DNA of 64,000 bases. Origin: an uncultured Aquimarina sp. (GTDB taxonomy: Bacteria > Bacteroidota > Bacteroidia > Flavobacteriales > Flavobacteriaceae). A program made the translations under genes and the position numbers. The DNA lies in NCBI GenBank assembly GCA_947497175.1, contig CANMFM010000007.1, positions 186,001-250,000 of the forward strand, given 5' to 3'. Shown in pieces: positions 1 through 64,000 of this stretch (position 1 is the stretch's first letter; each line of letters starts with the position of its first letter). The notes under the pieces are model-generated. The model saw only the letters and a program-made list of their open reading frames with translations, made no database searches and had not been told where the DNA came from.

Positions 1-397
1 TTACCTGAAATTTATCAGCACTATAATTGATGTCAAGTACTTGATCCTGTATTATTTCCACTCCGGAATCTTTGGCTTTTTTTGCCAGATGATGATCTAA
101 TGTATATCTGCTTATTCCAAAACCACCTAACGGTAGTTTACTATGAATTATATCTCCCTGTTGCGTACTTAAAATAAATTTTGAAATCTCTACAGGATGA
201 ATGGTATTCAAATTAATATTTAAAAAATCAAAATAAGGCAATACTTCATTAGAGATATATTCTCCGCAAACTTTATGTTTGGGATACTCTTCTTTCTCGA
301 TAAGTACAACCTTAATACCATGTATAGCTAAATGGATAGCACTCGTTAAACCGGCTAATCCACCCCCTACGATTATTATGAAAGAATGCGTATTCAT
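1..397 (-). CDS. FAD-dependent oxidoreductase, N-terminal part (partial at window edge)
   Basis: Not in the ORF track because it runs off the left edge without a stop. Reading the minus strand from ATG at 397 gives about 132 residues. They begin with a Rossmann dinucleotide-binding motif (VGGGLAGLTSAIHLA), followed by VVLIEKEEYP and KVCGEYIS. The E at the end of strand 2 and the KVCGE box are typical of the geranylgeranyl-reductase/aromatic-monooxygenase-like FAD family. The product is therefore probably a flavoprotein acting on a lipid, isoprenoid or aromatic substrate; the substrate cannot be told from this fragment. Its start lies 81 bp beyond the end of the OmpA gene on the same strand, with a terminator between, so it is likely transcribed separately. 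Confidence 0.75.
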   Translation of the reverse strand, partial: MNTHSFIIIVGGGLAGLTSAIHLAIHGIKVVLIEKEEYPKHKVCGEYISNEVLPYFDFLNINLNTIHPVEISKFILSTQQGDIIHSKLPLGGFGISRYTLDHHLAKKAKDSGVEIIQDQVLDINYSADKFQV

Positions 398-427
398 TAA
401 ATGAAGATACGTAAAATTTGTGCATAA

Positions 428-457
428 AAAAATCCCAACGGGATCGTTGGGATTTTT
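428..457 (-). terminator. Rho-independent terminator of the OmpA-like lipoprotein gene
   Basis: A 13-bp perfect stem (AAAAATCCCAACG pairing with CGTTGGGATTTTT) with a 4-nt loop lies 21 nt past the OmpA stop. On the minus strand it ends in a run of T. The stem is A/T-flanked, so it could also work in the other direction. Confidence 0.85.
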
Positions 458-477
458 GGTATGATCTTTCAGTAAAA

Positions 478-1173
478 TTATTGTTTTACTTGTTCTTGAG
501 CTTCTCTTTTCATTTTTTCGTTAGCCACAATACCTAGCTCAACTCTTCTGTTTTTAGCTCTTCCTTCTGGAGTTGAATTATCATATTTTGGAAGTGTTTC
601 TCCGTGTGCATACGTAGTTAAACGACCTCTGCTAATCCCTTGAGACACTAAGTATTCGGTAACGGCGTTTGCTCTTTTTTGAGAAAGCGACATGTTGTAA
701 CTATCGTCTCCTGTACTATCGGTATGCCCTTCGACTATGATATTAGTATCAGGATACTCCTTAAAAATACCCGCAAGTTTATTAAGGTTAGCTTTAGACT
801 TTTCATTAATGTTAGATTTGTTAGTTTCAAAATAAACACCACTATTTTCATCAAATACTACATCAATCCCTTCACCTACTCTAGTTACTTCGGCACCTGG
901 TATTTCTGACTCAATTTTCTGAGCTTGTTTATCCATTTGCTTTCCTATAACCCCTCCGGCAACTCCACCAACAACTCCACCGATGACAGCTCCTAATGCA
1001 GAGTTTCTTTTTCCCACGTTATTACCAATTACTCCACCAAGCACCGCCCCGGCTGCAGTACCAATTACTGCTCCTTTTTGAGTATTGTTTGCATTTTGTA
1101 CGGCTTCACAACTAGATAGTACTGCTACTGCCATTAATGCAACCCCAATTTTTTTAAGATTTGTCTTCATCAT
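478..1173 (-). CDS. OmpA-family outer-membrane lipoprotein with glycine zipper
   Basis: A 231-aa predicted lipoprotein. An N-terminal signal ends in the lipobox LSSC (Cys22). Residues about 34-82 form a Gly/Ala-rich glycine-zipper segment, of the kind seen in YiaD-like proteins, which would insert in or pack against membrane. Residues about 108-220 are an OmpA C-terminal peptidoglycan-binding domain, with EGHTDSTG followed by SLSQKRANAV and a closing NRRVE. The predicted role is tethering the outer membrane to peptidoglycan. Two adjacent ATG codons could start it. The lipocalin-like gene is 13 bp upstream on the same strand, so the two are probably co-transcribed and end at the terminator at 428-457. 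Confidence 0.9.
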   Translation of the reverse strand: MMKTNLKKIGVALMAVAVLSSCEAVQNANNTQKGAVIGTAAGAVLGGVIGNNVGKRNSALGAVIGGVVGGVAGGVIGKQMDKQAQKIESEIPGAEVTRVGEGIDVVFDENSGVYFETNKSNINEKSKANLNKLAGIFKEYPDTNIIVEGHTDSTGDDSYNMSLSQKRANAVTEYLVSQGISRGRLTTYAHGETLPKYDNSTPEGRAKNRRVELGIVANEKMKREAQEQVKQ

Positions 1174-1186
1174 ATATAGATTTGAA

Positions 1187-1666
1187 TTATTGTATTTTAT
1201 TAAAATTCATTGTGATCACAAAAGGTGACCCTTCCAAACTTACCGTCATCGCCCAGGTCATCGTTGTATCATCAAGATGTTTTAGAGCCATTCTGTATCC
1301 GGCATTATTATTTGTGCTTTTCTTCTTTTCATTTATTGGTTTAAATAAAAAGTAATATTCTCCATCAGCTTCTGGTTTAGGGATCGTAAATCTGAAATTA
1401 CGTTCTCCTGTAGAGGTACAGCTACTTTGATTTACTTGATATTTACCTGTATTGTTATTAGGGATAAATTTCCAAGTACTTCCAGTAAAACACTCAGCAG
1501 AAGCATCGTTATATAGATTTACATCGAATATACCAGAACGATCATAAGAGATATTATTTAAGGACCACTCTCCTTTTAAAGTTTTTTTAGCAGCAATAAC
1601 CGTTTTTTGAGGTGCGCTGCAGGAAGCTAGCATAATGACTGCCAGCAATAACATAAGTTTTTTCAT
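1187..1666 (-). CDS. lipocalin-like lipoprotein
   Basis: A 159-aa protein with a short hydrophobic signal and lipobox LASC (Cys16). The mature part starts with LKGEWSLNNISYD, the G-x-W strand typical of lipocalin-like domains, and then alternates beta strands with two cysteines (SAECFTGS and NQSSCTS) that could form a disulfide. No catalytic residues are evident. It lies directly upstream of the OmpA-like lipoprotein gene with only 13 bp between, suggesting one envelope operon. The exact role is unknown; binding of a small hydrophobic ligand at the outer membrane is only a family-based guess. Confidence 0.8.
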   Translation of the reverse strand: MKKLMLLLAVIMLASCSAPQKTVIAAKKTLKGEWSLNNISYDRSGIFDVNLYNDASAECFTGSTWKFIPNNNTGKYQVNQSSCTSTGERNFRFTIPKPEADGEYYFLFKPINEKKKSTNNNAGYRMALKHLDDTTMTWAMTVSLEGSPFVITMNFNKIQ

Positions 1667-1907
1667 TGTAGTTAGATTTTATTTTTATAAAAATAGCTAA
1701 TAACGTTAACGTTTCAAAGATTATTATATTTCTATTTAAACAGATTATTATTCCAGATAGTATAAAACAAAAATCGATGAAAATAGTTTTTTATCGATCA
1801 AAACAACGTTTATTATTCGGTTACAATAGTAAACCTTCTAAGCCGTAAAGATTGTCTCGTTCAAAAGAATCTTTGCTTCATATCAAAAATACCTGAATCC
1901 TTTTGTC

Positions 1908-3233
1908 CTACGAATCCTTTCTGGGAACTCTAAAGAGCAGAATCAAGCCAATTGCAAAAAACAGTATAAGAAAAAGAATAGAATACCGCACGCTTCCTGT
2001 TAATTGAGCAATAATGCCGTAAGAAAACATACCGATGACAATTCCAATTTTTTCTGAAACATCATAAAAACTGAAGTATGAAGCAGTATCTACCGCATTT
2101 TTTGGCAAAAGCTTCGAATATGTAGATCTTGAAAGCGCCTGTATACCCCCCATTACCAGACCAACAATGGCGGCTGCGATATAAAACTGTGATGGCGTTG
2201 TAATGGTATAGGCATATATACATATTCCTATCCAAATAAAATTGATCGCTATCAGTGTTTTTATGTTTCCATAGGCTGAAGAAGCTTTTGATGTAAAATA
2301 GGCTCCCAATATAGCTACAAGTTGAATTAAAAGTATGCTAAAAATTAATCCCGTAGTTGCATTTTGATCTCCCCAATCTAATTCTTCAATTCCAAAATAG
2401 GTGGCGATAAGCATAATCGTTTGTACCGCCATACTATACACAAAAAATGCAGACAGATATCTTCGTAATTTTATATTGTTTTGAAGTGCTTTCCATATCA
2501 TTTTTAATTCTTTAAAACCGTTAAAAACTACGGCTTTCGTCAAAACATCTTTCTTATTTCCCTTAGGCAAATAGTAGTAAGTGTATTGACTAAATCCTAT
2601 CCACCACACTCCAACCATTACAAACGATAATCGTGTTGGTGTGCCCTCGTCTTCAAAACCAAACCAATCAAATTTTAAGATCATTATCAAATTAATGATT
2701 AAAAGAAGTACGCTTCCTATATATCCTAATGAATACCCTTTTGCACTTATGGCATCCTGTTGTTCTGGAAAAGCAATATCTGGCAAATATGAATTATAGA
2801 ACACTAAACTTGCCCAAAAACCGATTAATGCCAAAAAGTAGCATAATAAACCAAACCAGAGATGTTCTAATGAAAACCAATATAAGCCAATACAGGATAA
2901 AGCTCCTAGATAACAAAAGAATTTTAGGAAATTTTTCTTATTTCCGATGTAATCAGCAATACCGGATAAAAAAGGACTAATTATTGAAACTACGAGAAAA
3001 GCCAAAGCCGTCACGTAACTTATCAAAGAATCATTATTAAAGTCATATCCAAGAAAGCGTACTGTGTCATTAATGATATGACCATCAGTATCTTTTAGTA
3101 TGGTTAATGCTCCCCAAAATATAGGAAACACAGCCGAAGATATCGTTAAGTTATAAACCGAGTTTGCCCAATCATAAAATGCCCAAGCATTTAATAACTT
3201 TTTGTGTCCTTTAGGTAGAGTTCTGTTCATCAA
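1908..3233 (-). CDS. MFS transporter, UMF1 (Atg22-like) family
   Basis: A 441-aa, multi-pass membrane protein. The N-terminus carries NAWAFYDWANSVYNL, the signature of the UMF1/Atg22-like branch of the major facilitator superfamily. About 12 hydrophobic segments follow, and the loop GIADYIGNKKNFL resembles the MFS inter-helix 2/3 motif. Yeast Atg22 exports amino acids from the vacuole; bacterial members are mostly uncharacterised, so the substrate is unknown. MMNR offers two possible Met starts. The gene is separated from the upstream M48 peptidase gene by a terminator, so it probably has its own promoter. Confidence 0.88.
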   Translation of the reverse strand: MMNRTLPKGHKKLLNAWAFYDWANSVYNLTISSAVFPIFWGALTILKDTDGHIINDTVRFLGYDFNNDSLISYVTALAFLVVSIISPFLSGIADYIGNKKNFLKFFCYLGALSCIGLYWFSLEHLWFGLLCYFLALIGFWASLVFYNSYLPDIAFPEQQDAISAKGYSLGYIGSVLLLIINLIMILKFDWFGFEDEGTPTRLSFVMVGVWWIGFSQYTYYYLPKGNKKDVLTKAVVFNGFKELKMIWKALQNNIKLRRYLSAFFVYSMAVQTIMLIATYFGIEELDWGDQNATTGLIFSILLIQLVAILGAYFTSKASSAYGNIKTLIAINFIWIGICIYAYTITTPSQFYIAAAIVGLVMGGIQALSRSTYSKLLPKNAVDTASYFSFYDVSEKIGIVIGMFSYGIIAQLTGSVRYSILFLILFFAIGLILLFRVPRKDS

Positions 3234-3243
3234 ATAAAAATTA

Positions 3244-3276
3244 AAAGCCGCTCTGAATTAGTTCAGAACGGCTTCT
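3244..3276 (-). terminator. terminator of the M48 peptidase gene
   Basis: The stem AAGCCGcTCTGAA / TTCAGAaCGGCTT has one mismatch and a 4-nt loop. It is followed on the minus strand by TTTTAATTTTT. It lies about 40 nt past the stop of the M48 gene. Confidence 0.85.
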
Positions 3277-3316
3277 AAAATAGGTATAATCTTTTTAATG
3301 TATTAAAACTTTACAA

Positions 3317-4138
3317 TTATTTAAACGTAGTAACTCCAAATTTCTTAGCTTCTGCTCTAGCTGCCGGAGCCCATGCCGTTAGGTTAGCAATACGTGTATC
3401 ACTTGATGGATGCGTACTCATAAATTCAGGAGGCGCTTGTCCACCACTATTGGCTTTCATACGTCGCCATAGGTTTGCTGCTTCATCAGGATTATATCCC
3501 GCAATGGCCATAAGTTGTAATCCAATACGATCAGCTTCGGTTTCATGACTTCTGCTAAAAGGCAACATTACACCAAATTGACTACCAAGACCAAAAGCAG
3601 TACCCACGATTTGTTGTGTTTCTTGGCTTTTTCCACTTACAGCAACAGCAGTTGCAGCACCGGCTACTTGTTGTAATTGTGAAGCACTCATTCTTTGTTG
3701 ACCATGGTTAGCCAGTGCGTGAGCGACCTCATGCCCCATAACAGCTGCTACCCCACTCTCATTTTTAGCAATAGGCATAATACCCGTATAAAAAACTATC
3801 TTACCTCCGGGCATACACCAGGCATTCACACTTTCGTCCTGTACCAAGTTATATTCCCATTGGTAGTCTTTTAGATATCCCTGATAACCATTGGCATTAA
3901 GCCAACGCTCAGACGCTCTAGCAATTTTCTGACCAACTCTGGTAATCATTTCTGATTCAGAAGTTCCTTTGACTACTTTATTTTCGCTCAAAAACTGGTT
4001 ATATTGCTGAAATGCCATTGGTAATATCTGCGAGTTAGATACTAATGCCAACGTTTTCTTTCCTGTAAATGGATTTGTTTTACAGGACATGAATAAAACG
4101 AATCCAAATGTTAAAATAATTATATTTCTATATTTCAT
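3317..4138 (-). CDS. M48-family metallopeptidase lipoprotein
   Basis: Zinc peptidase of the M48 family (BepA/LoiP-like), probably periplasmic or outer-membrane-anchored and involved in quality control of envelope proteins. The zinc motif HEVAH lies within AAVMGHEVAHALANHG, and the third ligand is in SRHETEADRIG. The C-terminus has the usual STHPSSDTRI motif. The ORF track starts 15 residues earlier at 4183. I prefer the internal ATG at 4138, because MKYRNIIILTFGFVLFMSC is then a clean lipoprotein signal with Cys19, giving 273 aa. It is a single gene between its own terminator and a 402-bp intergenic region. Confidence 0.9.
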   Translation of the reverse strand: MKYRNIIILTFGFVLFMSCKTNPFTGKKTLALVSNSQILPMAFQQYNQFLSENKVVKGTSESEMITRVGQKIARASERWLNANGYQGYLKDYQWEYNLVQDESVNAWCMPGGKIVFYTGIMPIAKNESGVAAVMGHEVAHALANHGQQRMSASQLQQVAGAATAVAVSGKSQETQQIVGTAFGLGSQFGVMLPFSRSHETEADRIGLQLMAIAGYNPDEAANLWRRMKANSGGQAPPEFMSTHPSSDTRIANLTAWAPAARAEAKKFGVTTFK

Positions 4139-4540
4139 AATGTGTCTACATAATTTAATTGGATATAAAATTACAAAAATCATAAATCTATCTTATAATT
4201 ATCAATTTTTAATTTAACGCAATCAAAAAATAAGATTAATCATAGTGCTATTCTGCCTTTAAAACGTTTCATAAATATCATATATTTGAAAAAGGGTATT
4301 TACCCCTATTTTTTAGGGGTGATTTTTCAAAAAAAATACAACTAATATGCCTACATTTATATCCATCCCTACAATAATCAAATATCTGAATATCAGATCT
4401 TTTGAAGTTTGTATTTAAAATAATAAAAAGTTATATTTATATACCCCACACTTTAAAATATAATTGATTAATCGTATTCACAGTTTTTTGGTTTCTTAAT
4501 TGCAATCGTTCTTATTCATTAATTTACAGAATATACGATT
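4139..4540. other. 402-bp intergenic region upstream of the gasdermin operon
   Basis: Very AT-rich and without a credible ORF. It separates the M48 gene from the divergent caspase-gasdermin operon. The only distinct structure is the GC-rich palindrome pair at 4294-4320. I could not place a convincing -33/-7 promoter pair. Confidence 0.6.
4294..4320 (+). promoter_or_regulatory. GC-rich double palindrome, putative operator (copy A)
   Basis: Two overlapping inverted repeats stand out in AT-rich DNA: GGGTA-TT-TACCC, then CCCCTA-TTTTT-TAGGGG (4303-4319). Similar elements lie before the genes starting at 27552 and 57483. The location 221 bp before the caspase gene suggests an operator or activator site. 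It could instead be an early transcript hairpin, but no U-tract of terminator type is clear. Confidence 0.4.
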
Positions 4541-7438
4541 ATGAACCTGTATGCTTTACTTATCGGAATAAATGAATATGAATTAAGTCCACTAAATCAG
4601 TGTGTTAATGATGTACAAGAATTTGAAAAGTATCTCAATACTCTGAGTAACATTTATGGAACAATTTCGATTGAAAAACTTCTGGATAAAAAAGCTACCA
4701 AAATAAATATCATTACAACTATTACCACCTTTTTGAATAAGGCCAATGATACTGATGTAGCTTTTTTTTATTATAGTGGTCATGGTACCTTAGAAAACAG
4801 TTCTGGTAGATTTAGTGATGTACATACGGGCACAATAGAATGTTTGGTATGTTATCACGATGAGCATGCCAATGAAAATTTTTTATTGGCTGATAAAGAG
4901 TTACGCTATTTATTTTCGAAACTCAAAAATGATCCTCACCTGGTTACTGTCTTTGATTGTTGTCATTCTGGTGATATGGTTAGGTTACTTAGCAATCAAA
5001 CTGACACAACAAATTATAGGCAAAGAAAACTAAGCACTATATTTCCCTCAAGAAAATATGAAGATTTTATTTTCTCTAATGAAATTGATGAAAAACGTAT
5101 TAGGTCATCACAATTATCCTCTTTGATTCCTTATAAAAACTCGGTAAATATTTCGGCATGTCTTTCATCAGAGTCTTCCTGGGAAAATCATAAAGGTGGT
5201 GTTTTTACACGATTTCTTTTGCAACTTTTGAAAGCAAAGGACAGTAATTTACATTATCTGGATATTGCTAAATGGGCAAAAATAAGCTTGAAAGATATTA
5301 CTAGTAAAAAACAAACACCAACAATTAGTGTACAAGGATCAGGAAAAATGGATCATTATAGCCCTTGGCTTCATCTTTATCCCGGTCAACCTCAAATTGA
5401 TCAGGGTCAGATTTTTTACAACAATAAAAATGGTTGGTACTATAATAAGGGCCAGTTGTTTGGTATTAAAGAAGGTGCTAAAATCACTATTCAGATAGAA
5501 AACGATAAAACTTTTACTACAGAGATCATCAAAGTAAGTCTTGAAGATTCTTTAATTGCTGATCCCATAGAATCTGGAATTACATTAGACTTCAAAAAAT
5601 CTTATTCCGTAATTACGGAGACCGTTTTTAACTCATTAGACATTCATATATTCAATCTCGATCAAGATACTCATGCCCAAAAGCATATTACCAACACAAT
5701 AAAGGATATTGTTAATATAAGCATTTCAACGGTAGATAGCGCTGATTTCTTTGTAATCATATTTAATCAAACCGTATATATAACTCTACCTTCTGACGTA
5801 TATCGACCTTTAGCAAAGCAAATAGATCTTTTAAAATTTTCAGAAGAAATTGTACATAAAAGATTAAAAAATCAATTAGAATCCTTAGTAAAATGGAATT
5901 ATTACAGCACCTTAATAAATCCAGACGCAGGCTTCATTGTTATTCCGATTAAAGTTGAAATACAAATTGACGACAGCCAACAATGGATCGATGTAACTAA
6001 TTCTGATCTTGATCTTGAAACCATTCATAATAAGTATACACAAAGTGGCGAGTATTATCAGAAATTTAAAATTAAGGTTTCAAATGTCTCTAATGAAGAT
6101 GTTTTTGTTTCTGCGTTACTTCTAAGTTCTGACATCGCTATTGCAACGGACCTTTTTGATAATATGTCCAAAAAACTTAAGCCACAAGAAGCTGTCCTGT
6201 TTTATGAACATCGTAAAACCCCTCTATCCTATTGGTCATTAGATGCGTATAAAGAAATTTATAACTGGAAACACGATTGGTTGTATTACAAATTCATTGT
6301 AACTAATCAAGAAGACATCACACCGATTATTCCCGATATAGCACAACACCCGCTATCCCCTCCTATTACACATCATGGAAATTTAATGGGACTTGGAGCT
6401 GTAGATGATTTAACTGTAGAGAACAATAAGTGGGATGTTTATACTACCCAGCTTAGACTGCACAATCCTAGCTATAACATTATAGGTGAAAAACTACTCC
6501 AAAATTGGGACTGGTATGCAAATAATGAAATTGTGGCTCCTTTTATAAACTCATTATATACTTCAAAAAGACAAAACGGATTTATTTTTAATACAGTGAA
6601 TCTACCTAATGCCACTGGAGATATAGATGTTAATACACGAAATGTATCTGGATTTAAATTGAAACTTGGTAATTATTTTGATGATAAATGCAGATATCGA
6701 AGATTCAAAAAATCCAAAAAGATGTTCCCGCATTTACCTGTAATTGTTGCTGAAGGAGATTCATGGTTTTTATTTCCCTTTTTGGTGAAAGACACTCTTG
6801 ATTATGTAATGGAAAAATATCCTTTGCGAAGTATTGCTGCTGCAGGAGATGAGATACAAAATTATAGAGATAGCGGTCAACTACTTAAAGAAATAGAACA
6901 CGAACGTCCCCGGTATGTTCTTATTAGCGGCGGTGGTAATGATGTTATAGGTCCGGAGATTGAAGACATTCTTATACCAGGATTAGCCTCTGGATTAGAG
7001 CCCGAAAAGTACTTAAATGAAAAACATAAGAAAAAAATGGATCAACTGTGGGGGCATTACAATTACTTTTTTAACAGAATCTCAGAATTTGATTTTGTAG
7101 AGCATGTATTTATACACGGTTATGATTATGTACTAGCTGATTTGGATAAAAAAACCATTAAAAATGGTTGGGTCAATAAATATTTGATTAAAAAAGGAAT
7201 AACGGTAATAGAAGATCGATCCAAAATAATTCAATATCTCATTGATACTTTTAATACGTTGTTAGAAGATGTTACTCAAAAGCATGCCAATGCCACCTAT
7301 TTAGATATGAGATCCTTAGTTAATAGAGACGAATGGTATGATGAAATACACCCAAATGATGAAGGGTTTGCCAAAGTTGCTCAAAAATTTTTAAACGCTA
7401 TTAATCAATTAGAATATATAGATCATGAGAATATGTAA
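4541..7438 (+). CDS. caspase-family (C14) protease fused to SGNH hydrolase
   Basis: A 965-aa first gene of the gasdermin operon. Residues 1-280 are a peptidase C14 caspase-like domain. It opens with YALLIGINEY and has the catalytic His in YYSGHG (H81), the catalytic Cys in VFDCCHSG (C141) and a p10-like GVFTRFLLQLL. Residues about 290-640 are beta-rich and unrecognised. Residues about 730-960 are an SGNH/GDSL-like hydrolase: GDSW (S741), SGGGND (N800) and DEIHP (D934, H937) supply blocks I, III and V. No signal peptide is visible, so it is cytosolic. The predicted job is to cleave the gasdermin encoded next; the hydrolase may attack lipids or esters. The stop overlaps the next gene by 14 nt, implying translational coupling. 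The fusion is unusual; the domain calls rest on motifs only. Confidence 0.88.
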   Translation: MNLYALLIGINEYELSPLNQCVNDVQEFEKYLNTLSNIYGTISIEKLLDKKATKINIITTITTFLNKANDTDVAFFYYSGHGTLENSSGRFSDVHTGTIECLVCYHDEHANENFLLADKELRYLFSKLKNDPHLVTVFDCCHSGDMVRLLSNQTDTTNYRQRKLSTIFPSRKYEDFIFSNEIDEKRIRSSQLSSLIPYKNSVNISACLSSESSWENHKGGVFTRFLLQLLKAKDSNLHYLDIAKWAKISLKDITSKKQTPTISVQGSGKMDHYSPWLHLYPGQPQIDQGQIFYNNKNGWYYNKGQLFGIKEGAKITIQIENDKTFTTEIIKVSLEDSLIADPIESGITLDFKKSYSVITETVFNSLDIHIFNLDQDTHAQKHITNTIKDIVNISISTVDSADFFVIIFNQTVYITLPSDVYRPLAKQIDLLKFSEEIVHKRLKNQLESLVKWNYYSTLINPDAGFIVIPIKVEIQIDDSQQWIDVTNSDLDLETIHNKYTQSGEYYQKFKIKVSNVSNEDVFVSALLLSSDIAIATDLFDNMSKKLKPQEAVLFYEHRKTPLSYWSLDAYKEIYNWKHDWLYYKFIVTNQEDITPIIPDIAQHPLSPPITHHGNLMGLGAVDDLTVENNKWDVYTTQLRLHNPSYNIIGEKLLQNWDWYANNEIVAPFINSLYTSKRQNGFIFNTVNLPNATGDIDVNTRNVSGFKLKLGNYFDDKCRYRRFKKSKKMFPHLPVIVAEGDSWFLFPFLVKDTLDYVMEKYPLRSIAAAGDEIQNYRDSGQLLKEIEHERPRYVLISGGGNDVIGPEIEDILIPGLASGLEPEKYLNEKHKKKMDQLWGHYNYFFNRISEFDFVEHVFIHGYDYVLADLDKKTIKNGWVNKYLIKKGITVIEDRSKIIQYLIDTFNTLLEDVTQKHANATYLDMRSLVNRDEWYDEIHPNDEGFAKVAQKFLNAINQLEYIDHENM

Positions 7439-8261
7439 AAATGACATAACGGATCAAATACGAGATTTGTTTGATGCCAATCCGCTTAGAATTCCTGAGG
7501 CAAGAATACAACCCATGTGTATGCTCGAAATACAAGATCATAAACCAAAATATCTTGGAGAGTTCAGGTTTTTGGTCAAAAATGGATTTAACCATCCAAT
7601 TCAGGTAAATACCTCGCCTGTAGCACAAATATCTAATGTAAAAACTAAAAAAATTGATTTCAAAATTGGTTTTGATATTCTGGGTAACTTCATTAAGGCT
7701 TTTGGTTTAGATCCTGCCGCTGTGAGCGCATCGATCAAAGGGACTAAGAAAATGTCGTTTTCTTTCGGTAATGTGGTCAGAAAATATATTGACACCCTAG
7801 AATTAGGTCATATTTTAGTCGCTAATGATATTAAGGGGGATCCAGAAAATATATTTATCAAAGAATTTTCAGAAAAAAAAGAGGTTACGCTGGCGCTAAT
7901 TACTGATATTCTTACAAGTACCGATTTTTCACTTGCTACCTATAAAGACAATACTACAAATGCAGAAATTAATATTCCGCTCATTCAGGAATATTTAGCA
8001 AACCTTGATACTAAACTAACCATCGAAAAGATATCAGATAATGAAATAAAGTTCAAAGGTGATACGCCTCTTACTTATGCATTTACCTGTGTAGAAATTA
8101 ATATAGATCCTACTACTGGAAAATTCTCGAGAGGACAATGGCTTGATAACATTCGTTCGGTTAAAGGTAGTACGACAACGAGTACTGCTACAGAACAGCT
8201 AGAAATACCGAAATTATTGCTTGATGATAATCAAGCAAATCCCTTATTGATTGACTTTTAA
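7425..8261 (+). CDS. bacterial gasdermin (bGSDM), pore-forming cell-death effector
   Basis: A 278-aa protein I assign to the bacterial gasdermins. Supporting features are a near-N-terminal cysteine (MRIC, Cys4), where known bGSDMs are palmitoylated, and the segment PEARIQPM, matching the family pattern R-x-I-x-PL. The blocks SPVAQIS, IGFDILGNFIKAFG and PLTYAFTCVEI match the conserved core, with alternating strands between. Known bGSDMs are held inactive by a short C-terminal peptide, which a neighbouring protease removes; the freed N-terminal part then makes large membrane pores. Here a Ser/Thr-rich linker at about 247-258 precedes about 20 residues ending PLLIDF, a plausible inhibitory tail. 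The start overlaps the caspase gene by 14 nt. The identification is from memory of the family, not a search. Confidence 0.85.
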   Translation: MRICKNDITDQIRDLFDANPLRIPEARIQPMCMLEIQDHKPKYLGEFRFLVKNGFNHPIQVNTSPVAQISNVKTKKIDFKIGFDILGNFIKAFGLDPAAVSASIKGTKKMSFSFGNVVRKYIDTLELGHILVANDIKGDPENIFIKEFSEKKEVTLALITDILTSTDFSLATYKDNTTNAEINIPLIQEYLANLDTKLTIEKISDNEIKFKGDTPLTYAFTCVEINIDPTTGKFSRGQWLDNIRSVKGSTTTSTATEQLEIPKLLLDDNQANPLLIDF

Positions 8262-8278
8262 CACCTAAACATAAACCC

Positions 8279-10063
8279 ATGAAAGAATTTTTTGTTGGAA
8301 TATTTGAAAATGATGCAGAGGCTCCACTTACATATTTGGATGATGAACGCAAAGCCATCGATGTTCTTTTATTAAAAGAAAAAGAAATATTCAGTAAAGA
8401 GATCATCCTCAATGAAGGTATCGATGGTTTTATTAATAAACTACAATTGTTGACTAATGTAATGACTGTATTTCATTTTAGTGGACATCACAATGACGAT
8501 GATGAAGCTATTAAATTAAGTGATGAAATCTTTAATAACAAAGGCCTTATTGAAATTTTGAATAATGCTCCAAAATTAAAGATGGTTTTCATTAACGGAT
8601 GCTCTAGTCAAAAAATTGTTGATGCCTTACATAACGTGCCTATCGTAATTGGAACCAAAACGCCCGTATATGATCATTTTGCAAAGACATTGTCTAACAG
8701 GTTTTATGAATTACTATTAAATGAGAAAGACAACATCAATACCGCAGAAAAAATTGAATCTATATTCAATCAGGCAAAGGGCTTCCAACAGGGGCATTAT
8801 CAACATGCTGTAACTACAGAAAGAGGCCCGATGGCGGCAGATGATATTGATACTAAAATAAACAACTATAGTTTCAAAATCAATAAAGAAGCACATGATT
8901 TTGAATTAAGGACTATCTATTATCCCGATCCAGATAACTTTCCGGTTAAGAATCGTTTTCAAAACCTGCTCGACGAGATAAAACAAGAAGAAGGTCTTAA
9001 AGAAGATTTGTACAAGTATTATCCCTACTTCTTATGTATTCATTTAGAAATATTATCTGATTTTCATGATATCAATAACAATATTTATCAAGAATTAAGC
9101 AAAGAACGGTATTGGGTGATTCGAAGTATGTTTAAAGAGTTTCTTAATTTTCTTAAATTTTCTGCATACTCTATTATTTGGTCGATATCAAAAAGAGATC
9201 ATAACTTTAGAACCAAACTAAGTAGTCAACTAAAAGAAATTCTCAGAGAAAATCTGGAAATCGGTTGGGAGTCGCATGTACAGGACAAAATTACTGAAGA
9301 TCTTTTTTTTATTTACAAGAATATCCCAGACGAATATCTGATAAAAAATACCCTCTGGGTCGAATTAAAAGCATGTGTTATACAAAATAGAGAATTATTT
9401 AAAGATGTTTCTGATTTTTTCTCATCACACCTGGAGCATAATCAAAATAGTAAACATGAGTATATTAAAACTGAACTTTATCTTGAAAAATTCTTAAGAA
9501 GCTTTACGTTTTTAAGATCCTTAGGTATAGAATCAATCTACGATGTATTCTATAATCAATTTCGATATGATAATCAACGCTCTTATATCATCAATAAATC
9601 GTATTATCCTGTTAGTAAAAGACCAACGGCATTAGATGATAAAAAAAGTGAAATTTTTGAAGTTACCGATAATGAAACCCTTCTAGATATTGATATACAT
9701 TCAGTATATATCTGTACAACCAAAAATAAAACCGGAAAACCTAAAAGGCAATTAAACCTTTCTCCTTTTTATCTTGATGTCAATTCTACATCGGTAGCAA
9801 AAGATAAAATAAAATTGTACTACCTGGATCGTTATTCTGAAGCGACAGAAAAATTAATCTATAAAGAAGTAGTCAATGCTAAAGTAGGAAAAGAAAGCAT
9901 GAATAATAAGAAAAAGTTAGGAGACGAAATTGAAGTGCCGTTAGATGAAGAAATGATTTGGGCCCTACTTAAAGATGGTAAAAAAAATATCATTGAGATT
10001 GAAGAAAAGAAGAAAATACGTGATCATTTTGAATACATAAAGAATTTAATTTCTCATTCTTAA
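8279..10063 (+). CDS. CHAT-domain caspase-fold protease
   Basis: A 594-aa cytosolic protein. Residues about 1-200 resemble a CHAT (caspase HetF-associated) protease: VFHFSGHH places the catalytic His at H70, and MVFINGCSS the catalytic Cys at C108, followed by VIGTKTPVYD as in CHAT proteins. The remaining about 390 residues are mostly helical, charged and unrecognised; they may bind the STAND partner or substrate. It is the third gene of the operon, 17 bp after the gasdermin gene and 2 bp before the STAND gene. With the C14 protein it makes two different caspase-superfamily proteases in one operon, so one may activate the other or both may cut the gasdermin. CHAT assignment is motif-based. 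Confidence 0.75.
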   Translation: MKEFFVGIFENDAEAPLTYLDDERKAIDVLLLKEKEIFSKEIILNEGIDGFINKLQLLTNVMTVFHFSGHHNDDDEAIKLSDEIFNNKGLIEILNNAPKLKMVFINGCSSQKIVDALHNVPIVIGTKTPVYDHFAKTLSNRFYELLLNEKDNINTAEKIESIFNQAKGFQQGHYQHAVTTERGPMAADDIDTKINNYSFKINKEAHDFELRTIYYPDPDNFPVKNRFQNLLDEIKQEEGLKEDLYKYYPYFLCIHLEILSDFHDINNNIYQELSKERYWVIRSMFKEFLNFLKFSAYSIIWSISKRDHNFRTKLSSQLKEILRENLEIGWESHVQDKITEDLFFIYKNIPDEYLIKNTLWVELKACVIQNRELFKDVSDFFSSHLEHNQNSKHEYIKTELYLEKFLRSFTFLRSLGIESIYDVFYNQFRYDNQRSYIINKSYYPVSKRPTALDDKKSEIFEVTDNETLLDIDIHSVYICTTKNKTGKPKRQLNLSPFYLDVNSTSVAKDKIKLYYLDRYSEATEKLIYKEVVNAKVGKESMNNKKKLGDEIEVPLDEEMIWALLKDGKKNIIEIEEKKKIRDHFEYIKNLISHS

Positions 10064-10065
10064 TT

Positions 10066-13000
10066 ATGCCACACAGAAAAATCATATCCCCTTTTAAGTT
10101 CCTCGATTCTTATCAAAAAAAGGATTATCACAGCTATTTTGGAAGAGATAAAGAAAGTTTGGCACTCTTTAACCTTTATAAAGATTCGACAATAATGATT
10201 TTGCATGGTCCTTCGGGATCGGGTAAGACGAGTTTAATCTATTGTGGTTTGCTAAATAGAATTAGGGAAGACAAAAAAATAATTAGCATTCGTAGAGATG
10301 ATAACCTTATTAAGTCTATCAAGAAAAAGCTTTTTGTACATTTTGGCGAAGGAAATTGGCCGGGTGATTCACCCTCTAAATTACTAGACGATTTTTATTC
10401 TTCACATTCAGATTTAAACAGAATTCTGGGATTTATTGAGCATATAGAAGCATTAATGCTTGATGTGGAAGAAAAAATAATAGAACGCACTAGAAATAAA
10501 AGAAAGGTTAATCAAACTCAACCAGAACAGTTTACAGAAGCTGAGGCATCAGGCAATAACGAACAAGATGATCAATATATTATCTCAAAATATAAAGAAC
10601 GATTACAAAAATTTAGTTCTGAAAGAAAAGAACTTCTCGGAAAATTAAAGGAAAAGAATGAGCAAATAGGTGACATTTCTGCATCATTAAACAGGTATTT
10701 TACCAATGCCAGGACTAACAATGCTGGTATATCATTTGCCCCGTTAATCATTTTTGATCAGTTTGAAGAACTCTTTGTACACGGTACAAAAAGAGAAATC
10801 GACAAGTTTGGATTGTTCTTAAAGCTACTTTTTAATCATAAAATACCGTTTAATATTATTATATCTCTACGCGAAGAGTATTTTGGGTATCTCGATCAAT
10901 TACAATCTTACATTCCTCATATTTTCTATAAAAAAATACGCCTTGCACATCCAAATAAAGAAAGCATCAAAAATATTATAGAAAAATCATTCCAAAAGTT
11001 TAATATAAATCAATACGTAGGTCGTACGGATGAAAAATTATCTGATATTGAAAAGAATGATAGGATAGAATTAATACTTGATCAAATTAAAATCAAAGAT
11101 CATGGATCCATGAGTTACCACCTTCCTTTTTTACAAGTATATTTGGATCGATTATATAAAATAGATTATTACAGAACGTATGGAGGAGAACATTCTGTAA
11201 AAGAAGATGAAACGCTGCCGCCCCTAGAATTTAAAAAACATGAAATCACAGAATTTGGTTCTATCGAACATGTATTAGAAAGTTATATTCGCGAAATTAA
11301 CAACAAAATCATTCGTAATACCGATAATAAGCTCAATAACAAAATACAACACAAAGACAGTATCATTAAATTTTTAAGACATTTTAAAACTAAAGATGAT
11401 TTAAAAAAAAGAGTGCCTATACAAATTGAAAGAGAAAACTATTATAGCATAGAAAATCAAAAAACTCTTACCAAAATTCAAACAGATATATGGGGAGATA
11501 ATAGCCCGGCATACAATGACACGATTTCAGAAATCATTAATGAACTTAAAGAGAAAGGAATTCTAAGTGTAAATACAGGTTATGCTGAGTTAAGTCACGA
11601 TATTATTGCAAAAGTGATTAGTAACATACGAACTGAAGATGATTTCAGATCTTTAATAAAGAAGGACTTTATTTCTTCTTTTGACATTTATGAAGACACC
11701 AATGATGAGGGTGATTTACTCTCTGCGCAGCAGATTGAACGAATGAAAACGTGTTTGCAGTATTTACTAGAAGACGAAAATACAGAGCTGTGTAATCTTA
11801 AAAAACAATATTACGAAAAAAGTATAGAAAAAAATGAAAGAGACATACGTAATCAAATTAGACAAGAAAGAAAAGTTAAACGCTACACCATCTATGGTGT
11901 TATCACTTTCGGTTTAACAATATTAGCATTTTTATTGACTGGTCAATTACTAAAAGTAAATTTAGAAAAAGATATAATGCACCTGCTTGTCAACGCTAAT
12001 CAAGCATTGAATATTGACAGAACAAGTTCTTTCAACTACATCAAAAAAGCAGAACAGATTTATGAAGCAAAATTTTGGAATTGTATAAAAATGTTCTGTT
12101 CGACAGATGATGAGAAATCAAATAATGAATTTCTTGAAAAAATGAAAACTAAGATATTGAGAGAACATGATCAATATCCATTTTATCAAACAAGCATAAA
12201 CTTGATCGATACGGCTTATACAGTTGAAAGCGATACTATCAAGATGACTAAAACACGGGTGGCTTCAGGAAATCCGGATTTGCTATATATTTTCGCATTA
12301 TCTAAAAATAATAAATTCAATATATGGGAATTAAATTATAAAACTCCAAATGAGAAAGGTAGTACCGTTAGCATTGAGGGAAACGATAATATCGTAAATT
12401 TTGAACCTTTTAATTTTAATAAAGACCTCAACCTTCTTCTTGTTAAAAAGACTAATAATTCCTTATTAGAACTAGGGCTATATGATATCAATTGTAAACA
12501 GATAGAAAATTTTGAGAAGATTGAAATACCTTCTAACAAAATACACGTAGAACATTTAAATGGGAACGTATTTCTTCTTGGGTATGATAACATTATTAAG
12601 AAAGCTACTTTTATAAAAAATGATAAAGCAGCTATAGAATTAATAGATACGTTAGGCGATACTATCCACGAAATAAAGAGTTTAGAAGGTGACAATAATT
12701 TTGCGGTTCGATATGGTACTAACAAAATTTATGTTCAAAGAAACAATACAACCATCAGGAATATATTTGATAAAGAGAGTGAACATGATATAAAAAACAG
12801 GGAAATACTATCTTTTAATAGTAAAAATAAGGACACCCTGCTTATAGGACTGACTCAGGAGATATTAGTATATGACCTAAATGACAATACATCCTACAAG
12901 CATATGGTTCATGATAAAAATATAGAAACCATAGATTTTAACAATAACGGCGATATGCTTATAGGAAATAGAGAAAATGGAATTAATTTATGGACCAATA

Positions 13001-13326
13001 AAAATGTACTTAAAAAACAATTTATTGGTCATAGCGCTCCTGTTTTTAATGTTTCTTTTGTTAAAGTTAAAGAAAATCCAAACTTTGTTATCACAAGTAG
13101 TATCGATCAAACCCTCAAAATTTGGAATATTAAACCCATCCGAAGCAATATTAAAAACCGAATAGATGATTTGGAGTTCAAAAAAGAGGTTACGTCAAGA
13201 GCCATGATACAAGAAAAAATTATAGACACAATGCAGTATAAAAGTGACATTCCTGAGTTTGTATATAATTGGCTATACTATCAAGGTAATAAACTTTCTA
13301 AAAACTCTAACTCAAAAAAACTTTAA
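10066..13326 (+). CDS. STAND NTPase with transmembrane helix and WD40-like repeats
   Basis: A 1086-aa predicted sensor/switch ATPase. FGRDKES precedes a Walker A motif GPSGSGKTS (K54, T55). The Walker B is LIIFDQFEELF (D231), the DQFEE form typical of novel STAND NTPase group 1. A charged, probably coiled-coil stretch (about 130-215) is inserted between them. A single hydrophobic helix at about 606-628 suggests membrane anchoring. The C-terminal part (about 730-1050) has degenerate WD40-like repeats; the clearest is VFNVSF through TSSIDQTLKIWNI. STAND proteins oligomerise on ligand binding, so it probably detects infection or damage and turns on the proteases upstream. Its stop overlaps the stop of the convergent GH31 gene by 3 nt. 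Confidence 0.85.
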   Translation: MPHRKIISPFKFLDSYQKKDYHSYFGRDKESLALFNLYKDSTIMILHGPSGSGKTSLIYCGLLNRIREDKKIISIRRDDNLIKSIKKKLFVHFGEGNWPGDSPSKLLDDFYSSHSDLNRILGFIEHIEALMLDVEEKIIERTRNKRKVNQTQPEQFTEAEASGNNEQDDQYIISKYKERLQKFSSERKELLGKLKEKNEQIGDISASLNRYFTNARTNNAGISFAPLIIFDQFEELFVHGTKREIDKFGLFLKLLFNHKIPFNIIISLREEYFGYLDQLQSYIPHIFYKKIRLAHPNKESIKNIIEKSFQKFNINQYVGRTDEKLSDIEKNDRIELILDQIKIKDHGSMSYHLPFLQVYLDRLYKIDYYRTYGGEHSVKEDETLPPLEFKKHEITEFGSIEHVLESYIREINNKIIRNTDNKLNNKIQHKDSIIKFLRHFKTKDDLKKRVPIQIERENYYSIENQKTLTKIQTDIWGDNSPAYNDTISEIINELKEKGILSVNTGYAELSHDIIAKVISNIRTEDDFRSLIKKDFISSFDIYEDTNDEGDLLSAQQIERMKTCLQYLLEDENTELCNLKKQYYEKSIEKNERDIRNQIRQERKVKRYTIYGVITFGLTILAFLLTGQLLKVNLEKDIMHLLVNANQALNIDRTSSFNYIKKAEQIYEAKFWNCIKMFCSTDDEKSNNEFLEKMKTKILREHDQYPFYQTSINLIDTAYTVESDTIKMTKTRVASGNPDLLYIFALSKNNKFNIWELNYKTPNEKGSTVSIEGNDNIVNFEPFNFNKDLNLLLVKKTNNSLLELGLYDINCKQIENFEKIEIPSNKIHVEHLNGNVFLLGYDNIIKKATFIKNDKAAIELIDTLGDTIHEIKSLEGDNNFAVRYGTNKIYVQRNNTTIRNIFDKESEHDIKNREILSFNSKNKDTLLIGLTQEILVYDLNDNTSYKHMVHDKNIETIDFNNNGDMLIGNRENGINLWTNKNVLKKQFIGHSAPVFNVSFVKVKENPNFVITSSIDQTLKIWNIKPIRSNIKNRIDDLEFKKEVTSRAMIQEKIIDTMQYKSDIPEFVYNWLYYQGNKLSKNSNSKKL

Positions 13327-15725
13327 CCCACAATATGTAACTCATTAAAATTCTTTGGAACTACTAACATGTTGTGGTCTTTATCAAATTCAATGTCTTG
13401 TAACGAAACAACAACATTATCAATCTCAATCTCTTTAATTATGAAAGGTAGTCCAATCAAACTGATTCGTATCTTTTCATAATCAGTAATATAACTCCCG
13501 TTTTTATGTTGTTGAATTATGATTTCATTTTCTTTACCCGTAAAAGAGAAACTACGTAAACTATATCTACCTTTAGCATAATCATAACCGTCCTGGGCAT
13601 CTTCATATACTTTTGACATCTCTTTGTTTCCTAATTTGTAATACACTTCCAAGCATAACTCTTCAATACTTTTTTCGCCTACATATTGTTGTATTGGATA
13701 TTTTGGAATAATGGCACCTTCTTTAATAAATATAGGTATGATATCCAGATCAGCATCAACCCATTGCTCCATTCCTCCTTTTACATACTCTTGTGTCCAG
13801 TAATTGTACCAGTTCCCTCTTGGGATATACATACGTCTTCCTTTTGCATTAGGTTCTTGTACTGGGCAAACTAAAATTTGATTCCCAAATATAAATTCGT
13901 CTGTTCTATAATGTGTTTGAGGATCGGTCTGATCAAATAGCACCAGTGGTTTTAGCATGGGGATCCCTTCTTGGGCATACTCCCAAAACATGGTATATAA
14001 ATAGGGTAGTAATTGATATCGCAATTCAACAAACTTTCTAGTTACATCTACAACTTCATCGCCAAAAGTCCAGGGTTCTTGATTGCCATGATCACCAGAG
14101 GAATGAGTACGACAAAACGGATGAAATACCCCTAGTTGTATCCATCTTGCATATAATTCTCCTGTGGGATGCTCTGCAAAACCTCCAATATCACTTCCGG
14201 TAAACGACATACCACTCATACTCATACGTTGCGCCTGAATATTGGCTATCCATAAGTGCTCCCATGTGGCCACGTTATCTCCAGTCCAGGAAGAAGTATA
14301 GCGTTGTGCTCCAGAGTATGCAGATCTTGTGATAATAAAGGGGCGTTTTGGATACGCAAATTGTTTTACCCCCTCGTATGTAGCTCTTGCCATTTGTGTT
14401 CCATAGATATTATGTGCTTTTCTATGACTGCAAGGATTTCCGTCGTAGTTATGGCGAACATCATCTGGAAATGTTTTACCGGGAACCTCCATAACGGCAG
14501 GTTCATTCATATCGTTCCACACCCCCTTTACTCCTATTTCATCAATTATTTCCTTAAACAATCCCGACCACCATTCTCGTACTTCGGGATTTGTAAAATC
14601 TGGAAAGTAGCATTCTCCTGGCCATACTTTTCCTCGCATATATGGCCCATCTGCACGTTTACAAAAGTAGTCTTTATCCATAGCCTCTTTGTATACCCAA
14701 TATTGATCATCAATCTTGATCCCGGGATCTATAATGACTACTGTTTTAAATCCATCTTCGGCCAATTCGGTAACCATTCGTTTTGGATCCGGAAAATATT
14801 CTTTATTCCAGGTAAAACACCTAAATCCATCCATATAATCAATATCGAGATAGATTGCATCACAAGGAATTCTAAGTTCTCTAAATTTACGTGTAACTTC
14901 TTTTACTTTATTCTCAGGATAATAACTCCATTTACATTGATGATATCCCAATGCCCAAAGTGGAGGCAATTCGGGCTTTCCGGTTAAATCTGTATAGCGC
15001 GTAACTACATCTTGCATGTTTGGCCCGTAAAAGAAATAATAATTCATTTCTCCTCCCTGAGCCCAAAAACTTGTTACGTTACGTCGTTCCTGACAAAAAT
15101 CAAAATAGGTTCTAAACGTATTGTCAAAGAAAATTCCATATGCTCGATCTTCATACATTCCTATATAAAATGGAACACTTTTGTATAATGGATCCTGGTC
15201 TTTACCAAACGCATATTGATCTGTAGCCCAATTCTCTATTCGTTTACCCTTAAGATTAAGGTGCATCGGCTTATCACCCAAGCCATAGTAGCACTCTCCT
15301 TGAGGAGCCGATTTACTCATTTTTACAATATTCCCTCCATATTCATAACTTTGTTCCCAATGAAATCCCCAATCATCTTTACATATTACATTGTTATTCA
15401 AATCGTATATTGCGGTATGTAGATTACTTTTAGCAATTACTATTTTAATGCGAGAAGTATGTATAGAATACTCTTCAGGATGCTCTTCAACTTCGAGAGT
15501 ACTGTATCCTCGGGCACCATCTTCACTTATGGCATATGAAAAATCTTTTTCAAAATTATTATCCGTTGCATATCGAAAACGAATCACACTTCCACGCAAA
15601 ACAGTAACCTGTAAAATAACCCCATTTTCTGTGTTAAAATTAATTTTATCTACATTTTGTGAAAAGGATATTATTCTACCCGGAAAAAGGTTTCCTTTTT
15701 GCTCTAGTTCTGTATTGATGATCAT
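13323..15725 (-). CDS. glycoside hydrolase family 31 alpha-glucosidase
   Basis: An 800-aa GH31 enzyme, predicted to release glucose from the non-reducing ends of alpha-glucans. The nucleophile is the Asp in WNDMNEP (D405), and the acid/base Asp is in SSWTGDNVATW. GSDIGGF and FHPFCRTHSSGDHG are further family blocks. An N-terminal galactose-mutarotase-like domain and a C-terminal beta domain frame the barrel, and the length is normal. No signal peptide is visible, so it is likely cytosolic. It is the last gene of the glgA-glgC-glgB cluster, 186 bp after glgB, and a LacI-type operator lies in that gap, suggesting separate sugar control. Confidence 0.92.
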   Translation of the reverse strand: MIINTELEQKGNLFPGRIISFSQNVDKINFNTENGVILQVTVLRGSVIRFRYATDNNFEKDFSYAISEDGARGYSTLEVEEHPEEYSIHTSRIKIVIAKSNLHTAIYDLNNNVICKDDWGFHWEQSYEYGGNIVKMSKSAPQGECYYGLGDKPMHLNLKGKRIENWATDQYAFGKDQDPLYKSVPFYIGMYEDRAYGIFFDNTFRTYFDFCQERRNVTSFWAQGGEMNYYFFYGPNMQDVVTRYTDLTGKPELPPLWALGYHQCKWSYYPENKVKEVTRKFRELRIPCDAIYLDIDYMDGFRCFTWNKEYFPDPKRMVTELAEDGFKTVVIIDPGIKIDDQYWVYKEAMDKDYFCKRADGPYMRGKVWPGECYFPDFTNPEVREWWSGLFKEIIDEIGVKGVWNDMNEPAVMEVPGKTFPDDVRHNYDGNPCSHRKAHNIYGTQMARATYEGVKQFAYPKRPFIITRSAYSGAQRYTSSWTGDNVATWEHLWIANIQAQRMSMSGMSFTGSDIGGFAEHPTGELYARWIQLGVFHPFCRTHSSGDHGNQEPWTFGDEVVDVTRKFVELRYQLLPYLYTMFWEYAQEGIPMLKPLVLFDQTDPQTHYRTDEFIFGNQILVCPVQEPNAKGRRMYIPRGNWYNYWTQEYVKGGMEQWVDADLDIIPIFIKEGAIIPKYPIQQYVGEKSIEELCLEVYYKLGNKEMSKVYEDAQDGYDYAKGRYSLRSFSFTGKENEIIIQQHKNGSYITDYEKIRISLIGLPFIIKEIEIDNVVVSLQDIEFDKDHNMLVVPKNFNELHIVG

Positions 15726-15818
15726 AGTTATACTTTCTTTACGCTTGAGTATGGTAAAAAAACGATTTCTTACTCAATTTAAAAATCATTTTTAGGACAA
15801 TTTATTAAGAAAAATCTA

Positions 15819-15832
15819 CGAAAACGTTTGCA
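15819..15832 (-). promoter_or_regulatory. LacI-type operator candidate upstream of GH31
   Basis: CGAAAACGTTTGCA has the central AAACGTTT palindrome and flanks of many LacI/CcpA-family operators. It sits 94 bp upstream of the GH31 start in the glgB-GH31 gap. No LacI-family gene is in the window, so this is inference. Confidence 0.4.
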
Positions 15833-15911
15833 TAGACAAGGAATTAACACTTGTTTAAATAATATATAGGTTATTTTAATATACTCAAAGTATCCCGAAA
15901 CCTTTTCAGTA

Positions 15912-17822
15912 TTATTTTTGAGTTTTAAATATCACTGCTCCTAATGGTGGAATCGATATTTCGGCAGAAAATGATCGGTTATTCCACTGCTGGGTTTCAA
16001 TTTCAATATCTTGAAAATCAGATCCCCCACTTCCCCCATATTTTTCTTCATCACTATTAAATAACGCTATTAATTTTCCTTTAAAAGGTACTCCGATACG
16101 ATAGTTTGCTCTTGGTATTGGAGTAAAATTACAGGCGATTATTAATCCTTTTTCTTCATCATTTCCTTTTCTAATGTACGTAATTACAGAGTTGTTATGA
16201 TCATCATAATTTATCCATTCAAAACCAGATACACTAAACTGTTTCTGATACAATGCAGGATATTGTTTATACAGTATATTAAGATCTATAATTAGTTTCT
16301 TTATTCCTTTATGATAATCATATTGCAATAAATGCCAATCGAGACTCTGTTGAAAGTTCCATTCTTCACGTTGTCCAAATTCTGCGCCCATAAATAAAAG
16401 GTTCGTACCCGGATGTGTAAACATATACGTATACAATAAGCGTAGATTGGCAAATTGTTGCCATTCATCACCAGGCATTCTTCCAATGAGACTTTTTTTA
16501 CCATAAACAGCCTCATCATGAGATAACGGAAGCATAAAATTTTCTGTAAATGCATATGTCATGCTAAATGTTAAATCATTTTGATGGTGTTTTCGATAAA
16601 TAGGTTCTTTAGCCATATACTGTAAGGTATCGTGCATCCAACCCATCATCCATTTCATACCAAAACCTAAGCCTCCAAGATATGTAGGTTTTGAAACCAT
16701 TGGAAATGATGTAGATTCTTCGGCAATAGTTTGCACATCAGGAAAACTGGCATACACTTCTTCATTCAGTTCTTTAATAAATGCTATGGCGTCCAGATTT
16801 TCTCTACCTCCATGGATATTAGGTTCCCACTCCCCCTCTTTACGAGAATAATCCAGAAAAAGCATTGATGCAACTGCATCTACCCGTAAACCATCTGCAT
16901 GATATTGATCCAACCAAAATATCGCATTGCTAATTAGAAAACTTTTTACTTCGTTTCTGCCGTAATTAAAAATAAGACTCTTCCAATCAGGATGATATCC
17001 TTTTTTTTTGTCGGGATGCTCGTAGAGACAGGTTCCATCAAAAAAACCTAAGCCATGTGCATCTTCCGGAAAATGTGAAGGAACCCAATCCAGAATAACA
17101 CCAATATTATTTTGATGTAATGTATCGACGAATAGTTTGAACTCTTCTGGGTATCCAAAGCGAGAAGTTGGTGCAAAATATCCTGTAAGTTGATATCCCC
17201 AAGAAGGATCATATGGATATTCCATAACTGGCATTAGTTCTACATGAGTAAATTCCATTTCTATTACATAAGAAACCAATTCATCTGCAAGTTCTACATA
17301 GGATAATGATCGATTTTCTTCAACTCTTTTTTTCCAGGAGCCCAGATGCACTTCATATACAGAAAACGGAGCATCAATGGCATTATACTCTTTCCGCTTT
17401 TTCATCCAAGATGCATCTTTCCACTTATAAGTATCTGCCCAAACAATAGATGCCGTTTTAGGAGGATGTTCACATCGCCGTGCATAGGGATCTGCTTTTT
17501 CTGTAGTGATGTTGTTATGATGTGATTCTATAAAATATTTGTAAATGCTTCCTTTTCCTGCTCCGGGAATAAACCCCTCCCAAATACCAGATTCGTCCCA
17601 TCGTACATTTAGCTTATGCTCCTCTTTATTCCAATAATTAAAATCTCCAATAACCGAAACAGATTTGGCAGACGGTGCCCACACGGCAAAATACGTTCCT
17701 GCAATTCCATCTAAGGTAGTGATATGAGCGCCAAATTTATCGTACAAGCGATAATGTTTTCCTGCTTTAAAAAGATTAATATCAAACTCTGTAAATCGAC
17801 TATATGAAAGTACTTTAGGCAT
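15912..17822 (-). CDS. glgB: 1,4-alpha-glucan branching enzyme
   Basis: A 636-aa GH13 enzyme that introduces alpha-1,6 branches into glycogen. An N-terminal CBM48-like domain (about 20-110, with YFAVWAPSAKSVSVIGDFN) is followed by the GH13 barrel. WGYQLTGYFAPTSRFG, DGLRVDAVASML (nucleophile Asp), IAEESTSFP (acid/base Glu) and LPLSHDEAVYGK (transition-state Asp) are all present, and LPLSHDE separates branching enzymes from other GH13 members. It is 77 bp downstream of glgC on the same strand, so it belongs to the glgA-glgC-glgB operon. Confidence 0.95.
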   Translation of the reverse strand: MPKVLSYSRFTEFDINLFKAGKHYRLYDKFGAHITTLDGIAGTYFAVWAPSAKSVSVIGDFNYWNKEEHKLNVRWDESGIWEGFIPGAGKGSIYKYFIESHHNNITTEKADPYARRCEHPPKTASIVWADTYKWKDASWMKKRKEYNAIDAPFSVYEVHLGSWKKRVEENRSLSYVELADELVSYVIEMEFTHVELMPVMEYPYDPSWGYQLTGYFAPTSRFGYPEEFKLFVDTLHQNNIGVILDWVPSHFPEDAHGLGFFDGTCLYEHPDKKKGYHPDWKSLIFNYGRNEVKSFLISNAIFWLDQYHADGLRVDAVASMLFLDYSRKEGEWEPNIHGGRENLDAIAFIKELNEEVYASFPDVQTIAEESTSFPMVSKPTYLGGLGFGMKWMMGWMHDTLQYMAKEPIYRKHHQNDLTFSMTYAFTENFMLPLSHDEAVYGKKSLIGRMPGDEWQQFANLRLLYTYMFTHPGTNLLFMGAEFGQREEWNFQQSLDWHLLQYDYHKGIKKLIIDLNILYKQYPALYQKQFSVSGFEWINYDDHNNSVITYIRKGNDEEKGLIIACNFTPIPRANYRIGVPFKGKLIALFNSDEEKYGGSGGSDFQDIEIETQQWNNRSFSAEISIPPLGAVIFKTQK

Positions 17823-17899
17823 ATAACAAGTTTAATTAACTATATTTCTCTAAACATTTTGCAGAGTCTATATTTCTATCTATTAATGTACTACTGAGA

Positions 17900-19171
17900 T
17901 TAAAGCTTAAAGCCATCGGGAATAACAGAACGACTTTTAATAACAATTATTCCATCTTTGATAACGTAAGTATCTTCTTCGGTATCTGATAAATGCTCGC
18001 CTCCTACAATAGTTACATTATTACCAATTCTGGCATCCTTGTCAATAATAGTGTTTTGGATCAGACAATTTTCGCCAACCCCAAAAGATGGTATTTGATG
18101 TTTGACATTCTTTTCTAATTGATCAATACTCTCATAAGAATTACTACCAATCATATAGGAATCTCTTATTATCGTATTTTTTCCTATTCTAGAGCGTATA
18201 CCAATCACAGAACGTTTTATTTCTTTAGCATTAATAATACATCCCTCGGCAATCATAGATTTATCTAACAATGTACCTGATATTTTTGAAGGCGGTAAAA
18301 TTCTTGGTCTTGTAAGAACACTAGAAGAATTATCAAACAGATCAAACTGTGGTACATCGTCTGTTAAATTAATATTGGCTTCATAAAAGGCTGCAACATT
18401 ACCAATATCTGTCCAATAGCCTTCATACTGATAAGCTAAAACTTTATGAGTATCAATCGACTGCGGTATGATTTCTTTTCCAAAATCTATAGTATCTGGA
18501 TTTGATAAGATGTCTACCAACAGCTGTCTATTAAAAACATAAATTCCCATTGAGGCTAAATAGTGTCTGTTTTCGTTCTTCATTTCTTCACTAACCTCTG
18601 ATTCCCATCCTTGTAATGTATCTAGGTCGGGTTTTTCTATAAAGGAAGAAATAAAATTTTTATCATCCGTTTTTAAAATACCAAATTCAGTTGCTTCTTT
18701 TGATTTAACAGGTAATGTTGCTACAGAAATATCGGCACCATGGTTGATATGATTATGTATCATTTCATTAAAATCCATTTTGTACAATTGATCCCCAGAA
18801 AGAATTAGTGCATACTCAAACTCATGATTTAGCAGATGATGCATGGATTGTCGTACAGCATCTGCTGTACCTTGATACCATGTTTTGTTATCTGGAGTTT
18901 GCTCTGCTGCTAAAATATCCACAAAAGCATCACTAAATATACTAAAGGCATATGTATTCTTTATGTGTCTGTTTAAGGAAGCAGAATTAAATTGTGTGAG
19001 CACAAACATCCTTTTAATATCACAATGAATACAATTGGAAATAGGAATATCGACCAATCTATATTTTCCAGCAATAGATACTGCTGGCTTAGAACGTTTC
19101 TCTGTAAGCGGGAATAATCGGGTACCTTGACCTCCTCCCAAAATAATTGCCAGGACTTTTTTATTGATCAT
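17900..19171 (-). CDS. glgC: glucose-1-phosphate adenylyltransferase
   Basis: A 423-aa enzyme making ADP-glucose from glucose-1-phosphate and ATP, the committed step of glycogen synthesis. The N-terminal nucleotidyltransferase domain has AIILGGGQGTRLFPLTEKRSKPAV, and GDQLYKMDF and GTADAVRQ are further substrate-binding blocks. A C-terminal left-handed beta-helix (about 300-420) carries hexapeptide-like repeats such as IGNNVTIVGG. The length is normal. It begins 4 bp after glgA ends, so the two are tightly coupled. Confidence 0.95.
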   Translation of the reverse strand: MINKKVLAIILGGGQGTRLFPLTEKRSKPAVSIAGKYRLVDIPISNCIHCDIKRMFVLTQFNSASLNRHIKNTYAFSIFSDAFVDILAAEQTPDNKTWYQGTADAVRQSMHHLLNHEFEYALILSGDQLYKMDFNEMIHNHINHGADISVATLPVKSKEATEFGILKTDDKNFISSFIEKPDLDTLQGWESEVSEEMKNENRHYLASMGIYVFNRQLLVDILSNPDTIDFGKEIIPQSIDTHKVLAYQYEGYWTDIGNVAAFYEANINLTDDVPQFDLFDNSSSVLTRPRILPPSKISGTLLDKSMIAEGCIINAKEIKRSVIGIRSRIGKNTIIRDSYMIGSNSYESIDQLEKNVKHQIPSFGVGENCLIQNTIIDKDARIGNNVTIVGGEHLSDTEEDTYVIKDGIIVIKSRSVIPDGFKL

Positions 19172-19175
19172 TTAA

Positions 19176-20585
19176 TTAGGGTATTAGTGATTTATATAGA
19201 GTTACATATTGATTTGCGGAATGATCCCAAGAATGATCAATTTTCATGATTCTTTTTTGGTTTTTTTTGTATTCCTTTTGATTATCATAAAAGGCAATTC
19301 CTCTTTTTATAGAGTAATTGACATCCCATGTTGTCGTTTGATCATGACAAATCCCGAATCCATCATCACCGATATCGATCACGGTATCTTTAAGTCCTCC
19401 GGTTCGTCTAACGATGGGTATAGATCCGTATCGCAAAGCATACATTTGGTTAAGTCCGCAAGGTTCAACTCTTGATGGCATCATCAAAAAATCTGCCCCG
19501 GCATATATAATATGAGATAACTTTTCATCATATCCTATATGTATATAGCAACGACCAATAAAATTTTCGCGTAATACAGTTAGACGTTCTTCGATTGCTG
19601 TATCTCCAGAACCAAGTATTATTATATTAATATCAGTATTGCTTAACGCTTCTTCTATTATTTCTGGAAGTAAATCAGCACCTTTTTCACCTACAAGTCT
19701 ACCTATAAATACAAAAAGTGGCTTAGCAATATTCAAATTGTACTGATCGCAAAGCCATTTTTTGTTTGCCTTTTTACCAGAAACAACATTGTTTTGACTA
19801 TAATTTTTAATGATGAACAGATCTGTCTCAGGATTCCATATTTGTGTGTCAATTCCATTTAAAATACCAATACATTTACTTTTCTCATGGCGTAACAGCT
19901 CCTCAAGACCATTTGCTTTGGCTTGAAGCTCCTTCATATAGCTAGGCGAAACTGTAGTAACGCGCCAAGCACATTTGATTGCAGAAGCCATTGGATTAAT
20001 ACAATTACCCCAATCTAACAAACCTATCTTTTTCTTATCAAAATCTGGTAAATAAGATAATTTCTCAAAAGAAATCTGACCCTGATATTGTGCATTATGA
20101 ATTGTGAAAACCGTTGGGATCTTTTGAAGATTGGGATCAGATTTTGTATGTTTTAGCATAAATGGAATCAAACCCGTATGGTGATCATGACAATGAATGA
20201 TGTCTGGAAGTTCTTCTAGCGAAGTAAGCCAGTCTACAGTAGCCAATTGAAACGAGATAAAACGCTGAGTATCGTTTGCATAATTATAAACATCTTTGGT
20301 ATCTAATAATCCTTCTATATAAATTTGAAAAACATCAAATCCCAAATCTGGAGACACAACCTTCCTTATAGCGTAGGTATACGAAACCTTATCTAACCAT
20401 AGTGCTCCCTCATGAATATACTTATACTTGGCTTTTTTCACAAAGTCATTAGTATAACAAGGCATCACAACAGAAGCTGTGTGTCCCAGTTTCTGTTGAT
20501 ATTTTGGCAAAGCCCCTACTACATCTGCCAGCCCACCTACTTTTGCTATTGGGTAGCATTCAAAACTTGTGTGAAGAATATTCAT
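19176..20585 (-). CDS. glgA: glycogen synthase (ADP-glucose dependent)
   Basis: A 469-aa GT5 glycosyltransferase that extends alpha-1,4-glucan from ADP-glucose. The N-terminus has ECYPIAKVGGLADVVGALP, with the K-x-GGL motif that binds ADP-glucose. The C-terminal GT-B half has FIGRLVGEKGADL and MMPSRVEPCGLNQMYALRYG with the catalytic Glu region. It is the first gene of the glg operon; the 206-bp upstream gap probably holds the promoter, which I could not define. Confidence 0.95.
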   Translation of the reverse strand: MNILHTSFECYPIAKVGGLADVVGALPKYQQKLGHTASVVMPCYTNDFVKKAKYKYIHEGALWLDKVSYTYAIRKVVSPDLGFDVFQIYIEGLLDTKDVYNYANDTQRFISFQLATVDWLTSLEELPDIIHCHDHHTGLIPFMLKHTKSDPNLQKIPTVFTIHNAQYQGQISFEKLSYLPDFDKKKIGLLDWGNCINPMASAIKCAWRVTTVSPSYMKELQAKANGLEELLRHEKSKCIGILNGIDTQIWNPETDLFIIKNYSQNNVVSGKKANKKWLCDQYNLNIAKPLFVFIGRLVGEKGADLLPEIIEEALSNTDINIIILGSGDTAIEERLTVLRENFIGRCYIHIGYDEKLSHIIYAGADFLMMPSRVEPCGLNQMYALRYGSIPIVRRTGGLKDTVIDIGDDGFGICHDQTTTWDVNYSIKRGIAFYDNQKEYKKNQKRIMKIDHSWDHSANQYVTLYKSLIP

Positions 20586-20791
20586 TAAAAAAGTTCAATG
20601 TGATGGTTACATAGTTAACGATTTTTTAAAAATCATTTAAAGCTATGAAAAACTGGATAAAAAGCACATTCAATTCTCTTAAAAAGAGGCGGTTTTAATG
20701 ATTATTTAATAATAAAACAATTAAAAAATTAAAAAGTACGTAATCTTGTCATATTATTGTTATAAAATAGATTACCAAACGTAACATTACG

Positions 20792-21592
20792 TTATTTACG
20801 AATTGATCGAAGTGCCTTTTTGATAATATATTGAGTCTCTTTGGTGTTTGACTCTTTTTCCCATTGTTTACATAGATTAATAACCCAATCTTGTCGAGTC
20901 TTACCAGCGTCATTCAACCAGTTTCCTACAGAATCTCTAACGTATTTTGAAGGGTCAGATTTAAGAGGTTCTAGTATTGCAACTCCCTTTTGTGGATGTT
21001 CTTTTAATACATCAATTTTTTTAGTCCAAACCCCAATAGGTCTTGTAACTTCTGCAGTATATCGGCGTATATTTTCATCTGTATCTAAAGTCCACTGCGC
21101 TAAAATACGAATAGCTTTTTCAAGATCCGAAATAATAGCTTCTTTTACAGCAAAAATAGCCACTTCTCTAACACCAAAGTGTGTATCGGCACAATATTGC
21201 TTGATTGCACTAAGTTTTTTACTTATCTCGTTTTCCTGAAGTCCTGACCAGTAGGCTGCCCAACATCTGGGAACATCTGAAGTGTGCTTCGATAAATAGG
21301 CTAAGATATCAGGATCGTTAGTTAGTTGCATAAACTCTAAACCAATAATTTTAGTGTTTGAATTGGCCGAAGGTTTTTTTTGTGCCGAAATTGCTTCATA
21401 AAAACGATCATACCAATCCAGTTTTCCTATATCTTTCAGAATGATTTGTAATAACTTTAGTTGGTCTACAGCCAACCATTCCATTAGGTTAGCCGTTTCT
21501 ATACGCCCTTGATTTAAATATTCAAGGACTTCTTGATCAAGGTCTTTTAAGCTTCTGGCTCCTTTCCTATCACGTATATGTTGTGGTATCAT
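20792..21592 (-). CDS. HEAT-repeat DNA alkylation repair protein (AlkC/AlkD-like)
   Basis: A 266-aa, almost fully helical protein matching the alkylpurine DNA glycosylase-like ALR/HEAT superfamily. Diagnostic stretches are RRYTAEVTRPIGVW in the middle and DPSKYVRDSVGNWLNDAGK near the C-terminus, a signature of AlkC/AlkD-type proteins. Family members flip no base but excise N3/N7-alkylated purines from DNA; activity here is inferred. It appears monocistronic. Whether it is closer to AlkC or AlkD cannot be settled by eye. Confidence 0.8.
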   Translation of the reverse strand: MIPQHIRDRKGARSLKDLDQEVLEYLNQGRIETANLMEWLAVDQLKLLQIILKDIGKLDWYDRFYEAISAQKKPSANSNTKIIGLEFMQLTNDPDILAYLSKHTSDVPRCWAAYWSGLQENEISKKLSAIKQYCADTHFGVREVAIFAVKEAIISDLEKAIRILAQWTLDTDENIRRYTAEVTRPIGVWTKKIDVLKEHPQKGVAILEPLKSDPSKYVRDSVGNWLNDAGKTRQDWVINLCKQWEKESNTKETQYIIKKALRSIRK

Positions 21593-21663
21593 AATTTAGA
21601 TAAATAGTAAAAACACCGCCAAATTATAAAACTGACGGTATGGATCATTGATTATTTTGTAAC

Positions 21664-22056
21664 CTACTCTTCAAAATGATTAAATGTATCAAAGTGGTAC
21701 ATTTGTATTGATTCTGGTTTTATTATATTAAATACTGCCAGGGCGTTTTGATTTTTCATAATATCAGTTGCTGCAGCTTTTGCCGATTTTATATCAGTCC
21801 AATATACAATATCTATATATTTTTTATCACCTGTACCGGCTGTGGTTCTTTCTATAAATCCGGGATATAATTTTATGATGTCGTTTAAAGAAGATAATAT
21901 AATCTCCGCCTCTTCTTTTGAATAGCCTTCATGGATTTCAAATAATACAACTTCGACTACATTCGATTTGTTTTTTATAGACAGCAAGTTTTGATCCGGT
22001 GTTGCAGTAGAACTAAATAGTAAGTTTACCATAATGAATAGAATTAATGTGTTCAT
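21664..22056 (-). CDS. secreted dimeric alpha/beta-barrel (ABM-like) protein
   Basis: A 130-aa protein with a short signal-like N-terminus (MNTLILFIMVNLLFSSTA). The rest resembles the ferredoxin-like ABM/Dabb fold: strand VVEVVLFEIHEGYS, helix, PGFIERTTAGTG, strand YIDIVYWTD, helix SAKAAATDIM. No catalytic residue can be named. It is 62 bp after the WYL regulator gene on the same strand and so is a candidate target or partner of it. Function unknown. Confidence 0.65.
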   Translation of the reverse strand: MNTLILFIMVNLLFSSTATPDQNLLSIKNKSNVVEVVLFEIHEGYSKEEAEIILSSLNDIIKLYPGFIERTTAGTGDKKYIDIVYWTDIKSAKAAATDIMKNQNALAVFNIIKPESIQMYHFDTFNHFEE

Positions 22057-22118
22057 GAGTATTAATTTTAATCAAAACTAAAACCAGTCTATGACAACCT
22101 TATGTCAGTAGTATTTTT

Positions 22119-22820
22119 TTAAGAAGAAATATTTGTTCTATAGAGGTGTGCTCTTCTATTATAGTAATCTTCTAAAGTAAATCGTTGTTGAGTAAAAAGC
22201 TCCTGAGTTTCGATCAGATGTATGATACGATCGGTTCTAAACTCACGATAATCTTCGCGCAATCTACAGTATGCGATCAAAATCCAAGTATTGTTAGTAA
22301 AATACACCCCCAAAGGCTCGATCAACCTTTTGCTATACTCTTTGTCTGCTTTAGCGTATTGAATTTCTAATACCCTAAAATCGGTGATCGATTGTTGAAT
22401 TATAGACAACGAATTGCTGGGATGGATCTCTCGTTTTGAATAGGTAAAAATTCGTTGTTCTAAAATTTCAAGTTTCTTTTTTTGTGTTGTTTTAAGAACT
22501 GCGATAACTTTTTCAATAGCATCATGATACTCTTTAATTAGCGATTGATCGTTGTTTGTTTCTATAATTTTTGAAGCTGTTAAGAGTGCATTCGCTTCTT
22601 TTTCGGTAAACATTACGGGGGGTAAAGCATACCCATCGACTAAAAAATACCCTGTACCTGCTTCGGCACCTATAGGTACTCCTGCATCGGTAAGCGCCTG
22701 CATATCACGATATATAGTACGCAAACTGACTTCAAATTTATCCGCAAGTTCTGCTGCTTGCACTACTTTTTTAGATTGTAGCTTAACTAATATTGCTGTT
22801 AAACGATGTAGGCGTTTCAT
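22119..22820 (-). CDS. WYL-domain transcriptional regulator (YafY family)
   Basis: A 233-aa regulator. Residues 1-57 are an HTH_11/DeoR-like winged helix (RLTAILVKLQ, then ELADKFEVSLRTIYRDMQALTDAGVP). After PPVMFTEKEANALL comes a WYL domain (about 135-205; NNTWILIAYCRLREDYREFRTDRI) thought to bind a ligand such as nucleotides or ssDNA. In the family it regulates nearby genes, DNA-damage responses or defence. Its start lies 108 bp from the end of the antiporter gene; the downstream ABM-like gene may be co-transcribed. Confidence 0.9.
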   Translation of the reverse strand: MKRLHRLTAILVKLQSKKVVQAAELADKFEVSLRTIYRDMQALTDAGVPIGAEAGTGYFLVDGYALPPVMFTEKEANALLTASKIIETNNDQSLIKEYHDAIEKVIAVLKTTQKKKLEILEQRIFTYSKREIHPSNSLSIIQQSITDFRVLEIQYAKADKEYSKRLIEPLGVYFTNNTWILIAYCRLREDYREFRTDRIIHLIETQELFTQQRFTLEDYYNRRAHLYRTNISS

Positions 22821-22928
22821 CTGTTGTTATTATTTTTTTTAGATGTCAGATGGATTTCTTCAGTTTACTTCTTTTTAGCAAAAATTTGTAAGATGACCTA
22901 CACAAAAATAACGCGATGACCTATTATT

Positions 22929-24245
22929 TTATTCTGTTTCACGCACATCTGGCGTTGTCGAATCATCAATATCACTTAAATCTGTAGTATTATTAATGAA
23001 ATATTCTGTTTCTGCTATAGTGTCTTCAGAAGCAACAGAAGCCTCTTCTAACGGTTCTGGGTTCATTTTTTTATCTCTAATCATTCCCCCTGTCATGACC
23101 AAGCTGGTTCCTATAATTACAAATAAGAGTATTCCTGGTTCAAAACCTTCTACAGTGGCCTCTATTGGGATCGCATAAAATAGAAGTACCGTAATCAACC
23201 CTCTTGGAGCTATAAATAATTGAGGAAAAATATCTTTTCCCATAAATAATCGTAATAATCCATAACGTATCCCATAGATAGAGATCAAAATTAAGATACT
23301 TATCAAGGTTACCTTAAGGCTCAATAAGGAAGAAAGTACTATAGTGACCCCGAAAATAACAAAAAATAAAGTACGCACTACAAAAGCGGTTTCTGCCGTG
23401 ATTACATGCAATTCATGATAGATCGCTTTCGCTTTTTCAAAATCTAAATATTGTCTCAGCTTACCCTGAAAGAATAATTTCATATTGGCTATTACCAATC
23501 CAAAAATTAAGATGATAATTAAAGAGGATAGGTGCATTTTTTTTCCCAATCCGTATAATAATAAGAGTACTGCTATCAACAGAAATAGTTTTACCTGACT
23601 TTTAATTTTTTGGAAAATTAGAATAATTGCATAACTGGCGATCAGAGATATAATAATGGTTAAAATTAGATTTAAAAAAAATCCTCCAACTCCAGAATCT
23701 TCTGCGGGGTTTAATCTTCCGGTTAGAAAATAAAACAACATAATCCCAAGAATATCAGAAAACGTACTTTCATAAACATGGAATTCTTTTTTTTCTTCAG
23801 ATAAACCGCTAACACTTGGAATAATAATGGCACTACTTAATATCGACAAAGGCGTAGCATACAACCAGGCAGATTGCATCGTCATACCATCAATTAAGGC
23901 TTTAAGGATTACTGCTGCAATAAAAGTAGATGCAACCAATCCAATTAAAGCAATAGCCATCGATTTAAGAATGGGCATCAGTTTATCGCTTTTGAGTTTT
24001 AGCTCTAATGCAGCTTCAAGTACAATCATAATTAATCCCACAATCCCTAAAACTTCTAACATTGGGAAAAAATCAATAGTATTAGTACCAAAAGCTTTGA
24101 TAGCATATTGAAGAATAATACCTAATATAATTAGCATCAATACTGCAGGAATATTCGTTCTTTTTGCGATACCATTAAAAATAAATGATAAAATAATAAC
24201 TACTGAGACTTCAATGATAAGATTGTACGAAGAAAAAATTTCCAT
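22929..24245 (-). CDS. Na+/H+ antiporter, CPA1/CPA2-type
   Basis: A 438-aa integral membrane protein with about 12 hydrophobic helices, matching the sodium/hydrogen exchanger family (NhaP/Kef-like). ISVVIILSF-type helices at the start, GIVGLIMIVLEAALELKL and SAIIIPSVSGLS in the middle, and the late FPQLFIAPRGLITVLLFYAIP (APRG motif) are family-like. A hydrophilic acidic tail of about 45 residues follows the last helix. The exported ion is inferred only from family. It appears monocistronic. Confidence 0.88.
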   Translation of the reverse strand: MEIFSSYNLIIEVSVVIILSFIFNGIAKRTNIPAVLMLIILGIILQYAIKAFGTNTIDFFPMLEVLGIVGLIMIVLEAALELKLKSDKLMPILKSMAIALIGLVASTFIAAVILKALIDGMTMQSAWLYATPLSILSSAIIIPSVSGLSEEKKEFHVYESTFSDILGIMLFYFLTGRLNPAEDSGVGGFFLNLILTIIISLIASYAIILIFQKIKSQVKLFLLIAVLLLLYGLGKKMHLSSLIIILIFGLVIANMKLFFQGKLRQYLDFEKAKAIYHELHVITAETAFVVRTLFFVIFGVTIVLSSLLSLKVTLISILILISIYGIRYGLLRLFMGKDIFPQLFIAPRGLITVLLFYAIPIEATVEGFEPGILLFVIIGTSLVMTGGMIRDKKMNPEPLEEASVASEDTIAETEYFINNTTDLSDIDDSTTPDVRETE

Positions 24246-24650
24246 AAGTAGGTTTAAGGTTGATTAAGCTCATTAACGCATGAAAAGATAGTAAATTATT
24301 TTAAAGTAAAAGGATTATAGCATACTATAGACAGCGCTTACATGTAAAAAAGGTTTTTAGGGTTAAAATTATATCAGGTTAATATAAATTTAACCTTATA
24401 TACTTAGAAAATAGTATACCTTTATTCTTATAAGAACGTGTTATGAATTTAGAACTGGTTTCGGCCAAAATTCGTCAGTTCGAGTACTTCAACCTTGGGA
24501 GAAGTGTATCGAGAATAGAATTTTGGATAGAAAAAAGCTATTCTCGATACATTTTGCCTCCACTTTGTTATGACAAAATACTGGAATTGACGCTTTTTTT
24601 ATAATAATTTTCTTAAATGCACAACAGGTTTATAAGAAAACAATAATACT
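24246..24650. other. 405-bp intergenic region between divergent antiporter and pirin genes
   Basis: Contains a 120-bp imperfect palindrome (24473-24592) described separately and otherwise AT-rich sequence. A 53-codon ORF (24443-24604) lies on the palindrome and is rejected as a gene. Confidence 0.6.
24473..24592. repeat. 120-bp imperfect palindrome, REP/MITE-like element
   Basis: Outer arms CGTCAgTTCgAGTAcTTc and its partner (reverse complement of AAAATACTGGAATTGACG) match at 14 of 18 positions. The inner arms TGTATCGAGAATAG (24505-24518) and CTATTCTCGATACA (24538-24551) are perfect, with a 19-nt loop. This is the layout of small intergenic palindromic repeats in flavobacterial genomes. A shorter, decayed relative is at 27794-27816. 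Confidence 0.6.
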
Positions 24651-25541
24651 ATGTCTAATCAAGGTTTGATTATAGAAGAACGAAGTCGGGATATCGGTGA
24701 TTTTTTAGTTGGCAGGCTTATTCCCTTCAGAAAAAAACGCATGGTAGGTCCTTTCATCTTTATTGATCATATGGGCCCTGCACGTATAAAAAAAGGTCAG
24801 TACATGGATGTTGATCAGCATCCGCATATTGGTTTATCTACTTTGACATATATGCTTGAGGGAGAATTAGTACATCAGGATAGTATTGGTACAAATCAAC
24901 GTATCTCTCCAGGATCGGTTAATTGGATGGTTGCCGGTAAAGGAGTAACACATACCGAACGTACCCCTTATGATTTAAGAGAAGGAACTGAATTTATAGC
25001 TCATGGATATCAGATATGGGTTGCTTTACCCAAAGCGCTAGAAGATATCGAACCCGAGTTTCATCATGTACACGTTGAGGACTTACCCAGTTGGAATCAT
25101 AAAGGAGCTCATTTTCGGTTAATTGCCGGAAAAGGATACGGTCGCACCTCTCCTCTACCCGTACATTCTGATTTATTTATGGTTGAAATAAAAACAGAAG
25201 AGCAATATGAATTAAAAATCAAAGGAGAATTACAGGGTGAGATAGGTATTTGCATAGTTAAGGGTGCTATTGAAGCTTGTGATGATCGCATAGAACATGG
25301 TAATATGCTCGTCTCCAAAATCGAAGATAGTTGTTATATTACCTTAGAACCTCATACCCATGTTTTATTATTTGGTGGTGAACCTTTTGCTGAAGAACGT
25401 CACATATTTTGGAATTTTGTTTCTACCAGTAAAGAAAAAATTGAAACTGCAAAAAAGCGCTGGCAAAATCGTGAGTTTCCTGTTGTTCCTGGTGATAAAA
25501 CCTATATACCTTTACCGATCGATACTATGAAACGATCATAA
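24651..25541 (+). CDS. pirin family protein
   Basis: A 296-aa bicupin of the pirin family. The N-terminal cupin has the iron-binding pattern DQHPHIGLSTLTYMLEGEL, preceded by FIFIDHMGPARIKKG and followed by GSVNWMVAGKGVTHTER, where the metal-binding His and Glu lie. The C-terminal cupin has PHTHVLLFGGEPFAEERHIFWNFV, a standard pirin ending. Some pirins are quercetin dioxygenases or redox-sensing cofactors; no specific role can be claimed. It ends 19 bp before the convergent flavoprotein gene. Confidence 0.93.
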   Translation: MSNQGLIIEERSRDIGDFLVGRLIPFRKKRMVGPFIFIDHMGPARIKKGQYMDVDQHPHIGLSTLTYMLEGELVHQDSIGTNQRISPGSVNWMVAGKGVTHTERTPYDLREGTEFIAHGYQIWVALPKALEDIEPEFHHVHVEDLPSWNHKGAHFRLIAGKGYGRTSPLPVHSDLFMVEIKTEEQYELKIKGELQGEIGICIVKGAIEACDDRIEHGNMLVSKIEDSCYITLEPHTHVLLFGGEPFAEERHIFWNFVSTSKEKIETAKKRWQNREFPVVPGDKTYIPLPIDTMKRS

Positions 25542-25560
25542 TGGAACCAAATATTAACAC

Positions 25561-27186
25561 CTAATCTAATAGAGAAGCTATTAGATCTTCGTCGATGGTT
25601 TCATTTTCTATTTCTGTATCGCTATTATTGGACAATCCAACGGTTTCTAAAAATCCATTAGAAAACAATGTAGCCATCTGTTTGGAGAGTAGATTATTTC
25701 GATATTTTTTCCATTCTTTTGCTTTATCACCATACATATGCTCCACTAAACCAGGAAAACTCCAATCTGAATTTTTTCCCCAATGTAGTGTAAACGGAAT
25801 ATTATTTTGTTTCAATACCTGAATCATTCTGCGGGAGAATTCCTCTAAACTCATCAAATTTCTACTTTTCTTCCACAATACTCCGTCAATTTCTATCATG
25901 CATGTAACGGGAAATTTTGTAAACGCCAAAGTAGCTTCAGATTTTTTAACAAACCGCATCGCATAGATACCGGGTATAGGGCCTTCATTTTTTGTAAGAT
26001 CAATGAGTACTTTCAGAGCCTTCTCAGCGTTCTTACTATCAACACCGAAAGAGCATGCAAAAGCCGGTCCTTGATATGGAGCATCCCAAAAAGTTTCATA
26101 TAGTGTCCCCAATGATTCCTCATTTACCTCTGGCAAGATCTGTTTTTGTAACTGTTTTATAAAAAAAGGAATTCTTTTAGGGAACTTTTCACTGATTTTT
26201 ATCAAAAGATAGATCAAATCCCGATATACTGATTTTTCAATGGTGTTGAATGGATCCGGATACGTTGAGATGTATGGTTTTTTATACATTACTTCTACGA
26301 CGTATTGATCTTCGTTGGTATATGGATTTATAAATACCTTATAATGATATGGTCTTTTTGGCCTGCCATTAGCGTCGACTTCTCCTTCGATACGAAGATC
26401 TGAATCTGCAAAATCCATAGTTTTGGCCAATTTTAGCGCTGTATTTTTATCTATTTTTTTTACATATCGCTTTAACAAAAAGCGATCCTCTGCCTCTATA
26501 ACTACACCATGAATAAATCCAAAAGATCCTAAACTAACTAATGCAGCATTAAACAATTTATCATTACGAATTACTTTTGAGTTAATCTTCTGAATGAATG
26601 AATTGGCAAGTGCAGGTTTTGTATGGCGCTCTATATATACGATATCTTCCGGATTGGGGCCAATGATTAAATTAATTCCTACGACATAATCCTGAACCGA
26701 TCCTATATCTAAAGCAGAACCATGAACGCCAGTAGAAATGCAGCCAGCAATAGTTTGACCATTACTGGCTCCACTGGTTTTTAATGATTTACCATGAGCG
26801 CCTAAGGCCTGAGAAATCTCTTTGATTGTATTTCCACACTGAAAGAAAAATAAATTGTTATGTTCATACGATGATGCAAGATGAACATCTTCTGAAAATA
26901 TTGGTAAATCAAGATTCATATAACTGTTGTAGTGCATTCTATCTTTTTGATGCGCAATACTAGACATAGACCAACGTGCCCCGTAGGCTCTAAATCCCTC
27001 TTTGTTATCTGAAGCCTCTTTTATAAGACGTTGAATTTCTATTGCAGCATCATTATAGCGATCAATTGCAGAAGGTATATTTGCTTTTCCTTCTAGTTGT
27101 GTGATTTGTAATAGTTTTAAAGTAAAAGGACCATTTTTATGTAATGTATCCCAATGAGTTTTTGGATGAGAAGTCGTATTTGCCAT
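25561..27186 (-). CDS. FAD-binding lactone-oxidase-like protein
   Basis: A 541-aa VAO/PCMH-type flavoprotein. Residues about 60-240 form the FAD-binding domain, with GASNGQTIAGCISTGVHGS (the His may link FAD covalently) and LVSLGSFGFIHGV. The C-terminal domain has FTLHWGKNSDW, the HWxK motif of sugar-1,4-lactone oxidases (D-arabinono-/L-gulono-lactone oxidase type). It probably oxidises a sugar or lactone with O2 as acceptor; substrate unknown. It starts 6 bp after the Bor-like lipoprotein gene, so the two are co-transcribed. No signal peptide is visible. Confidence 0.85.
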   Translation of the reverse strand: MANTTSHPKTHWDTLHKNGPFTLKLLQITQLEGKANIPSAIDRYNDAAIEIQRLIKEASDNKEGFRAYGARWSMSSIAHQKDRMHYNSYMNLDLPIFSEDVHLASSYEHNNLFFFQCGNTIKEISQALGAHGKSLKTSGASNGQTIAGCISTGVHGSALDIGSVQDYVVGINLIIGPNPEDIVYIERHTKPALANSFIQKINSKVIRNDKLFNAALVSLGSFGFIHGVVIEAEDRFLLKRYVKKIDKNTALKLAKTMDFADSDLRIEGEVDANGRPKRPYHYKVFINPYTNEDQYVVEVMYKKPYISTYPDPFNTIEKSVYRDLIYLLIKISEKFPKRIPFFIKQLQKQILPEVNEESLGTLYETFWDAPYQGPAFACSFGVDSKNAEKALKVLIDLTKNEGPIPGIYAMRFVKKSEATLAFTKFPVTCMIEIDGVLWKKSRNLMSLEEFSRRMIQVLKQNNIPFTLHWGKNSDWSFPGLVEHMYGDKAKEWKKYRNNLLSKQMATLFSNGFLETVGLSNNSDTEIENETIDEDLIASLLD

Positions 27187-27192
27187 AGTTTA

Positions 27193-27552
27193 TTAGTTTT
27201 CAGGTTTCATACACACATACTTGATTTTTACTTTTCGTTTGCTTCCCAACGTAAACAGATATAAAAGATTACCGCCAAATGTATCTTTATATTCTACAGA
27301 AAATAGTTGACCAGATTCACACCCTAATCTTTTAACAGGGATCGTAATTTTATCAATAGCTACATTAGCTTTAATAACGGTATCTAAAACAAGTACTCTT
27401 TTGTCACGATACCAATCATCACGATTATTTTGATCAGGCATAGGAGCGCCATTCGTACTCACTAAGCGTACAGAATAACAGGAACCAAAAAACAATAGTA
27501 TACTACCAAATAATAGTACGTTTCGAAAACAAGTAATAACGAGTGTTGTCAT
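27193..27552 (-). CDS. Bor/Iss-like lipoprotein
   Basis: A 119-aa protein with a lipoprotein signal ending FFGSC (Cys25). The C-terminal half resembles the Bor/Iss lipoprotein pattern: a Cys followed by a run of strands, GNLLYLFTLG, then KVKIKYVC. In enterobacteria, Bor/Iss gives serum resistance; here the match is by pattern only and the role is unknown. It lies 6 bp upstream of the lactone-oxidase-like gene. Its own upstream region carries a GC-rich palindrome pair (27687-27738). CYSVRLVS after the lipobox is typical of a mature outer-membrane lipoprotein. Confidence 0.65.
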   Translation of the reverse strand: MTTLVITCFRNVLLFGSILLFFGSCYSVRLVSTNGAPMPDQNNRDDWYRDKRVLVLDTVIKANVAIDKITIPVKRLGCESGQLFSVEYKDTFGGNLLYLFTLGSKRKVKIKYVCMKPEN

Positions 27553-27686
27553 AATCTAATTTGATAAAATAGTATCTAATTAAGTATCCAAATTAATTAG
27601 TACCACTACATAAAAAATCACTATAAGTGGGGAAATTACTTATGACAATTGAGGAGTATAAAATTATGAATTATTCTATACTAAAG

Positions 27687-27738
27687 AAAGAGGTAAATAC
27701 CTCTTTTTATTACAAGTACAAAGGGGGTTTATTCCCCT
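27687..27738 (-). promoter_or_regulatory. GC-rich palindrome pair, putative operator (copy B)
   Basis: AAAGAGGTA-AA-TACCTCTTT (27687-27706, 9-bp arms) is followed after 15 bp by AGGGGG-type TTTATT CCCC (27722-27738). It lies 135-186 bp upstream of the Bor-like lipoprotein gene. Read toward that gene, it resembles copy C upstream of the micropeptide genes and copy A upstream of the gasdermin operon. Confidence 0.4.
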
Positions 27739-27793
27739 CTTCATTACTAAATTGAATTATCCAAACCCGATGTGCAGTTGGATACAAAACCCA

Positions 27794-27816
27794 ATTCTCG
27801 ATATAATTTTCTCCAT
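27794..27816. repeat. decayed fragment of the 24473 palindromic repeat
   Basis: ATTCTCGATATAATTTTCTCCA parallels the right arm of the 24473-24592 element (ATTCTCGATACATTTTGCCTCCA). The rest of the palindrome is not clear here. Confidence 0.35.
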
Positions 27817-27890
27817 TCCATTTCAAAAAACTACCCGAATGGACATTATTTTATATTTTCTTCTGAAGTGCACAATACGTTGTAAAACAA

Positions 27891-27920
27891 AAGAAAGACT
27901 GATAAAGATCAGTCCTTCTT
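27891..27920 (-). terminator. terminator of the 27957 gene
   Basis: AAGAAaGACTGAT pairs with ATCAGTCcTTCTT (one mismatch, 4-nt loop) and is followed on the minus strand by TTGTTTTAC. Confidence 0.8.
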
Positions 27921-27956
27921 GGTAAAAATAGGTAAGTTCAGGGTTTTGATTATATC

Positions 27957-28316
27957 TTAATCTCCTGCTAACAACACATAATTAGAAGGTACAGGAGAGA
28001 TACTATATTCTTTAACATTTCTTCTATTCTCTAAATACTTATCCGCTTCAGCAAAAGCGGTTTCTAAAGCACTTAGCTCAGAATTCTCTGAGACAACGAT
28101 TGTCTTAGATATAACGGTACCATTACTATATTGTATAGTAATTTTCCACTTTTTTACAGAATGAAGGTTTTTATTTTGTGCAGCCTCTTTTTCATTATCC
28201 TTTTTTTTCTTTCTATCGGTTTCCTCGTTTTCAAAAGAATGTATTGCTTCATCTAATGTAGTTGCAGCGTTTCCAAAAGACATACAAATTAAAGTAATCG
28301 CTAAAAAAAGTTTCAT
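27957..28316 (-). CDS. small secreted protein of unknown function
   Basis: A 119-aa protein with a signal peptide (MKLFLAITLICMSFGNA). It is followed by a highly charged Lys/Glu linker (TDRKKKKDNEKEA) and then a small beta-alpha module (WKITIQYSNGTVISKTIVV). I do not recognise it. It is divergent from the 69-aa XRE-like protein gene, with a shared 112-bp control region, and ends at its own terminator. That arrangement suggests the small protein regulates it. Confidence 0.7.
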   Translation of the reverse strand: MKLFLAITLICMSFGNAATTLDEAIHSFENEETDRKKKKDNEKEAAQNKNLHSVKKWKITIQYSNGTVISKTIVVSENSELSALETAFAEADKYLENRRNVKEYSISPVPSNYVLLAGD

Positions 28317-28342
28317 AGTTCAATGATTTGATTAGTATAATC

Positions 28343-28406
28343 CAAATATACAAACATTATTTGAATAATCAAATATTTTTTTATTAAAAATTTATTTGTA
28401 TATTTG
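28343..28406. promoter_or_regulatory. divergent promoters with a central operator-like palindrome
   Basis: On the minus strand TTTG, 19 bp, then TATATTTG (28343-28350) gives a consensus Bacteroidota promoter for the 27957 gene. On the plus strand TATATTTG (28399-28406) is the -7 box for the 28429 gene; its -33 box is weaker. ATTTGA-ATAA-TCAAAT (28359-28374) covers the minus-strand -33 element and could be the operator of the small XRE-like protein. Confidence 0.55.
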
Positions 28407-28428
28407 ATTCCTTTTTACATATTTTATT

Positions 28429-28638
28429 ATGGTTAACAAGAAATTAAAAAGGCTCCTCAAAAAAAGTAAAGGAGCAAAAACAGTATATGGGTTATCAAAA
28501 ACCTTAGGAGTAAGTCCGCAGGCAGGTGATTATGTGGTAAAGCGAAAAGATCTGGCTAAAGATTTTGAGCGGCTAAAGAAAATAGCCGATTATATGGGAG
28601 TTGACATTAAAGACATTATTGATTATAAAGAGAAATAA
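28429..28638 (+). CDS. small XRE-like DNA-binding protein
   Basis: A 69-aa basic protein. TVYGLSKTLGVSPQ looks like a helix-turn-helix, and the end (RLKKIADYMGVDIKDIIDYKEK) matches the tail of Cro/C1-type XRE domains, where LxxIAxxxGVxxxxL is conserved. It is divergent from a secreted-protein gene, with a palindrome between the start sites, so it probably autoregulates or represses its neighbour. A terminator at 28672-28704 ends it. The assignment is moderate, since the middle helix is degenerate. Confidence 0.65.
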   Translation: MVNKKLKRLLKKSKGAKTVYGLSKTLGVSPQAGDYVVKRKDLAKDFERLKKIADYMGVDIKDIIDYKEK

Positions 28639-28671
28639 TCTAGTCTATAAGAAAGGATTGATATTAAAACG

Positions 28672-28704
28672 AAACAAGCCGCAATGAATCATTGCGGCTT
28701 GTTT
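28672..28704. terminator. bidirectional terminator between convergent genes
   Basis: AAACAAGCCGCAA and TTGCGGCTTGTTT form a perfect 13-bp stem with a 7-nt loop. T-rich sequence follows on the plus strand (GTTTTGT). It serves the XRE-like gene and the convergent M14 peptidase gene. Confidence 0.85.
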
Positions 28705-28728
28705 TGTAATCAACAGAGGTGCATAATA

Positions 28729-31700
28729 CTACAACTTCATAAAACGTTTAGAAATAGTAGATCCTCCAGTATCTATTTCTAATATATATAGTCCATTAGG
28801 TAAACTTGAAACATCAATTTTATGTTCAGATAACAGTGTATTCAGCACTACTTGACCTACATAATTAACAATCCTGTAAGACGCTTTTCCAGAAGTAACC
28901 CCATCGATATAAAGTATGCCATTTTTGATAGGGTTCGGGTGTAAAATAATCTTGTCAGACCTTCCTGATTGGGTGGGATCATTTTCTTTGAACACCACAC
29001 CACCAATATTAACCATATAATCCTCGACCTCACCATAGGTAAAAGTTTCACAGGGATCAGGTGTTCCATTGTATTTCATAGACACTCGCATTCTGGTTTC
29101 TCCTTCTAATGCCGTGCCGGGTATGGTAAAGTTATACGTTTGATTTGCACTGCTCGAAGTTGAAGCGTCTACTACTCTTTCAGAGTTTTCAAAAATTCCA
29201 TTTTTATCATAATCGATCCAAACTCCCCAAAATTCGGTATATGATGAATTTGCAAATCCAACACTCAACGTTATCGTATTTGCTCCGTAAGCCACAGTTG
29301 CTGCGCCTAAATTAGTGTAATCACTATATCCGGATGTTGCTGCTGAAGGGTTGTTTAAGTCTCCTATCGCAACAAGATCAATATATTCGAAGTTAATATT
29401 ATTCCCTTGGGAACTACAATATGTAATATCAGCATCTAAAGTAGTTCCACTAGCTGTATTACTTGATAGTGAGCTGTTGCCTGCACCATCTTTTGCAATC
29501 ACAGTAAATGTATAAGAAGTATTCGGGGTTAAACCAGAAACAACGCTAATTAATCCATCTGTAGTAGTATCAACCAATGTTGTTCCTTGATATACTTCAT
29601 ATCCGGTTACTCCTATATTGTCTGTAGATGCATCCCATGACAACGTTATACTCGTGGCCGTAATATTTGATGTCACCAGGTTTGTAGGAGCAGTAGGCAC
29701 TTCTGTATCTGCAATTGACGATAAAATTTTAATATTATCAATAGCCATATCACTTCTCCAACTTGTTCCTGTAGTACCTTTAAATTGTAGTGTAATCACA
29801 GACCCAGAATATCCAGAAAGATCTACACTTGCCTGATTCCAGGTATTTCCTAAGTCTCCATTCTCTGACCAGACCGGAGTAAAGGTGATCCCGTCGTCTG
29901 TACTTACTAAAACTTCAATAGTCCCCATTGTGGCACCATACATATGATAGCCAAATTCTATAGAAACCCCTGAAAGTGAAGACAAATCAATGCAAGGGCT
30001 ATTAAGTAGCGCAACTTTGTTTGGACTTCCTGGCGGATTTGCACTCGTTGAAGCTTCAGTATATAGATAAAAAGAACCTTCTTGACCGGTAGAAGGCCCT
30101 GTTGAAGTTGAGGGTGTACCTCCTGAATCACGTGTCCAATTTATATCGTCTCCAGTGGCATTTGTCCAAACCCCTAGACCAGATTCAAAACTTTCGGTAT
30201 ACGGAAAACTTGTAATCCCTGCACACAAAGGTACCTCGGTAGTAGTAAAGTTTATAGACGAACTGTATGGCGAACTTGATCCTCCGGCACAATTACTTCT
30301 AACTTGTGCTTCATAGCTTGTGGTTGCTGTTAAACCAGTTACATTAATCGTATTGTTATTTGAAGAAAGTGTGGTCCAATTCGTATTTCCAATCATGCGG
30401 TAACGCACATCATAGGTGGCTCCTGCACTGGCTTGCCAATTTAATGTAGCAGATACGGCCTGAACATTTGCAACCGCTAAACCAGAAGGAGCAACCCCTC
30501 CAATTGGAGTTAACTGCACATTTTTAACCACTGTTGCATAATCAGCAATAGATACTCCGGTTAGTGTTAATGATTCATAACATTCTGCTTCATACAAAAT
30601 ATCATATGTTCCAGCTTTTATAGGTCTGTAATAATCTCCTTCTGGTAATTCTGTGGGAACCCATGATTCATAACTTTCTTTTCCTACAATTGTTACTTTT
30701 GCCTCCAGGGGTTGATTGGTAACTGCATCTGTTACTACACCACGTATCCCATAATTGACTTGCTTTAAAAAAGCGATAAGCGCTTCTTTGTTATAATTCC
30801 AAAAATTTACTAATTGGTTTGCTGGTGGTGTTTTTGCATTAGAAAGTTCTACGGTTACTTCTCTTCCTTTGTGATTATAAATCTGATAATCTTGTCTTCC
30901 TCCTTGAACTTCGTACCATGCATACCCGTTTGTTATCCCGTTATTTCTATCGTCAAAATATCCATTTGGACTATTGGCCTGACAAAAATCTCTATATTCT
31001 TCAGAAACGTGTATAAAATAATCTTGATCAGGATGTGCACCTGCATATGTATCCCATGGATAATTAATAAGCTCTATACCGCCATGAAAGTTTGCTGAAA
31101 GCACGAAATGTTTAGATGCTGCAAAATTCATAAAGGCTAATGTTTCTGTTTGATATGAGTTTCCATCTGGGTTTGCCCCATCATCTGGATCAGGATAATT
31201 TCTATTTAAATCTACATTATTTGCATTTCCTCTGGTTGCATTGGCAACTGAAGTATTATTGGGACTATTCCTAAATGTGCCGTCTGGATTTGCTAAAGGA
31301 TTAATCCAAACTTCATTATTATCTAATAAATCTTTAATTTCTAAGTGTCTTGGATCGGAGGTATCTGTATAGGCATTCAATAAAAAATCTATTAAATTAA
31401 GCATCATTGGATATCCCGCGATCTCATCTCCGTGCATCGATGAAGTATACATCACCCTTGGCTCTTGCTCATCGCTATTAACATTATCTGACAGCTTTAC
31501 AAATAGTAAAGATTTATCCCCTTCTGTTGTTGTTCCTATATTTTCAATTTTACATAATGAAGGGTTATTTGCAACAAACTCATTCATCATTGTTACATAA
31601 TCTGCATAAGTTGGATAAGCAGCAAGTGGATATGTTGCTGCAGCCTTATTTGAAATATCTGAGGTCATAAGCCGCTCACCAATAATATTATCTTCGGTTG

Positions 31701-31971
31701 CAAGTGTAAAAGGTATATTTTTTTGCAAAAAAGAAGCATATTGATTTTTATTCGCCATTACCTTAACCGTTTTGGTTGCATCGTTATAATGAATAATTGA
31801 TAACTCTTTGGTAATAGTGCTTAGCTCTGATGCGCTATTGATTACAAAACTAAAAATTACTTCGCCTTTCGTATCAAGATATACCTTAGCGCGCTCTTTA
31901 TTGTTTTGTGCATACATAATGCTGCTCATGGTATAAAACACCAAAAGCATTAGTAAAGTAAATTTTTTCAT
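28729..31971 (-). CDS. secreted M14 zinc carboxypeptidase with Fn3, MAM-like, GEVED and T9SS domains
   Basis: A 1080-aa exported, multidomain protein. A signal peptide (ends at about residue 21) and prodomain precede an M14 metallocarboxypeptidase domain (about 110-400) with zinc motif SSMHGDEIAG, a later His in SANFHGG, and the catalytic Glu in EVTVELS. A CarboxypepD-regulatory-like domain (GIRGVVTDAVTNQPLEAKV) follows. Then come Fn3 (about 491), a MAM-like beta domain (about 585), Fn3 (about 753), a GEVED domain (about 849) and a type IX secretion type A sorting domain (from about 1007, HPNPIKNGILYIDG). Positions are approximate. It is surface-attached or released and digests peptides outside the cell. 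Confidence 0.93.
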   Translation of the reverse strand: MKKFTLLMLLVFYTMSSIMYAQNNKERAKVYLDTKGEVIFSFVINSASELSTITKELSIIHYNDATKTVKVMANKNQYASFLQKNIPFTLATEDNIIGERLMTSDISNKAAATYPLAAYPTYADYVTMMNEFVANNPSLCKIENIGTTTEGDKSLLFVKLSDNVNSDEQEPRVMYTSSMHGDEIAGYPMMLNLIDFLLNAYTDTSDPRHLEIKDLLDNNEVWINPLANPDGTFRNSPNNTSVANATRGNANNVDLNRNYPDPDDGANPDGNSYQTETLAFMNFAASKHFVLSANFHGGIELINYPWDTYAGAHPDQDYFIHVSEEYRDFCQANSPNGYFDDRNNGITNGYAWYEVQGGRQDYQIYNHKGREVTVELSNAKTPPANQLVNFWNYNKEALIAFLKQVNYGIRGVVTDAVTNQPLEAKVTIVGKESYESWVPTELPEGDYYRPIKAGTYDILYEAECYESLTLTGVSIADYATVVKNVQLTPIGGVAPSGLAVANVQAVSATLNWQASAGATYDVRYRMIGNTNWTTLSSNNNTINVTGLTATTSYEAQVRSNCAGGSSSPYSSSINFTTTEVPLCAGITSFPYTESFESGLGVWTNATGDDINWTRDSGGTPSTSTGPSTGQEGSFYLYTEASTSANPPGSPNKVALLNSPCIDLSSLSGVSIEFGYHMYGATMGTIEVLVSTDDGITFTPVWSENGDLGNTWNQASVDLSGYSGSVITLQFKGTTGTSWRSDMAIDNIKILSSIADTEVPTAPTNLVTSNITATSITLSWDASTDNIGVTGYEVYQGTTLVDTTTDGLISVVSGLTPNTSYTFTVIAKDGAGNSSLSSNTASGTTLDADITYCSSQGNNINFEYIDLVAIGDLNNPSAATSGYSDYTNLGAATVAYGANTITLSVGFANSSYTEFWGVWIDYDKNGIFENSERVVDASTSSSANQTYNFTIPGTALEGETRMRVSMKYNGTPDPCETFTYGEVEDYMVNIGGVVFKENDPTQSGRSDKIILHPNPIKNGILYIDGVTSGKASYRIVNYVGQVVLNTLLSEHKIDVSSLPNGLYILEIDTGGSTISKRFMKL

Positions 31972-32117
31972 GGTTTTAAGAGTAGTTAAATTGAGTTAAT
32001 AATATGATTTATGTGTAATACATTGTCTTTAAAGATAATACAAATTCTATGAGAAGTCAATAAAAGAAGGATATCGATTATCCTAAATCAAAAAGATGCC
32101 TAAAAACTAAACATAAA

Positions 32118-32151
32118 AAAACCTTCAAAAAAAAAGAAGTTTGAAGGTTTT
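32118..32151 (-). terminator. terminator downstream of the acidic lipoprotein/micropeptide genes
   Basis: AAAACCTTCAAA (32118-32129) and TTTGAAGGTTTT (32140-32151) form a perfect 12-bp stem with a T-rich tail on the minus strand. Confidence 0.8.
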
Positions 32152-32182
32152 GATAAACTATATCTATGAAGTACGTATATAA

Positions 32183-32290
32183 CTATATGTATGCTATTAA
32201 TAGAAAAATTAAGAAGAGACAATAGATTATTATTAAAGCGCCCCCTATCAATATTCCATCTTTCGATATTTTCTTATCCTTAAAAAACAT
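32183..32290 (-). CDS. 35-aa single-span membrane peptide
   Basis: Not in the ORF track. It reads from ATG at 32290: a charged N-terminus (MFFKDKKISKDG) and then one long hydrophobic stretch (GILIGGALIIIYCLFLIFLLIAYI). It starts 29 bp after the stop of the acidic lipoprotein gene and ends 31 bp before a terminator, so it fits as the last cistron of that transcript. No Shine-Dalgarno is obvious, which is normal in Bacteroidota. Function unknown; the call depends on this context. Confidence 0.5.
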   Translation of the reverse strand: MFFKDKKISKDGILIGGALIIIYCLFLIFLLIAYI

Positions 32291-32319
32291 TGATTCTAAC
32301 TTTTGTATTGCAAACCGGT

Positions 32320-33402
32320 TTAATTTTTAATAAAAAACAATTCATCTTTACTAATTCTTCCTTCGACTCTATTATCGAGCATAATTCTTTTATCTTTAAT
32401 TTTTTTGATATTCCACTCAATGTTAAGTTTACTTAACGGTTCTTCTGTTCCAAAATCAAATGTCGCATTAAGTCCCCCATCTGCTCTAGTAGTTACCAGC
32501 CAAGTTCCATTAATTGTAGTTGTAATTGTTCCTTGGGCATCATCTTCATCGTCATCTTTAATAGTTACAGTTGAGGTCCCATCAGAATAGAAATTAAAGA
32601 CGAAGCCATCATAATTTTCAGTTTCGTTGTTCTCATCGTCCTTATATTTTTGGACTTCCATACTCCCCATGGTAATTACTTGTATAAAACGTTCTGCAGT
32701 TAAATCATTCTCTTCACAATGATCAATAACAGCTTCGATAACATCCTCTAGTTGATTCAAACTATTGATGATGGTCTCGGTCCCATCAGAGAGTACTACA
32801 GTGATCGGAAAATTAATATTAACAATATCATCTTCGTCTAAATCATTTATGAAGTCAAAAAGTTCTTTGTCATTGGTAAAGGCGATCCTTTCGATAAGTT
32901 CATTTTGAGGATCAAAAACAGCTACCGTAAAAGGATATTCAAAATCAAGACATTCGATATCTTCATCTTGGTTATCTATATCACAGTTTTTAATTAATTC
33001 TTCCAGTTGTTCATCATTTTCTATTACAATTTCAGAAAAATCACTAAAAATAATAGTAATAGGAAAAATAAGATTAAGTTCATCCAGATCATTTTCAAAT
33101 TCATTAAATATCTCTTCAATGATTTGAAAATCTTTTTCAGAGTCAATCACAAGTTGAAGCCCATTAATATTAATCGTAACGGGTAATTCAATACTAAAGC
33201 AACTTGAACCATCTAGAATATTGTCTTTAGAGCCATCATTCATGGTAGTTTTTAATATCAGCTTAGCCACTTTAGAGTTCGATTTTAGCACTTGACCTAC
33301 AGGATTATTGATAAATTCATCAGTATCCGTTCTGCAGGATGTAAAAAAAACTAAAAAAGAAAGTGCAAGAAAAAGGGCTCCTCTTTTGATTTGTGTTTTC
33401 AT
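32320..33402 (-). CDS. acidic lipoprotein with internal repeats
   Basis: A 360-aa lipoprotein (lipobox FFTSC, Cys23). The mature part holds four related units of about 40-70 residues, each beginning with a P-(V/I/F)-T strand: PVTININGLQLVIDS, FPITIIFSDFSEIVI, YPFTVAVFDPQNELI and FPITVVLSDGTETII. Each is followed by a helix rich in Asp/Glu (for example DELNLIF). The C-terminal part is a lipocalin-like beta region (GTWLVTTRADG). The strong acidity suggests ion, most likely Ca2+, binding, but no defined EF or Dx motif is present. The exact role is unknown. A micropeptide gene follows at 29 bp. Confidence 0.75.
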   Translation of the reverse strand: MKTQIKRGALFLALSFLVFFTSCRTDTDEFINNPVGQVLKSNSKVAKLILKTTMNDGSKDNILDGSSCFSIELPVTININGLQLVIDSEKDFQIIEEIFNEFENDLDELNLIFPITIIFSDFSEIVIENDEQLEELIKNCDIDNQDEDIECLDFEYPFTVAVFDPQNELIERIAFTNDKELFDFINDLDEDDIVNINFPITVVLSDGTETIINSLNQLEDVIEAVIDHCEENDLTAERFIQVITMGSMEVQKYKDDENNETENYDGFVFNFYSDGTSTVTIKDDDEDDAQGTITTTINGTWLVTTRADGGLNATFDFGTEEPLSKLNIEWNIKKIKDKRIMLDNRVEGRISKDELFFIKN

Positions 33403-33555
33403 AATTAGAAAAACTATTTTCGGTTAGTTAGCTTGTATTATAAAAACAACTTCACACATAAAAATCCTTTTATAAATTTATTTATATATTTTACCTGATA
33501 AAAGTAGTATACAAGAAATAAGAGTAGTGTGTCCTACCTATTCCTAAAGTATAAC

Positions 33556-34320
33556 TTATCTAATGTGGCTTGCTGCGTTGATATCTATAGTTGCTCCGGT
33601 AGCATGATCCATTAATCCGCCACACATTAAAGCTATTACAGGGGTAATATCATTCGGTGTGGTAAGGGTATTTAAAGCTATTTCGTCAAGAATTTTTTGT
33701 TCCCCATGGTTTTTTATAAAACGTTCAGCCATTTGTGTTCGCGTAAATCCTGGAGACACGATAAATGATTTAATATTTTGTTTTCCAAAAGAACGGGCTA
33801 TACTTCTTGCCAAAGATACTACCCCACCCTTTGAAGCAGCGTATGCCAGATATTCTTCTGTTTCTCCTCTAAAGACAGCTCTGCTTCCTATATAAATAAA
33901 TCTACCTTCTTTATTTTTGAGAAAATGATCAATTCCGAGTTTGGTAAGTAATCCTACAGCATTAAGATTTACATCTATTGTGTTTTTCCAAACAGCAAAC
34001 CAATCGTCTGTACTTTGTGCGATAGTATGCTCTAAAAACACAGCCGCATTCAGTATGATAACGTCTAATTTTCCGAAAGAATTTATAACATCATCAAATA
34101 GTTTGTATACTTGAGATTCTTTTGACAGATCGGCTTTAAAAGATTGCGAATCTGTATCTGGATACTTGCTCACTAGCGCTTCTGCGGAAATTTTATTAGA
34201 ATTGTAATGTACAGCCACCCTGGCACCCATTTTCATTAAAAATTCTGCAACAGATTTTCCTATTCCATCAGAAGCTCCCGTAATCATTATTGTTTTATCT
34301 TTTAGATCTATATGCAACAT
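33556..34320 (-). CDS. short-chain dehydrogenase/reductase (SDR)
   Basis: A 254-aa classical SDR. The cofactor motif is TGASDGIGKS near the N-terminus; the lack of an acidic residue after strand 2 (VAVHYNSNK) allows NADPH. NAAVF is the NAG-like motif. The catalytic pair is Tyr and Lys in YAASKGG, with Ser in IYIGSRAV. The last part (SPGFTRTQM) is typical. The substrate is unknown. It is divergent from the ALDH gene across 300 bp, so the two may be commonly regulated. Confidence 0.92.
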   Translation of the reverse strand: MLHIDLKDKTIMITGASDGIGKSVAEFLMKMGARVAVHYNSNKISAEALVSKYPDTDSQSFKADLSKESQVYKLFDDVINSFGKLDVIILNAAVFLEHTIAQSTDDWFAVWKNTIDVNLNAVGLLTKLGIDHFLKNKEGRFIYIGSRAVFRGETEEYLAYAASKGGVVSLARSIARSFGKQNIKSFIVSPGFTRTQMAERFIKNHGEQKILDEIALNTLTTPNDITPVIALMCGGLMDHATGATIDINAASHIR

Positions 34321-34620
34321 ATTGTCCTAGTTTTTTTAAAAATAAAACAAATATCATAATCCTACACATTCCGTTTACTGTTTTGACATAGTACTCATAC
34401 TTCAAATCGAATGCTATCGCAAAAAAAAACGTGTTACCTCTCTAGAATTTGATAGTATTAATCGATAAAAAGTTCATGAGAAATTAACATGAATACATCA
34501 AATAAATCGATCAAAATAGTGTATATTTAAGCATAGATCCCTTCTTGTCAATCCCTTACGCAATTGACAAAACGTACACACATTTTATCACTTACTTAAA
34601 TAATCTTAATTCTTATCATT
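34321..34620. other. 300-bp divergent intergenic region between SDR and ALDH genes
   Basis: AT-rich and without an ORF. One inverted repeat, TTGTCAAT-N10-ATTGACAA (34545-34570), lies about 51 bp before the ALDH start and could bind a regulator. Confidence 0.5.
34545..34570 (+). promoter_or_regulatory. inverted repeat upstream of the ALDH gene
   Basis: TTGTCAAT (34545-34552) and ATTGACAA (34563-34570) are perfect 8-bp arms 10 bp apart. The spacing suits a dimeric regulator, but none is encoded nearby. Confidence 0.35.
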
Positions 34621-36144
34621 ATGAGTATTTCTCAAGCATCCCCAAAAAGCAAAAAAGAAAAACCCAACTTTAAAGACCAATATGAAAATTATATCGGTGG
34701 CCAATGGACTAAACCAACTAAAGGTCAATATTTTGATAATATTTCACCGGTAGATGGCAATAGTTTTACTAGAATAGCTCGTTCTACTGCTGAAGACATA
34801 GAATTAGCCATCGATGCTGCGTGGGCGGCAGCACCAGAATGGAATAGCTCATCTGCTACATTTCGCAGTAATTGTTTACTAAAAATTGCAAATGTAATCG
34901 AAGAAAATTTAGAAGCATTAGCACGTGCAGAAACATGGGATAATGGAAAAGCCGTTCGTGAAACCCTAGCGGCTGATCTTCCACTCGCAATTGATCATTT
35001 TCGATATTTTGCGGGGGTAATTCGTGCCGAGGAAGGATCTGTAAGTGAATTAGATGCCGAGACGGTTTCTCTTAACTTACAAGAACCTTTAGGCGTAGTT
35101 GGTCAAATTATTCCATGGAATTTCCCGATACTAATGGCAACCTGGAAAGTAGCTCCCGCTTTGGCAGCAGGAAATTGTGTTGTTCTAAAACCTGCAGAGC
35201 AAACCCCTGTGGGTATACTGATTCTAATGGAACTTATTGAAGGGATTCTGCCTGATGGTGTTCTTAATATAGTTAATGGTTTTGGTACTGAAGCCGGTAA
35301 GCCGCTTGCGTCAAATCCACGTATCAATAAAGTAGCATTTACCGGAGAAACCACTACGGGGCAATTGATTATGCAATATGCTTCAAAAAATATTACTCCG
35401 GTTACCTTAGAGCTTGGCGGAAAATCCCCTAACATTTTCTTTGAAAGCATTATGGATGCCGATGATGAATTCTTTGATAAAGCGATAGAAGGTGCTGTTA
35501 TGTTTGCTTTAAATCAAGGAGAAGTATGTACATGCCCATCCAGAATCTTGATACAAGAAAATATTTATGATGATTTTATTGCCCGTGTTATAGAACGAAC
35601 AGAAGCTATTAAAATTGGGCACCCTTTAGACCCTGAAACAATGATGGGTGCACAAGCGTCTAATGATCAATTTGAAAAGGTTTTAAACTATATCAATATT
35701 GGAAAAGATGAAGGATGTGAAGTATTAACAGGAGGAGAAGAAGCTTATGTCGAAGGGCTGGAAAAAGGATACTACATCAAACCAACACTCTTAAAGGGAA
35801 ATAATAAAATGCGTGTTTTTCAGGAAGAGATCTTTGGTCCTGTAGCCTGTGTAACCACTTTTAAAGATGAAGCTGATGCCATAGAAATTGCGAATGACAC
35901 ACTTTATGGGCTTGGAGCTGGCGTATGGACTAGAGATACACATCAAGCCTATCAAATCTCTCGAGCAGTACAAGCCGGACGTGTTTGGGTAAATTGTTAC
36001 CATCACTATCCTGCACATGCGCCTTTTGGAGGGTATAAAAAATCTGGTATAGGTAGAGAAAACCATAAGATGATGCTTAATCATTATCGCCAGACAAAAA
36101 ATATGCTCATATCGTATGATAAAAAGCCGATGGGATTCTTTTAA
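34621..36144 (+). CDS. aldehyde dehydrogenase (ExaC/AldA-like)
   Basis: A 507-aa NAD(P)-dependent aldehyde dehydrogenase. The catalytic Cys is in [11 protein letters not shown] (C303), and the general-base Glu in [10 protein letters not shown] (E264). [21 protein letters not shown] and FTGETTTG are cofactor blocks. The insertion between Glu and Cys and the [14 protein letters not shown]-like N-terminus resemble the ExaC/acetaldehyde dehydrogenase group. It probably oxidises short aliphatic aldehydes to acids. The DUF779 gene starts 9 bp later, a pairing common for this ALDH group. Confidence 0.93.
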
Positions 36145-36153
36145 AAACCATGT

Positions 36154-36531
36154 ATGATAAAACGAGTTAAGGTTACAGATGCTGCAAAAGCTATACTTAA
36201 TACTCTTACAAAACAATATGGGGAGTTGATGTTTCATCAAAGCGGTGGATGCTGTGATGGCTCCTCCCCAATGTGTTTTGAAAAAGGGGAATTAATGATC
36301 AATGAAACTGATATATGGTTAGGTAAAATTCATGGATGTGACTTTTATATGTCTAACGATCAGTTTGAATACTGGAAACACACGCAATTAACTGTAGATG
36401 TTGTAAAAGGGCGTGGAGCCAGTTTTTCTTTAGAGATTCCGTTAGGAGTTCGGTTTATTATTAAATCAAGAATGTTTAACGAGCATGAATTACATAAACT
36501 AAGCCCAGTGCGTCTTGGAGAATACGGTTAA
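36154..36531 (+). CDS. DUF779 protein, partner of ALDH
   Basis: A 125-aa protein with the DUF779 hallmark HQSGGCCDGSSPMCF. The paired Cys and Cys-Asp-Gly block suggest metal or redox chemistry, but the biochemical role is not established in my knowledge. It directly follows the ALDH gene (9 bp), as DUF779 genes usually do. The ATG at 36154 is in frame; the ATG just before it is out of frame. It ends flush with the convergent Dph6-like gene. Confidence 0.88.
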   Translation: MIKRVKVTDAAKAILNTLTKQYGELMFHQSGGCCDGSSPMCFEKGELMINETDIWLGKIHGCDFYMSNDQFEYWKHTQLTVDVVKGRGASFSLEIPLGVRFIIKSRMFNEHELHKLSPVRLGEYG

Positions 36532-37266
36532 TCAAATCGGTATTAAATCACAATACCAAAAAGACGTATCCCAACTTTTGTGGTCTTCCTGATCACTAGT
36601 AAAACAATTATCATCTTCATCTTTTGATGGTTCATAACTACGAAGAACCTTATCTCCTATTTCGAATGGTATTGGGTGATCAAATATTGGTCCGTCATAG
36701 ACGAAGGTATGAAATTCTCCATTTTCCCCGCAAGGATCTACATTTGAGGGTAAATCGTTTAAAAATGATACATCTAAAACTCGTCCGCAGAACGATTTGT
36801 CAAGGTATTTGGCATTTACACAAACGGTTATCGCCTTAAAACCTAATGCTATAAATTCTAATAATAACTCTTTAGTATTTTTTTTCCAAAGTGGAAAAAC
36901 ACATTGGATTCCTGATGGTTTCAATTGTTCCTCGCGATACGTCTTTAAATCTTCCAAAAAGATATCTCCAAAAATACAGTGTGTGTACCCTTCTTTTACC
37001 AATTTTGATACAGTACGTTTCATTACTTTGTTATAAGAAGACATAGAAACGTGTGCAGGAAGCTCAATTTTTTCAAGTGGAATAGTTAAGCTATTCGCCT
37101 GTAACTCTAATAGCTCTTCTCTTAAACCGTGCATCGATACACGTGTATAATCCTTATTTACTGTAGTCAACAGCTTAGTCACTTCAAATTCTTTCTGTTG
37201 AAGTACATAATAAAGTGCTAAACTAGAGTCTTTACCACTACTCCAATTAAAATATGTAGTATGCAT
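36532..37266 (-). CDS. Dph6-like diphthine-ammonia ligase family ATP-PPase
   Basis: A 244-aa PP-loop ATP pyrophosphatase. The N-terminus TYFNWSSGKDSSLALY has the SGGKDS-like loop, and the middle has THCIFGDIFLEDLKTYRE and PLWKKNTKELLLEFI, the blocks seen in Dph6/MJ0570-type proteins. In archaea and eukaryotes Dph6 amidates diphthine. Bacteria lack diphthamide, so this member has another unknown substrate. Its start overlaps the aroQ stop by 1 nt (TAATG), so it is translated from the aroQ transcript. Confidence 0.85.
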   Translation of the reverse strand: MHTTYFNWSSGKDSSLALYYVLQQKEFEVTKLLTTVNKDYTRVSMHGLREELLELQANSLTIPLEKIELPAHVSMSSYNKVMKRTVSKLVKEGYTHCIFGDIFLEDLKTYREEQLKPSGIQCVFPLWKKNTKELLLEFIALGFKAITVCVNAKYLDKSFCGRVLDVSFLNDLPSNVDPCGENGEFHTFVYDGPIFDHPIPFEIGDKVLRSYEPSKDEDDNCFTSDQEDHKSWDTSFWYCDLIPI

Positions 37267-37685
37267 TATTGATTTAAAAAACTTTGAATAGCCAAAACAT
37301 AGCTTTGTAAACCAAATCCGAGGATAACTCCTTTTGCATTTGGCGAAATATAAGATTGATGCCTAAATTCTTCTCTGCCAAATGTATTAGAAATATGAAC
37401 TTCAATAACCTCTGTAGATATCGCTTTAATTGCATCTCCGATACCTATTGATGTATGTGTATAGGCCCCTGCATTAAGAATTATACCATCATACTCCTGA
37501 TCAGCCTCTTGAATTTTAGTTATTATTTCTCCTTCTATGTTTGACTGAAAATAAGCAAGTTCACTATTCTTAAATCGAAATTGAAGTGTTGTAAAAAACT
37601 CAGTAAAACTTTGATTTCCATAAATATCAGGTTGCCTTTTTCCTAATAGATTTAAATTTGGTCCATTTATAATGATAAGTTTCAT
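37266..37685 (-). CDS. aroQ: type II 3-dehydroquinate dehydratase
   Basis: A 139-aa dehydratase of the shikimate pathway (3-dehydroquinate to 3-dehydroshikimate). The motif INGPNLNLLGKRQPDIYG includes the catalytic Arg and Tyr region, and NAGAYTHTSIGIGDAI and EVHISNTFGREEFRH supply substrate-binding residues. The ORF track begins 23 residues earlier; I choose ATG at 37685 because the protein then starts as MKLIIINGPNLN, the usual N-terminus. It begins 1 bp after the stop of a beta-barrel gene and overlaps the Dph6-like gene by 1 nt. The window also has aroC. Confidence 0.93.
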   Translation of the reverse strand: MKLIIINGPNLNLLGKRQPDIYGNQSFTEFFTTLQFRFKNSELAYFQSNIEGEIITKIQEADQEYDGIILNAGAYTHTSIGIGDAIKAISTEVIEVHISNTFGREEFRHQSYISPNAKGVILGFGLQSYVLAIQSFLNQ

Positions 37686-37686
37686 G

Positions 37687-38313
37687 CTATTGCTGTGATT
37701 GTTGTCTTCGATTATTTTTAGTTTTAAACAGATAACCAACAGAGATTTGAGCAATCGAATTATTGCTTGAGATATCGGTTACATCACTGTTTAATATATT
37801 GCTTATCCCTAAGGTATAATGTAACTGAAAAAACAAACCGCTTTCGGCCTTAAATCCTGCTCCAAAAACCCAACCAAAATCAAAATCGTTATACGTATTG
37901 AAAAACTCATCGCTCTCATCACCTATAGAGTTAGATTCGTTAGCCAACGTGGCAAATCGAGGTCCGGTTTCAAAACTAAATTTAGGTACAAAATAATATT
38001 TTGCAATTATAGGCAGTGTTAAATAGTTTAGGCTAATATCATTCTCAACATTATTTTCTTCAACGGTATACCCCTGAGCAGAATATAAGACTTCTGCCTG
38101 TACAAAAAAGTTTGAAGTTACCGGAAACTCTATTACAGCTCCCAGGTGCATTCGCACTCTGGCATCTGTATTTTCTAGATCACCTGTTATATTGGCATAA
38201 TTACCTCCGAACTTAAATCCAGCACGAGTAAACAATGGATCCTCGTCTTGAGCACATAAAAAATTAATCGAAGACAAAAATAGTAGAACGATTAGAAATA
38301 TAGTATTATTCAT
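37687..38313 (-). CDS. outer-membrane beta-barrel protein (PorT-like), copy 1
   Basis: About 208 aa from ATG at 38313 (ORF track begins 6 residues earlier). A signal peptide (ends FLCAQ) is followed by GFKFGGNYANITGD and then alternating amphipathic strands (RMHLGAVIEFPVT, YSAQGYTVEE, SLNYLTLPIIAKYYF) ending YLFKTK. This is the porin/PorT-like beta-barrel pattern common in Bacteroidota. Its paralogue is just upstream (38422-39069). It starts the transcript shared with aroQ and the Dph6-like gene. Function unspecified. Confidence 0.82.
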   Translation of the reverse strand: MNNTIFLIVLLFLSSINFLCAQDEDPLFTRAGFKFGGNYANITGDLENTDARVRMHLGAVIEFPVTSNFFVQAEVLYSAQGYTVEENNVENDISLNYLTLPIIAKYYFVPKFSFETGPRFATLANESNSIGDESDEFFNTYNDFDFGWVFGAGFKAESGLFFQLHYTLGISNILNSDVTDISSNNSIAQISVGYLFKTKNNRRQQSQQ

Positions 38314-38376
38314 ATTTAGGGTATATAACATATACCAAAAGTAACTTTATTTTTTAAAAAATAGTGTAAATAATAA

Positions 38377-38399
38377 AGCATCCTGTATTTGAGGATGCT
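38377..38399 (-). terminator. terminator of the 38422 beta-barrel gene
   Basis: AGCATCCT-GTATTTG-AGGATGCT, followed on the minus strand by TTTATTATTTAC. It lies 23 nt past the stop codon. Confidence 0.8.
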
Positions 38400-38421
38400 A
38401 TATACTTAAAAAAAGAATCCC

Positions 38422-39069
38422 TTAAAATTTATATCCCGCTGATAATTGGAATACACCATTTTGATTTTCAACCTCTAATTCTCCTATCTCAAGATCAAGG
38501 TCATTAATATTTGTTAAACCAACATTATAGCGGGCATCCAAGAAAATACCCATCTCTAATTGATAACCTAACCCAAAATTGATTCCTAAATCTATATCTT
38601 TATACAAATCAGTTGTATCTACATCAATTTGCGATATAACACCATTTTCATTTATACTTCCTTTTTCTTTAGCCGATAATAAAAATCCAATCTGTGGCCC
38701 CACTTGGAAACTAAACCCTTCAGCTACATAATACTTGGCCATTAAAGGTAAATTGATATAGTTTAAGGTAACCGTGGATTCTCCTCCAATTGAAAATCCG
38801 GGAAACATTATATCGGCCTCGGTTTTAGACCCTTGAGAAGAGTATACTAATTCGGGTGCAAAAGCAAACTTACTTGATAGAGGGATTTCTACCAAAGCAC
38901 CTACATGAAAATCTGTTCTTGATTTATAATCAATTAGCGCTACCTGATCCCCTAATTGATTCGAGACATTTAATCCAAATTTTGCTCCAAATCTAATTTT
39001 TTCTTCTTGAGCATTAGCAACTATATTTAACGATGCCAATACCACAACTAATAAAAATTTTCTTATCAT
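38422..39069 (-). CDS. outer-membrane beta-barrel protein (PorT-like), copy 2
   Basis: A 215-aa protein with signal peptide (MIRKFLLVVVLASLNIVANA) and the same pattern as its neighbour: RFGAKFGLNVSNQLGD, DFHVGALVEIPLSSK, VYSSQGS, LNYINLPLMAKYYV, FQVGPQIGFLLS, and a terminal aromatic SAGYKF. It is a tandem paralogue of 37687-38313. A terminator separates it from that gene, so both have their own promoters. The barrel is small (about 8 strands). Confidence 0.85.
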   Translation of the reverse strand: MIRKFLLVVVLASLNIVANAQEEKIRFGAKFGLNVSNQLGDQVALIDYKSRTDFHVGALVEIPLSSKFAFAPELVYSSQGSKTEADIMFPGFSIGGESTVTLNYINLPLMAKYYVAEGFSFQVGPQIGFLLSAKEKGSINENGVISQIDVDTTDLYKDIDLGINFGLGYQLEMGIFLDARYNVGLTNINDLDLEIGELEVENQNGVFQLSAGYKF

Positions 39070-39216
39070 GTTTTATTTTTAAAAATTCGAGAGCAAAACT
39101 AAATTTTTTGTTCAAAATACCTACAAGGTACATTACTATTTTTTAATTGACCAGACCTTGAAAAATTATAATTTTAAGCAGCTCACTATGTAGTTTCTTT
39201 TTATATCTTAGTCTTG

Positions 39217-40113
39217 ATGAAATGGGATCACGCAATTAAAGACTATACGCATTATTTAAGAATTGAGCGAGGACTGTCAGAAAATTCTATTATTAATTAT
39301 GTTTTTGATGTAGAGCGACTGTTAAAATTCCTTACTATAAATGAAATACAAAGCGATCCTCTTACTATTGAAACAGATATACTTCAGCAGTTTATTTTTG
39401 AAACCGCTAAACTGGTTAATGCCAGATCTCAGTCTCGAATTATATCTGGTTTAAAAAGTTTTTTTAATTATCTGGTTTTTGAAGATTATAGAGAATCTAA
39501 CCCAATGGAACTGATTGAATCTCCCAGAATAGGTCGAAAACTACCCGACACACTATCTGTAAAAGAAATAGATCAGATAATTGCTGAAATAGATCTGGGT
39601 ACGCCAGAAGGCGAACGTAATCGAGCTATGATAGAAACGTTGTATGGTTGCGGATTGCGTGTAAGTGAACTTATAGAACTGAAAATTTCTAATCTCTTTT
39701 TTGAAGAAGGTTTTATAAGTGTTACAGGAAAAGGCAATAAGCAACGCTTTGTACCCATTGCAGAGAATACTCAAAAATTCATTACCATATATAAAAACGA
39801 AATACGCAACCACATTGCTATACAAAAAGGATTTGAAGATACTTTATTTTTAAATCGTAGAGGAAAACAACTAACCAGAGCAATGATTTTTACGATCGTT
39901 AAACGATTGGTTGAAAAAGCTGGAATATATAAAACAGTAAGCCCACATACCTTTAGGCACTCTTTTGCTACACATTTGTTAGAAAATGGTGCAGATTTGA
40001 GAGCCATACAACTGATGCTTGGTCACGAAAGTATTACAACCACAGAAATTTACATGCATATAGATCGTAGCCATTTAAGTGAAGTTATTCATAATTTTCA
40101 TCCAAGAAAGTAG
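39217..40113 (+). CDS. xerD: tyrosine recombinase XerD
   Basis: A 298-aa site-specific recombinase that with a partner resolves chromosome dimers at dif. The N-terminal SAM-like domain (DYTHYLRIERGLSENSIINY) precedes the catalytic domain with TLYGCGLRVSELIEL (catalytic Arg), ISVTGKGNKQRFVPI (Lys), THTFRHSFATHLL-like HTFRHSFA (His and Arg), MLGHESITTTEIYMH (His, Tyr). The ORF track start is a TTG at 39214; I prefer ATG at 39217. It is a housekeeping XerD, with no flanking mobile element, and is divergent from the beta-barrel/aroQ cluster. A two-gene set follows at 2 bp. Confidence 0.92.
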   Translation: MKWDHAIKDYTHYLRIERGLSENSIINYVFDVERLLKFLTINEIQSDPLTIETDILQQFIFETAKLVNARSQSRIISGLKSFFNYLVFEDYRESNPMELIESPRIGRKLPDTLSVKEIDQIIAEIDLGTPEGERNRAMIETLYGCGLRVSELIELKISNLFFEEGFISVTGKGNKQRFVPIAENTQKFITIYKNEIRNHIAIQKGFEDTLFLNRRGKQLTRAMIFTIVKRLVEKAGIYKTVSPHTFRHSFATHLLENGADLRAIQLMLGHESITTTEIYMHIDRSHLSEVIHNFHPRK

Positions 40114-40115
40114 CT

Positions 40116-41072
40116 ATGAACCATAACAGTTTTAGATCACTAGTTTTCTTAACTTCACTTCTATACTGTTTTACACTCTATTCGCAAGAACTTCAAGTCG
40201 ATGGCGGTGTTCTCATTAACGCAGAAATTACTCTAGGAAATCAAAACCAATGGCTAAAATTAGGGGTTTTTGGATTTGGCACCATCAATTATGGTGATTT
40301 ATCTTTAGAAAGCGGGGTATCCTTTGCTTCATATCAATTCATAAAACGTCATACCGTCAGGATGAGTGGATTGGCATGTTCATACGAGTTTTTTGCGTTA
40401 GGAGGAATAGGAAAAAACAGTAATCTTTTGGGGTCTTCTGTTTCCAATATGAACACTTCTATTTTATTTAATCCGTATGGCAAAGGTGGATTTAATGGAC
40501 TAGGGTTTGGATTTGGCAGAGATTTTTTACCTAAAGAACTAAAAACTTACGGAATTAGACGAGGAGCCGTATTATTAAGGTTCAGTAATGCAAATCATAG
40601 TATGCATTTTTCGTTTCTTAATGATTTTAAAATAGGATGGTTTAATGGATCCAGAACAGATTATGGAGTTACAGGCTCGCTGGATATTGGGTTCTCAAAG
40701 ATCGAAGATCTGAATACTGCGTATCAACTAGGGTTAGGGATAGATCTTTTTACTCCAAGACCTGATTATAGTAAATCTCCCAGAAATCCTATAAATTCTG
40801 ATGATAACAGAAAGAATGTATGGTATACTTTACCTCCGTTCAAAAATTTGTTCTATGGAAATATATATGTGTACGGGACATATCAAAAGGATACGTATAC
40901 ACTACATTCAAAATTAGGAATGAATAGCCAAAAAGCAGGTGCGTATATCCAAAATACATTGCATGATGGTATTGGCTTAAACCCTAGATTTCCATGGAAA
41001 GTAGACGTAAAAGATACACTATATATAGAAATTTCAGGAAATATCTTCTTTAAAGAAATCATTAATGAGTAG
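40116..41072 (+). CDS. secreted beta-barrel-like protein
   Basis: A 318-aa protein with a signal peptide (ends FTLYSQ). It is Gly/aromatic-rich with alternating strands: WLKLGVFGFGTINYGDL, LGGIGKNSNLLG, FNGLGFGFGRDF, FSFLNDFKIGWFNGSRTDYG, IGFSKIED. It resembles proteins annotated with a Bacterial toxin 23-like domain (FNDF then DxxRT region), but I see no toxin context, so I call it an outer-membrane barrel of unknown role. It starts 2 bp after xerD and overlaps the LRR lipoprotein gene by 8 nt, so both are co-transcribed. Confidence 0.7.
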   Translation: MNHNSFRSLVFLTSLLYCFTLYSQELQVDGGVLINAEITLGNQNQWLKLGVFGFGTINYGDLSLESGVSFASYQFIKRHTVRMSGLACSYEFFALGGIGKNSNLLGSSVSNMNTSILFNPYGKGGFNGLGFGFGRDFLPKELKTYGIRRGAVLLRFSNANHSMHFSFLNDFKIGWFNGSRTDYGVTGSLDIGFSKIEDLNTAYQLGLGIDLFTPRPDYSKSPRNPINSDDNRKNVWYTLPPFKNLFYGNIYVYGTYQKDTYTLHSKLGMNSQKAGAYIQNTLHDGIGLNPRFPWKVDVKDTLYIEISGNIFFKEIINE

Positions 41073-42009
41073 AACACTTCTTTATTATTTAAGATTAGTT
41101 ATATTGATATGTATTCTCACCAATTGCACTACATATATCAATTTTTATAGCCCTACTTATACCTCTATCCCGAATACTAAGACTTCAGCTATTTACAGAT
41201 TAGATTTAAGCTATCAAAACTTCGATTCTTTACCATTTAACGTCTCAGAACTACAGCATCTGAAAATGCTCGACTTGAGTGGTAATCCTAATTTGGAATT
41301 GGCGCAGGTTTTTTGTCAAATAGAATCTCTAAAAGGCTTAGAGATATTAATTCTTGACAGCTTAGGTATATCGAGCATTCCAAAATCTATATACCAGTTT
41401 TCAAATCTTAAACAGTTATCTATTGCCTATAATCCTGATTTAGATCTTAAAGAGGTTATTGAATTGATTCCAAAAAATCGACTAGAATTTTTAAATCTTC
41501 AAGGAAACGCTATTAAAAATTTACCAGACAATATTATTAAATTAGAATCATTAAAGGAACTTAATCTTTCACACAATTTATTAGCAGATGCTCACAGTTA
41601 TATTCTTTTAGGTCAACTACCTAAGCTGTATTCACTATGGATTGATAATAATCATTTAGAAAAGTTGCCCGAAACAATAGGGAATCTTGCACAAATACGA
41701 TTTCTATATATAGATCATAATACATTACAAAAACTCCCAAATTCGATGTCTAAAATGAGGAAGTTATGGGTAATTCATGCAGGATATAATCAGTTTAAGC
41801 AATTACCAGTTGTTTTTACCAAAATGCCCTCTCTATTCATGGCGCATATGAACAACAATGATATTACCTCAATTCCGCAGGTTTATGAATTTGCCAAATA
41901 CCCTTTGGCAGGTCTGATTCTTGATAACAATCCTATTCCTGAAAAAGAACGTGTAAAAGCAGAAAAAATGTTTAAGGGATTTTTTCTGCTTTCTTTTGAG
42001 CAAAAATAA
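41065..42009 (+). CDS. leucine-rich repeat lipoprotein
   Basis: A 314-aa lipoprotein (signal ending LTNC, Cys21) with about eight leucine-rich repeats: LDLSYQNFDSLP, LDLSGNPNL, LNLQGNAIKNLP, LNLSHNLL, LWIDNNHLEKLP, LYIDHNTLQKLP, IHAGYNQFKQLP and MNNNDITSIP. The repeat consensus is of the bacterial/plant-like LxxLPxxI kind and would mediate protein binding at the cell surface or periplasm. The start overlaps the beta-barrel gene end by 8 nt, suggesting that the two products cooperate. Confidence 0.85.
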   Translation: MSRTLLYYLRLVILICILTNCTTYINFYSPTYTSIPNTKTSAIYRLDLSYQNFDSLPFNVSELQHLKMLDLSGNPNLELAQVFCQIESLKGLEILILDSLGISSIPKSIYQFSNLKQLSIAYNPDLDLKEVIELIPKNRLEFLNLQGNAIKNLPDNIIKLESLKELNLSHNLLADAHSYILLGQLPKLYSLWIDNNHLEKLPETIGNLAQIRFLYIDHNTLQKLPNSMSKMRKLWVIHAGYNQFKQLPVVFTKMPSLFMAHMNNNDITSIPQVYEFAKYPLAGLILDNNPIPEKERVKAEKMFKGFFLLSFEQK

Positions 42010-42034
42010 TACTGTAGAGAAATGTATATTAAGT

Positions 42035-43561
42035 TTAGTCTTTTCTTGATTCGGGTGTCTTAAAAAGCTCTAAAAATGCTAGACCTATATTCGAAACAAT
42101 ATCAGAAGCTATTAATGATTCGAAACCAGTTTTTAACGCGACAATATCTCCTGCACTTCCGTGCAAATAGACTCCAAAAACTGTAGCCTGCAATGGGTCG
42201 TATCCCTGTGATAACAATCCGGTAATTATTCCTGTAAGTACGTCTCCACTTCCTGCAGTGGCCATTCCTGGATTTCCGCTAGTATTTATATACACCCGAT
42301 CTCCATAAATCACCATAGAGTTGGCTCCCTTAATAATAATAATACAATGGTGTTTTTGAGAAAATAGTTTCGTTTTTTCTATCTTCTCAAAATCATCATT
42401 CCATTCACCTATCAACCTTTGCAATTCTTTAGGATGCGGAGTTAATATTGTGTTTTCCTTCAGGTTTTCTAAAAGTTCGGGATGTTTTGATACTATATTG
42501 ATCCCATCTGCATCAATCACAAGTTGTGATGTATTCTCTTTTAAAAATTCTTTAAAGGCTTTTATTGTTTTTTCACTTGTTCCTAATCCTACCCCAATAG
42601 CTACTGCAGTGGGTTCAAAATCAAATCTAATTTCAGAAAGTTCATCATCGTCATCGGTTATCACCATAGCTTCAGGCACTGTTGTTTGTATTATATCATA
42701 ACCACATTCTGGCATATAAGCTGTAATTAAGCCTGCGCCTGTTCTTAAAGCTGCTTTTGTAGCCAAAACTACACTTCCTATTTTACCATAACTTCCTCCT
42801 ACTATGATACTATGCCCAAAAGTACCTTTATGACTATATTTATTTCGTGCACGATAAAGAGGTACTATTTCATTCTTACTTATTAACTCTGCAATTGCAG
42901 GTTGTTGTTGCAAATAATTTTGATTTAATCCTATATCAATCACTTCCAGATCTTGAGTGTACATACCTGTTTGTGGTAAAAAGAAAATCAGTTTTGGTGT
43001 CTGAAACGTAATGGTAATATTGGCAAATACAACACCTTGAGGGTCATCAGGGGTTTTATCTGCATACAATCCCGAAGGAACATCAACCGAAATTACAAAA
43101 CATCTCGAACTATTAATATGCTTGATTAATAAGATTACCCATGGTAATAGAGGCCTACTAAGGCCGATACCGAAAATAGCATCAATTACAATATCATTCG
43201 ATTTTATCTCCGGAAAGTCATCTTCAGATTTTATTTGAAGGGGCCATTCTTTTGCAATCTCCTTAAGGCGATCATAGTTTGCCAAAAATTCTTTTGAGCG
43301 ATTATCACTAAAATTAACAATGTACACTTTTACAGTATAGCCATGCTCAACTAATAATCGTGAGATAACCAAACCATCACCCCCATTATTACCCAATCCA
43401 CAAAATACATGAATAACAATTGGAGCTCCTTGCAATCTCTTATGGATAAAATTAAAGACTTTTGTAGCGGCGTGCTCCATTAATTCTAACGAAGTAATTT
43501 TTTGGGATTGTATTGTAGCTTCATCGGCCATTCGCATTTGCTGCGCAGAAAATATTTTCAT
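42035..43561 (-). CDS. nnr: bifunctional NAD(P)H-hydrate epimerase / ADP-dependent dehydratase
   Basis: A 508-aa repair enzyme that restores damaged NAD(P)H hydrates. The N-terminal YjeF_N epimerase domain (about 1-215) has GLGNNGGDGLVISRLL and DAIFGIGLSRPL. The C-terminal ribokinase-like dehydratase domain (about 225-500) has GSYGKIGSVVLATKAALRTGAG, the LTPHPKE motif and the ATP-binding AGSGDVLTGIITGL. The domain order and length match the bacterial fusion. It is a housekeeping gene, convergent with the LRR gene (25 bp apart). Confidence 0.95.
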   Translation of the reverse strand: MKIFSAQQMRMADEATIQSQKITSLELMEHAATKVFNFIHKRLQGAPIVIHVFCGLGNNGGDGLVISRLLVEHGYTVKVYIVNFSDNRSKEFLANYDRLKEIAKEWPLQIKSEDDFPEIKSNDIVIDAIFGIGLSRPLLPWVILLIKHINSSRCFVISVDVPSGLYADKTPDDPQGVVFANITITFQTPKLIFFLPQTGMYTQDLEVIDIGLNQNYLQQQPAIAELISKNEIVPLYRARNKYSHKGTFGHSIIVGGSYGKIGSVVLATKAALRTGAGLITAYMPECGYDIIQTTVPEAMVITDDDDELSEIRFDFEPTAVAIGVGLGTSEKTIKAFKEFLKENTSQLVIDADGINIVSKHPELLENLKENTILTPHPKELQRLIGEWNDDFEKIEKTKLFSQKHHCIIIIKGANSMVIYGDRVYINTSGNPGMATAGSGDVLTGIITGLLSQGYDPLQATVFGVYLHGSAGDIVALKTGFESLIASDIVSNIGLAFLELFKTPESRKD

Positions 43562-43777
43562 GTATCTCTTTTAATTTATTATAATCATGTTAGGTGAACC
43601 TGTAAAATTAATAACTGTAAAGCAGCATCAAATTAGTAGTATAACATATATTATTGGGAATTCTATAATGAAATCTGCCATTAATTACTGAATTAGCAAA
43701 AGTTTAAGGATAGTATTAATTTAATTTTCTCTAAAAGTAAAAAATTATACATTTGAATTAAAATATAAGGCAAACTA
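43562..43777. other. intergenic region upstream of the thr leader
   Basis: 216 bp between the divergent nnr gene and the leader peptide, AT-rich. It holds the -7 box described separately, and no other feature that I can support. Confidence 0.5.
43748..43755 (+). promoter_or_regulatory. -7 promoter box of the threonine operon
   Basis: TACATTTG matches the Bacteroidota -7 consensus TAnnTTTG. The transcript would start close to 43762, about 16 nt before the leader ATG. A matching -33 box is not clear. Confidence 0.55.
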
Positions 43778-43888
43778 ATGTTTAGTACCGTAATAATCAT
43801 ATTTTTTTCGACCATAGTAGGAACGATTACCGTATCTGGCATTACTTCTATTACACGTACTACAACAATTATTACCCTTAGGGGTTAA
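43778..43888 (+). CDS. thrL: threonine operon leader peptide
   Basis: Not in the ORF track. A 36-codon ORF that begins MFSTVIIIFFSTIVGTITVS and continues with GITSITRTTTIITLRG. It contains 10 Thr and 9 Ile codons, including three consecutive Thr codons near its end. This is the pattern of E. coli thrL, where ribosome stalling at Thr and Ile codons controls the operon. It is 97 bp upstream of thrA on the same strand. The Thr-codon segment GTACTAC (43857-43863) can pair with GTAGTAC (43919-43925), which can pair partly instead with ACTAC (43939-43943), an alternative-structure arrangement. I see no U-rich intrinsic terminator, so the mechanism may be translational or Rho-dependent. Confidence 0.8.
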   Translation: MFSTVIIIFFSTIVGTITVSGITSITRTTTIITLRG

Positions 43889-43985
43889 TTATTTTCATAT
43901 CACCAACAAAACGAGTACGTAGTACATATCAATGAATAACTACCGAAAGCAAGCCTGAACATTAATTTCAATTTAAAAATATATT

Positions 43986-46430
43986 ATGAACGTTCTAAAA
44001 TTTGGAGGTTCTTCTGTTGCAAATTCGGCAACAATAGAAAATGTAATCGATATTATACACGAGCAATCCAAAAAATCACCAATATATGTGGTAGTTTCTG
44101 CCATGGGCGGTGTAACAGACTTGCTCATACAAGCAGGTAAAGAAGCTTCAGAAAATGATGAAAACTATAAAAACACACTTTCAAAAATTGAAGAAACACA
44201 CTTTACTGCTATTAAAAAATTAATTCCGGTTGTTTCCCAAAGTGCTATAATTAGTAAAGTAAAAACAGAACTAAATACGTTAGAATCTTTATGTATTGGG
44301 GTTTTTCTACTCAGTGAATTATCACCAAAAACCGAAGCTGTTATTGCCAGTTTTGGCGAAATGCTATCCTCATATATCATCGTAGAAGCAGCAAAAATTA
44401 AAGGGTTAGACATAAGGCTAAAAGATTCTAGGGATTTAATCATCAAAACAACAAACTCTAAAGCAGCAATTGATTATAAAGAAACAAATCATAGAATTAA
44501 AGACTTCCTAAATAAAAATGAATACAAAGTAAGTCTATTTCCGGGGTTTGTTGCAAGAACTCAGGATGGAGAGCCTACTACATTAGGAAGAGGTGGTTCA
44601 GATTTTACAGCTGCCATTCTCGCTGCAGCAATAGATGCTGAAGAATTACAAATATGGACAGATGTCAGTGGTATGTATACTGCAAACCCAAAACTTGTAA
44701 AACAAGCAAGACCTGTTGATCATATCTCATATCAGGAAGCCATGGAGCTTTCTCATTTTGGAGCTAAAGTTATTTATCCTCCTACTATACAACCGGTGCT
44801 CGAGAAAAACATCCCAATTGTAATCAAAAATACGTTTGAACCTAAAGATCAGGGAACTCGTATTACCAGAGAAGTAAGTAACAAGCAAAATGCGGTAACC
44901 GGGATTACGCATATCGACAACATTGCTATTTTATCTCTTGAAGGTAGTGGAATGGTAGGTATTCCAGGATTTTCAAAACGTTTATTCGAAGCGCTTTTTT
45001 TAGAAAATATAAATGTAATTTTAATTACCCAAGCATCATCAGAGCATTCTATATGTTTAGCGGTTGATATCTCTGAAGCCCAAAGGGCAAAAACTATTTT
45101 AGATGCAACTTTTGAATTTGAAATCTCTAAACACAAAGTAAATCCTGTAAAAATCGAAAATGATGCCGCCATTGTTGCACTTGTTGGCGATAATATGTAT
45201 CATCACCAAGGGCTTAGCGGAAAAATGTTTAGCACCCTTGGTAAAAATAATGTAAACATCAGAGCTATTGCCCAAGGTGCATCAGAAAAGAACATCTCGG
45301 TTGTCATCGAGAAAAAAGATGTAAAAAAAGCATTGAACACCTTACATGAGCGATTCTTTGAAGTAAAAACAAAACAATTGAACTTATTTGTTACTGGAGT
45401 TGGTAATGTGGGAAGCAAATTAATTGGTCAACTAGAGCAACAAAAGAAATACTTAAAAGATAAATTACGTCTCAAAATTAGAGTAATTGGGCTATCAAAT
45501 TCCAGAAAAATGATATTTGATGAAAAGGGTATTGATTTAAATACCTGGGAAGAATCTCTTGTAAAAGGAAAAAAAGCTAATGCACTCGAATTTTTTGAAA
45601 CTGCCAGGCAAATGAATCTTCGTAATTCAATTTTTGTAGACAACACGGCTAATCCGGATATTGCCAAGATCTACAAACATTATTTAGCAGAGAGTATGGC
45701 TGTGGTTACCTGTAATAAGATTGCCTGTGCTGATGCGTATACTAATTATGAAGAGCTGCAGGATTTATCCAGAAAATTTAATGCATCATTTTTGTATGAA
45801 ACCAATGTTGGCGCCGGTCTTCCGATAATTGATACATTAAATAATCTAATTGCATCCGGAGATAATATCCACAAAATACAAGCGGTACTATCTGGGAGCT
45901 TAAATTTTGTGTTCAATACCTATAAAGAAGGTGTAACATTTCATGATATTGTAAAGCAGGCACAGGAAGAAGGATATACAGAGCCAGATCCTAAAATAGA
46001 TCTTAGTGGAGTTGATGTTGCCCGTAAGATTCTAATTTTGGCACGTGAAAGTGGAAAAGTGATGGAGCTTGAAAATATTGAAAAAGAAGCGTTTTTACCA
46101 CAAGAAAGTTTAGACACAGAGACTGTGGATGATTTTTTTGATTCGCTAAAACAGAACGAAAATCATTTTAAAGCTATCTTAGATGAAGCGAACGCGAAGA
46201 ACTGTCGTTTAAAGTATGTTGCGCAATATGAAAATGAAAAGGCAAAAGTTGGTCTACAACACATCCCTGCAGACCACCCGTTTTATAACCTTGAAGGAAG
46301 TGATAATATTGTGCTTTTCTATACAGATCGATATCCAAAACAACCATTAATCGTTAAAGGAGCTGGTGCCGGTGCTGATGTTACCGCTTCAGGAATCTTT
46401 GCAGATATTATACGAATTGGTAAAAAGTAG
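43986..46430 (+). CDS. thrA: bifunctional aspartokinase / homoserine dehydrogenase
   Basis: An 814-aa fusion catalysing the first and third steps of the aspartate-to-threonine pathway. Residues about 1-290 are aspartokinase (NVLKFGGSSVAN, TTLGRGGSDFTAA). Then come ACT-type regulatory domains (about 315-460; ISVVIEKKDVKKAL), where threonine would feed back. Residues about 465-814 are homoserine dehydrogenase, with NAD(P) motif VTGVGNVGSKLI, the CNK motif TCNKIACAD and GVDVARKILILARESG. It heads the thrA-thrB-ridA-thrC operon and follows the Thr/Ile leader peptide. Confidence 0.96.
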   Translation: MNVLKFGGSSVANSATIENVIDIIHEQSKKSPIYVVVSAMGGVTDLLIQAGKEASENDENYKNTLSKIEETHFTAIKKLIPVVSQSAIISKVKTELNTLESLCIGVFLLSELSPKTEAVIASFGEMLSSYIIVEAAKIKGLDIRLKDSRDLIIKTTNSKAAIDYKETNHRIKDFLNKNEYKVSLFPGFVARTQDGEPTTLGRGGSDFTAAILAAAIDAEELQIWTDVSGMYTANPKLVKQARPVDHISYQEAMELSHFGAKVIYPPTIQPVLEKNIPIVIKNTFEPKDQGTRITREVSNKQNAVTGITHIDNIAILSLEGSGMVGIPGFSKRLFEALFLENINVILITQASSEHSICLAVDISEAQRAKTILDATFEFEISKHKVNPVKIENDAAIVALVGDNMYHHQGLSGKMFSTLGKNNVNIRAIAQGASEKNISVVIEKKDVKKALNTLHERFFEVKTKQLNLFVTGVGNVGSKLIGQLEQQKKYLKDKLRLKIRVIGLSNSRKMIFDEKGIDLNTWEESLVKGKKANALEFFETARQMNLRNSIFVDNTANPDIAKIYKHYLAESMAVVTCNKIACADAYTNYEELQDLSRKFNASFLYETNVGAGLPIIDTLNNLIASGDNIHKIQAVLSGSLNFVFNTYKEGVTFHDIVKQAQEEGYTEPDPKIDLSGVDVARKILILARESGKVMELENIEKEAFLPQESLDTETVDDFFDSLKQNENHFKAILDEANAKNCRLKYVAQYENEKAKVGLQHIPADHPFYNLEGSDNIVLFYTDRYPKQPLIVKGAGAGADVTASGIFADIIRIGKK

Positions 46431-46435
46431 CTAAA

Positions 46436-47359
46436 ATGAGAAGTATAAAAATTTTTGCTCCTGCTACGGTAGCTAATCTGTCTTGTGGGTTTGATGTTTT
46501 GGGCTGTTGCTTAGATGCTGTGGGTGATGAAATGAAAATTTCTCTTTCTTCAGGAAATGATGTAAAAATTACCAAAATTGTTGGAGCAGACCTTCCGCTA
46601 GAAACACATAAAAATGTCGCTGGCGTAGCCGTAGAAGCATTATTAGCGTCTTATGGAAAAAAAATAGGTGTTGATATCGAAATTTATAAAAAAATCAAAG
46701 CCGGTAGTGGGATCGGAAGCAGTGCTGCGAGTAGCGCAGGTGCTGTTTGGGCTGTAAATCATCTTTTAGACAATCCCTTTACTGCTCAAGAATTGGTACC
46801 CTTTGCAATGGAAGGTGAAAAATTAGCCAGTGGTAATGCGCACGCAGATAATGTAGCCCCTGCCCTTTTGGGCGGTTTTACACTGGTACGAAGTTATGCA
46901 CCCCTGGATGTTATTAAACTTCATACCCCAAAGGACTTAGTAATGACGGTGATTCATCCACAAATTGAAGTAAAAACTTCAGACTCCAGATCAATAATCA
47001 AGCATAGCGTCTCTTTACAACAAGCTATTCAGCAATGGGGTAATGTAGGAGGATTAGTTACAGGATTATTTACCGAAGATTATGACCTAATTGGTCGTAG
47101 CCTTGAAGATGTAATTATTGAGCCCCTAAGATCAATCTTGATTCCAGAATTTGATACCGTAAAATATAAGGCCTTGGCAAACGGTGCTTTAGGTTGTGGT
47201 ATCTCTGGTTCGGGGCCATCCATTTTTGCACTAAGCAAGGGAGAACAAACTGCACATATGGTAGCAGATACCATAAGAGAAGTGTATTCTAAAACCGGTA
47301 TTGATTATGATATTCATGTATCTAAGATTAATAGCAAGGGAGTTAAGATAATAAATTGA
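46436..47359 (+). CDS. thrB: homoserine kinase
   Basis: A 307-aa GHMP kinase that phosphorylates homoserine. The N-terminus is IKIFAPATVANLSCGFDVLG, the ATP-binding motif KAGSGIGSSAASSAGAVWA is the GHMP Pro-x3-Gly-Leu-x-Ser-Ser equivalent, and GCGISGSGPSIFAL is the third GHMP motif. The length is normal. It follows thrA at 5 bp and precedes the ridA gene at 3 bp. Confidence 0.96.
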   Translation: MRSIKIFAPATVANLSCGFDVLGCCLDAVGDEMKISLSSGNDVKITKIVGADLPLETHKNVAGVAVEALLASYGKKIGVDIEIYKKIKAGSGIGSSAASSAGAVWAVNHLLDNPFTAQELVPFAMEGEKLASGNAHADNVAPALLGGFTLVRSYAPLDVIKLHTPKDLVMTVIHPQIEVKTSDSRSIIKHSVSLQQAIQQWGNVGGLVTGLFTEDYDLIGRSLEDVIIEPLRSILIPEFDTVKYKALANGALGCGISGSGPSIFALSKGEQTAHMVADTIREVYSKTGIDYDIHVSKINSKGVKIIN

Positions 47360-47362
47360 AAG

Positions 47363-47725
47363 ATGAAAGAAATAAAAAAAATATCTAGTGGCGCCCCTTG
47401 GGAAGATATTGTAGGATATTCTCGGGCTATAAAAATCGGCACTACTATAGAAATCGCCGGTACTACAGCAAAAGGGAAAGATGAATACGAACAAACAAAA
47501 GCGATTATTAGAATTGCAGAAAAAGCATTAAAAGAACTCGGGGCTGATTTAAGTACTGTGGTTAGAACCAGAATGTACTGCACCAACATTTCAAACTGGG
47601 AAAAAATCGGTAAAGCACATGGCGAATTTTTTCGCGAAATAAAACCAGTAGCCACTATGGTCGAAGTCACTAAATTAATTTCACCAGAAATTTTAGTTGA
47701 AATAGAATTTTCGGCAATACTCTAA
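47363..47725 (+). CDS. RidA family enamine/imine deaminase
   Basis: A 120-aa YjgF/YER057c/UK114-type protein, with GAPWEDIVGYSRAIKIG, TIEIAGTTA and the conserved Arg in VVRTRMYCTNI; PVATMVEVTKL and EILVEIEFSAIL end it. RidA hydrolyses reactive enamines formed by PLP enzymes such as threonine dehydratase, so sitting inside the threonine operon between thrB and thrC fits a protective role. Spacing to thrB is 3 bp and to thrC 22 bp. Confidence 0.9.
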   Translation: MKEIKKISSGAPWEDIVGYSRAIKIGTTIEIAGTTAKGKDEYEQTKAIIRIAEKALKELGADLSTVVRTRMYCTNISNWEKIGKAHGEFFREIKPVATMVEVTKLISPEILVEIEFSAIL

Positions 47726-47747
47726 TACGATAAAGTATATAAAAACA

Positions 47748-49040
47748 ATGCAATATTACAGCTTAAATAATAGAACAATAAAAGCATCTTTTTCTGATGC
47801 AGTAATCAAAGGGATAGCTCCGGACAAAGGGTTATATTTTCCAGAGCACATAGCACCATTACCGCAATCATTCTTTGATACTATCGAAACTCTAGATAAC
47901 ACAGAGATTGCATATCAGGCTATCCAGCAATTTGTAGGAGACCAGATCCCTGAAGCCGAATTAAAAGATATTCTTAATGATGTTTTAAGTTTTGATTTTC
48001 CTGTGGTAGAGATCGAAGATAATATTGGCACCCTTGAGTTGTTTCATGGACCCACAATGGCATTTAAAGATGTTGGCGCTCGTTTTATGGCCCGCTGCCT
48101 GGGATATTTCAACAAAAATAATGACAATCAAGTAACGGTATTGGTTGCGACATCCGGAGATACCGGGGGTGCTGTAGCCAATGGCTTTTTAGGTGTTAAA
48201 GGTGTTGATGTGGTTATTCTTTATCCCTCTGGTAAAGTGAGTAACATACAGGAAAAACAACTTACAACCCTGGGACAAAATATAGTTGCATTAGAAATTG
48301 ATGGGGTGTTTGATGATTGCCAAGATATGGTGAAAACTGCTTTTTTGGATAGCGATATTACTGAATACAGACAATTAACATCAGCCAATTCTATCAATGT
48401 CGCCAGGTGGCTTCCACAATTATTTTACTTTTTGTTTGCTTACAAGCAGGTGAAAAATAAAAGAAAAGATATTGTTTTTTCTGTACCTAGTGGTAATTTC
48501 GGGAACATTTGTGCAGGTATTGTAGCTCACAAATTGGGATTGCCAGTAAAACAGTTTGTTGCATCTACAAATATTAATGATACTGTAGTTCGATATTTAG
48601 AAACTTCAGAATACACTCCAAAACCTTCAAAAGCTACTATCTCTAACGCCATGGACGTTGGTAATCCGAGTAATTTTATTCGGATACAACAACTTTTCGA
48701 AAATGATTTTAAACAATTAAAGCACTCTTTTTCTGCCTTTAGTTTTGATGATATAGAAACTAAAGAAGCTATGAAAAGAATCTTTGATAACACAGGGTAT
48801 ATAACCGATCCACATGGAGCAGTAGGATATTTAGGGTTAAAAAAACAAGGCCTAAATGGAAATGATTATGGTATTTTTTTAGAAACTGCACATCCTGTAA
48901 AGTTTTTAGATGTTGTAGAAGAAACCTTAAACACAACTATTGAAATACCTTCACGAATAGAAAAAGTAATGAATAAAGAAAAGAAAAGCTATTCAATTAA
49001 TACCTATAATGAATTAAAGCAGTTCTTGTTAAAAAAATAA
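47748..49040 (+). CDS. thrC: threonine synthase
   Basis: A 430-aa PLP enzyme making threonine from phosphohomoserine. The PLP-lysine motif is FHGPTMAFKDVGARFM, the phosphate-binding block is VLVATSGDTGGAVANGFL, and SANSINVARWLPQLFYF is typical of the bacterial form. It closes the thr operon. The last codons form part of a 14-bp hairpin (49014-49052). Confidence 0.96.
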   Translation: MQYYSLNNRTIKASFSDAVIKGIAPDKGLYFPEHIAPLPQSFFDTIETLDNTEIAYQAIQQFVGDQIPEAELKDILNDVLSFDFPVVEIEDNIGTLELFHGPTMAFKDVGARFMARCLGYFNKNNDNQVTVLVATSGDTGGAVANGFLGVKGVDVVILYPSGKVSNIQEKQLTTLGQNIVALEIDGVFDDCQDMVKTAFLDSDITEYRQLTSANSINVARWLPQLFYFLFAYKQVKNKRKDIVFSVPSGNFGNICAGIVAHKLGLPVKQFVASTNINDTVVRYLETSEYTPKPSKATISNAMDVGNPSNFIRIQQLFENDFKQLKHSFSAFSFDDIETKEAMKRIFDNTGYITDPHGAVGYLGLKKQGLNGNDYGIFLETAHPVKFLDVVEETLNTTIEIPSRIEKVMNKEKKSYSINTYNELKQFLLKK

Positions 49041-49052
49041 GAACTGCTTTAA
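49014..49052. terminator. hairpin at the end of thrC (likely terminator)
   Basis: TTAAAGCAGTTCTT (49014-49027) and AAGAACTGCTTTAA (49039-49052) form a perfect 14-bp stem. The 5-prime arm lies within thrC, and the stop codon lies in the loop and stem. No clear U-tract follows, so termination is inferred from position between convergent genes. Confidence 0.5.
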
Positions 49053-49084
49053 ACTGAATACATTTTCTACGTAAAAATACGTGG

Positions 49085-49972
49085 TTACTCTTTAGCCATT
49101 GCCTTCATTACATTATATACAATGCTGGTCGTCGAGGCTAGATATTTAAAATTAACTGTAGTATATTTATCAGAACTTTGTTTCACAAATGGAGAATTAT
49201 CAGCATTTTTAAGTTCTGCCGTAAGTGTTACTGTATCATATCCAAAGTTAGAAAAGAATCTACTTTCTGGAGTAGCTACCGTTCTCTTGTAAATCGGTAC
49301 AGGAGACTCAATACGATATAGAGACTCTAAACTTAGGTTAGATGCCAACATTTCTATTGCTCTATCCTCATCGTTATCCCATCCCATATAATCAGATCTA
49401 TGCATAGAATGTACATTATAACCTTCAGTTTGCAGCATTTTTGTAAACATTCTGGTACCGATCATATTACTTTTCCAATGGTCAAAAAACACCACCATAA
49501 AGTTTTTATTTCGTTCCTCTAATTGAGCTAATTTCATTGCCACATAATATGCTATTGCTATACCTGTAGCATTATGTATTGCACCTGGGCTATTTTCTAC
49601 GGTATCATAGTGCGCGCAAATAATAACGTACTCATCACTACCATTTGTAGCGGGAATTTTTGCATAAACATTAGAACCCTGAAACTGCTCTCCTTGCTTA
49701 TTCTTTACATTATAATCGTTCCTTTCAGGTTTAAGACCCATATCTTTTAAGGAGTTTGATAAAAAATCAGCAGTAATTTTTCTTTCAGAAGCACTTGATC
49801 TGCTGCTTAACTTTTTCTTTCCCTTAATAGGTTCATGGCCGGTTAACTTACCTACGATACCTCGTTGGATGTTAATAATCTCGGCTTCAATTCGTTCTTC
49901 TTCCGTCTGAGCTGGGGCTAGCTGGATGGTAAAAACAAATACGAATAGTAAAAATGTTCTATAATAATTCAT
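49085..49972 (-). CDS. M28-family peptidase-like protein with degraded metal site
   Basis: A 295-aa exported protein (ATG at 49972; signal MNYYRTFLLFVFVFTIQLAPAQ). It has the M28 aminopeptidase fold signature YVIICAHYDTVENSPGAIHNATG, MKLA and FMVVFFDHWKSNMIG. The first ligand pair is intact (H121, D123), but the usual DDNASG is HNATG (H133), the catalytic Glu pair of the EExG motif is replaced by HWKS (D164-S168), and the final His motif is absent (SSDKYTTVNF). It is therefore probably catalytically inactive, or uses altered chemistry. It is convergent with thrC (44 bp). Start choice avoids 15 extra residues before the signal. Confidence 0.8.
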   Translation of the reverse strand: MNYYRTFLLFVFVFTIQLAPAQTEEERIEAEIINIQRGIVGKLTGHEPIKGKKKLSSRSSASERKITADFLSNSLKDMGLKPERNDYNVKNKQGEQFQGSNVYAKIPATNGSDEYVIICAHYDTVENSPGAIHNATGIAIAYYVAMKLAQLEERNKNFMVVFFDHWKSNMIGTRMFTKMLQTEGYNVHSMHRSDYMGWDNDEDRAIEMLASNLSLESLYRIESPVPIYKRTVATPESRFFSNFGYDTVTLTAELKNADNSPFVKQSSDKYTTVNFKYLASTTSIVYNVMKAMAKE

Positions 49973-50069
49973 TTTGTAGGTTTTGTATTCCATTAAATTT
50001 AACACAAATTTAGGCAAATAAAATAATAATCCAATTTATTACTTTTATTCCTAAAATAACACATCGAAT

Positions 50070-50657
50070 ATGAATTTTCCAAAAACCGTGCCCTTTTTTT
50101 TTATTTTACTACTTTTTTCACAATGTAAAAAGCAAAATTCGCAACAAAACCTTTTAGCAGCCAACGAAAACTGGCGATCAGAAATTATTGATTTCCCTTT
50201 AGAATTTGCTCCTTCACTAGAATATTCTGGTACAGAATATATACGTTTTTCTCCCGGGTGGGGAAAAGAAAATGCAGTCGATTATTTTTCTTATGTATTT
50301 TTATGGGTGCTGAACCAAGATCCCAAATTATCATCAAAAAAGTTAGAATCCGACATGGAACACTACTTTGATGGTTTGGCAAGCATTGTTTCTAAAGAAG
50401 ATTTGAAGCTAAATATTGACATAATAAAGTCCAAAGCCTTCTTTGAAAAGGTCAACGATTCTGTATATGCAGGAAAAATACTGACGTATGACCCTTTTAC
50501 AACAAAAAAAGACATTTCTCTAAATGCTATTGTTACGTATAGATTTTGCAAATCAGAAAAGAATCATTTAGTATTATTTAACATATCCCCTCAGACTCCT
50601 GAACATCAACTATGGAAAAAAATGCAAAAGATAACCGTTGATCTTGAATGTGATTAA
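50070..50657 (+). CDS. lipoprotein of unknown function
   Basis: A 195-aa lipoprotein (signal ending LLFSQC, Cys19). The mature protein has EIIDFPLEFAPSLEYSGTEYIRFSPGW, then aromatic-rich alternating segments and CKSEKNHLVLF. I do not recognise the family. It lies 97 bp before divergent-looking neighbours and 91 bp before the ATP-grasp gene on the same strand, so it may share that transcript. Confidence 0.65.
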   Translation: MNFPKTVPFFFILLLFSQCKKQNSQQNLLAANENWRSEIIDFPLEFAPSLEYSGTEYIRFSPGWGKENAVDYFSYVFLWVLNQDPKLSSKKLESDMEHYFDGLASIVSKEDLKLNIDIIKSKAFFEKVNDSVYAGKILTYDPFTTKKDISLNAIVTYRFCKSEKNHLVLFNISPQTPEHQLWKKMQKITVDLECD

Positions 50658-50748
50658 TTTTTTATCCTTCAAACCTTAAATTTATTTTTATTTTTTCTTG
50701 ATTTTATCATAAAAAACGTAAATTTTTACATCCTAAAAATCCTCTATA

Positions 50749-51780
50749 ATGAATGTTTGTTTTTTAATGTATCCTTGGGAAGAAATCAATCCGGAAAAAG
50801 ACACGTCACTAACTTTGATTCATGAATGTACTAAACGTGGACATGGTGTTGCTTTGGCTACCCCCTCTAACCTTACGATAAGGGATAGTGTCACCTTCTC
50901 TTTTTGTAAAGTTATTAATCGTGCAGAGAAAATTTCTTCATCTTTAAAATCATTTTATGCAAAATCAACGTTTAGAGACGAAATGTTGCCATTAGCAGGG
51001 TTTGATGTTATTATTTTGCGTAGCAACCCGCCATTAGATATGATTATGCTTAATTTTTTGGACTCTGTAAAGGATGACGTATTTATTATGAATGATATAG
51101 ATGGTATACGTAGATCAAATAACAAACTTTATACGGCTGCTTTTGATGATATTGAAACCCATTTTATACCTAAAACGCACGTTACTAAAAACAAAGACTA
51201 TCTGATCAAAATGATAAAAGAAGCCCCTAGTGATAAAATGATCTTAAAACCACTTAATGGTTTTGGAGGTTCTGGGGTAATCTTAATAGAGAAAAGAGCC
51301 ATGAGCAGCATTCGCTCACTTCTGGATTTTTATATTGATAATAAAGATGGGTCTACAAATTATGTAATACTTCAGGATTATATAGAAGGAGCAGATCAGG
51401 GTGACGTTAGAATATTGATTCTTAACGGAAAACCTATCGGTGCGATGCGCCGAATTCCGGGAGAAGATGATCATAGATCTAATGTTACTGCAGGAGGATC
51501 TGTTGTTAAACATTCGTTGACTAAACAAGAAAAAGAATTATGTCGAAAAATAGGGCCTAAACTAGTTAAAGACGGTCTTTATTTTGTTGGTATTGATGTT
51601 ATTAACGGGATGTTGGTTGAAGTTAATGTAATGAGTCCGGGTGGCATTACCTATATTAATAAAAAATACAAAGTAAAGTTACAAGAGAAGGTTATTGATT
51701 TTATCGAAGACAAAGTAGTACAACGTGTCAATAGATTTGACAGAAAAGCCAAACTACGAAAAACTGTGGATGATGCTTAG
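50749..51780 (+). CDS. ATP-grasp ligase (glutathione-synthetase-like)
   Basis: A 343-aa protein of the GshB/RimK-like ATP-grasp type. The first domain has MNVCFLMYPWEEI, an N-terminal substrate-binding fold. The ATP-grasp core has MILKPLNGFGGSGVILIEK (glycine-rich loop), YVILQDYIEGADQGDVRILIL, IGAMRRIPGEDDHRSNV and VEVNVMSPGGITYIN with the metal-binding Glu and Asn. It forms an amide bond using ATP, but the substrate is unknown; its genetic partners are an N-formylglutamate amidohydrolase and a QEGLA metallopeptidase. The next gene starts inside its last codons. Confidence 0.9.
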   Translation: MNVCFLMYPWEEINPEKDTSLTLIHECTKRGHGVALATPSNLTIRDSVTFSFCKVINRAEKISSSLKSFYAKSTFRDEMLPLAGFDVIILRSNPPLDMIMLNFLDSVKDDVFIMNDIDGIRRSNNKLYTAAFDDIETHFIPKTHVTKNKDYLIKMIKEAPSDKMILKPLNGFGGSGVILIEKRAMSSIRSLLDFYIDNKDGSTNYVILQDYIEGADQGDVRILILNGKPIGAMRRIPGEDDHRSNVTAGGSVVKHSLTKQEKELCRKIGPKLVKDGLYFVGIDVINGMLVEVNVMSPGGITYINKKYKVKLQEKVIDFIEDKVVQRVNRFDRKAKLRKTVDDA

Positions 51781-52603
51781 GCTTTCTATTAAAGAAATTA
51801 TTGCAAAAATAAATGCTGAAGAACTCTTCTATGCTGTAGCAGACGATTATTCTTTTACATTAAAAATAGATGCTTACACACATTATATTTGTGGTGCCAT
51901 ACACGATGGTCATCAATTTCGTAGAGAGCTATGGAATAATTGCCTGCATACTGAATACGAACGTTGGTACGAAGAAGATCCTGCTACTAAACAAATGATT
52001 CAACATCATTCTATCGTTATCGCAGGTTGTGATTCTCGTTTCGAATACGACCTTAACAGAGCTCCTGACGCTGCGGTATATGAAGACGCCTGGGGCAAAG
52101 AATTATGGAAAAAGCCATTAAAAACCGAAGTTAAAGATCGTTCTTTAGAAAAACATTATAATTTTTATAAAGTTGTTCACGCACTTATTGCCAAAATAGA
52201 ATCCAAATATGGAGCAGCAATTGTTTACGACATACATTCATACAATTGGAGACGATGGGATCGTAGCGTACCCGTGATTAATTTGGGTACCACCAATATT
52301 GATAACAAAAAATATTCTTCGTTTGTCGATTCATGGTCTACTACCTTATCACAAATTCGATTACCACATAACATTGAAACAACATCGGGTATTAACGACA
52401 CTTTTTATGGTCATGGTTATTTCTTAAAATATATTACCAAAAATTTTAAAAATACGTTAGTTCTGGCTACAGAGTTTTCAAAAATTTATTGTCACGAACT
52501 TGATTATATTATATATCCGGAAATTGTACAGGCAATTGAAACCGGCCTTCAAACGAAACTGCCTCTTCATGCGCAAGAATTTTATAATCACTTCATTAAA
52601 TGA
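51770..52603 (+). CDS. N-formylglutamate amidohydrolase-like protein
   Basis: A 277-aa protein (ATG at 51770; the ORF track GTG start adds 15 residues). Typical blocks are ICGAIHDGHQFRRELW, CDSRFEYDLNRAP and IVYDIHSYNWRR of the N-formylglutamate amidohydrolase fold, which uses zinc. It likely hydrolyses an amide or formamide of a glutamate-like compound, perhaps releasing a product of the ATP-grasp ligase. It overlaps the ATP-grasp gene by 11 nt and precedes the QEGLA gene by 80 bp, a conserved trio. Confidence 0.88.
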   Translation: MMLRLSIKEIIAKINAEELFYAVADDYSFTLKIDAYTHYICGAIHDGHQFRRELWNNCLHTEYERWYEEDPATKQMIQHHSIVIAGCDSRFEYDLNRAPDAAVYEDAWGKELWKKPLKTEVKDRSLEKHYNFYKVVHALIAKIESKYGAAIVYDIHSYNWRRWDRSVPVINLGTTNIDNKKYSSFVDSWSTTLSQIRLPHNIETTSGINDTFYGHGYFLKYITKNFKNTLVLATEFSKIYCHELDYIIYPEIVQAIETGLQTKLPLHAQEFYNHFIK

Positions 52604-52683
52604 GAACCAAAGCATTTGTTAATTTCCGTTTTTTACAGTTAGTTTGTGTTTCTCAAAGGACAGAAATAATCAAATAGAGAAAA

Positions 52684-53841
52684 ATGATTGAAGATGTTGT
52701 AGAAACGTATAGTGATCTTTTTGAAATAGATCAAAACCTTGATAGATTGGTTAAGAATATAGAACTTCTTAATTTTCTTAATCCTTTAAATATTCAACAG
52801 GAAAAAAAGAGTTTTTTTGCCTGCAAATACAGAAAAAACCCCGTATTTAACTACAGGAAAATTAAATTCAACCCTTATAAAATGCAACGGTTGTTTTTTA
52901 GTCAACGATTAGAACGTATCGAAGATGATCAAATAAGAAAATTATACCAAGATATAATTTATGAATATTCTGGTTTGATACACTGTATAGAAACTATAGG
53001 ATCTGGAAAAAGTTTTTATTACAATTCTTTAAAAGTATTTGGAACACCTAAAGAACGTGATGTAGAAAATGCTCGTTTTATTCTTCACTTTGATGATGAG
53101 CAATCTACTGAAGATGTAATAAAAAAAATCTCTGCAAATGAAGCAGAAGTATATTTCGAAGATTTTGCAAAACGATATACCTTCGATTTGAACATAAAAC
53201 AATCTACTCATATTTCGGCAGCAGCTATGGTACTCAATGCTTCTGAAACATTAGTCCTGAAAAAAAATCATACGTTTAGTGATAATGATTTAAAAGTACT
53301 GGCAAATCATGAAATTGGGGTACATTTGGTGACTACTTTTAATGGGAAAAGTCAACCTTTAAAGATTTTTTCTAATGGTTTTGTAAATAATACCGAGACT
53401 CAGGAAGGATTGGCAGTTTTTAGTGAATATATGGCGGGCTGTCTTACTTTAAAACGGATGAAAGAATTAGCGTATCGAGTAATTGCCGTAGATAGTTTAA
53501 TTAAAGGGTATGATTTTGCAGCTACTTTTGATCTATTATATAGTCAATATAAGCTAGATAGAGATGCAGCCTGGCAAATTACTTTAAGAGTACACCGGGG
53601 CGGTGGATTTACTAAAGATTATTTATACTTAACCGGGCTAAAAAAAATATATGATTTTTATTATTCTAAACAAGATATAAATCCTCTGTTAACCGGCAAA
53701 GTTACCCTTGAAAATAAAGACAGTATTATAAGGTTACAACAACTAGGATTGGCCAATAGAAGTATGCACATTACAGATTCTTTTAAACTAAATCTAAATA
53801 CGAATAAGAAACTCGACTTTATTTTAAGAAATTTGAAATAG
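52684..53841 (+). CDS. QEGLA-motif metallopeptidase (DUF1704, MATCAP-like)
   Basis: A 385-aa protein annotated in databases as flavohemoglobin expression-modulating QEGLA motif protein. It has HExxxH (LANHEIGVHLVTTF) and, further on, the QEGLA box NTETQEGLAVFSEYMAG, with the glutamate probably the third zinc ligand. The same family includes the eukaryotic MATCAP carboxypeptidases that remove C-terminal tyrosine from tubulin, so a peptidase role is plausible. It is the third gene of the ATP-grasp trio. It ends 7 bp from the convergent lipoprotein gene. Confidence 0.9.
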   Translation: MIEDVVETYSDLFEIDQNLDRLVKNIELLNFLNPLNIQQEKKSFFACKYRKNPVFNYRKIKFNPYKMQRLFFSQRLERIEDDQIRKLYQDIIYEYSGLIHCIETIGSGKSFYYNSLKVFGTPKERDVENARFILHFDDEQSTEDVIKKISANEAEVYFEDFAKRYTFDLNIKQSTHISAAAMVLNASETLVLKKNHTFSDNDLKVLANHEIGVHLVTTFNGKSQPLKIFSNGFVNNTETQEGLAVFSEYMAGCLTLKRMKELAYRVIAVDSLIKGYDFAATFDLLYSQYKLDRDAAWQITLRVHRGGGFTKDYLYLTGLKKIYDFYYSKQDINPLLTGKVTLENKDSIIRLQQLGLANRSMHITDSFKLNLNTNKKLDFILRNLK

Positions 53842-53848
53842 CTGCAGC

Positions 53849-54250
53849 TTATAATTTCTTAAATTTTTGAGCACAAGCTTCAATACATATAAGAGTAAGA
53901 ATAAGTTCTGTACCCGTCTTTTCAAAGAAAATTGTAATGACATCATCTTCGCAACCAATAGTTAACGTTTTATTTTCTAAAGAAAAAGTACCAGAACTAG
54001 TATCATCAGATGGTGTAAACACATTACATAATGAGCCATTTGCAGACGTTACTGTACCGTTATCAAAAAATTCTAATGTGAAGTCACTATCGATGAGTTG
54101 AAACGTACCACTACCGTCTCCCGGATCTACCAATTGTTCAACAAGTAACCATTTACCAACAATATCTGCACTTATATTAAGCGCATCATCATCATCAGAA
54201 CACGATCCTAATATCATAAAGCTTAAAAAAATGAATACTATACCTCTCAT
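53849..54250 (-). CDS. lipocalin-like lipoprotein
   Basis: A 133-aa lipoprotein (ATG at 54250; the ORF track adds 44 residues that do not look like a signal). The signal ends ILGSC (Cys17). VGKWLLVEQLVDPGDG is the G-x-W lipocalin-like strand, followed by FTLEFFDNGTVTS and beta strands with two cysteines. Similar to the 57716 gene product in general pattern. Function unknown. It is convergent with the QEGLA gene (7 bp). Confidence 0.78.
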   Translation of the reverse strand: MRGIVFIFLSFMILGSCSDDDDALNISADIVGKWLLVEQLVDPGDGSGTFQLIDSDFTLEFFDNGTVTSANGSLCNVFTPSDDTSSGTFSLENKTLTIGCEDDVITIFFEKTGTELILTLICIEACAQKFKKL

Positions 54251-54422
54251 GATTATCTTTTTATTCTTAGATCTCGTTTTTTTGAAATGGTTGCTTCTAC
54301 TAAATATCCTAATAAAATAATAAGTGTCGTAAACTAATATTTTATCAAGATTATAACAAAAAAGCATTGTATAGCTAATCAAAGTTTTTTACTTTCGGCG
54401 TCAATTTCTAATCATTCCTACA

Positions 54423-55505
54423 ATGAAAAACACAGCACTAACCCAAACTCATATTGCTCTAGGAGCTAAAATAGTACCTTTCGCAGGTTTTAATATGCCT
54501 GTATCCTACGAGGGTGTAAATATTGAGCACGAAACTGTTCGTAATGGAGTTGGTGTTTTTGATGTTTCACATATGGGAGAGTTTTTAATCACAGGTCCAA
54601 ATGCCTTAGATTTAATTCAAAAAATTACTTCTAATGATGCGTCTAAGTTAGTGAATGGAAAAGCACAATACAGCTGTTTACCAAATGATAAAGGGGGTAT
54701 TGTAGATGACTTAATCGTTTATAAAATTGAAGACGAAAAATACCTAATGGTCGTAAACGCCTCAAATATTGAAAAAGATTGGCAATGGATCAATAGTCAC
54801 AATACCATGAATGCCGAAATGCGTGACTTATCTGATGCATATTCTTTATTAGCAATCCAGGGCCCAAAAGCTATTGCGGCAATGCAATCGTTAACTTCTG
54901 TTGATTTAGAAAAATTGAAATTTTACACTTTTGAAATAGCTGACTTTGCTGGGATAGAACATGTTATCATTTCTGCTACTGGATATACGGGAAGTGGCGG
55001 TTTCGAAATTTACTGTAAAAACTCTGAGGCGCAACAAATATGGGATAAGGTTTTTGAGGCTGGAGCTGATTTTGGTATCAAACCAATAGGACTGGCAGCA
55101 AGAGATACCTTACGATTAGAAATGGGATATTGCCTATACGGTAATGATATTAATGAAACAACCTCTCCTATCGAAGCTGGATTAGGATGGATTACTAAAT
55201 TTTCTAAAGATTTTATCAATGCAGATGCTTTAGCCAAAGAAAAAGAACGGGGAGCAGAGCGTAAGTTAGTTGGTTTTGAGCTTGATGAGCGTGGTATTCC
55301 TCGTCATGATTACGATATTGTTGATGGTAATGGTAATACTATTGGTATAGTAACCTCGGGTACTATGTCTCCTTCTCTAGGAAAAGGCATAGGACTAGGT
55401 TATGTACCTTCTGTTTTTGCAACACCAGGAAGCAAAATTTATATTCAGGTTCGAAAAAAAGCAATTCCGGCAACAGTAATAAAGTTACCTTTTTATAAAG
55501 GATAA
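54423..55505 (+). CDS. gcvT: aminomethyltransferase (glycine cleavage system T protein)
   Basis: A 360-aa tetrahydrofolate-dependent protein that transfers the methylene group from aminomethyl-lipoyl H protein, releasing ammonia. Markers are [30 protein letters not shown] and SGGFEIYCK, plus [19 protein letters not shown] (catalytic Asp region) and [21 protein letters not shown]. The length is normal. No gcvH/gcvP is present here, as often in Bacteroidota, where they are dispersed. A strong terminator follows. Confidence 0.96.
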
Positions 55506-55529
55506 CCTTACAATAAACATTACAATTCT

Positions 55530-55574
55530 TAAGTTTCAAAGTTACATCTGTAATTTTTGAAACTTAGTTTTTTT
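55530..55574 (+). terminator. terminator of gcvT
   Basis: TAAGTTTCAAA (55530-55540) pairs with TTTGAAACTTA around a partly paired loop, followed by TTAGTTTTTTTA. Confidence 0.85.
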
Positions 55575-55588
55575 ATACGTTATCATAT

Positions 55589-56404
55589 TTGAAAAAAATT
55601 CTCATCATAGGAGCCAGTGGTTTTATAGGAAACGCTCTTTATAAAGAGCTCAACTCCTATTTTGATACCTATGGTACATATCACACTGATAATACGTTTT
55701 TTGACAAAAATCAAAAGTTTTTTCAGTATGATATGGAGACCGAAGATATTGCAATCTTACTAGATAATCTTAAACCTACCATTATTATTGCCGCTTTAAG
55801 AGGCAATTTCAATTCGCAGTTAGATGCACATCAACGTATGATAAATTGGATTAAAAATCATAAATGTAGGCTTTTATTTATCTCTAGTGCCAATGTATTT
55901 GATTCGTTTAGCAATTACCCATCGTATGAATATGATAAAACCCTTAGCGACAGTGTTTTTGGGAGATTTAAAATCAAAATAGAGAATGCATTAATGCGAT
56001 TGCCCACGCACAAATATGTTATAGCTAGAGTGCCTATGATTTTTGGGGCTGCAAGCCCAAGGGTACAAGAACTTAAAACACTTCATGATCTCAAAGCGCC
56101 GGTAGAAGTATTTCCAAATGTAATTATAAACGCTACTACGATATTAAAATTCACACAACAGATACATTATATTATAAATCGCAGTAAAAAAGGAGTTTTT
56201 CATTTGGGAAGCACCGATCTAATTTATCATTTTGACCTTATCAAAGAGATCTATGACATGCTACAGTTAGAAGATCCTATTTTTAAACAAGTATACGACT
56301 CTAATAATGATCGCTACCTGGCTGTGTTACCCAGAGATAATAAACTGCCCAAAAATCTTCAAATCACAACACAACAAGTGATTGATTCGGTAATGATAAA
56401 ATGA
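55589..56404 (+). CDS. NAD(P)-dependent epimerase/dehydratase (RmlD-like)
   Basis: A 271-aa extended SDR. The cofactor site is IIGASGFIGNAL, and RGNFNSQLDAHQRM, LLFISSANVFDS, YEYDKT and VARVPMIFGAASP resemble dTDP-4-dehydrorhamnose reductase/sugar-nucleotide reductases. The only good start is TTG at 55589, just 15 bp after the gcvT terminator; no upstream ATG is in frame. The substrate is unknown. It precedes a DCC-family gene by 58 bp. Confidence 0.8.
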   Translation: MKKILIIGASGFIGNALYKELNSYFDTYGTYHTDNTFFDKNQKFFQYDMETEDIAILLDNLKPTIIIAALRGNFNSQLDAHQRMINWIKNHKCRLLFISSANVFDSFSNYPSYEYDKTLSDSVFGRFKIKIENALMRLPTHKYVIARVPMIFGAASPRVQELKTLHDLKAPVEVFPNVIINATTILKFTQQIHYIINRSKKGVFHLGSTDLIYHFDLIKEIYDMLQLEDPIFKQVYDSNNDRYLAVLPRDNKLPKNLQITTQQVIDSVMIK

Positions 56405-56462
56405 TTCTTAAGGAACTCATAATTGAGTATTTGTTATTCATAATTCATAGTATCTTTACAAT

Positions 56463-56882
56463 ATGATTGAAGAAGGAAAAAAAATCATCCTATTTGACGG
56501 TGTCTGTAACTTATGTAATGACTCGATTAATTTTGTGATAAAACGGGATAAAAAAGACATTTTTAGATATGCTTCTTTACAGAGTGAAATTGGTCAACGA
56601 CTACTTAAAGAAAGAGACATAGATATTTCAAAAATAGACTCTATACTTTTGATAGACCCCTCTGTTGCCTATTATTATAAATCAACAGCTGCTTTGCAAA
56701 TTGCAAAACAGCTGTCTGGTATATACCCTTTACTTTCTGCTTTTTTTATTTTTCCGAGATTTTTTAGAGATTGGATTTATGACATTATTGCTAAAAACAG
56801 GTACAAATGGTTTGGCAAAAAAGATGCGTGTATGATTCCGACACCAGAACTTAGAGCCCTTTTTATTGATCAAAATACGTGA
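56463..56882 (+). CDS. DCC family thiol-disulfide oxidoreductase (DUF393)
   Basis: A 139-aa protein with the DxxCxxC signature: IILFDGVCNLCNDSINFVI. RDKKDIFRYASLQSEIG and SILLIDPS follow, and the C-terminal portion (WIYDIIAKNRYKWFGKKDAC) is standard for the family. It is thought to be a thioredoxin-fold redox protein. It may be membrane-associated through the hydrophobic stretch LLSAFFIFPRFF. Confidence 0.9.
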   Translation: MIEEGKKIILFDGVCNLCNDSINFVIKRDKKDIFRYASLQSEIGQRLLKERDIDISKIDSILLIDPSVAYYYKSTAALQIAKQLSGIYPLLSAFFIFPRFFRDWIYDIIAKNRYKWFGKKDACMIPTPELRALFIDQNT

Positions 56883-56912
56883 TCAACGTAAACTAACTCC
56901 CAGTCTGTCTAT

Positions 56913-57065
56913 TTATTGTGATATCGATTGAGAATTAATAGTTGCATCCTGTACTTTCATAGTGATACGTTCCTTCTGTATTTTATTCATATTATCAATA
57001 TGTACAAAAATCAAACAAAACATTGTAAAACAGATTAATGCAATAGGTAGTAAAAATTGTTTCAT
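56913..57065 (-). CDS. 50-aa single-span membrane peptide, paralogue of the 57292 gene
   Basis: Not in the ORF track. ATG at 57065 gives MKQFLLPIALICFTMFCLIFVHIDNMNKIQ... (50 aa). It is clearly homologous to the 63-aa product at 57292-57483 (MKQFILPISLISFAVICLSIVHIDNVNKLE...), with the hydrophobic N-terminal helix and the HIDN-x-NK segment kept. The homology of two adjacent small ORFs is good evidence that both are real genes. Each has one membrane-spanning helix and a short polar tail outside. Function unknown. Confidence 0.72.
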   Translation of the reverse strand: MKQFLLPIALICFTMFCLIFVHIDNMNKIQKERITMKVQDATINSQSISQ

Positions 57066-57291
57066 ACCGTTATACTTTCTAGATTTAATTTGATTTGGAG
57101 CAAAAAAACCTTATTCATATTACGGTTTAAAAGTAATCATATAAGCTAATTGCATCCAATACCCTTCTATAATTCGTAACAAACCAATTAGAATTCGTTA
57201 GATTATTTTAAGAAAAGAATTAAAACAACCTAAATCATCTCATCTTGAACTCAGATTTAGATAAATACACAATTGAATCCTTTCTTATTCT

Positions 57292-57483
57292 TCATTTAGT
57301 TATTACAATATCATCTTTAAGACTAGATTGATTTGATTTGCTCTCTATAGATACATCGATTTGATGTTTTTTTCTCAATTCATCAGATTGAGATTCTAAC
57401 TTATTTACATTATCTATATGTACAATACTAAGACATATAACAGCAAATGAAATAAGAGATATGGGTAGGATGAACTGTTTCAT
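57292..57483 (-). CDS. 63-aa single-span membrane peptide, paralogue of the 56913 gene
   Basis: A 63-aa protein. Residues 1-22 are a hydrophobic helix (MKQFILPISLISFAVICLSIV), followed by HIDNVNKLESQSDELRKKHQ, a charged, probably helical region, and a Ser-rich end. A shorter paralogue is 226 bp downstream on the same strand. The upstream region carries a GC-rich palindrome pair (57553-57590). Function unknown; signal-anchor peptide, small toxin or regulator are all possible. Confidence 0.72.
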   Translation of the reverse strand: MKQFILPISLISFAVICLSIVHIDNVNKLESQSDELRKKHQIDVSIESKSNQSSLKDDIVITK

Positions 57484-57552
57484 TTTAAGCGAGTATTAAT
57501 TTGTGTGGTATAGTGATGTAACAAAAGTATGTATTAGAACAATGCTATGTAA

Positions 57553-57590
57553 GGGGAGTTTACCTATAAATGGAAAGGGGGTTTTCCCCC
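57553..57590 (-). promoter_or_regulatory. GC-rich palindrome pair, putative operator (copy C)
   Basis: AGGGGG-TTTT-CCCCCT (57576-57591) has 6-bp arms and is the strongest of the set; GGGGAGTTTACC (57553-57564) is a weaker half. Located 70-107 bp upstream of the 63-aa membrane peptide gene. Compare copies A (4294-4320) and B (27687-27738). Confidence 0.4.
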
Positions 57591-57715
57591 TATTAGGTAA
57601 GTTAAACTAAAATGCTACCTCAGTTGCTCAACCAAAACACTGCTATACTTTAAAATGGAACCTCACGGATAGTAAAACTCCCTTGAGGTTGTATATTCTT
57701 CAATTTTGATCCTAC

Positions 57716-58135
57716 CTAACGTGTAAATTCATATAGGAAGCCATCTCTAAATTGTTCATCAATAGTAAATTTAGTGTTGATAATATTCAAATTACCAATA
57801 CTAACTTCATTAACAATCAATTCTTGAACACCATTTGTTATTTGTATCGAGTAATTATAAGTTCCGGTAGATAGACTATCTTCTAAATTATTGTCTGTAT
57901 TATTATTAACAACATCTATAGTTTTAGAAGTTTCATCAAAATTCCAAACAATAGTTCCTGCCTCAAAAATATGATCCACACCTAAAAAACCTCCAGTCAC
58001 AGCAATAAGATTCCATTCCCCTTCTATTCCCAACGAATTTGGGTCAGGAACATCAACAGTTATCTCATTATCATCATTCTTACAGCTAAAAAGTGATAAA
58101 AAAAATAATATTCCGATTACATATTTCATCTTCAA
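57716..58135 (-). CDS. lipocalin-like lipoprotein
   Basis: A 139-aa lipoprotein (signal ending LSLFSC, Cys18). EGEWNLIAVTGGFLGVDH gives the G-x-W strand, then TIVWNFDETSKTIDVV and TGTYNYSIQ continue the beta pattern. Unknown function. A weak hairpin (AACCTCA...TGAGGTT, 57661-57690) lies just downstream and may be its terminator. Confidence 0.75.
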   Translation of the reverse strand: MKMKYVIGILFFLSLFSCKNDDNEITVDVPDPNSLGIEGEWNLIAVTGGFLGVDHIFEAGTIVWNFDETSKTIDVVNNNTDNNLEDSLSTGTYNYSIQITNGVQELIVNEVSIGNLNIINTKFTIDEQFRDGFLYEFTR

Positions 58136-58216
58136 TTTCTTTTAAGCTAATAGACTTATAACTATTGATGAAGTACTTTTAGTGTATGTATTGCAAAATT
58201 AATAGTTACATTGTGC

Positions 58217-59662
58217 TTACGACAATGCTTTTGCGATATGCTCAATTTCTGCAAGCAGAGCCAAAAGATCTGATTCTTGAGTCAGTGGATTCATGAATGT
58301 GGTTCTAAGATAAAGTTCACCACCTATACGTGTTTGCACAATATAAAATGTGCCAGAAGTGATTAGTTTTTCTCTAATTTCTCCATTTACCGCGTTAGTG
58401 TCTAATGCAACTACACCCCTATATCTGAAATTAACAATATTAGCTTCGGGCATTATGGCCAATTCAAAATTAGGTCTTTCTTTTATAAGTTTTGCAAACG
58501 TTGAAGCTAGGTCATATAAATACTCAATATTTTGTTTAAAGACTTTTTCGCCGAAACTCTTAAGGATAGCATATATTTTTATAGACATCATCAATTTGGT
58601 GCATTCAAAAGTTCGTTTCCCTGAATTATACCATTCCTTGGTTTGTTGCGAATCCCATAAATACTGTGCTTTTTGTTCAAAAGTTTGATAGGCATCTTCG
58701 GCTTTTTTAAAAATCAATCCCGTATTCAATGCCGGAGTCATTAACATCTTATGAAAATCAATGACCACAGAATCCGCTCTAGAGATACCATCTACTAGAT
58801 GTTTATACTTTTCAGAAAAAACCACTGCAGCGCCATGAGCACCATCCACATGAAACCAAAGATTATGTTCTTCTGCAAAATCTGCCAGGAAATTCAAATC
58901 ATCATACGATCCGGTAGCCGTAGAACAGGCACAACCAACCACCGCAATAACATGTAGGCCTTCTGATATCGCTTTATTATAATAACTTTCTAATACACTA
59001 GTATTTATTTTGTACTGATCATCTACCGGTATTTTAATGATACCTTCACTACCCAGGCCAAGGATTCTCGCCGCCCGATCAATACAATAATGCGCTTCTT
59101 CAGAAACCAATACTGCGAGCTTCTCCTGATGCCCCTGTTCCCAGACAGACGAAGGTGCTTTTGCTTTGCGAGCAGCTAACAAGGCCGTAAGATTAGCTAA
59201 CGTTCCACCAGAGGTAAGAAACCCAGAGGCATCCCCTATGGAGTACCCTATTTTTTTGGCTACATCATCTGTGACTACTTTTTCTATTGCGTTTGCAGCC
59301 ATTCCCATTTCATAGACCCCGGTTCCATTACTCAATACATCAGATATTAAACCGGCTAATCCTGATACCAAAGCCGGAACAGCCACCTGGTGCCCCATAT
59401 ACCTTGGATGATGAACATTGATAGAATGTTCAAGAATATATTGAAAAACATCTTTAATATCCGAATCTGATGAAAAGTCCTGTTGCCAAAATGATAGTTC
59501 ATCTTCTGGATCCCGATAAGACAGAACCGGATAATTTATATCTGTTTGAGTTTTTTCCAGATGATCTGCAAGCATATCGACAACAAAATGCCCCAATTCT
59601 CTAAAATCTGAAGGATCAGAGGCTTTTTCTAGTGCACTCGATTTTGGCATTTTATTTTGCAT
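58217..59662 (-). CDS. PLP-dependent group II amino-acid decarboxylase
   Basis: A 481-aa PLP enzyme (ATG at 59662, MQNKMPKSS; the ORF track starts at a TTG). The PLP lysine is in DFHKMLMTP. GGTLANLTALLAARKAK and HVDGAHGAAVVFSE (the Asp-Ala-His motif) define the group II decarboxylase fold shared by aromatic-amino-acid, glutamate and 2,4-diaminobutyrate decarboxylases. The substrate is uncertain. A dicarboxylate/amino-acid symporter gene lies 73 bp upstream, so an acidic amino acid is plausible. Confidence 0.88.
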   Translation of the reverse strand: MQNKMPKSSALEKASDPSDFRELGHFVVDMLADHLEKTQTDINYPVLSYRDPEDELSFWQQDFSSDSDIKDVFQYILEHSINVHHPRYMGHQVAVPALVSGLAGLISDVLSNGTGVYEMGMAANAIEKVVTDDVAKKIGYSIGDASGFLTSGGTLANLTALLAARKAKAPSSVWEQGHQEKLAVLVSEEAHYCIDRAARILGLGSEGIIKIPVDDQYKINTSVLESYYNKAISEGLHVIAVVGCACSTATGSYDDLNFLADFAEEHNLWFHVDGAHGAAVVFSEKYKHLVDGISRADSVVIDFHKMLMTPALNTGLIFKKAEDAYQTFEQKAQYLWDSQQTKEWYNSGKRTFECTKLMMSIKIYAILKSFGEKVFKQNIEYLYDLASTFAKLIKERPNFELAIMPEANIVNFRYRGVVALDTNAVNGEIREKLITSGTFYIVQTRIGGELYLRTTFMNPLTQESDLLALLAEIEHIAKALS

Positions 59663-59735
59663 CTTTATATTCTTGATCAATGATTTCCTGATAAACCACT
59701 TGGTCTAGATACCTTTGACCTGCATAGGCATACTA

Positions 59736-61064
59736 TTATTTGATGTCGTCATAATGATCATCCCATTCTTTTACTTTAGGATCTCCAAGTTTTCCCACTG
59801 ATTTTGCAACGATCATAGATACGGTAGCATCTCCGGTAACATTAATAGTCGTTCTCAACATGTCCAGAGGTCTGTCAACAGCAAAGATTAACGCCAAACC
59901 AATCGGCAATTTATCTGAAGGAAAGCCTATAGCTTCAAGAACGATCACAAGCATCACCATTCCTGCTCCAGGAACCGCTGCAGAACCGATAGATGCCAAT
60001 AATGCGGTTAATACTATCGTAATCTGATTACTGAAGGTTAGCCCTTCTGGCCATAACACTTGCATAATAAATACAGATGCCACTGCTTGATATAAACTAG
60101 TCCCGTCCATGTTTATAGTTGCTCCTACCGGTAATACAAAACTTGACACCTCTTTATCCACACCAATATGCTCTTCAACTCTTTCCATGGTTACAGGAAG
60201 TGTAGCTGCACTAGAACTTGTAGAAAAAGCCAATAATTGAGCCGGGCTAATTTGTTTTAAAAACCAAAGTGGTGATTTTTTAGTAATTACTGCAACCAGT
60301 AAACAATAAAAAACAATCATTAATAGCAAACCAAAAACTACTACACCTGCATATTTTAAAAGTGCAAGTAAAATATCGGGATCATCAGAAGTAACCACAA
60401 CATTTGCCAATAGCGCAAAAACGGCATATGGCGCAGTAAGCATAATAAGATCTACCATCTTTAGTACAACTTCATTTAGGCTATCAAAAAAGTTTTTCAA
60501 AGGCTCTGACTGCTCAGGTTTTACCAATAACATGCTAATTCCCAGAAAAATAGCAAAAAATATCACCTGAAGCATCAGCTTATTATTACTCATGGCAGCC
60601 ACTGCATTTTGAGGTACCATATCCACAACAAATTGTAGTGGGCCACTTTCTTTTTGTCTTCCGGCCTCTGCAATACGCTCTGATATTTTTGAACTACTTG
60701 CATACTCAGAGGTCAACTTCTCAATGGTTTCAGGAGTAATTCCTTCTCCTGGTTTGGCAATATTTACGATCAATAATCCGATAGTTATGGCTATAACGGT
60801 TGTAATGATATAAATAAGTATTGTTCTTCCTCCAATGGTTTTAAACTTAGAGATATCTTTTAGATCAGAAATACCTTTTATTAGAGAGGCCAGAATTAGT
60901 GGTACTGCTATTAATTTCAATAGATTAACAAAAATAGTCCCCAATGGTGCAATCCAATCTCCTGTAAATCCTTTTCCCCATGAAAGGAACGTCATAATAA
61001 ATCCAAACAATATACCCGCTACCATTCCGATAACGATTTGCCAGTGCAGTGCAATTTTTTTCAT
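59736..61064 (-). CDS. dicarboxylate/amino acid:cation symporter (DAACS)
   Basis: A 442-aa membrane transporter of the GltP/DctA family. The reentrant-loop motif STSSSAATLPVTMERVEEHIG and the NMDGTSLYQAV signature (transport core) are present. About eight transmembrane helices and two hairpins are visible. It imports glutamate, aspartate or C4-dicarboxylates with Na+ or H+. It precedes the decarboxylase gene. Confidence 0.92.
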   Translation of the reverse strand: MKKIALHWQIVIGMVAGILFGFIMTFLSWGKGFTGDWIAPLGTIFVNLLKLIAVPLILASLIKGISDLKDISKFKTIGGRTILIYIITTVIAITIGLLIVNIAKPGEGITPETIEKLTSEYASSSKISERIAEAGRQKESGPLQFVVDMVPQNAVAAMSNNKLMLQVIFFAIFLGISMLLVKPEQSEPLKNFFDSLNEVVLKMVDLIMLTAPYAVFALLANVVVTSDDPDILLALLKYAGVVVFGLLLMIVFYCLLVAVITKKSPLWFLKQISPAQLLAFSTSSSAATLPVTMERVEEHIGVDKEVSSFVLPVGATINMDGTSLYQAVASVFIMQVLWPEGLTFSNQITIVLTALLASIGSAAVPGAGMVMLVIVLEAIGFPSDKLPIGLALIFAVDRPLDMLRTTINVTGDATVSMIVAKSVGKLGDPKVKEWDDHYDDIK

Positions 61065-61155
61065 GCGAATTTTTTAATAATTAAGCCAAACAGCGTCGAA
61101 GATATAAATTAAAAACAAAAAAAGTACATAGAAATTCTGTTTTACTTAGGATTCG

Positions 61156-61256
61156 ATACGATGAAAATCAAAATTAGAGACGTGTTCTCTTTACGTCATC
61201 GTATGTTTTTCTAATCATATTTACTTTCTGTAATAGAAAGAAAGTAAATATGATTA
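61156..61256. repeat. two consecutive inverted repeats at the aroC 3-prime end
   Basis: ATACGATGA (61156-61164) and TCATCGTAT (61196-61204) are 9-bp arms. Next to them TAATCATATTTACTTTCT (61212-61229) and AGAAAGTAAATATGATTA (61239-61256) form an 18-bp perfect stem with a 9-nt loop that overlaps the aroC stop codon. A T-run follows on the plus strand, not the minus, so it is not a classic aroC terminator. Confidence 0.6.
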
Positions 61257-62318
61257 TTTTTTAACTGTTCGATTCATCAACCAATAGTCAACAAGAACTA
61301 ATGCTGCCATAGCTTCAACAATAGGAACGGCTCTGGGCACCACGCAAGGGTCGTGTCTTCCTTTACCTTGCATGTTAACCATATTGCCATCTTTATCAAT
61401 GGTTTCTTGATCTTGCATGATGGTAGCCACAGGTTTAAAAGCTACATTGAAGTAAATATCCATCCCGTTAGAAATACCTCCTTGTATTCCTCCGGATAAA
61501 TTCGTTTTTGTACTTCCGTCGGGATTAAAAAGATCATTATGTTGACTTCCTTTTAATTCTGCTCCTGCAAAACCACTTCCGTATTCAAAACCTTTTACAG
61601 CATTTATAGAAAGCATGGCCTTACCTAATTCTGCATGAAGCTTATCAAAAACCGGTTCTCCTAAGCCAACAGGCACACCAGAAATGGCACAACTTACCAC
61701 GCCTCCTACAGTATCACCTTCTTTTCTAATTTGTTTGATATATTGTTCCATGTTGGCTGCCATCTCAGGATCAGGACAACGTACTATATTGGTTTCGGTA
61801 AGTTTAAAATCCAATTCTGTATATGGTTTGTCTAACTTTACGGATCCTACCCCACTAACATATGCGTTTATTTTAAGTTCGGGCAATATTTGTTTAGCGA
61901 TGGCACCCGCCACTACTCTACTTGCTGTTTCTCTGGCAGAAGAACGCCCGCCACCTCGATAATCCCGTACGCCATACTTTTGATCATACGTATAATCGGC
62001 ATGTGATGGCCTATAAGAGTCTTTTATATGAGAATAATCTTTGGATTTTTGGTTTGCATTTTTAATTACAAAACCGATTGGTGTACCTGTAGTAACACCT
62101 TCAAAAATTCCAGAATAAAACGCTACTGTATCAGGTTCTTTACGCTGAGTCACAATAGCCGATTGACCTGGTTTTCTGCGATCAAGCTCTGCTTGTATAG
62201 CTTTTACATCTATGGTTACCCCTGCAGGGCATCCATCAATGACCCCACCGATGGCTACACCATGCGATTCTCCGAAAGTTGTAAGCTTAAATAAATTTCC
62301 AAATGTATTTCCTGCCAT
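61254..62318 (-). CDS. aroC: chorismate synthase
   Basis: A 354-aa enzyme of the last shikimate step (EPSP to chorismate). The blocks [42 protein letters not shown] and [15 protein letters not shown] are the three family signatures. It uses reduced FMN. The N-terminus [20 protein letters not shown] is the standard start. Single gene; aroQ is elsewhere in this window. Confidence 0.97.
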
Positions 62319-62604
62319 GAATGCAAATTTTAAGACAAATGTAATTTTTAATCTTTAAAATCGAGGTAGTAATATAATATAAAAAAGATGCTTTCAATTA
62401 CAAAAATTGAATCAGTTATACATTTTGAAGGATTTTTTTGAATATTGAATAGTTTACGTGATTATGCGGGATCGAGAAGTTATTGGTTAATACAAAATTA
62501 ATATATAGATGGATTCATAATGAATAGATAACTATATGCTTATACTAACATAATTCAATACAGATCTTTCTGCTTTTACTTTGTAGTATCATTGACTTTT
62601 ATGT

Positions 62605-63450
62605 ATGAAAAAACGTACTGTTGATCTTGTTGTGGTTTCTGATGTTCACCTCGGAACTTATGGCTGCCATGCCAAAGAACTACTCAATTATTTAAATAGT
62701 ATTAAACCCAAAACACTTATTTTAAATGGAGATATTGTTGATATTTGGCAATTTAGAAAACGATATTTTCCTAAATCTCATTTAAAAGTAATAAAAAAGA
62801 TTATTTCTTTTGCATCTAAAGGCACTGAAGTCATATATATAACCGGAAATCATGATGAAATGCTTCGCAAGTTTAGTGATACACAAATTGGTGATTTTAA
62901 ACTGGTTGATAAACTTGTACTCGAACTAGATGGTAAAAAAGCATGGTTTTTTCATGGAGATGTTTTTGATGCTTCTATACAGAATGCCAAATGGCTTGCA
63001 AAATTAGGGGGTTGGGGATATGACATGCTCATTCTTTTAAATCAGTTTATCAATTGGTTTTTGGTACGTATGGGTAGAGAGAAATTTTCTCTTTCTAAAA
63101 AAATAAAGAACAGTGTAAAAAAGGCGGTGAAATACATTAGTAATTTTGAAGCCGTAGCAGCAGAGTTAGCAGTGAATAACAAATATGACTATGTAATTTG
63201 TGGTCATATTCATCAACCACAAATGAGAGAATATGTCAATAAAAATGGTACCTGCCTGTATCTAAATTCTGGAGACTGGATAGAAAACCTAACTTCGTTA
63301 GAGTATCATGATCAGCGATGGCAAATGGTTCATTATGAAAATAAGCTATATGAAGTTTTTGAGGAAAAGCCTGAAGAAACTGAAGAGTTGATCATCAGCC
63401 CAGAAACCTTAATATCCCATATCAATATAGCAAAACAAATACAACGTTAA
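62605..63450 (+). CDS. LpxH-like UDP-2,3-diacylglucosamine diphosphatase family phosphoesterase
   Basis: A 281-aa calcineurin-like metallophosphoesterase. It shows the five metal motifs in order: VVSDVHLG (DxH), LNGDIVDIW (GDxxD), GNHDE (GNHD), WFFHGD and CGHIHQP (GHxH). In the LpxH branch it cleaves UDP-diacylglucosamine in lipid A synthesis; close paralogues have other roles, and the EEKPEETEEL tail is unusual. Its last 4 nt overlap the end of the convergent oxidoreductase gene. Confidence 0.85.
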   Translation: MKKRTVDLVVVSDVHLGTYGCHAKELLNYLNSIKPKTLILNGDIVDIWQFRKRYFPKSHLKVIKKIISFASKGTEVIYITGNHDEMLRKFSDTQIGDFKLVDKLVLELDGKKAWFFHGDVFDASIQNAKWLAKLGGWGYDMLILLNQFINWFLVRMGREKFSLSKKIKNSVKKAVKYISNFEAVAAELAVNNKYDYVICGHIHQPQMREYVNKNGTCLYLNSGDWIENLTSLEYHDQRWQMVHYENKLYEVFEEKPEETEELIISPETLISHINIAKQIQR

Positions 63451-64000
63451 TCCACCAAAGCATGCCTCAAAATTGTAACCGGATGTACCGCTTCTTTTTG
63501 TGTTCCATCCATTATTTGATGCCTGCAACTTGTTCCTACAGCAGCGATAATTGTATTTTCCGGAGCTTTCCTTACCGCAGGAAAGAGTGTTTGTTCTCCT
63601 ACCTGCATGCTAATCTCATAATGTTCTTTTTCATACCCAAAAGAGCCTGCCATACCACAACATCCCGAAGGGATGATGGTTACTTTAAAGTTTTCGGGCA
63701 GATTTAATAGTGCAAATGTACTGTGGATGTTTGACAGTGCTTTTTGATGGCAATGACCGTGTAACTTGATTGTTTTTGCTTTGGTTATAAAACTTTTAGA
63801 ATGTATATTTCCTGTAGCTATTTCTGATGCTAAAAATTCATCAATCAGAACTGTATTTTCTGAAACGGATTTTGCTTTTTGTTTATCATCGGCTAATCGC
63901 AAGTATTCATCTTTAAATGTTAATATTGCTGATGGTTCTATACCTATAAGTGGCGTTTCTTTTGAAACCAAGTCTGAAAAAATCTCTACATTATGATTTG
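63447..64000 (-). CDS. Fe-S oxidoreductase, C-terminal part (partial at window edge)
   Basis: The ORF continues past the right edge (frame remains open to 64000), and about 184 residues are visible. Motifs LHGHCHQKAL and SGCCGMAGSFGYEKEHYE are the cysteine-rich CCG domain that binds Fe-S/heterodisulfide. In Bacteroidota this is the end of a large (about 970-aa) FAD-linked oxidase plus Fe-S protein related to GlcD/GlcF. The ORF track start at 63971 is a TTG inside the gene and is not real. Confidence 0.85.
   Translation of the reverse strand, partial: NHNVEIFSDLVSKETPLIGIEPSAILTFKDEYLRLADDKQKAKSVSENTVLIDEFLASEIATGNIHSKSFITKAKTIKLHGHCHQKALSNIHSTFALLNLPENFKVTIIPSGCCGMAGSFGYEKEHYEISMQVGEQTLFPAVRKAPENTIIAAVGTSCRHQIMDGTQKEAVHPVTILRHALVD

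Follow-up and report, generated by a model that had tools for sequence, protein, structure and literature searches.

A Thr/Ile-rich leader peptide and a two-hairpin RNA element upstream of thrA in Aquimarina and other Flavobacteriaceae

Textbook leader-peptide attenuation is defined by a terminator and an antiterminator. How might a leader that is dense in control codons be read out where neither element is evident? The thr operon of an uncultured Aquimarina sp. raises this question. It lies within a 64,000-nt window (the whole stretch of DNA that was analysed), in which a short ORF precedes a fused thrA gene in the following arrangement.

43748-43755, + strand: promoter -7 box TACATTTG, of the Bacteroidetes TAnnTTTG type, kept in 30 Aquimarina species
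43778-43888, + strand: thr leader ORF of 36 codons with 10 Thr and 9 Ile, from ORF reading and conservation
43859-43876, + strand: terminal Thr/Ile codon cluster ACT ACA ACA ATT ATT ACC
43986-46430, + strand: thrA, bifunctional (fused) aspartokinase/homoserine dehydrogenase, the regulated gene
46436-47359, + strand: thrB, homoserine kinase (GHMP kinase)
47363-47725, + strand: Rid/L-PSP family gene within the operon, between thrB and thrC
47748-49040, + strand: thrC, threonine synthase

The ORF translates as MFSTVIIIFFSTIVGTITVSGITSITRTTTIITLRG up to its stop codon, and a gap of 97 nt separates it from the thrA start at 43986. The original prediction had proposed a 36-codon leader rich in Thr and Ile codons that sits just behind a -7 box; its codon counts are exact, and the conserved box is found where listed above. 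The Thr content of this ORF is unique among the 944 small ORFs of the window, and simulated sequence yields no equal among 5784 ORFs 30-45 aa long. The ORF is genuine rather than a chance reading frame, and it is the thr leader peptide. The same genome has a second fused aspartokinase/homoserine dehydrogenase gene (L230/L002, G000:C11:23068-25473; 38% identity to ThrA), and no Thr leader was found before it.

The 30 aligned Aquimarina species keep the promoter, the ORF start, the Thr/Ile-rich end and a block, ATTATTACCCTTAGGGGTTA, in which the only synonymous-position change is a loop T to C in two species. Because this block hardly varies even where a change would be synonymous, it appears to be constrained as RNA as well as peptide. 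Twenty more Aquimarina loci agree broadly with this pattern, and the layout recurs in 29 other Flavobacteriaceae genera and in most of 80 further loci; of about 100 added loci in all, most have the Thr/Ile-rich leader. Its shared order in the family is promoter (with a -7 box of TACTTTTG or TACATTTG in the other genera), Thr/Ile-rich ORF, a first hairpin (hp1), a linker with TATATATnnTTCCG, a second hairpin (hp2), an AU-rich stretch and thrA. Judged from these alignments, a predicted Thr leader precedes thrA in all of Aquimarina and in the majority of the other Flavobacteriaceae genera sampled; some thrA loci among the Flavobacteriaceae and other Bacteroidia surveyed have no recognisable one. 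Lack of a Thr-rich ORF in relatives had been named in advance as evidence against the leader, and the comparison instead finds the ORF conserved, as expected of a leader of the attenuation kind. The C-terminal peptides differ (TLRG, TPLG, TLWGC, TRLGC, TPFGV) because the hairpin sequence is translated differently from leader to leader, which suggests that conservation acts on the RNA.

The RNA elements between the Thr codons and thrA are placed as follows.

43874-43885, + strand: hp1, ACCC-TTAG-GGGT, spanning the final codons up to the stop codon
43889-43918, + strand: single-stranded linker between hp1 and hp2
43919-43943, + strand: hp2, GTAGT..ACTAC, five pairs, from covariation and position

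Hairpin hp1 is the most conserved RNA feature of the leader and was absent from the original prediction. It is short in this species (-4.2 kcal/mol) and can be extended by flanking A/U to 43871-43889; an extended form with a bulge was also considered and found only partial support. Across the Flavobacteriaceae, hp1 has a GC stem of 4-9 bp and a loop of 3-4 nt, and it covers the last codons and the stop. The Thr cluster leads directly into it in the 136 family loci that were compared, with Thr codons increasing toward the hairpin and peaking in the six codons before it. Hairpin hp1 opens with the last Thr codon of the cluster (ACC), a position that is Thr in 99% of leaders.

The CCC/GGG core of hp1 is invariant within the family, and covariation comes from the outer pairs only (62 cells with two-sided changes vs 48.5 +/- 5.1 shuffled); since hp1 was the anchor of the locus set, the core pairing is built into that set and is inflated. 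Independent support comes from lineages that were found through the thrA protein only and that have other stems. One is a Chitinophagaceae genome (L067) with ACTCCGC-GTTA-GCGGAGT, and the others are four loci of another family (L208, L212, L270, L272) with a flipped stem, ACGGG-GTGA/GTAA-CCCGT, that places the stop codon in the loop. As RNA (ACGGG-GURA-CCCGU), the loop of these flipped hairpins is GNRA-like. One Bacteroidia genome of another family also has an hp1-type Thr leader directly before thrB (L264, ~1501-1564).

With a covariance model of the hp1 region, 38 of 61 Flavobacteriaceae genomes give a single match each, and 37 of the 38 matches lie upstream of thrA, the one exception being a weak match; many of these genomes were in the training set of the model, and the informative part is that there are no second copies. 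A match of the model in another family lies before thrB rather than thrA. An hp1-like pattern has five other matches elsewhere in the genome, 0 of them before amino-acid genes. It is most improbable that the ORF arose by chance or is a leader with no regulatory role: conservation, Thr placement, Thr content and the covariance-model matches are all contrary to this reading.

Hairpin hp2 is weak in this species, and most relatives have a longer one. Whole-spacer folding energy is nothing unusual, and for the whole leader of this species the predicted fold is no more stable than that of shuffled sequence (z 0.07); hp2 becomes evident only through its position and covariation. In Aquimarina, 96% of hp2 cells are paired, whereas slid versions of the helix all reach at most 48%, and there are 25 double changes vs 7.4 +/- 2.3 in shuffled data. 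Its stems are highly variable among loci (TTGTAATTT/AAATTACAA, GTTTGAAT/ATTCAAAC, CCGTTT/AAACGG and TATGTTGT/ACAACATA), and the best spacer hairpin falls 36-48 nt from the ATG in 55-60% of loci vs 18% shuffled. The linker before it contains CATATCACC (43896-43904), which corresponds to the motif TATATATnnTTCCG of the family. A further candidate was a pairing between the hp1 3' arm, once its 5' partner is occupied, and TTCC in the linker; it is weak, and it would need to flip in the flipped-hp1 lineages, which it seemingly does not.

The spacing of the two hairpins bears on what they could do. In 38 confident loci outside Aquimarina hp1 and hp2 lie 43.3 +/- 3.5 nt apart, a figure somewhat limited by the search window for a confident hp2, and their distance is uncorrelated with spacer length (r -0.03), whereas the hp2-ATG distance tracks spacer length (r 0.90). 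Even with spacers of 153-187 nt, hp2 keeps its place 44-50 nt from hp1 (L092, L121, L124, L140, L286, L289); in three long-spacer exceptions (L118, L225, L276) the best hairpin is elsewhere. A distance that stays fixed while the distance to thrA doubles argues for a self-contained module rather than a device that locks the start codon of thrA. This evidence weighs on translational attenuation, in which leader stalling would alter ribosome access to the thrA start. The leader mRNA does continue into thrA, and Flavobacteria initiate translation on unstructured AU-rich sites, where structure near the start could matter. However, hp2 is tied to hp1 and not to the thrA start, the spacer is sometimes longer than 150 nt, and the region around the thrA start is largely unpaired (mean 0.55), so that we consider control of this type unlikely. 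Control of mRNA processing or stability, with hp1 and/or hp2 serving as nuclease or protective elements that depend on the leader ribosome, would resemble the Arg-sensing orf34 leader of Salmonella speF (Rho plus RNase G; PMC6386406) and would suit two autonomous hairpins at a fixed distance, a conserved single-stranded linker and the lack of a terminator. A known nuclease motif was not identified in it, and we rate this possibility marginally lower still.

The original prediction also proposed that GTACTAC (43857), GTAGTAC (43919) and ACTAC (43939) pair alternatively. One part of this proposal survives: GTAGT:ACTAC is hp2 itself, conserved and covarying. The long-range GTACTAC:GTAGTAC pairing is unsupported. 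Complementarity between leader and spacer is not above synonymous recoding in 50 Aquimarina loci (z 0.00 +/- 0.13) or in 83 other loci (z -0.11 +/- 0.12), and when leaders are swapped between species, the leader Thr region is no better complemented by the spacer of its own locus. A mutually exclusive antiterminator pairing is likewise not above the synonymous-recoding controls. Candidate pairings of the leader with the hp2 5' arm, such as ATTACAA/TTGTAAT (L043) and ATCACAA/TTGTGAT (L084), failed both the recoding and the swap controls.

No U-tract terminator had been noticed in the original prediction, and a scan of 43650-44150 for intrinsic terminators also found none. Nearly all other hp1 loci are likewise without one: a U-tract terminator is scored in only 6 of 136, where three (L091, L138, L165) are hp1 itself with a T-rich tail and the rest look spurious. 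The suggestion that the mechanism may differ from that of E. coli is thus borne out, with neither a terminator nor an antiterminator found, and the mechanism of this thr leader probably does differ. The same genome has leaders before hisG, pheA and ilvD that are rich in the matching amino acids and are followed by strong hairpins and long U-tracts. These are a His-rich leader of hisG (L234; MKNIAIHHHHSYIFAQAW) and a Phe-rich leader of pheA (L254; MNNLFTWNRFYFFFFYFKSKIGVAM), each with a U-tract terminator, and two tandem classical attenuators about 300 nt before ilvD (L185 ~930-1240, G000:C2; also L178), whose leaders MKRNNTNIINVINIQVIISP and MEILKNIIDIVFISIVILNSQ are each followed by a U-tract terminator.

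Among Bacteroidia Thr leaders, hp1 occurs without a terminator at ~21 loci vs a terminator without hp1 at ~8, a tally in which L284 is ambiguous and the terminator scored at L231 precedes its leader. By this survey of sequences, the predicted Thr leaders fall into two almost exclusive designs, hp1 or terminator. The terminator type includes L206, L214, L224, L277-L281 and Empedobacter brevis (L068), and a few Flavobacteriaceae Thr leaders also have a classical terminator (L146, L148). At one locus (L210), about 40 nt past hp1 and at the hp2 position, a short hairpin AGGC-TTTT-GCCT is directly followed by TTTTTTATC; it may represent a form midway between the two designs.

These observations leave little room for classical attenuation of the E. 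coli type at this locus, with an antiterminator and a U-tract terminator that exclude each other and the three strings as alternating partners. The leader layout fits such a scheme, the strings can pair in this one species, and, as described, classical terminators do follow Thr leaders in other Bacteroidia and a few Flavobacteriaceae. With the terminator missing here and at nearly all hp1 loci, and with the long-range pairing not exceeding its recoding controls, we regard the scheme as highly unlikely.

The best explanation, and one we hold to be slightly better than an even bet, is a Thr/Ile-sensing leader-peptide regulator of the thr operon whose read-out is not an intrinsic terminator. That the leader senses Thr/Ile is very probable from its codon content and placement. 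In this scheme the 36-codon leader would be translated, and a shortage of charged tRNA-Thr (or tRNA-Ile) would hold a ribosome whose A site lies in the Thr cluster, just before or in hp1. The waiting ribosome would block the hairpin, and RNA polymerase would continue into thrA-thrB-thrC. When Thr is ample, the ribosome would reach the stop codon and depart, hp1 would form, and transcription would end prematurely within the hp1-linker-hp2 module, with hairpin-stabilised pausing and/or a factor such as Rho as the most likely cause. We infer the stalling, the direction of control, the action on transcription and the factor as the most likely course. Ribosome footprints are of known size, and because Thr is at 99% just before the CCC core and highest over the six preceding codons, a waiting ribosome would be expected to cover the hp1 5' arm. 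If hp1 forms only when no ribosome occupies the Thr cluster, then its presence signals a sufficient supply and ought to promote the OFF state. Regulation of transcription rather than of thrA translation is fairly likely, and termination of a pause or Rho type is a tentative proposal, rather less probable than not. The spacer has more C than G (17% vs 7% in 83 loci; the upstream regions of other genes in the window have a C/G ratio of ~1.05), which is weakly consistent with a role for Rho.

If this reading is correct, Bacteroidia thr operons may use a separate class of leader attenuator, a proposal that we place just short of even. In it a cluster of control codons would lead up to a stop-codon hairpin, another hairpin would follow at a fixed 44-50 nt, and stalling would be read without a terminator or antiterminator, in genomes that use classical attenuators for other amino acids. 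A widespread control-codon leader that has neither element, together with the textbook form elsewhere in the same genomes, offers a clean natural comparison of stalling read-outs, and the question is directly testable in Flavobacteria, whose regulation is poorly known. A further gain is a conserved small gene and an RNA element that are missing from Rfam, Pfam and NCBIfam: their leader models give no match to the Aquimarina thr leader, and a relaxed Rfam threshold gave chance matches only.

Our literature search found no paper describing a thr leader in Bacteroidetes or a terminator-less thr module. Lopatovskaya et al. (2010; cited in PMC4833913) reportedly may list Bacteroidetes attenuators. 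Strong clues of leader-peptide attenuation, unmatched in Rfam, have been described before amino-acid operons of Flavobacterium psychrophilum (PMC9723704); in its main text, pheA and hisG elements are named, and thrA and a terminator-less design are not. Leader-peptide attenuation in Flavobacteria has thus been proposed in general terms, and the terminator-less thr module would be a new variant.

Among experimentally known systems, the E. coli thrABC leader thrL is likewise a short Thr/Ile-rich ORF directly before a bifunctional thrA and has an early leader hairpin; a NusA-stimulated pause with a predicted hairpin has been reported there at thrL1 (PMC9291695). Unlike thrL, the Aquimarina leader has no U-tract terminator, no supported antiterminator, and a second hairpin at a fixed distance. 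We do not place it in the E. coli thr attenuator family, because the terminator and antiterminator that define this family were both looked for and neither was supported. The orf34 leader of Salmonella speF, in which control codons sense Arg and Rho and RNase G act by experiment, shares a control-codon ORF without a classical terminator, but its structure is different and no homology is claimed (PMC6386406). Translational attenuators of the erm type sequester a start codon in a leader-controlled hairpin, whereas the thrA start is not so sequestered. The hisG, pheA and ilvD attenuators of the same genome share the control-codon ORF after a promoter, but they have the strong hairpin and long U-tract that thr lacks. 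Other Bacteroidia Thr leaders (family f39 and others, Empedobacter brevis) also place a Thr/Ile ORF before thrA; they have an intrinsic terminator and no hp1, and the Aquimarina type is the reverse.
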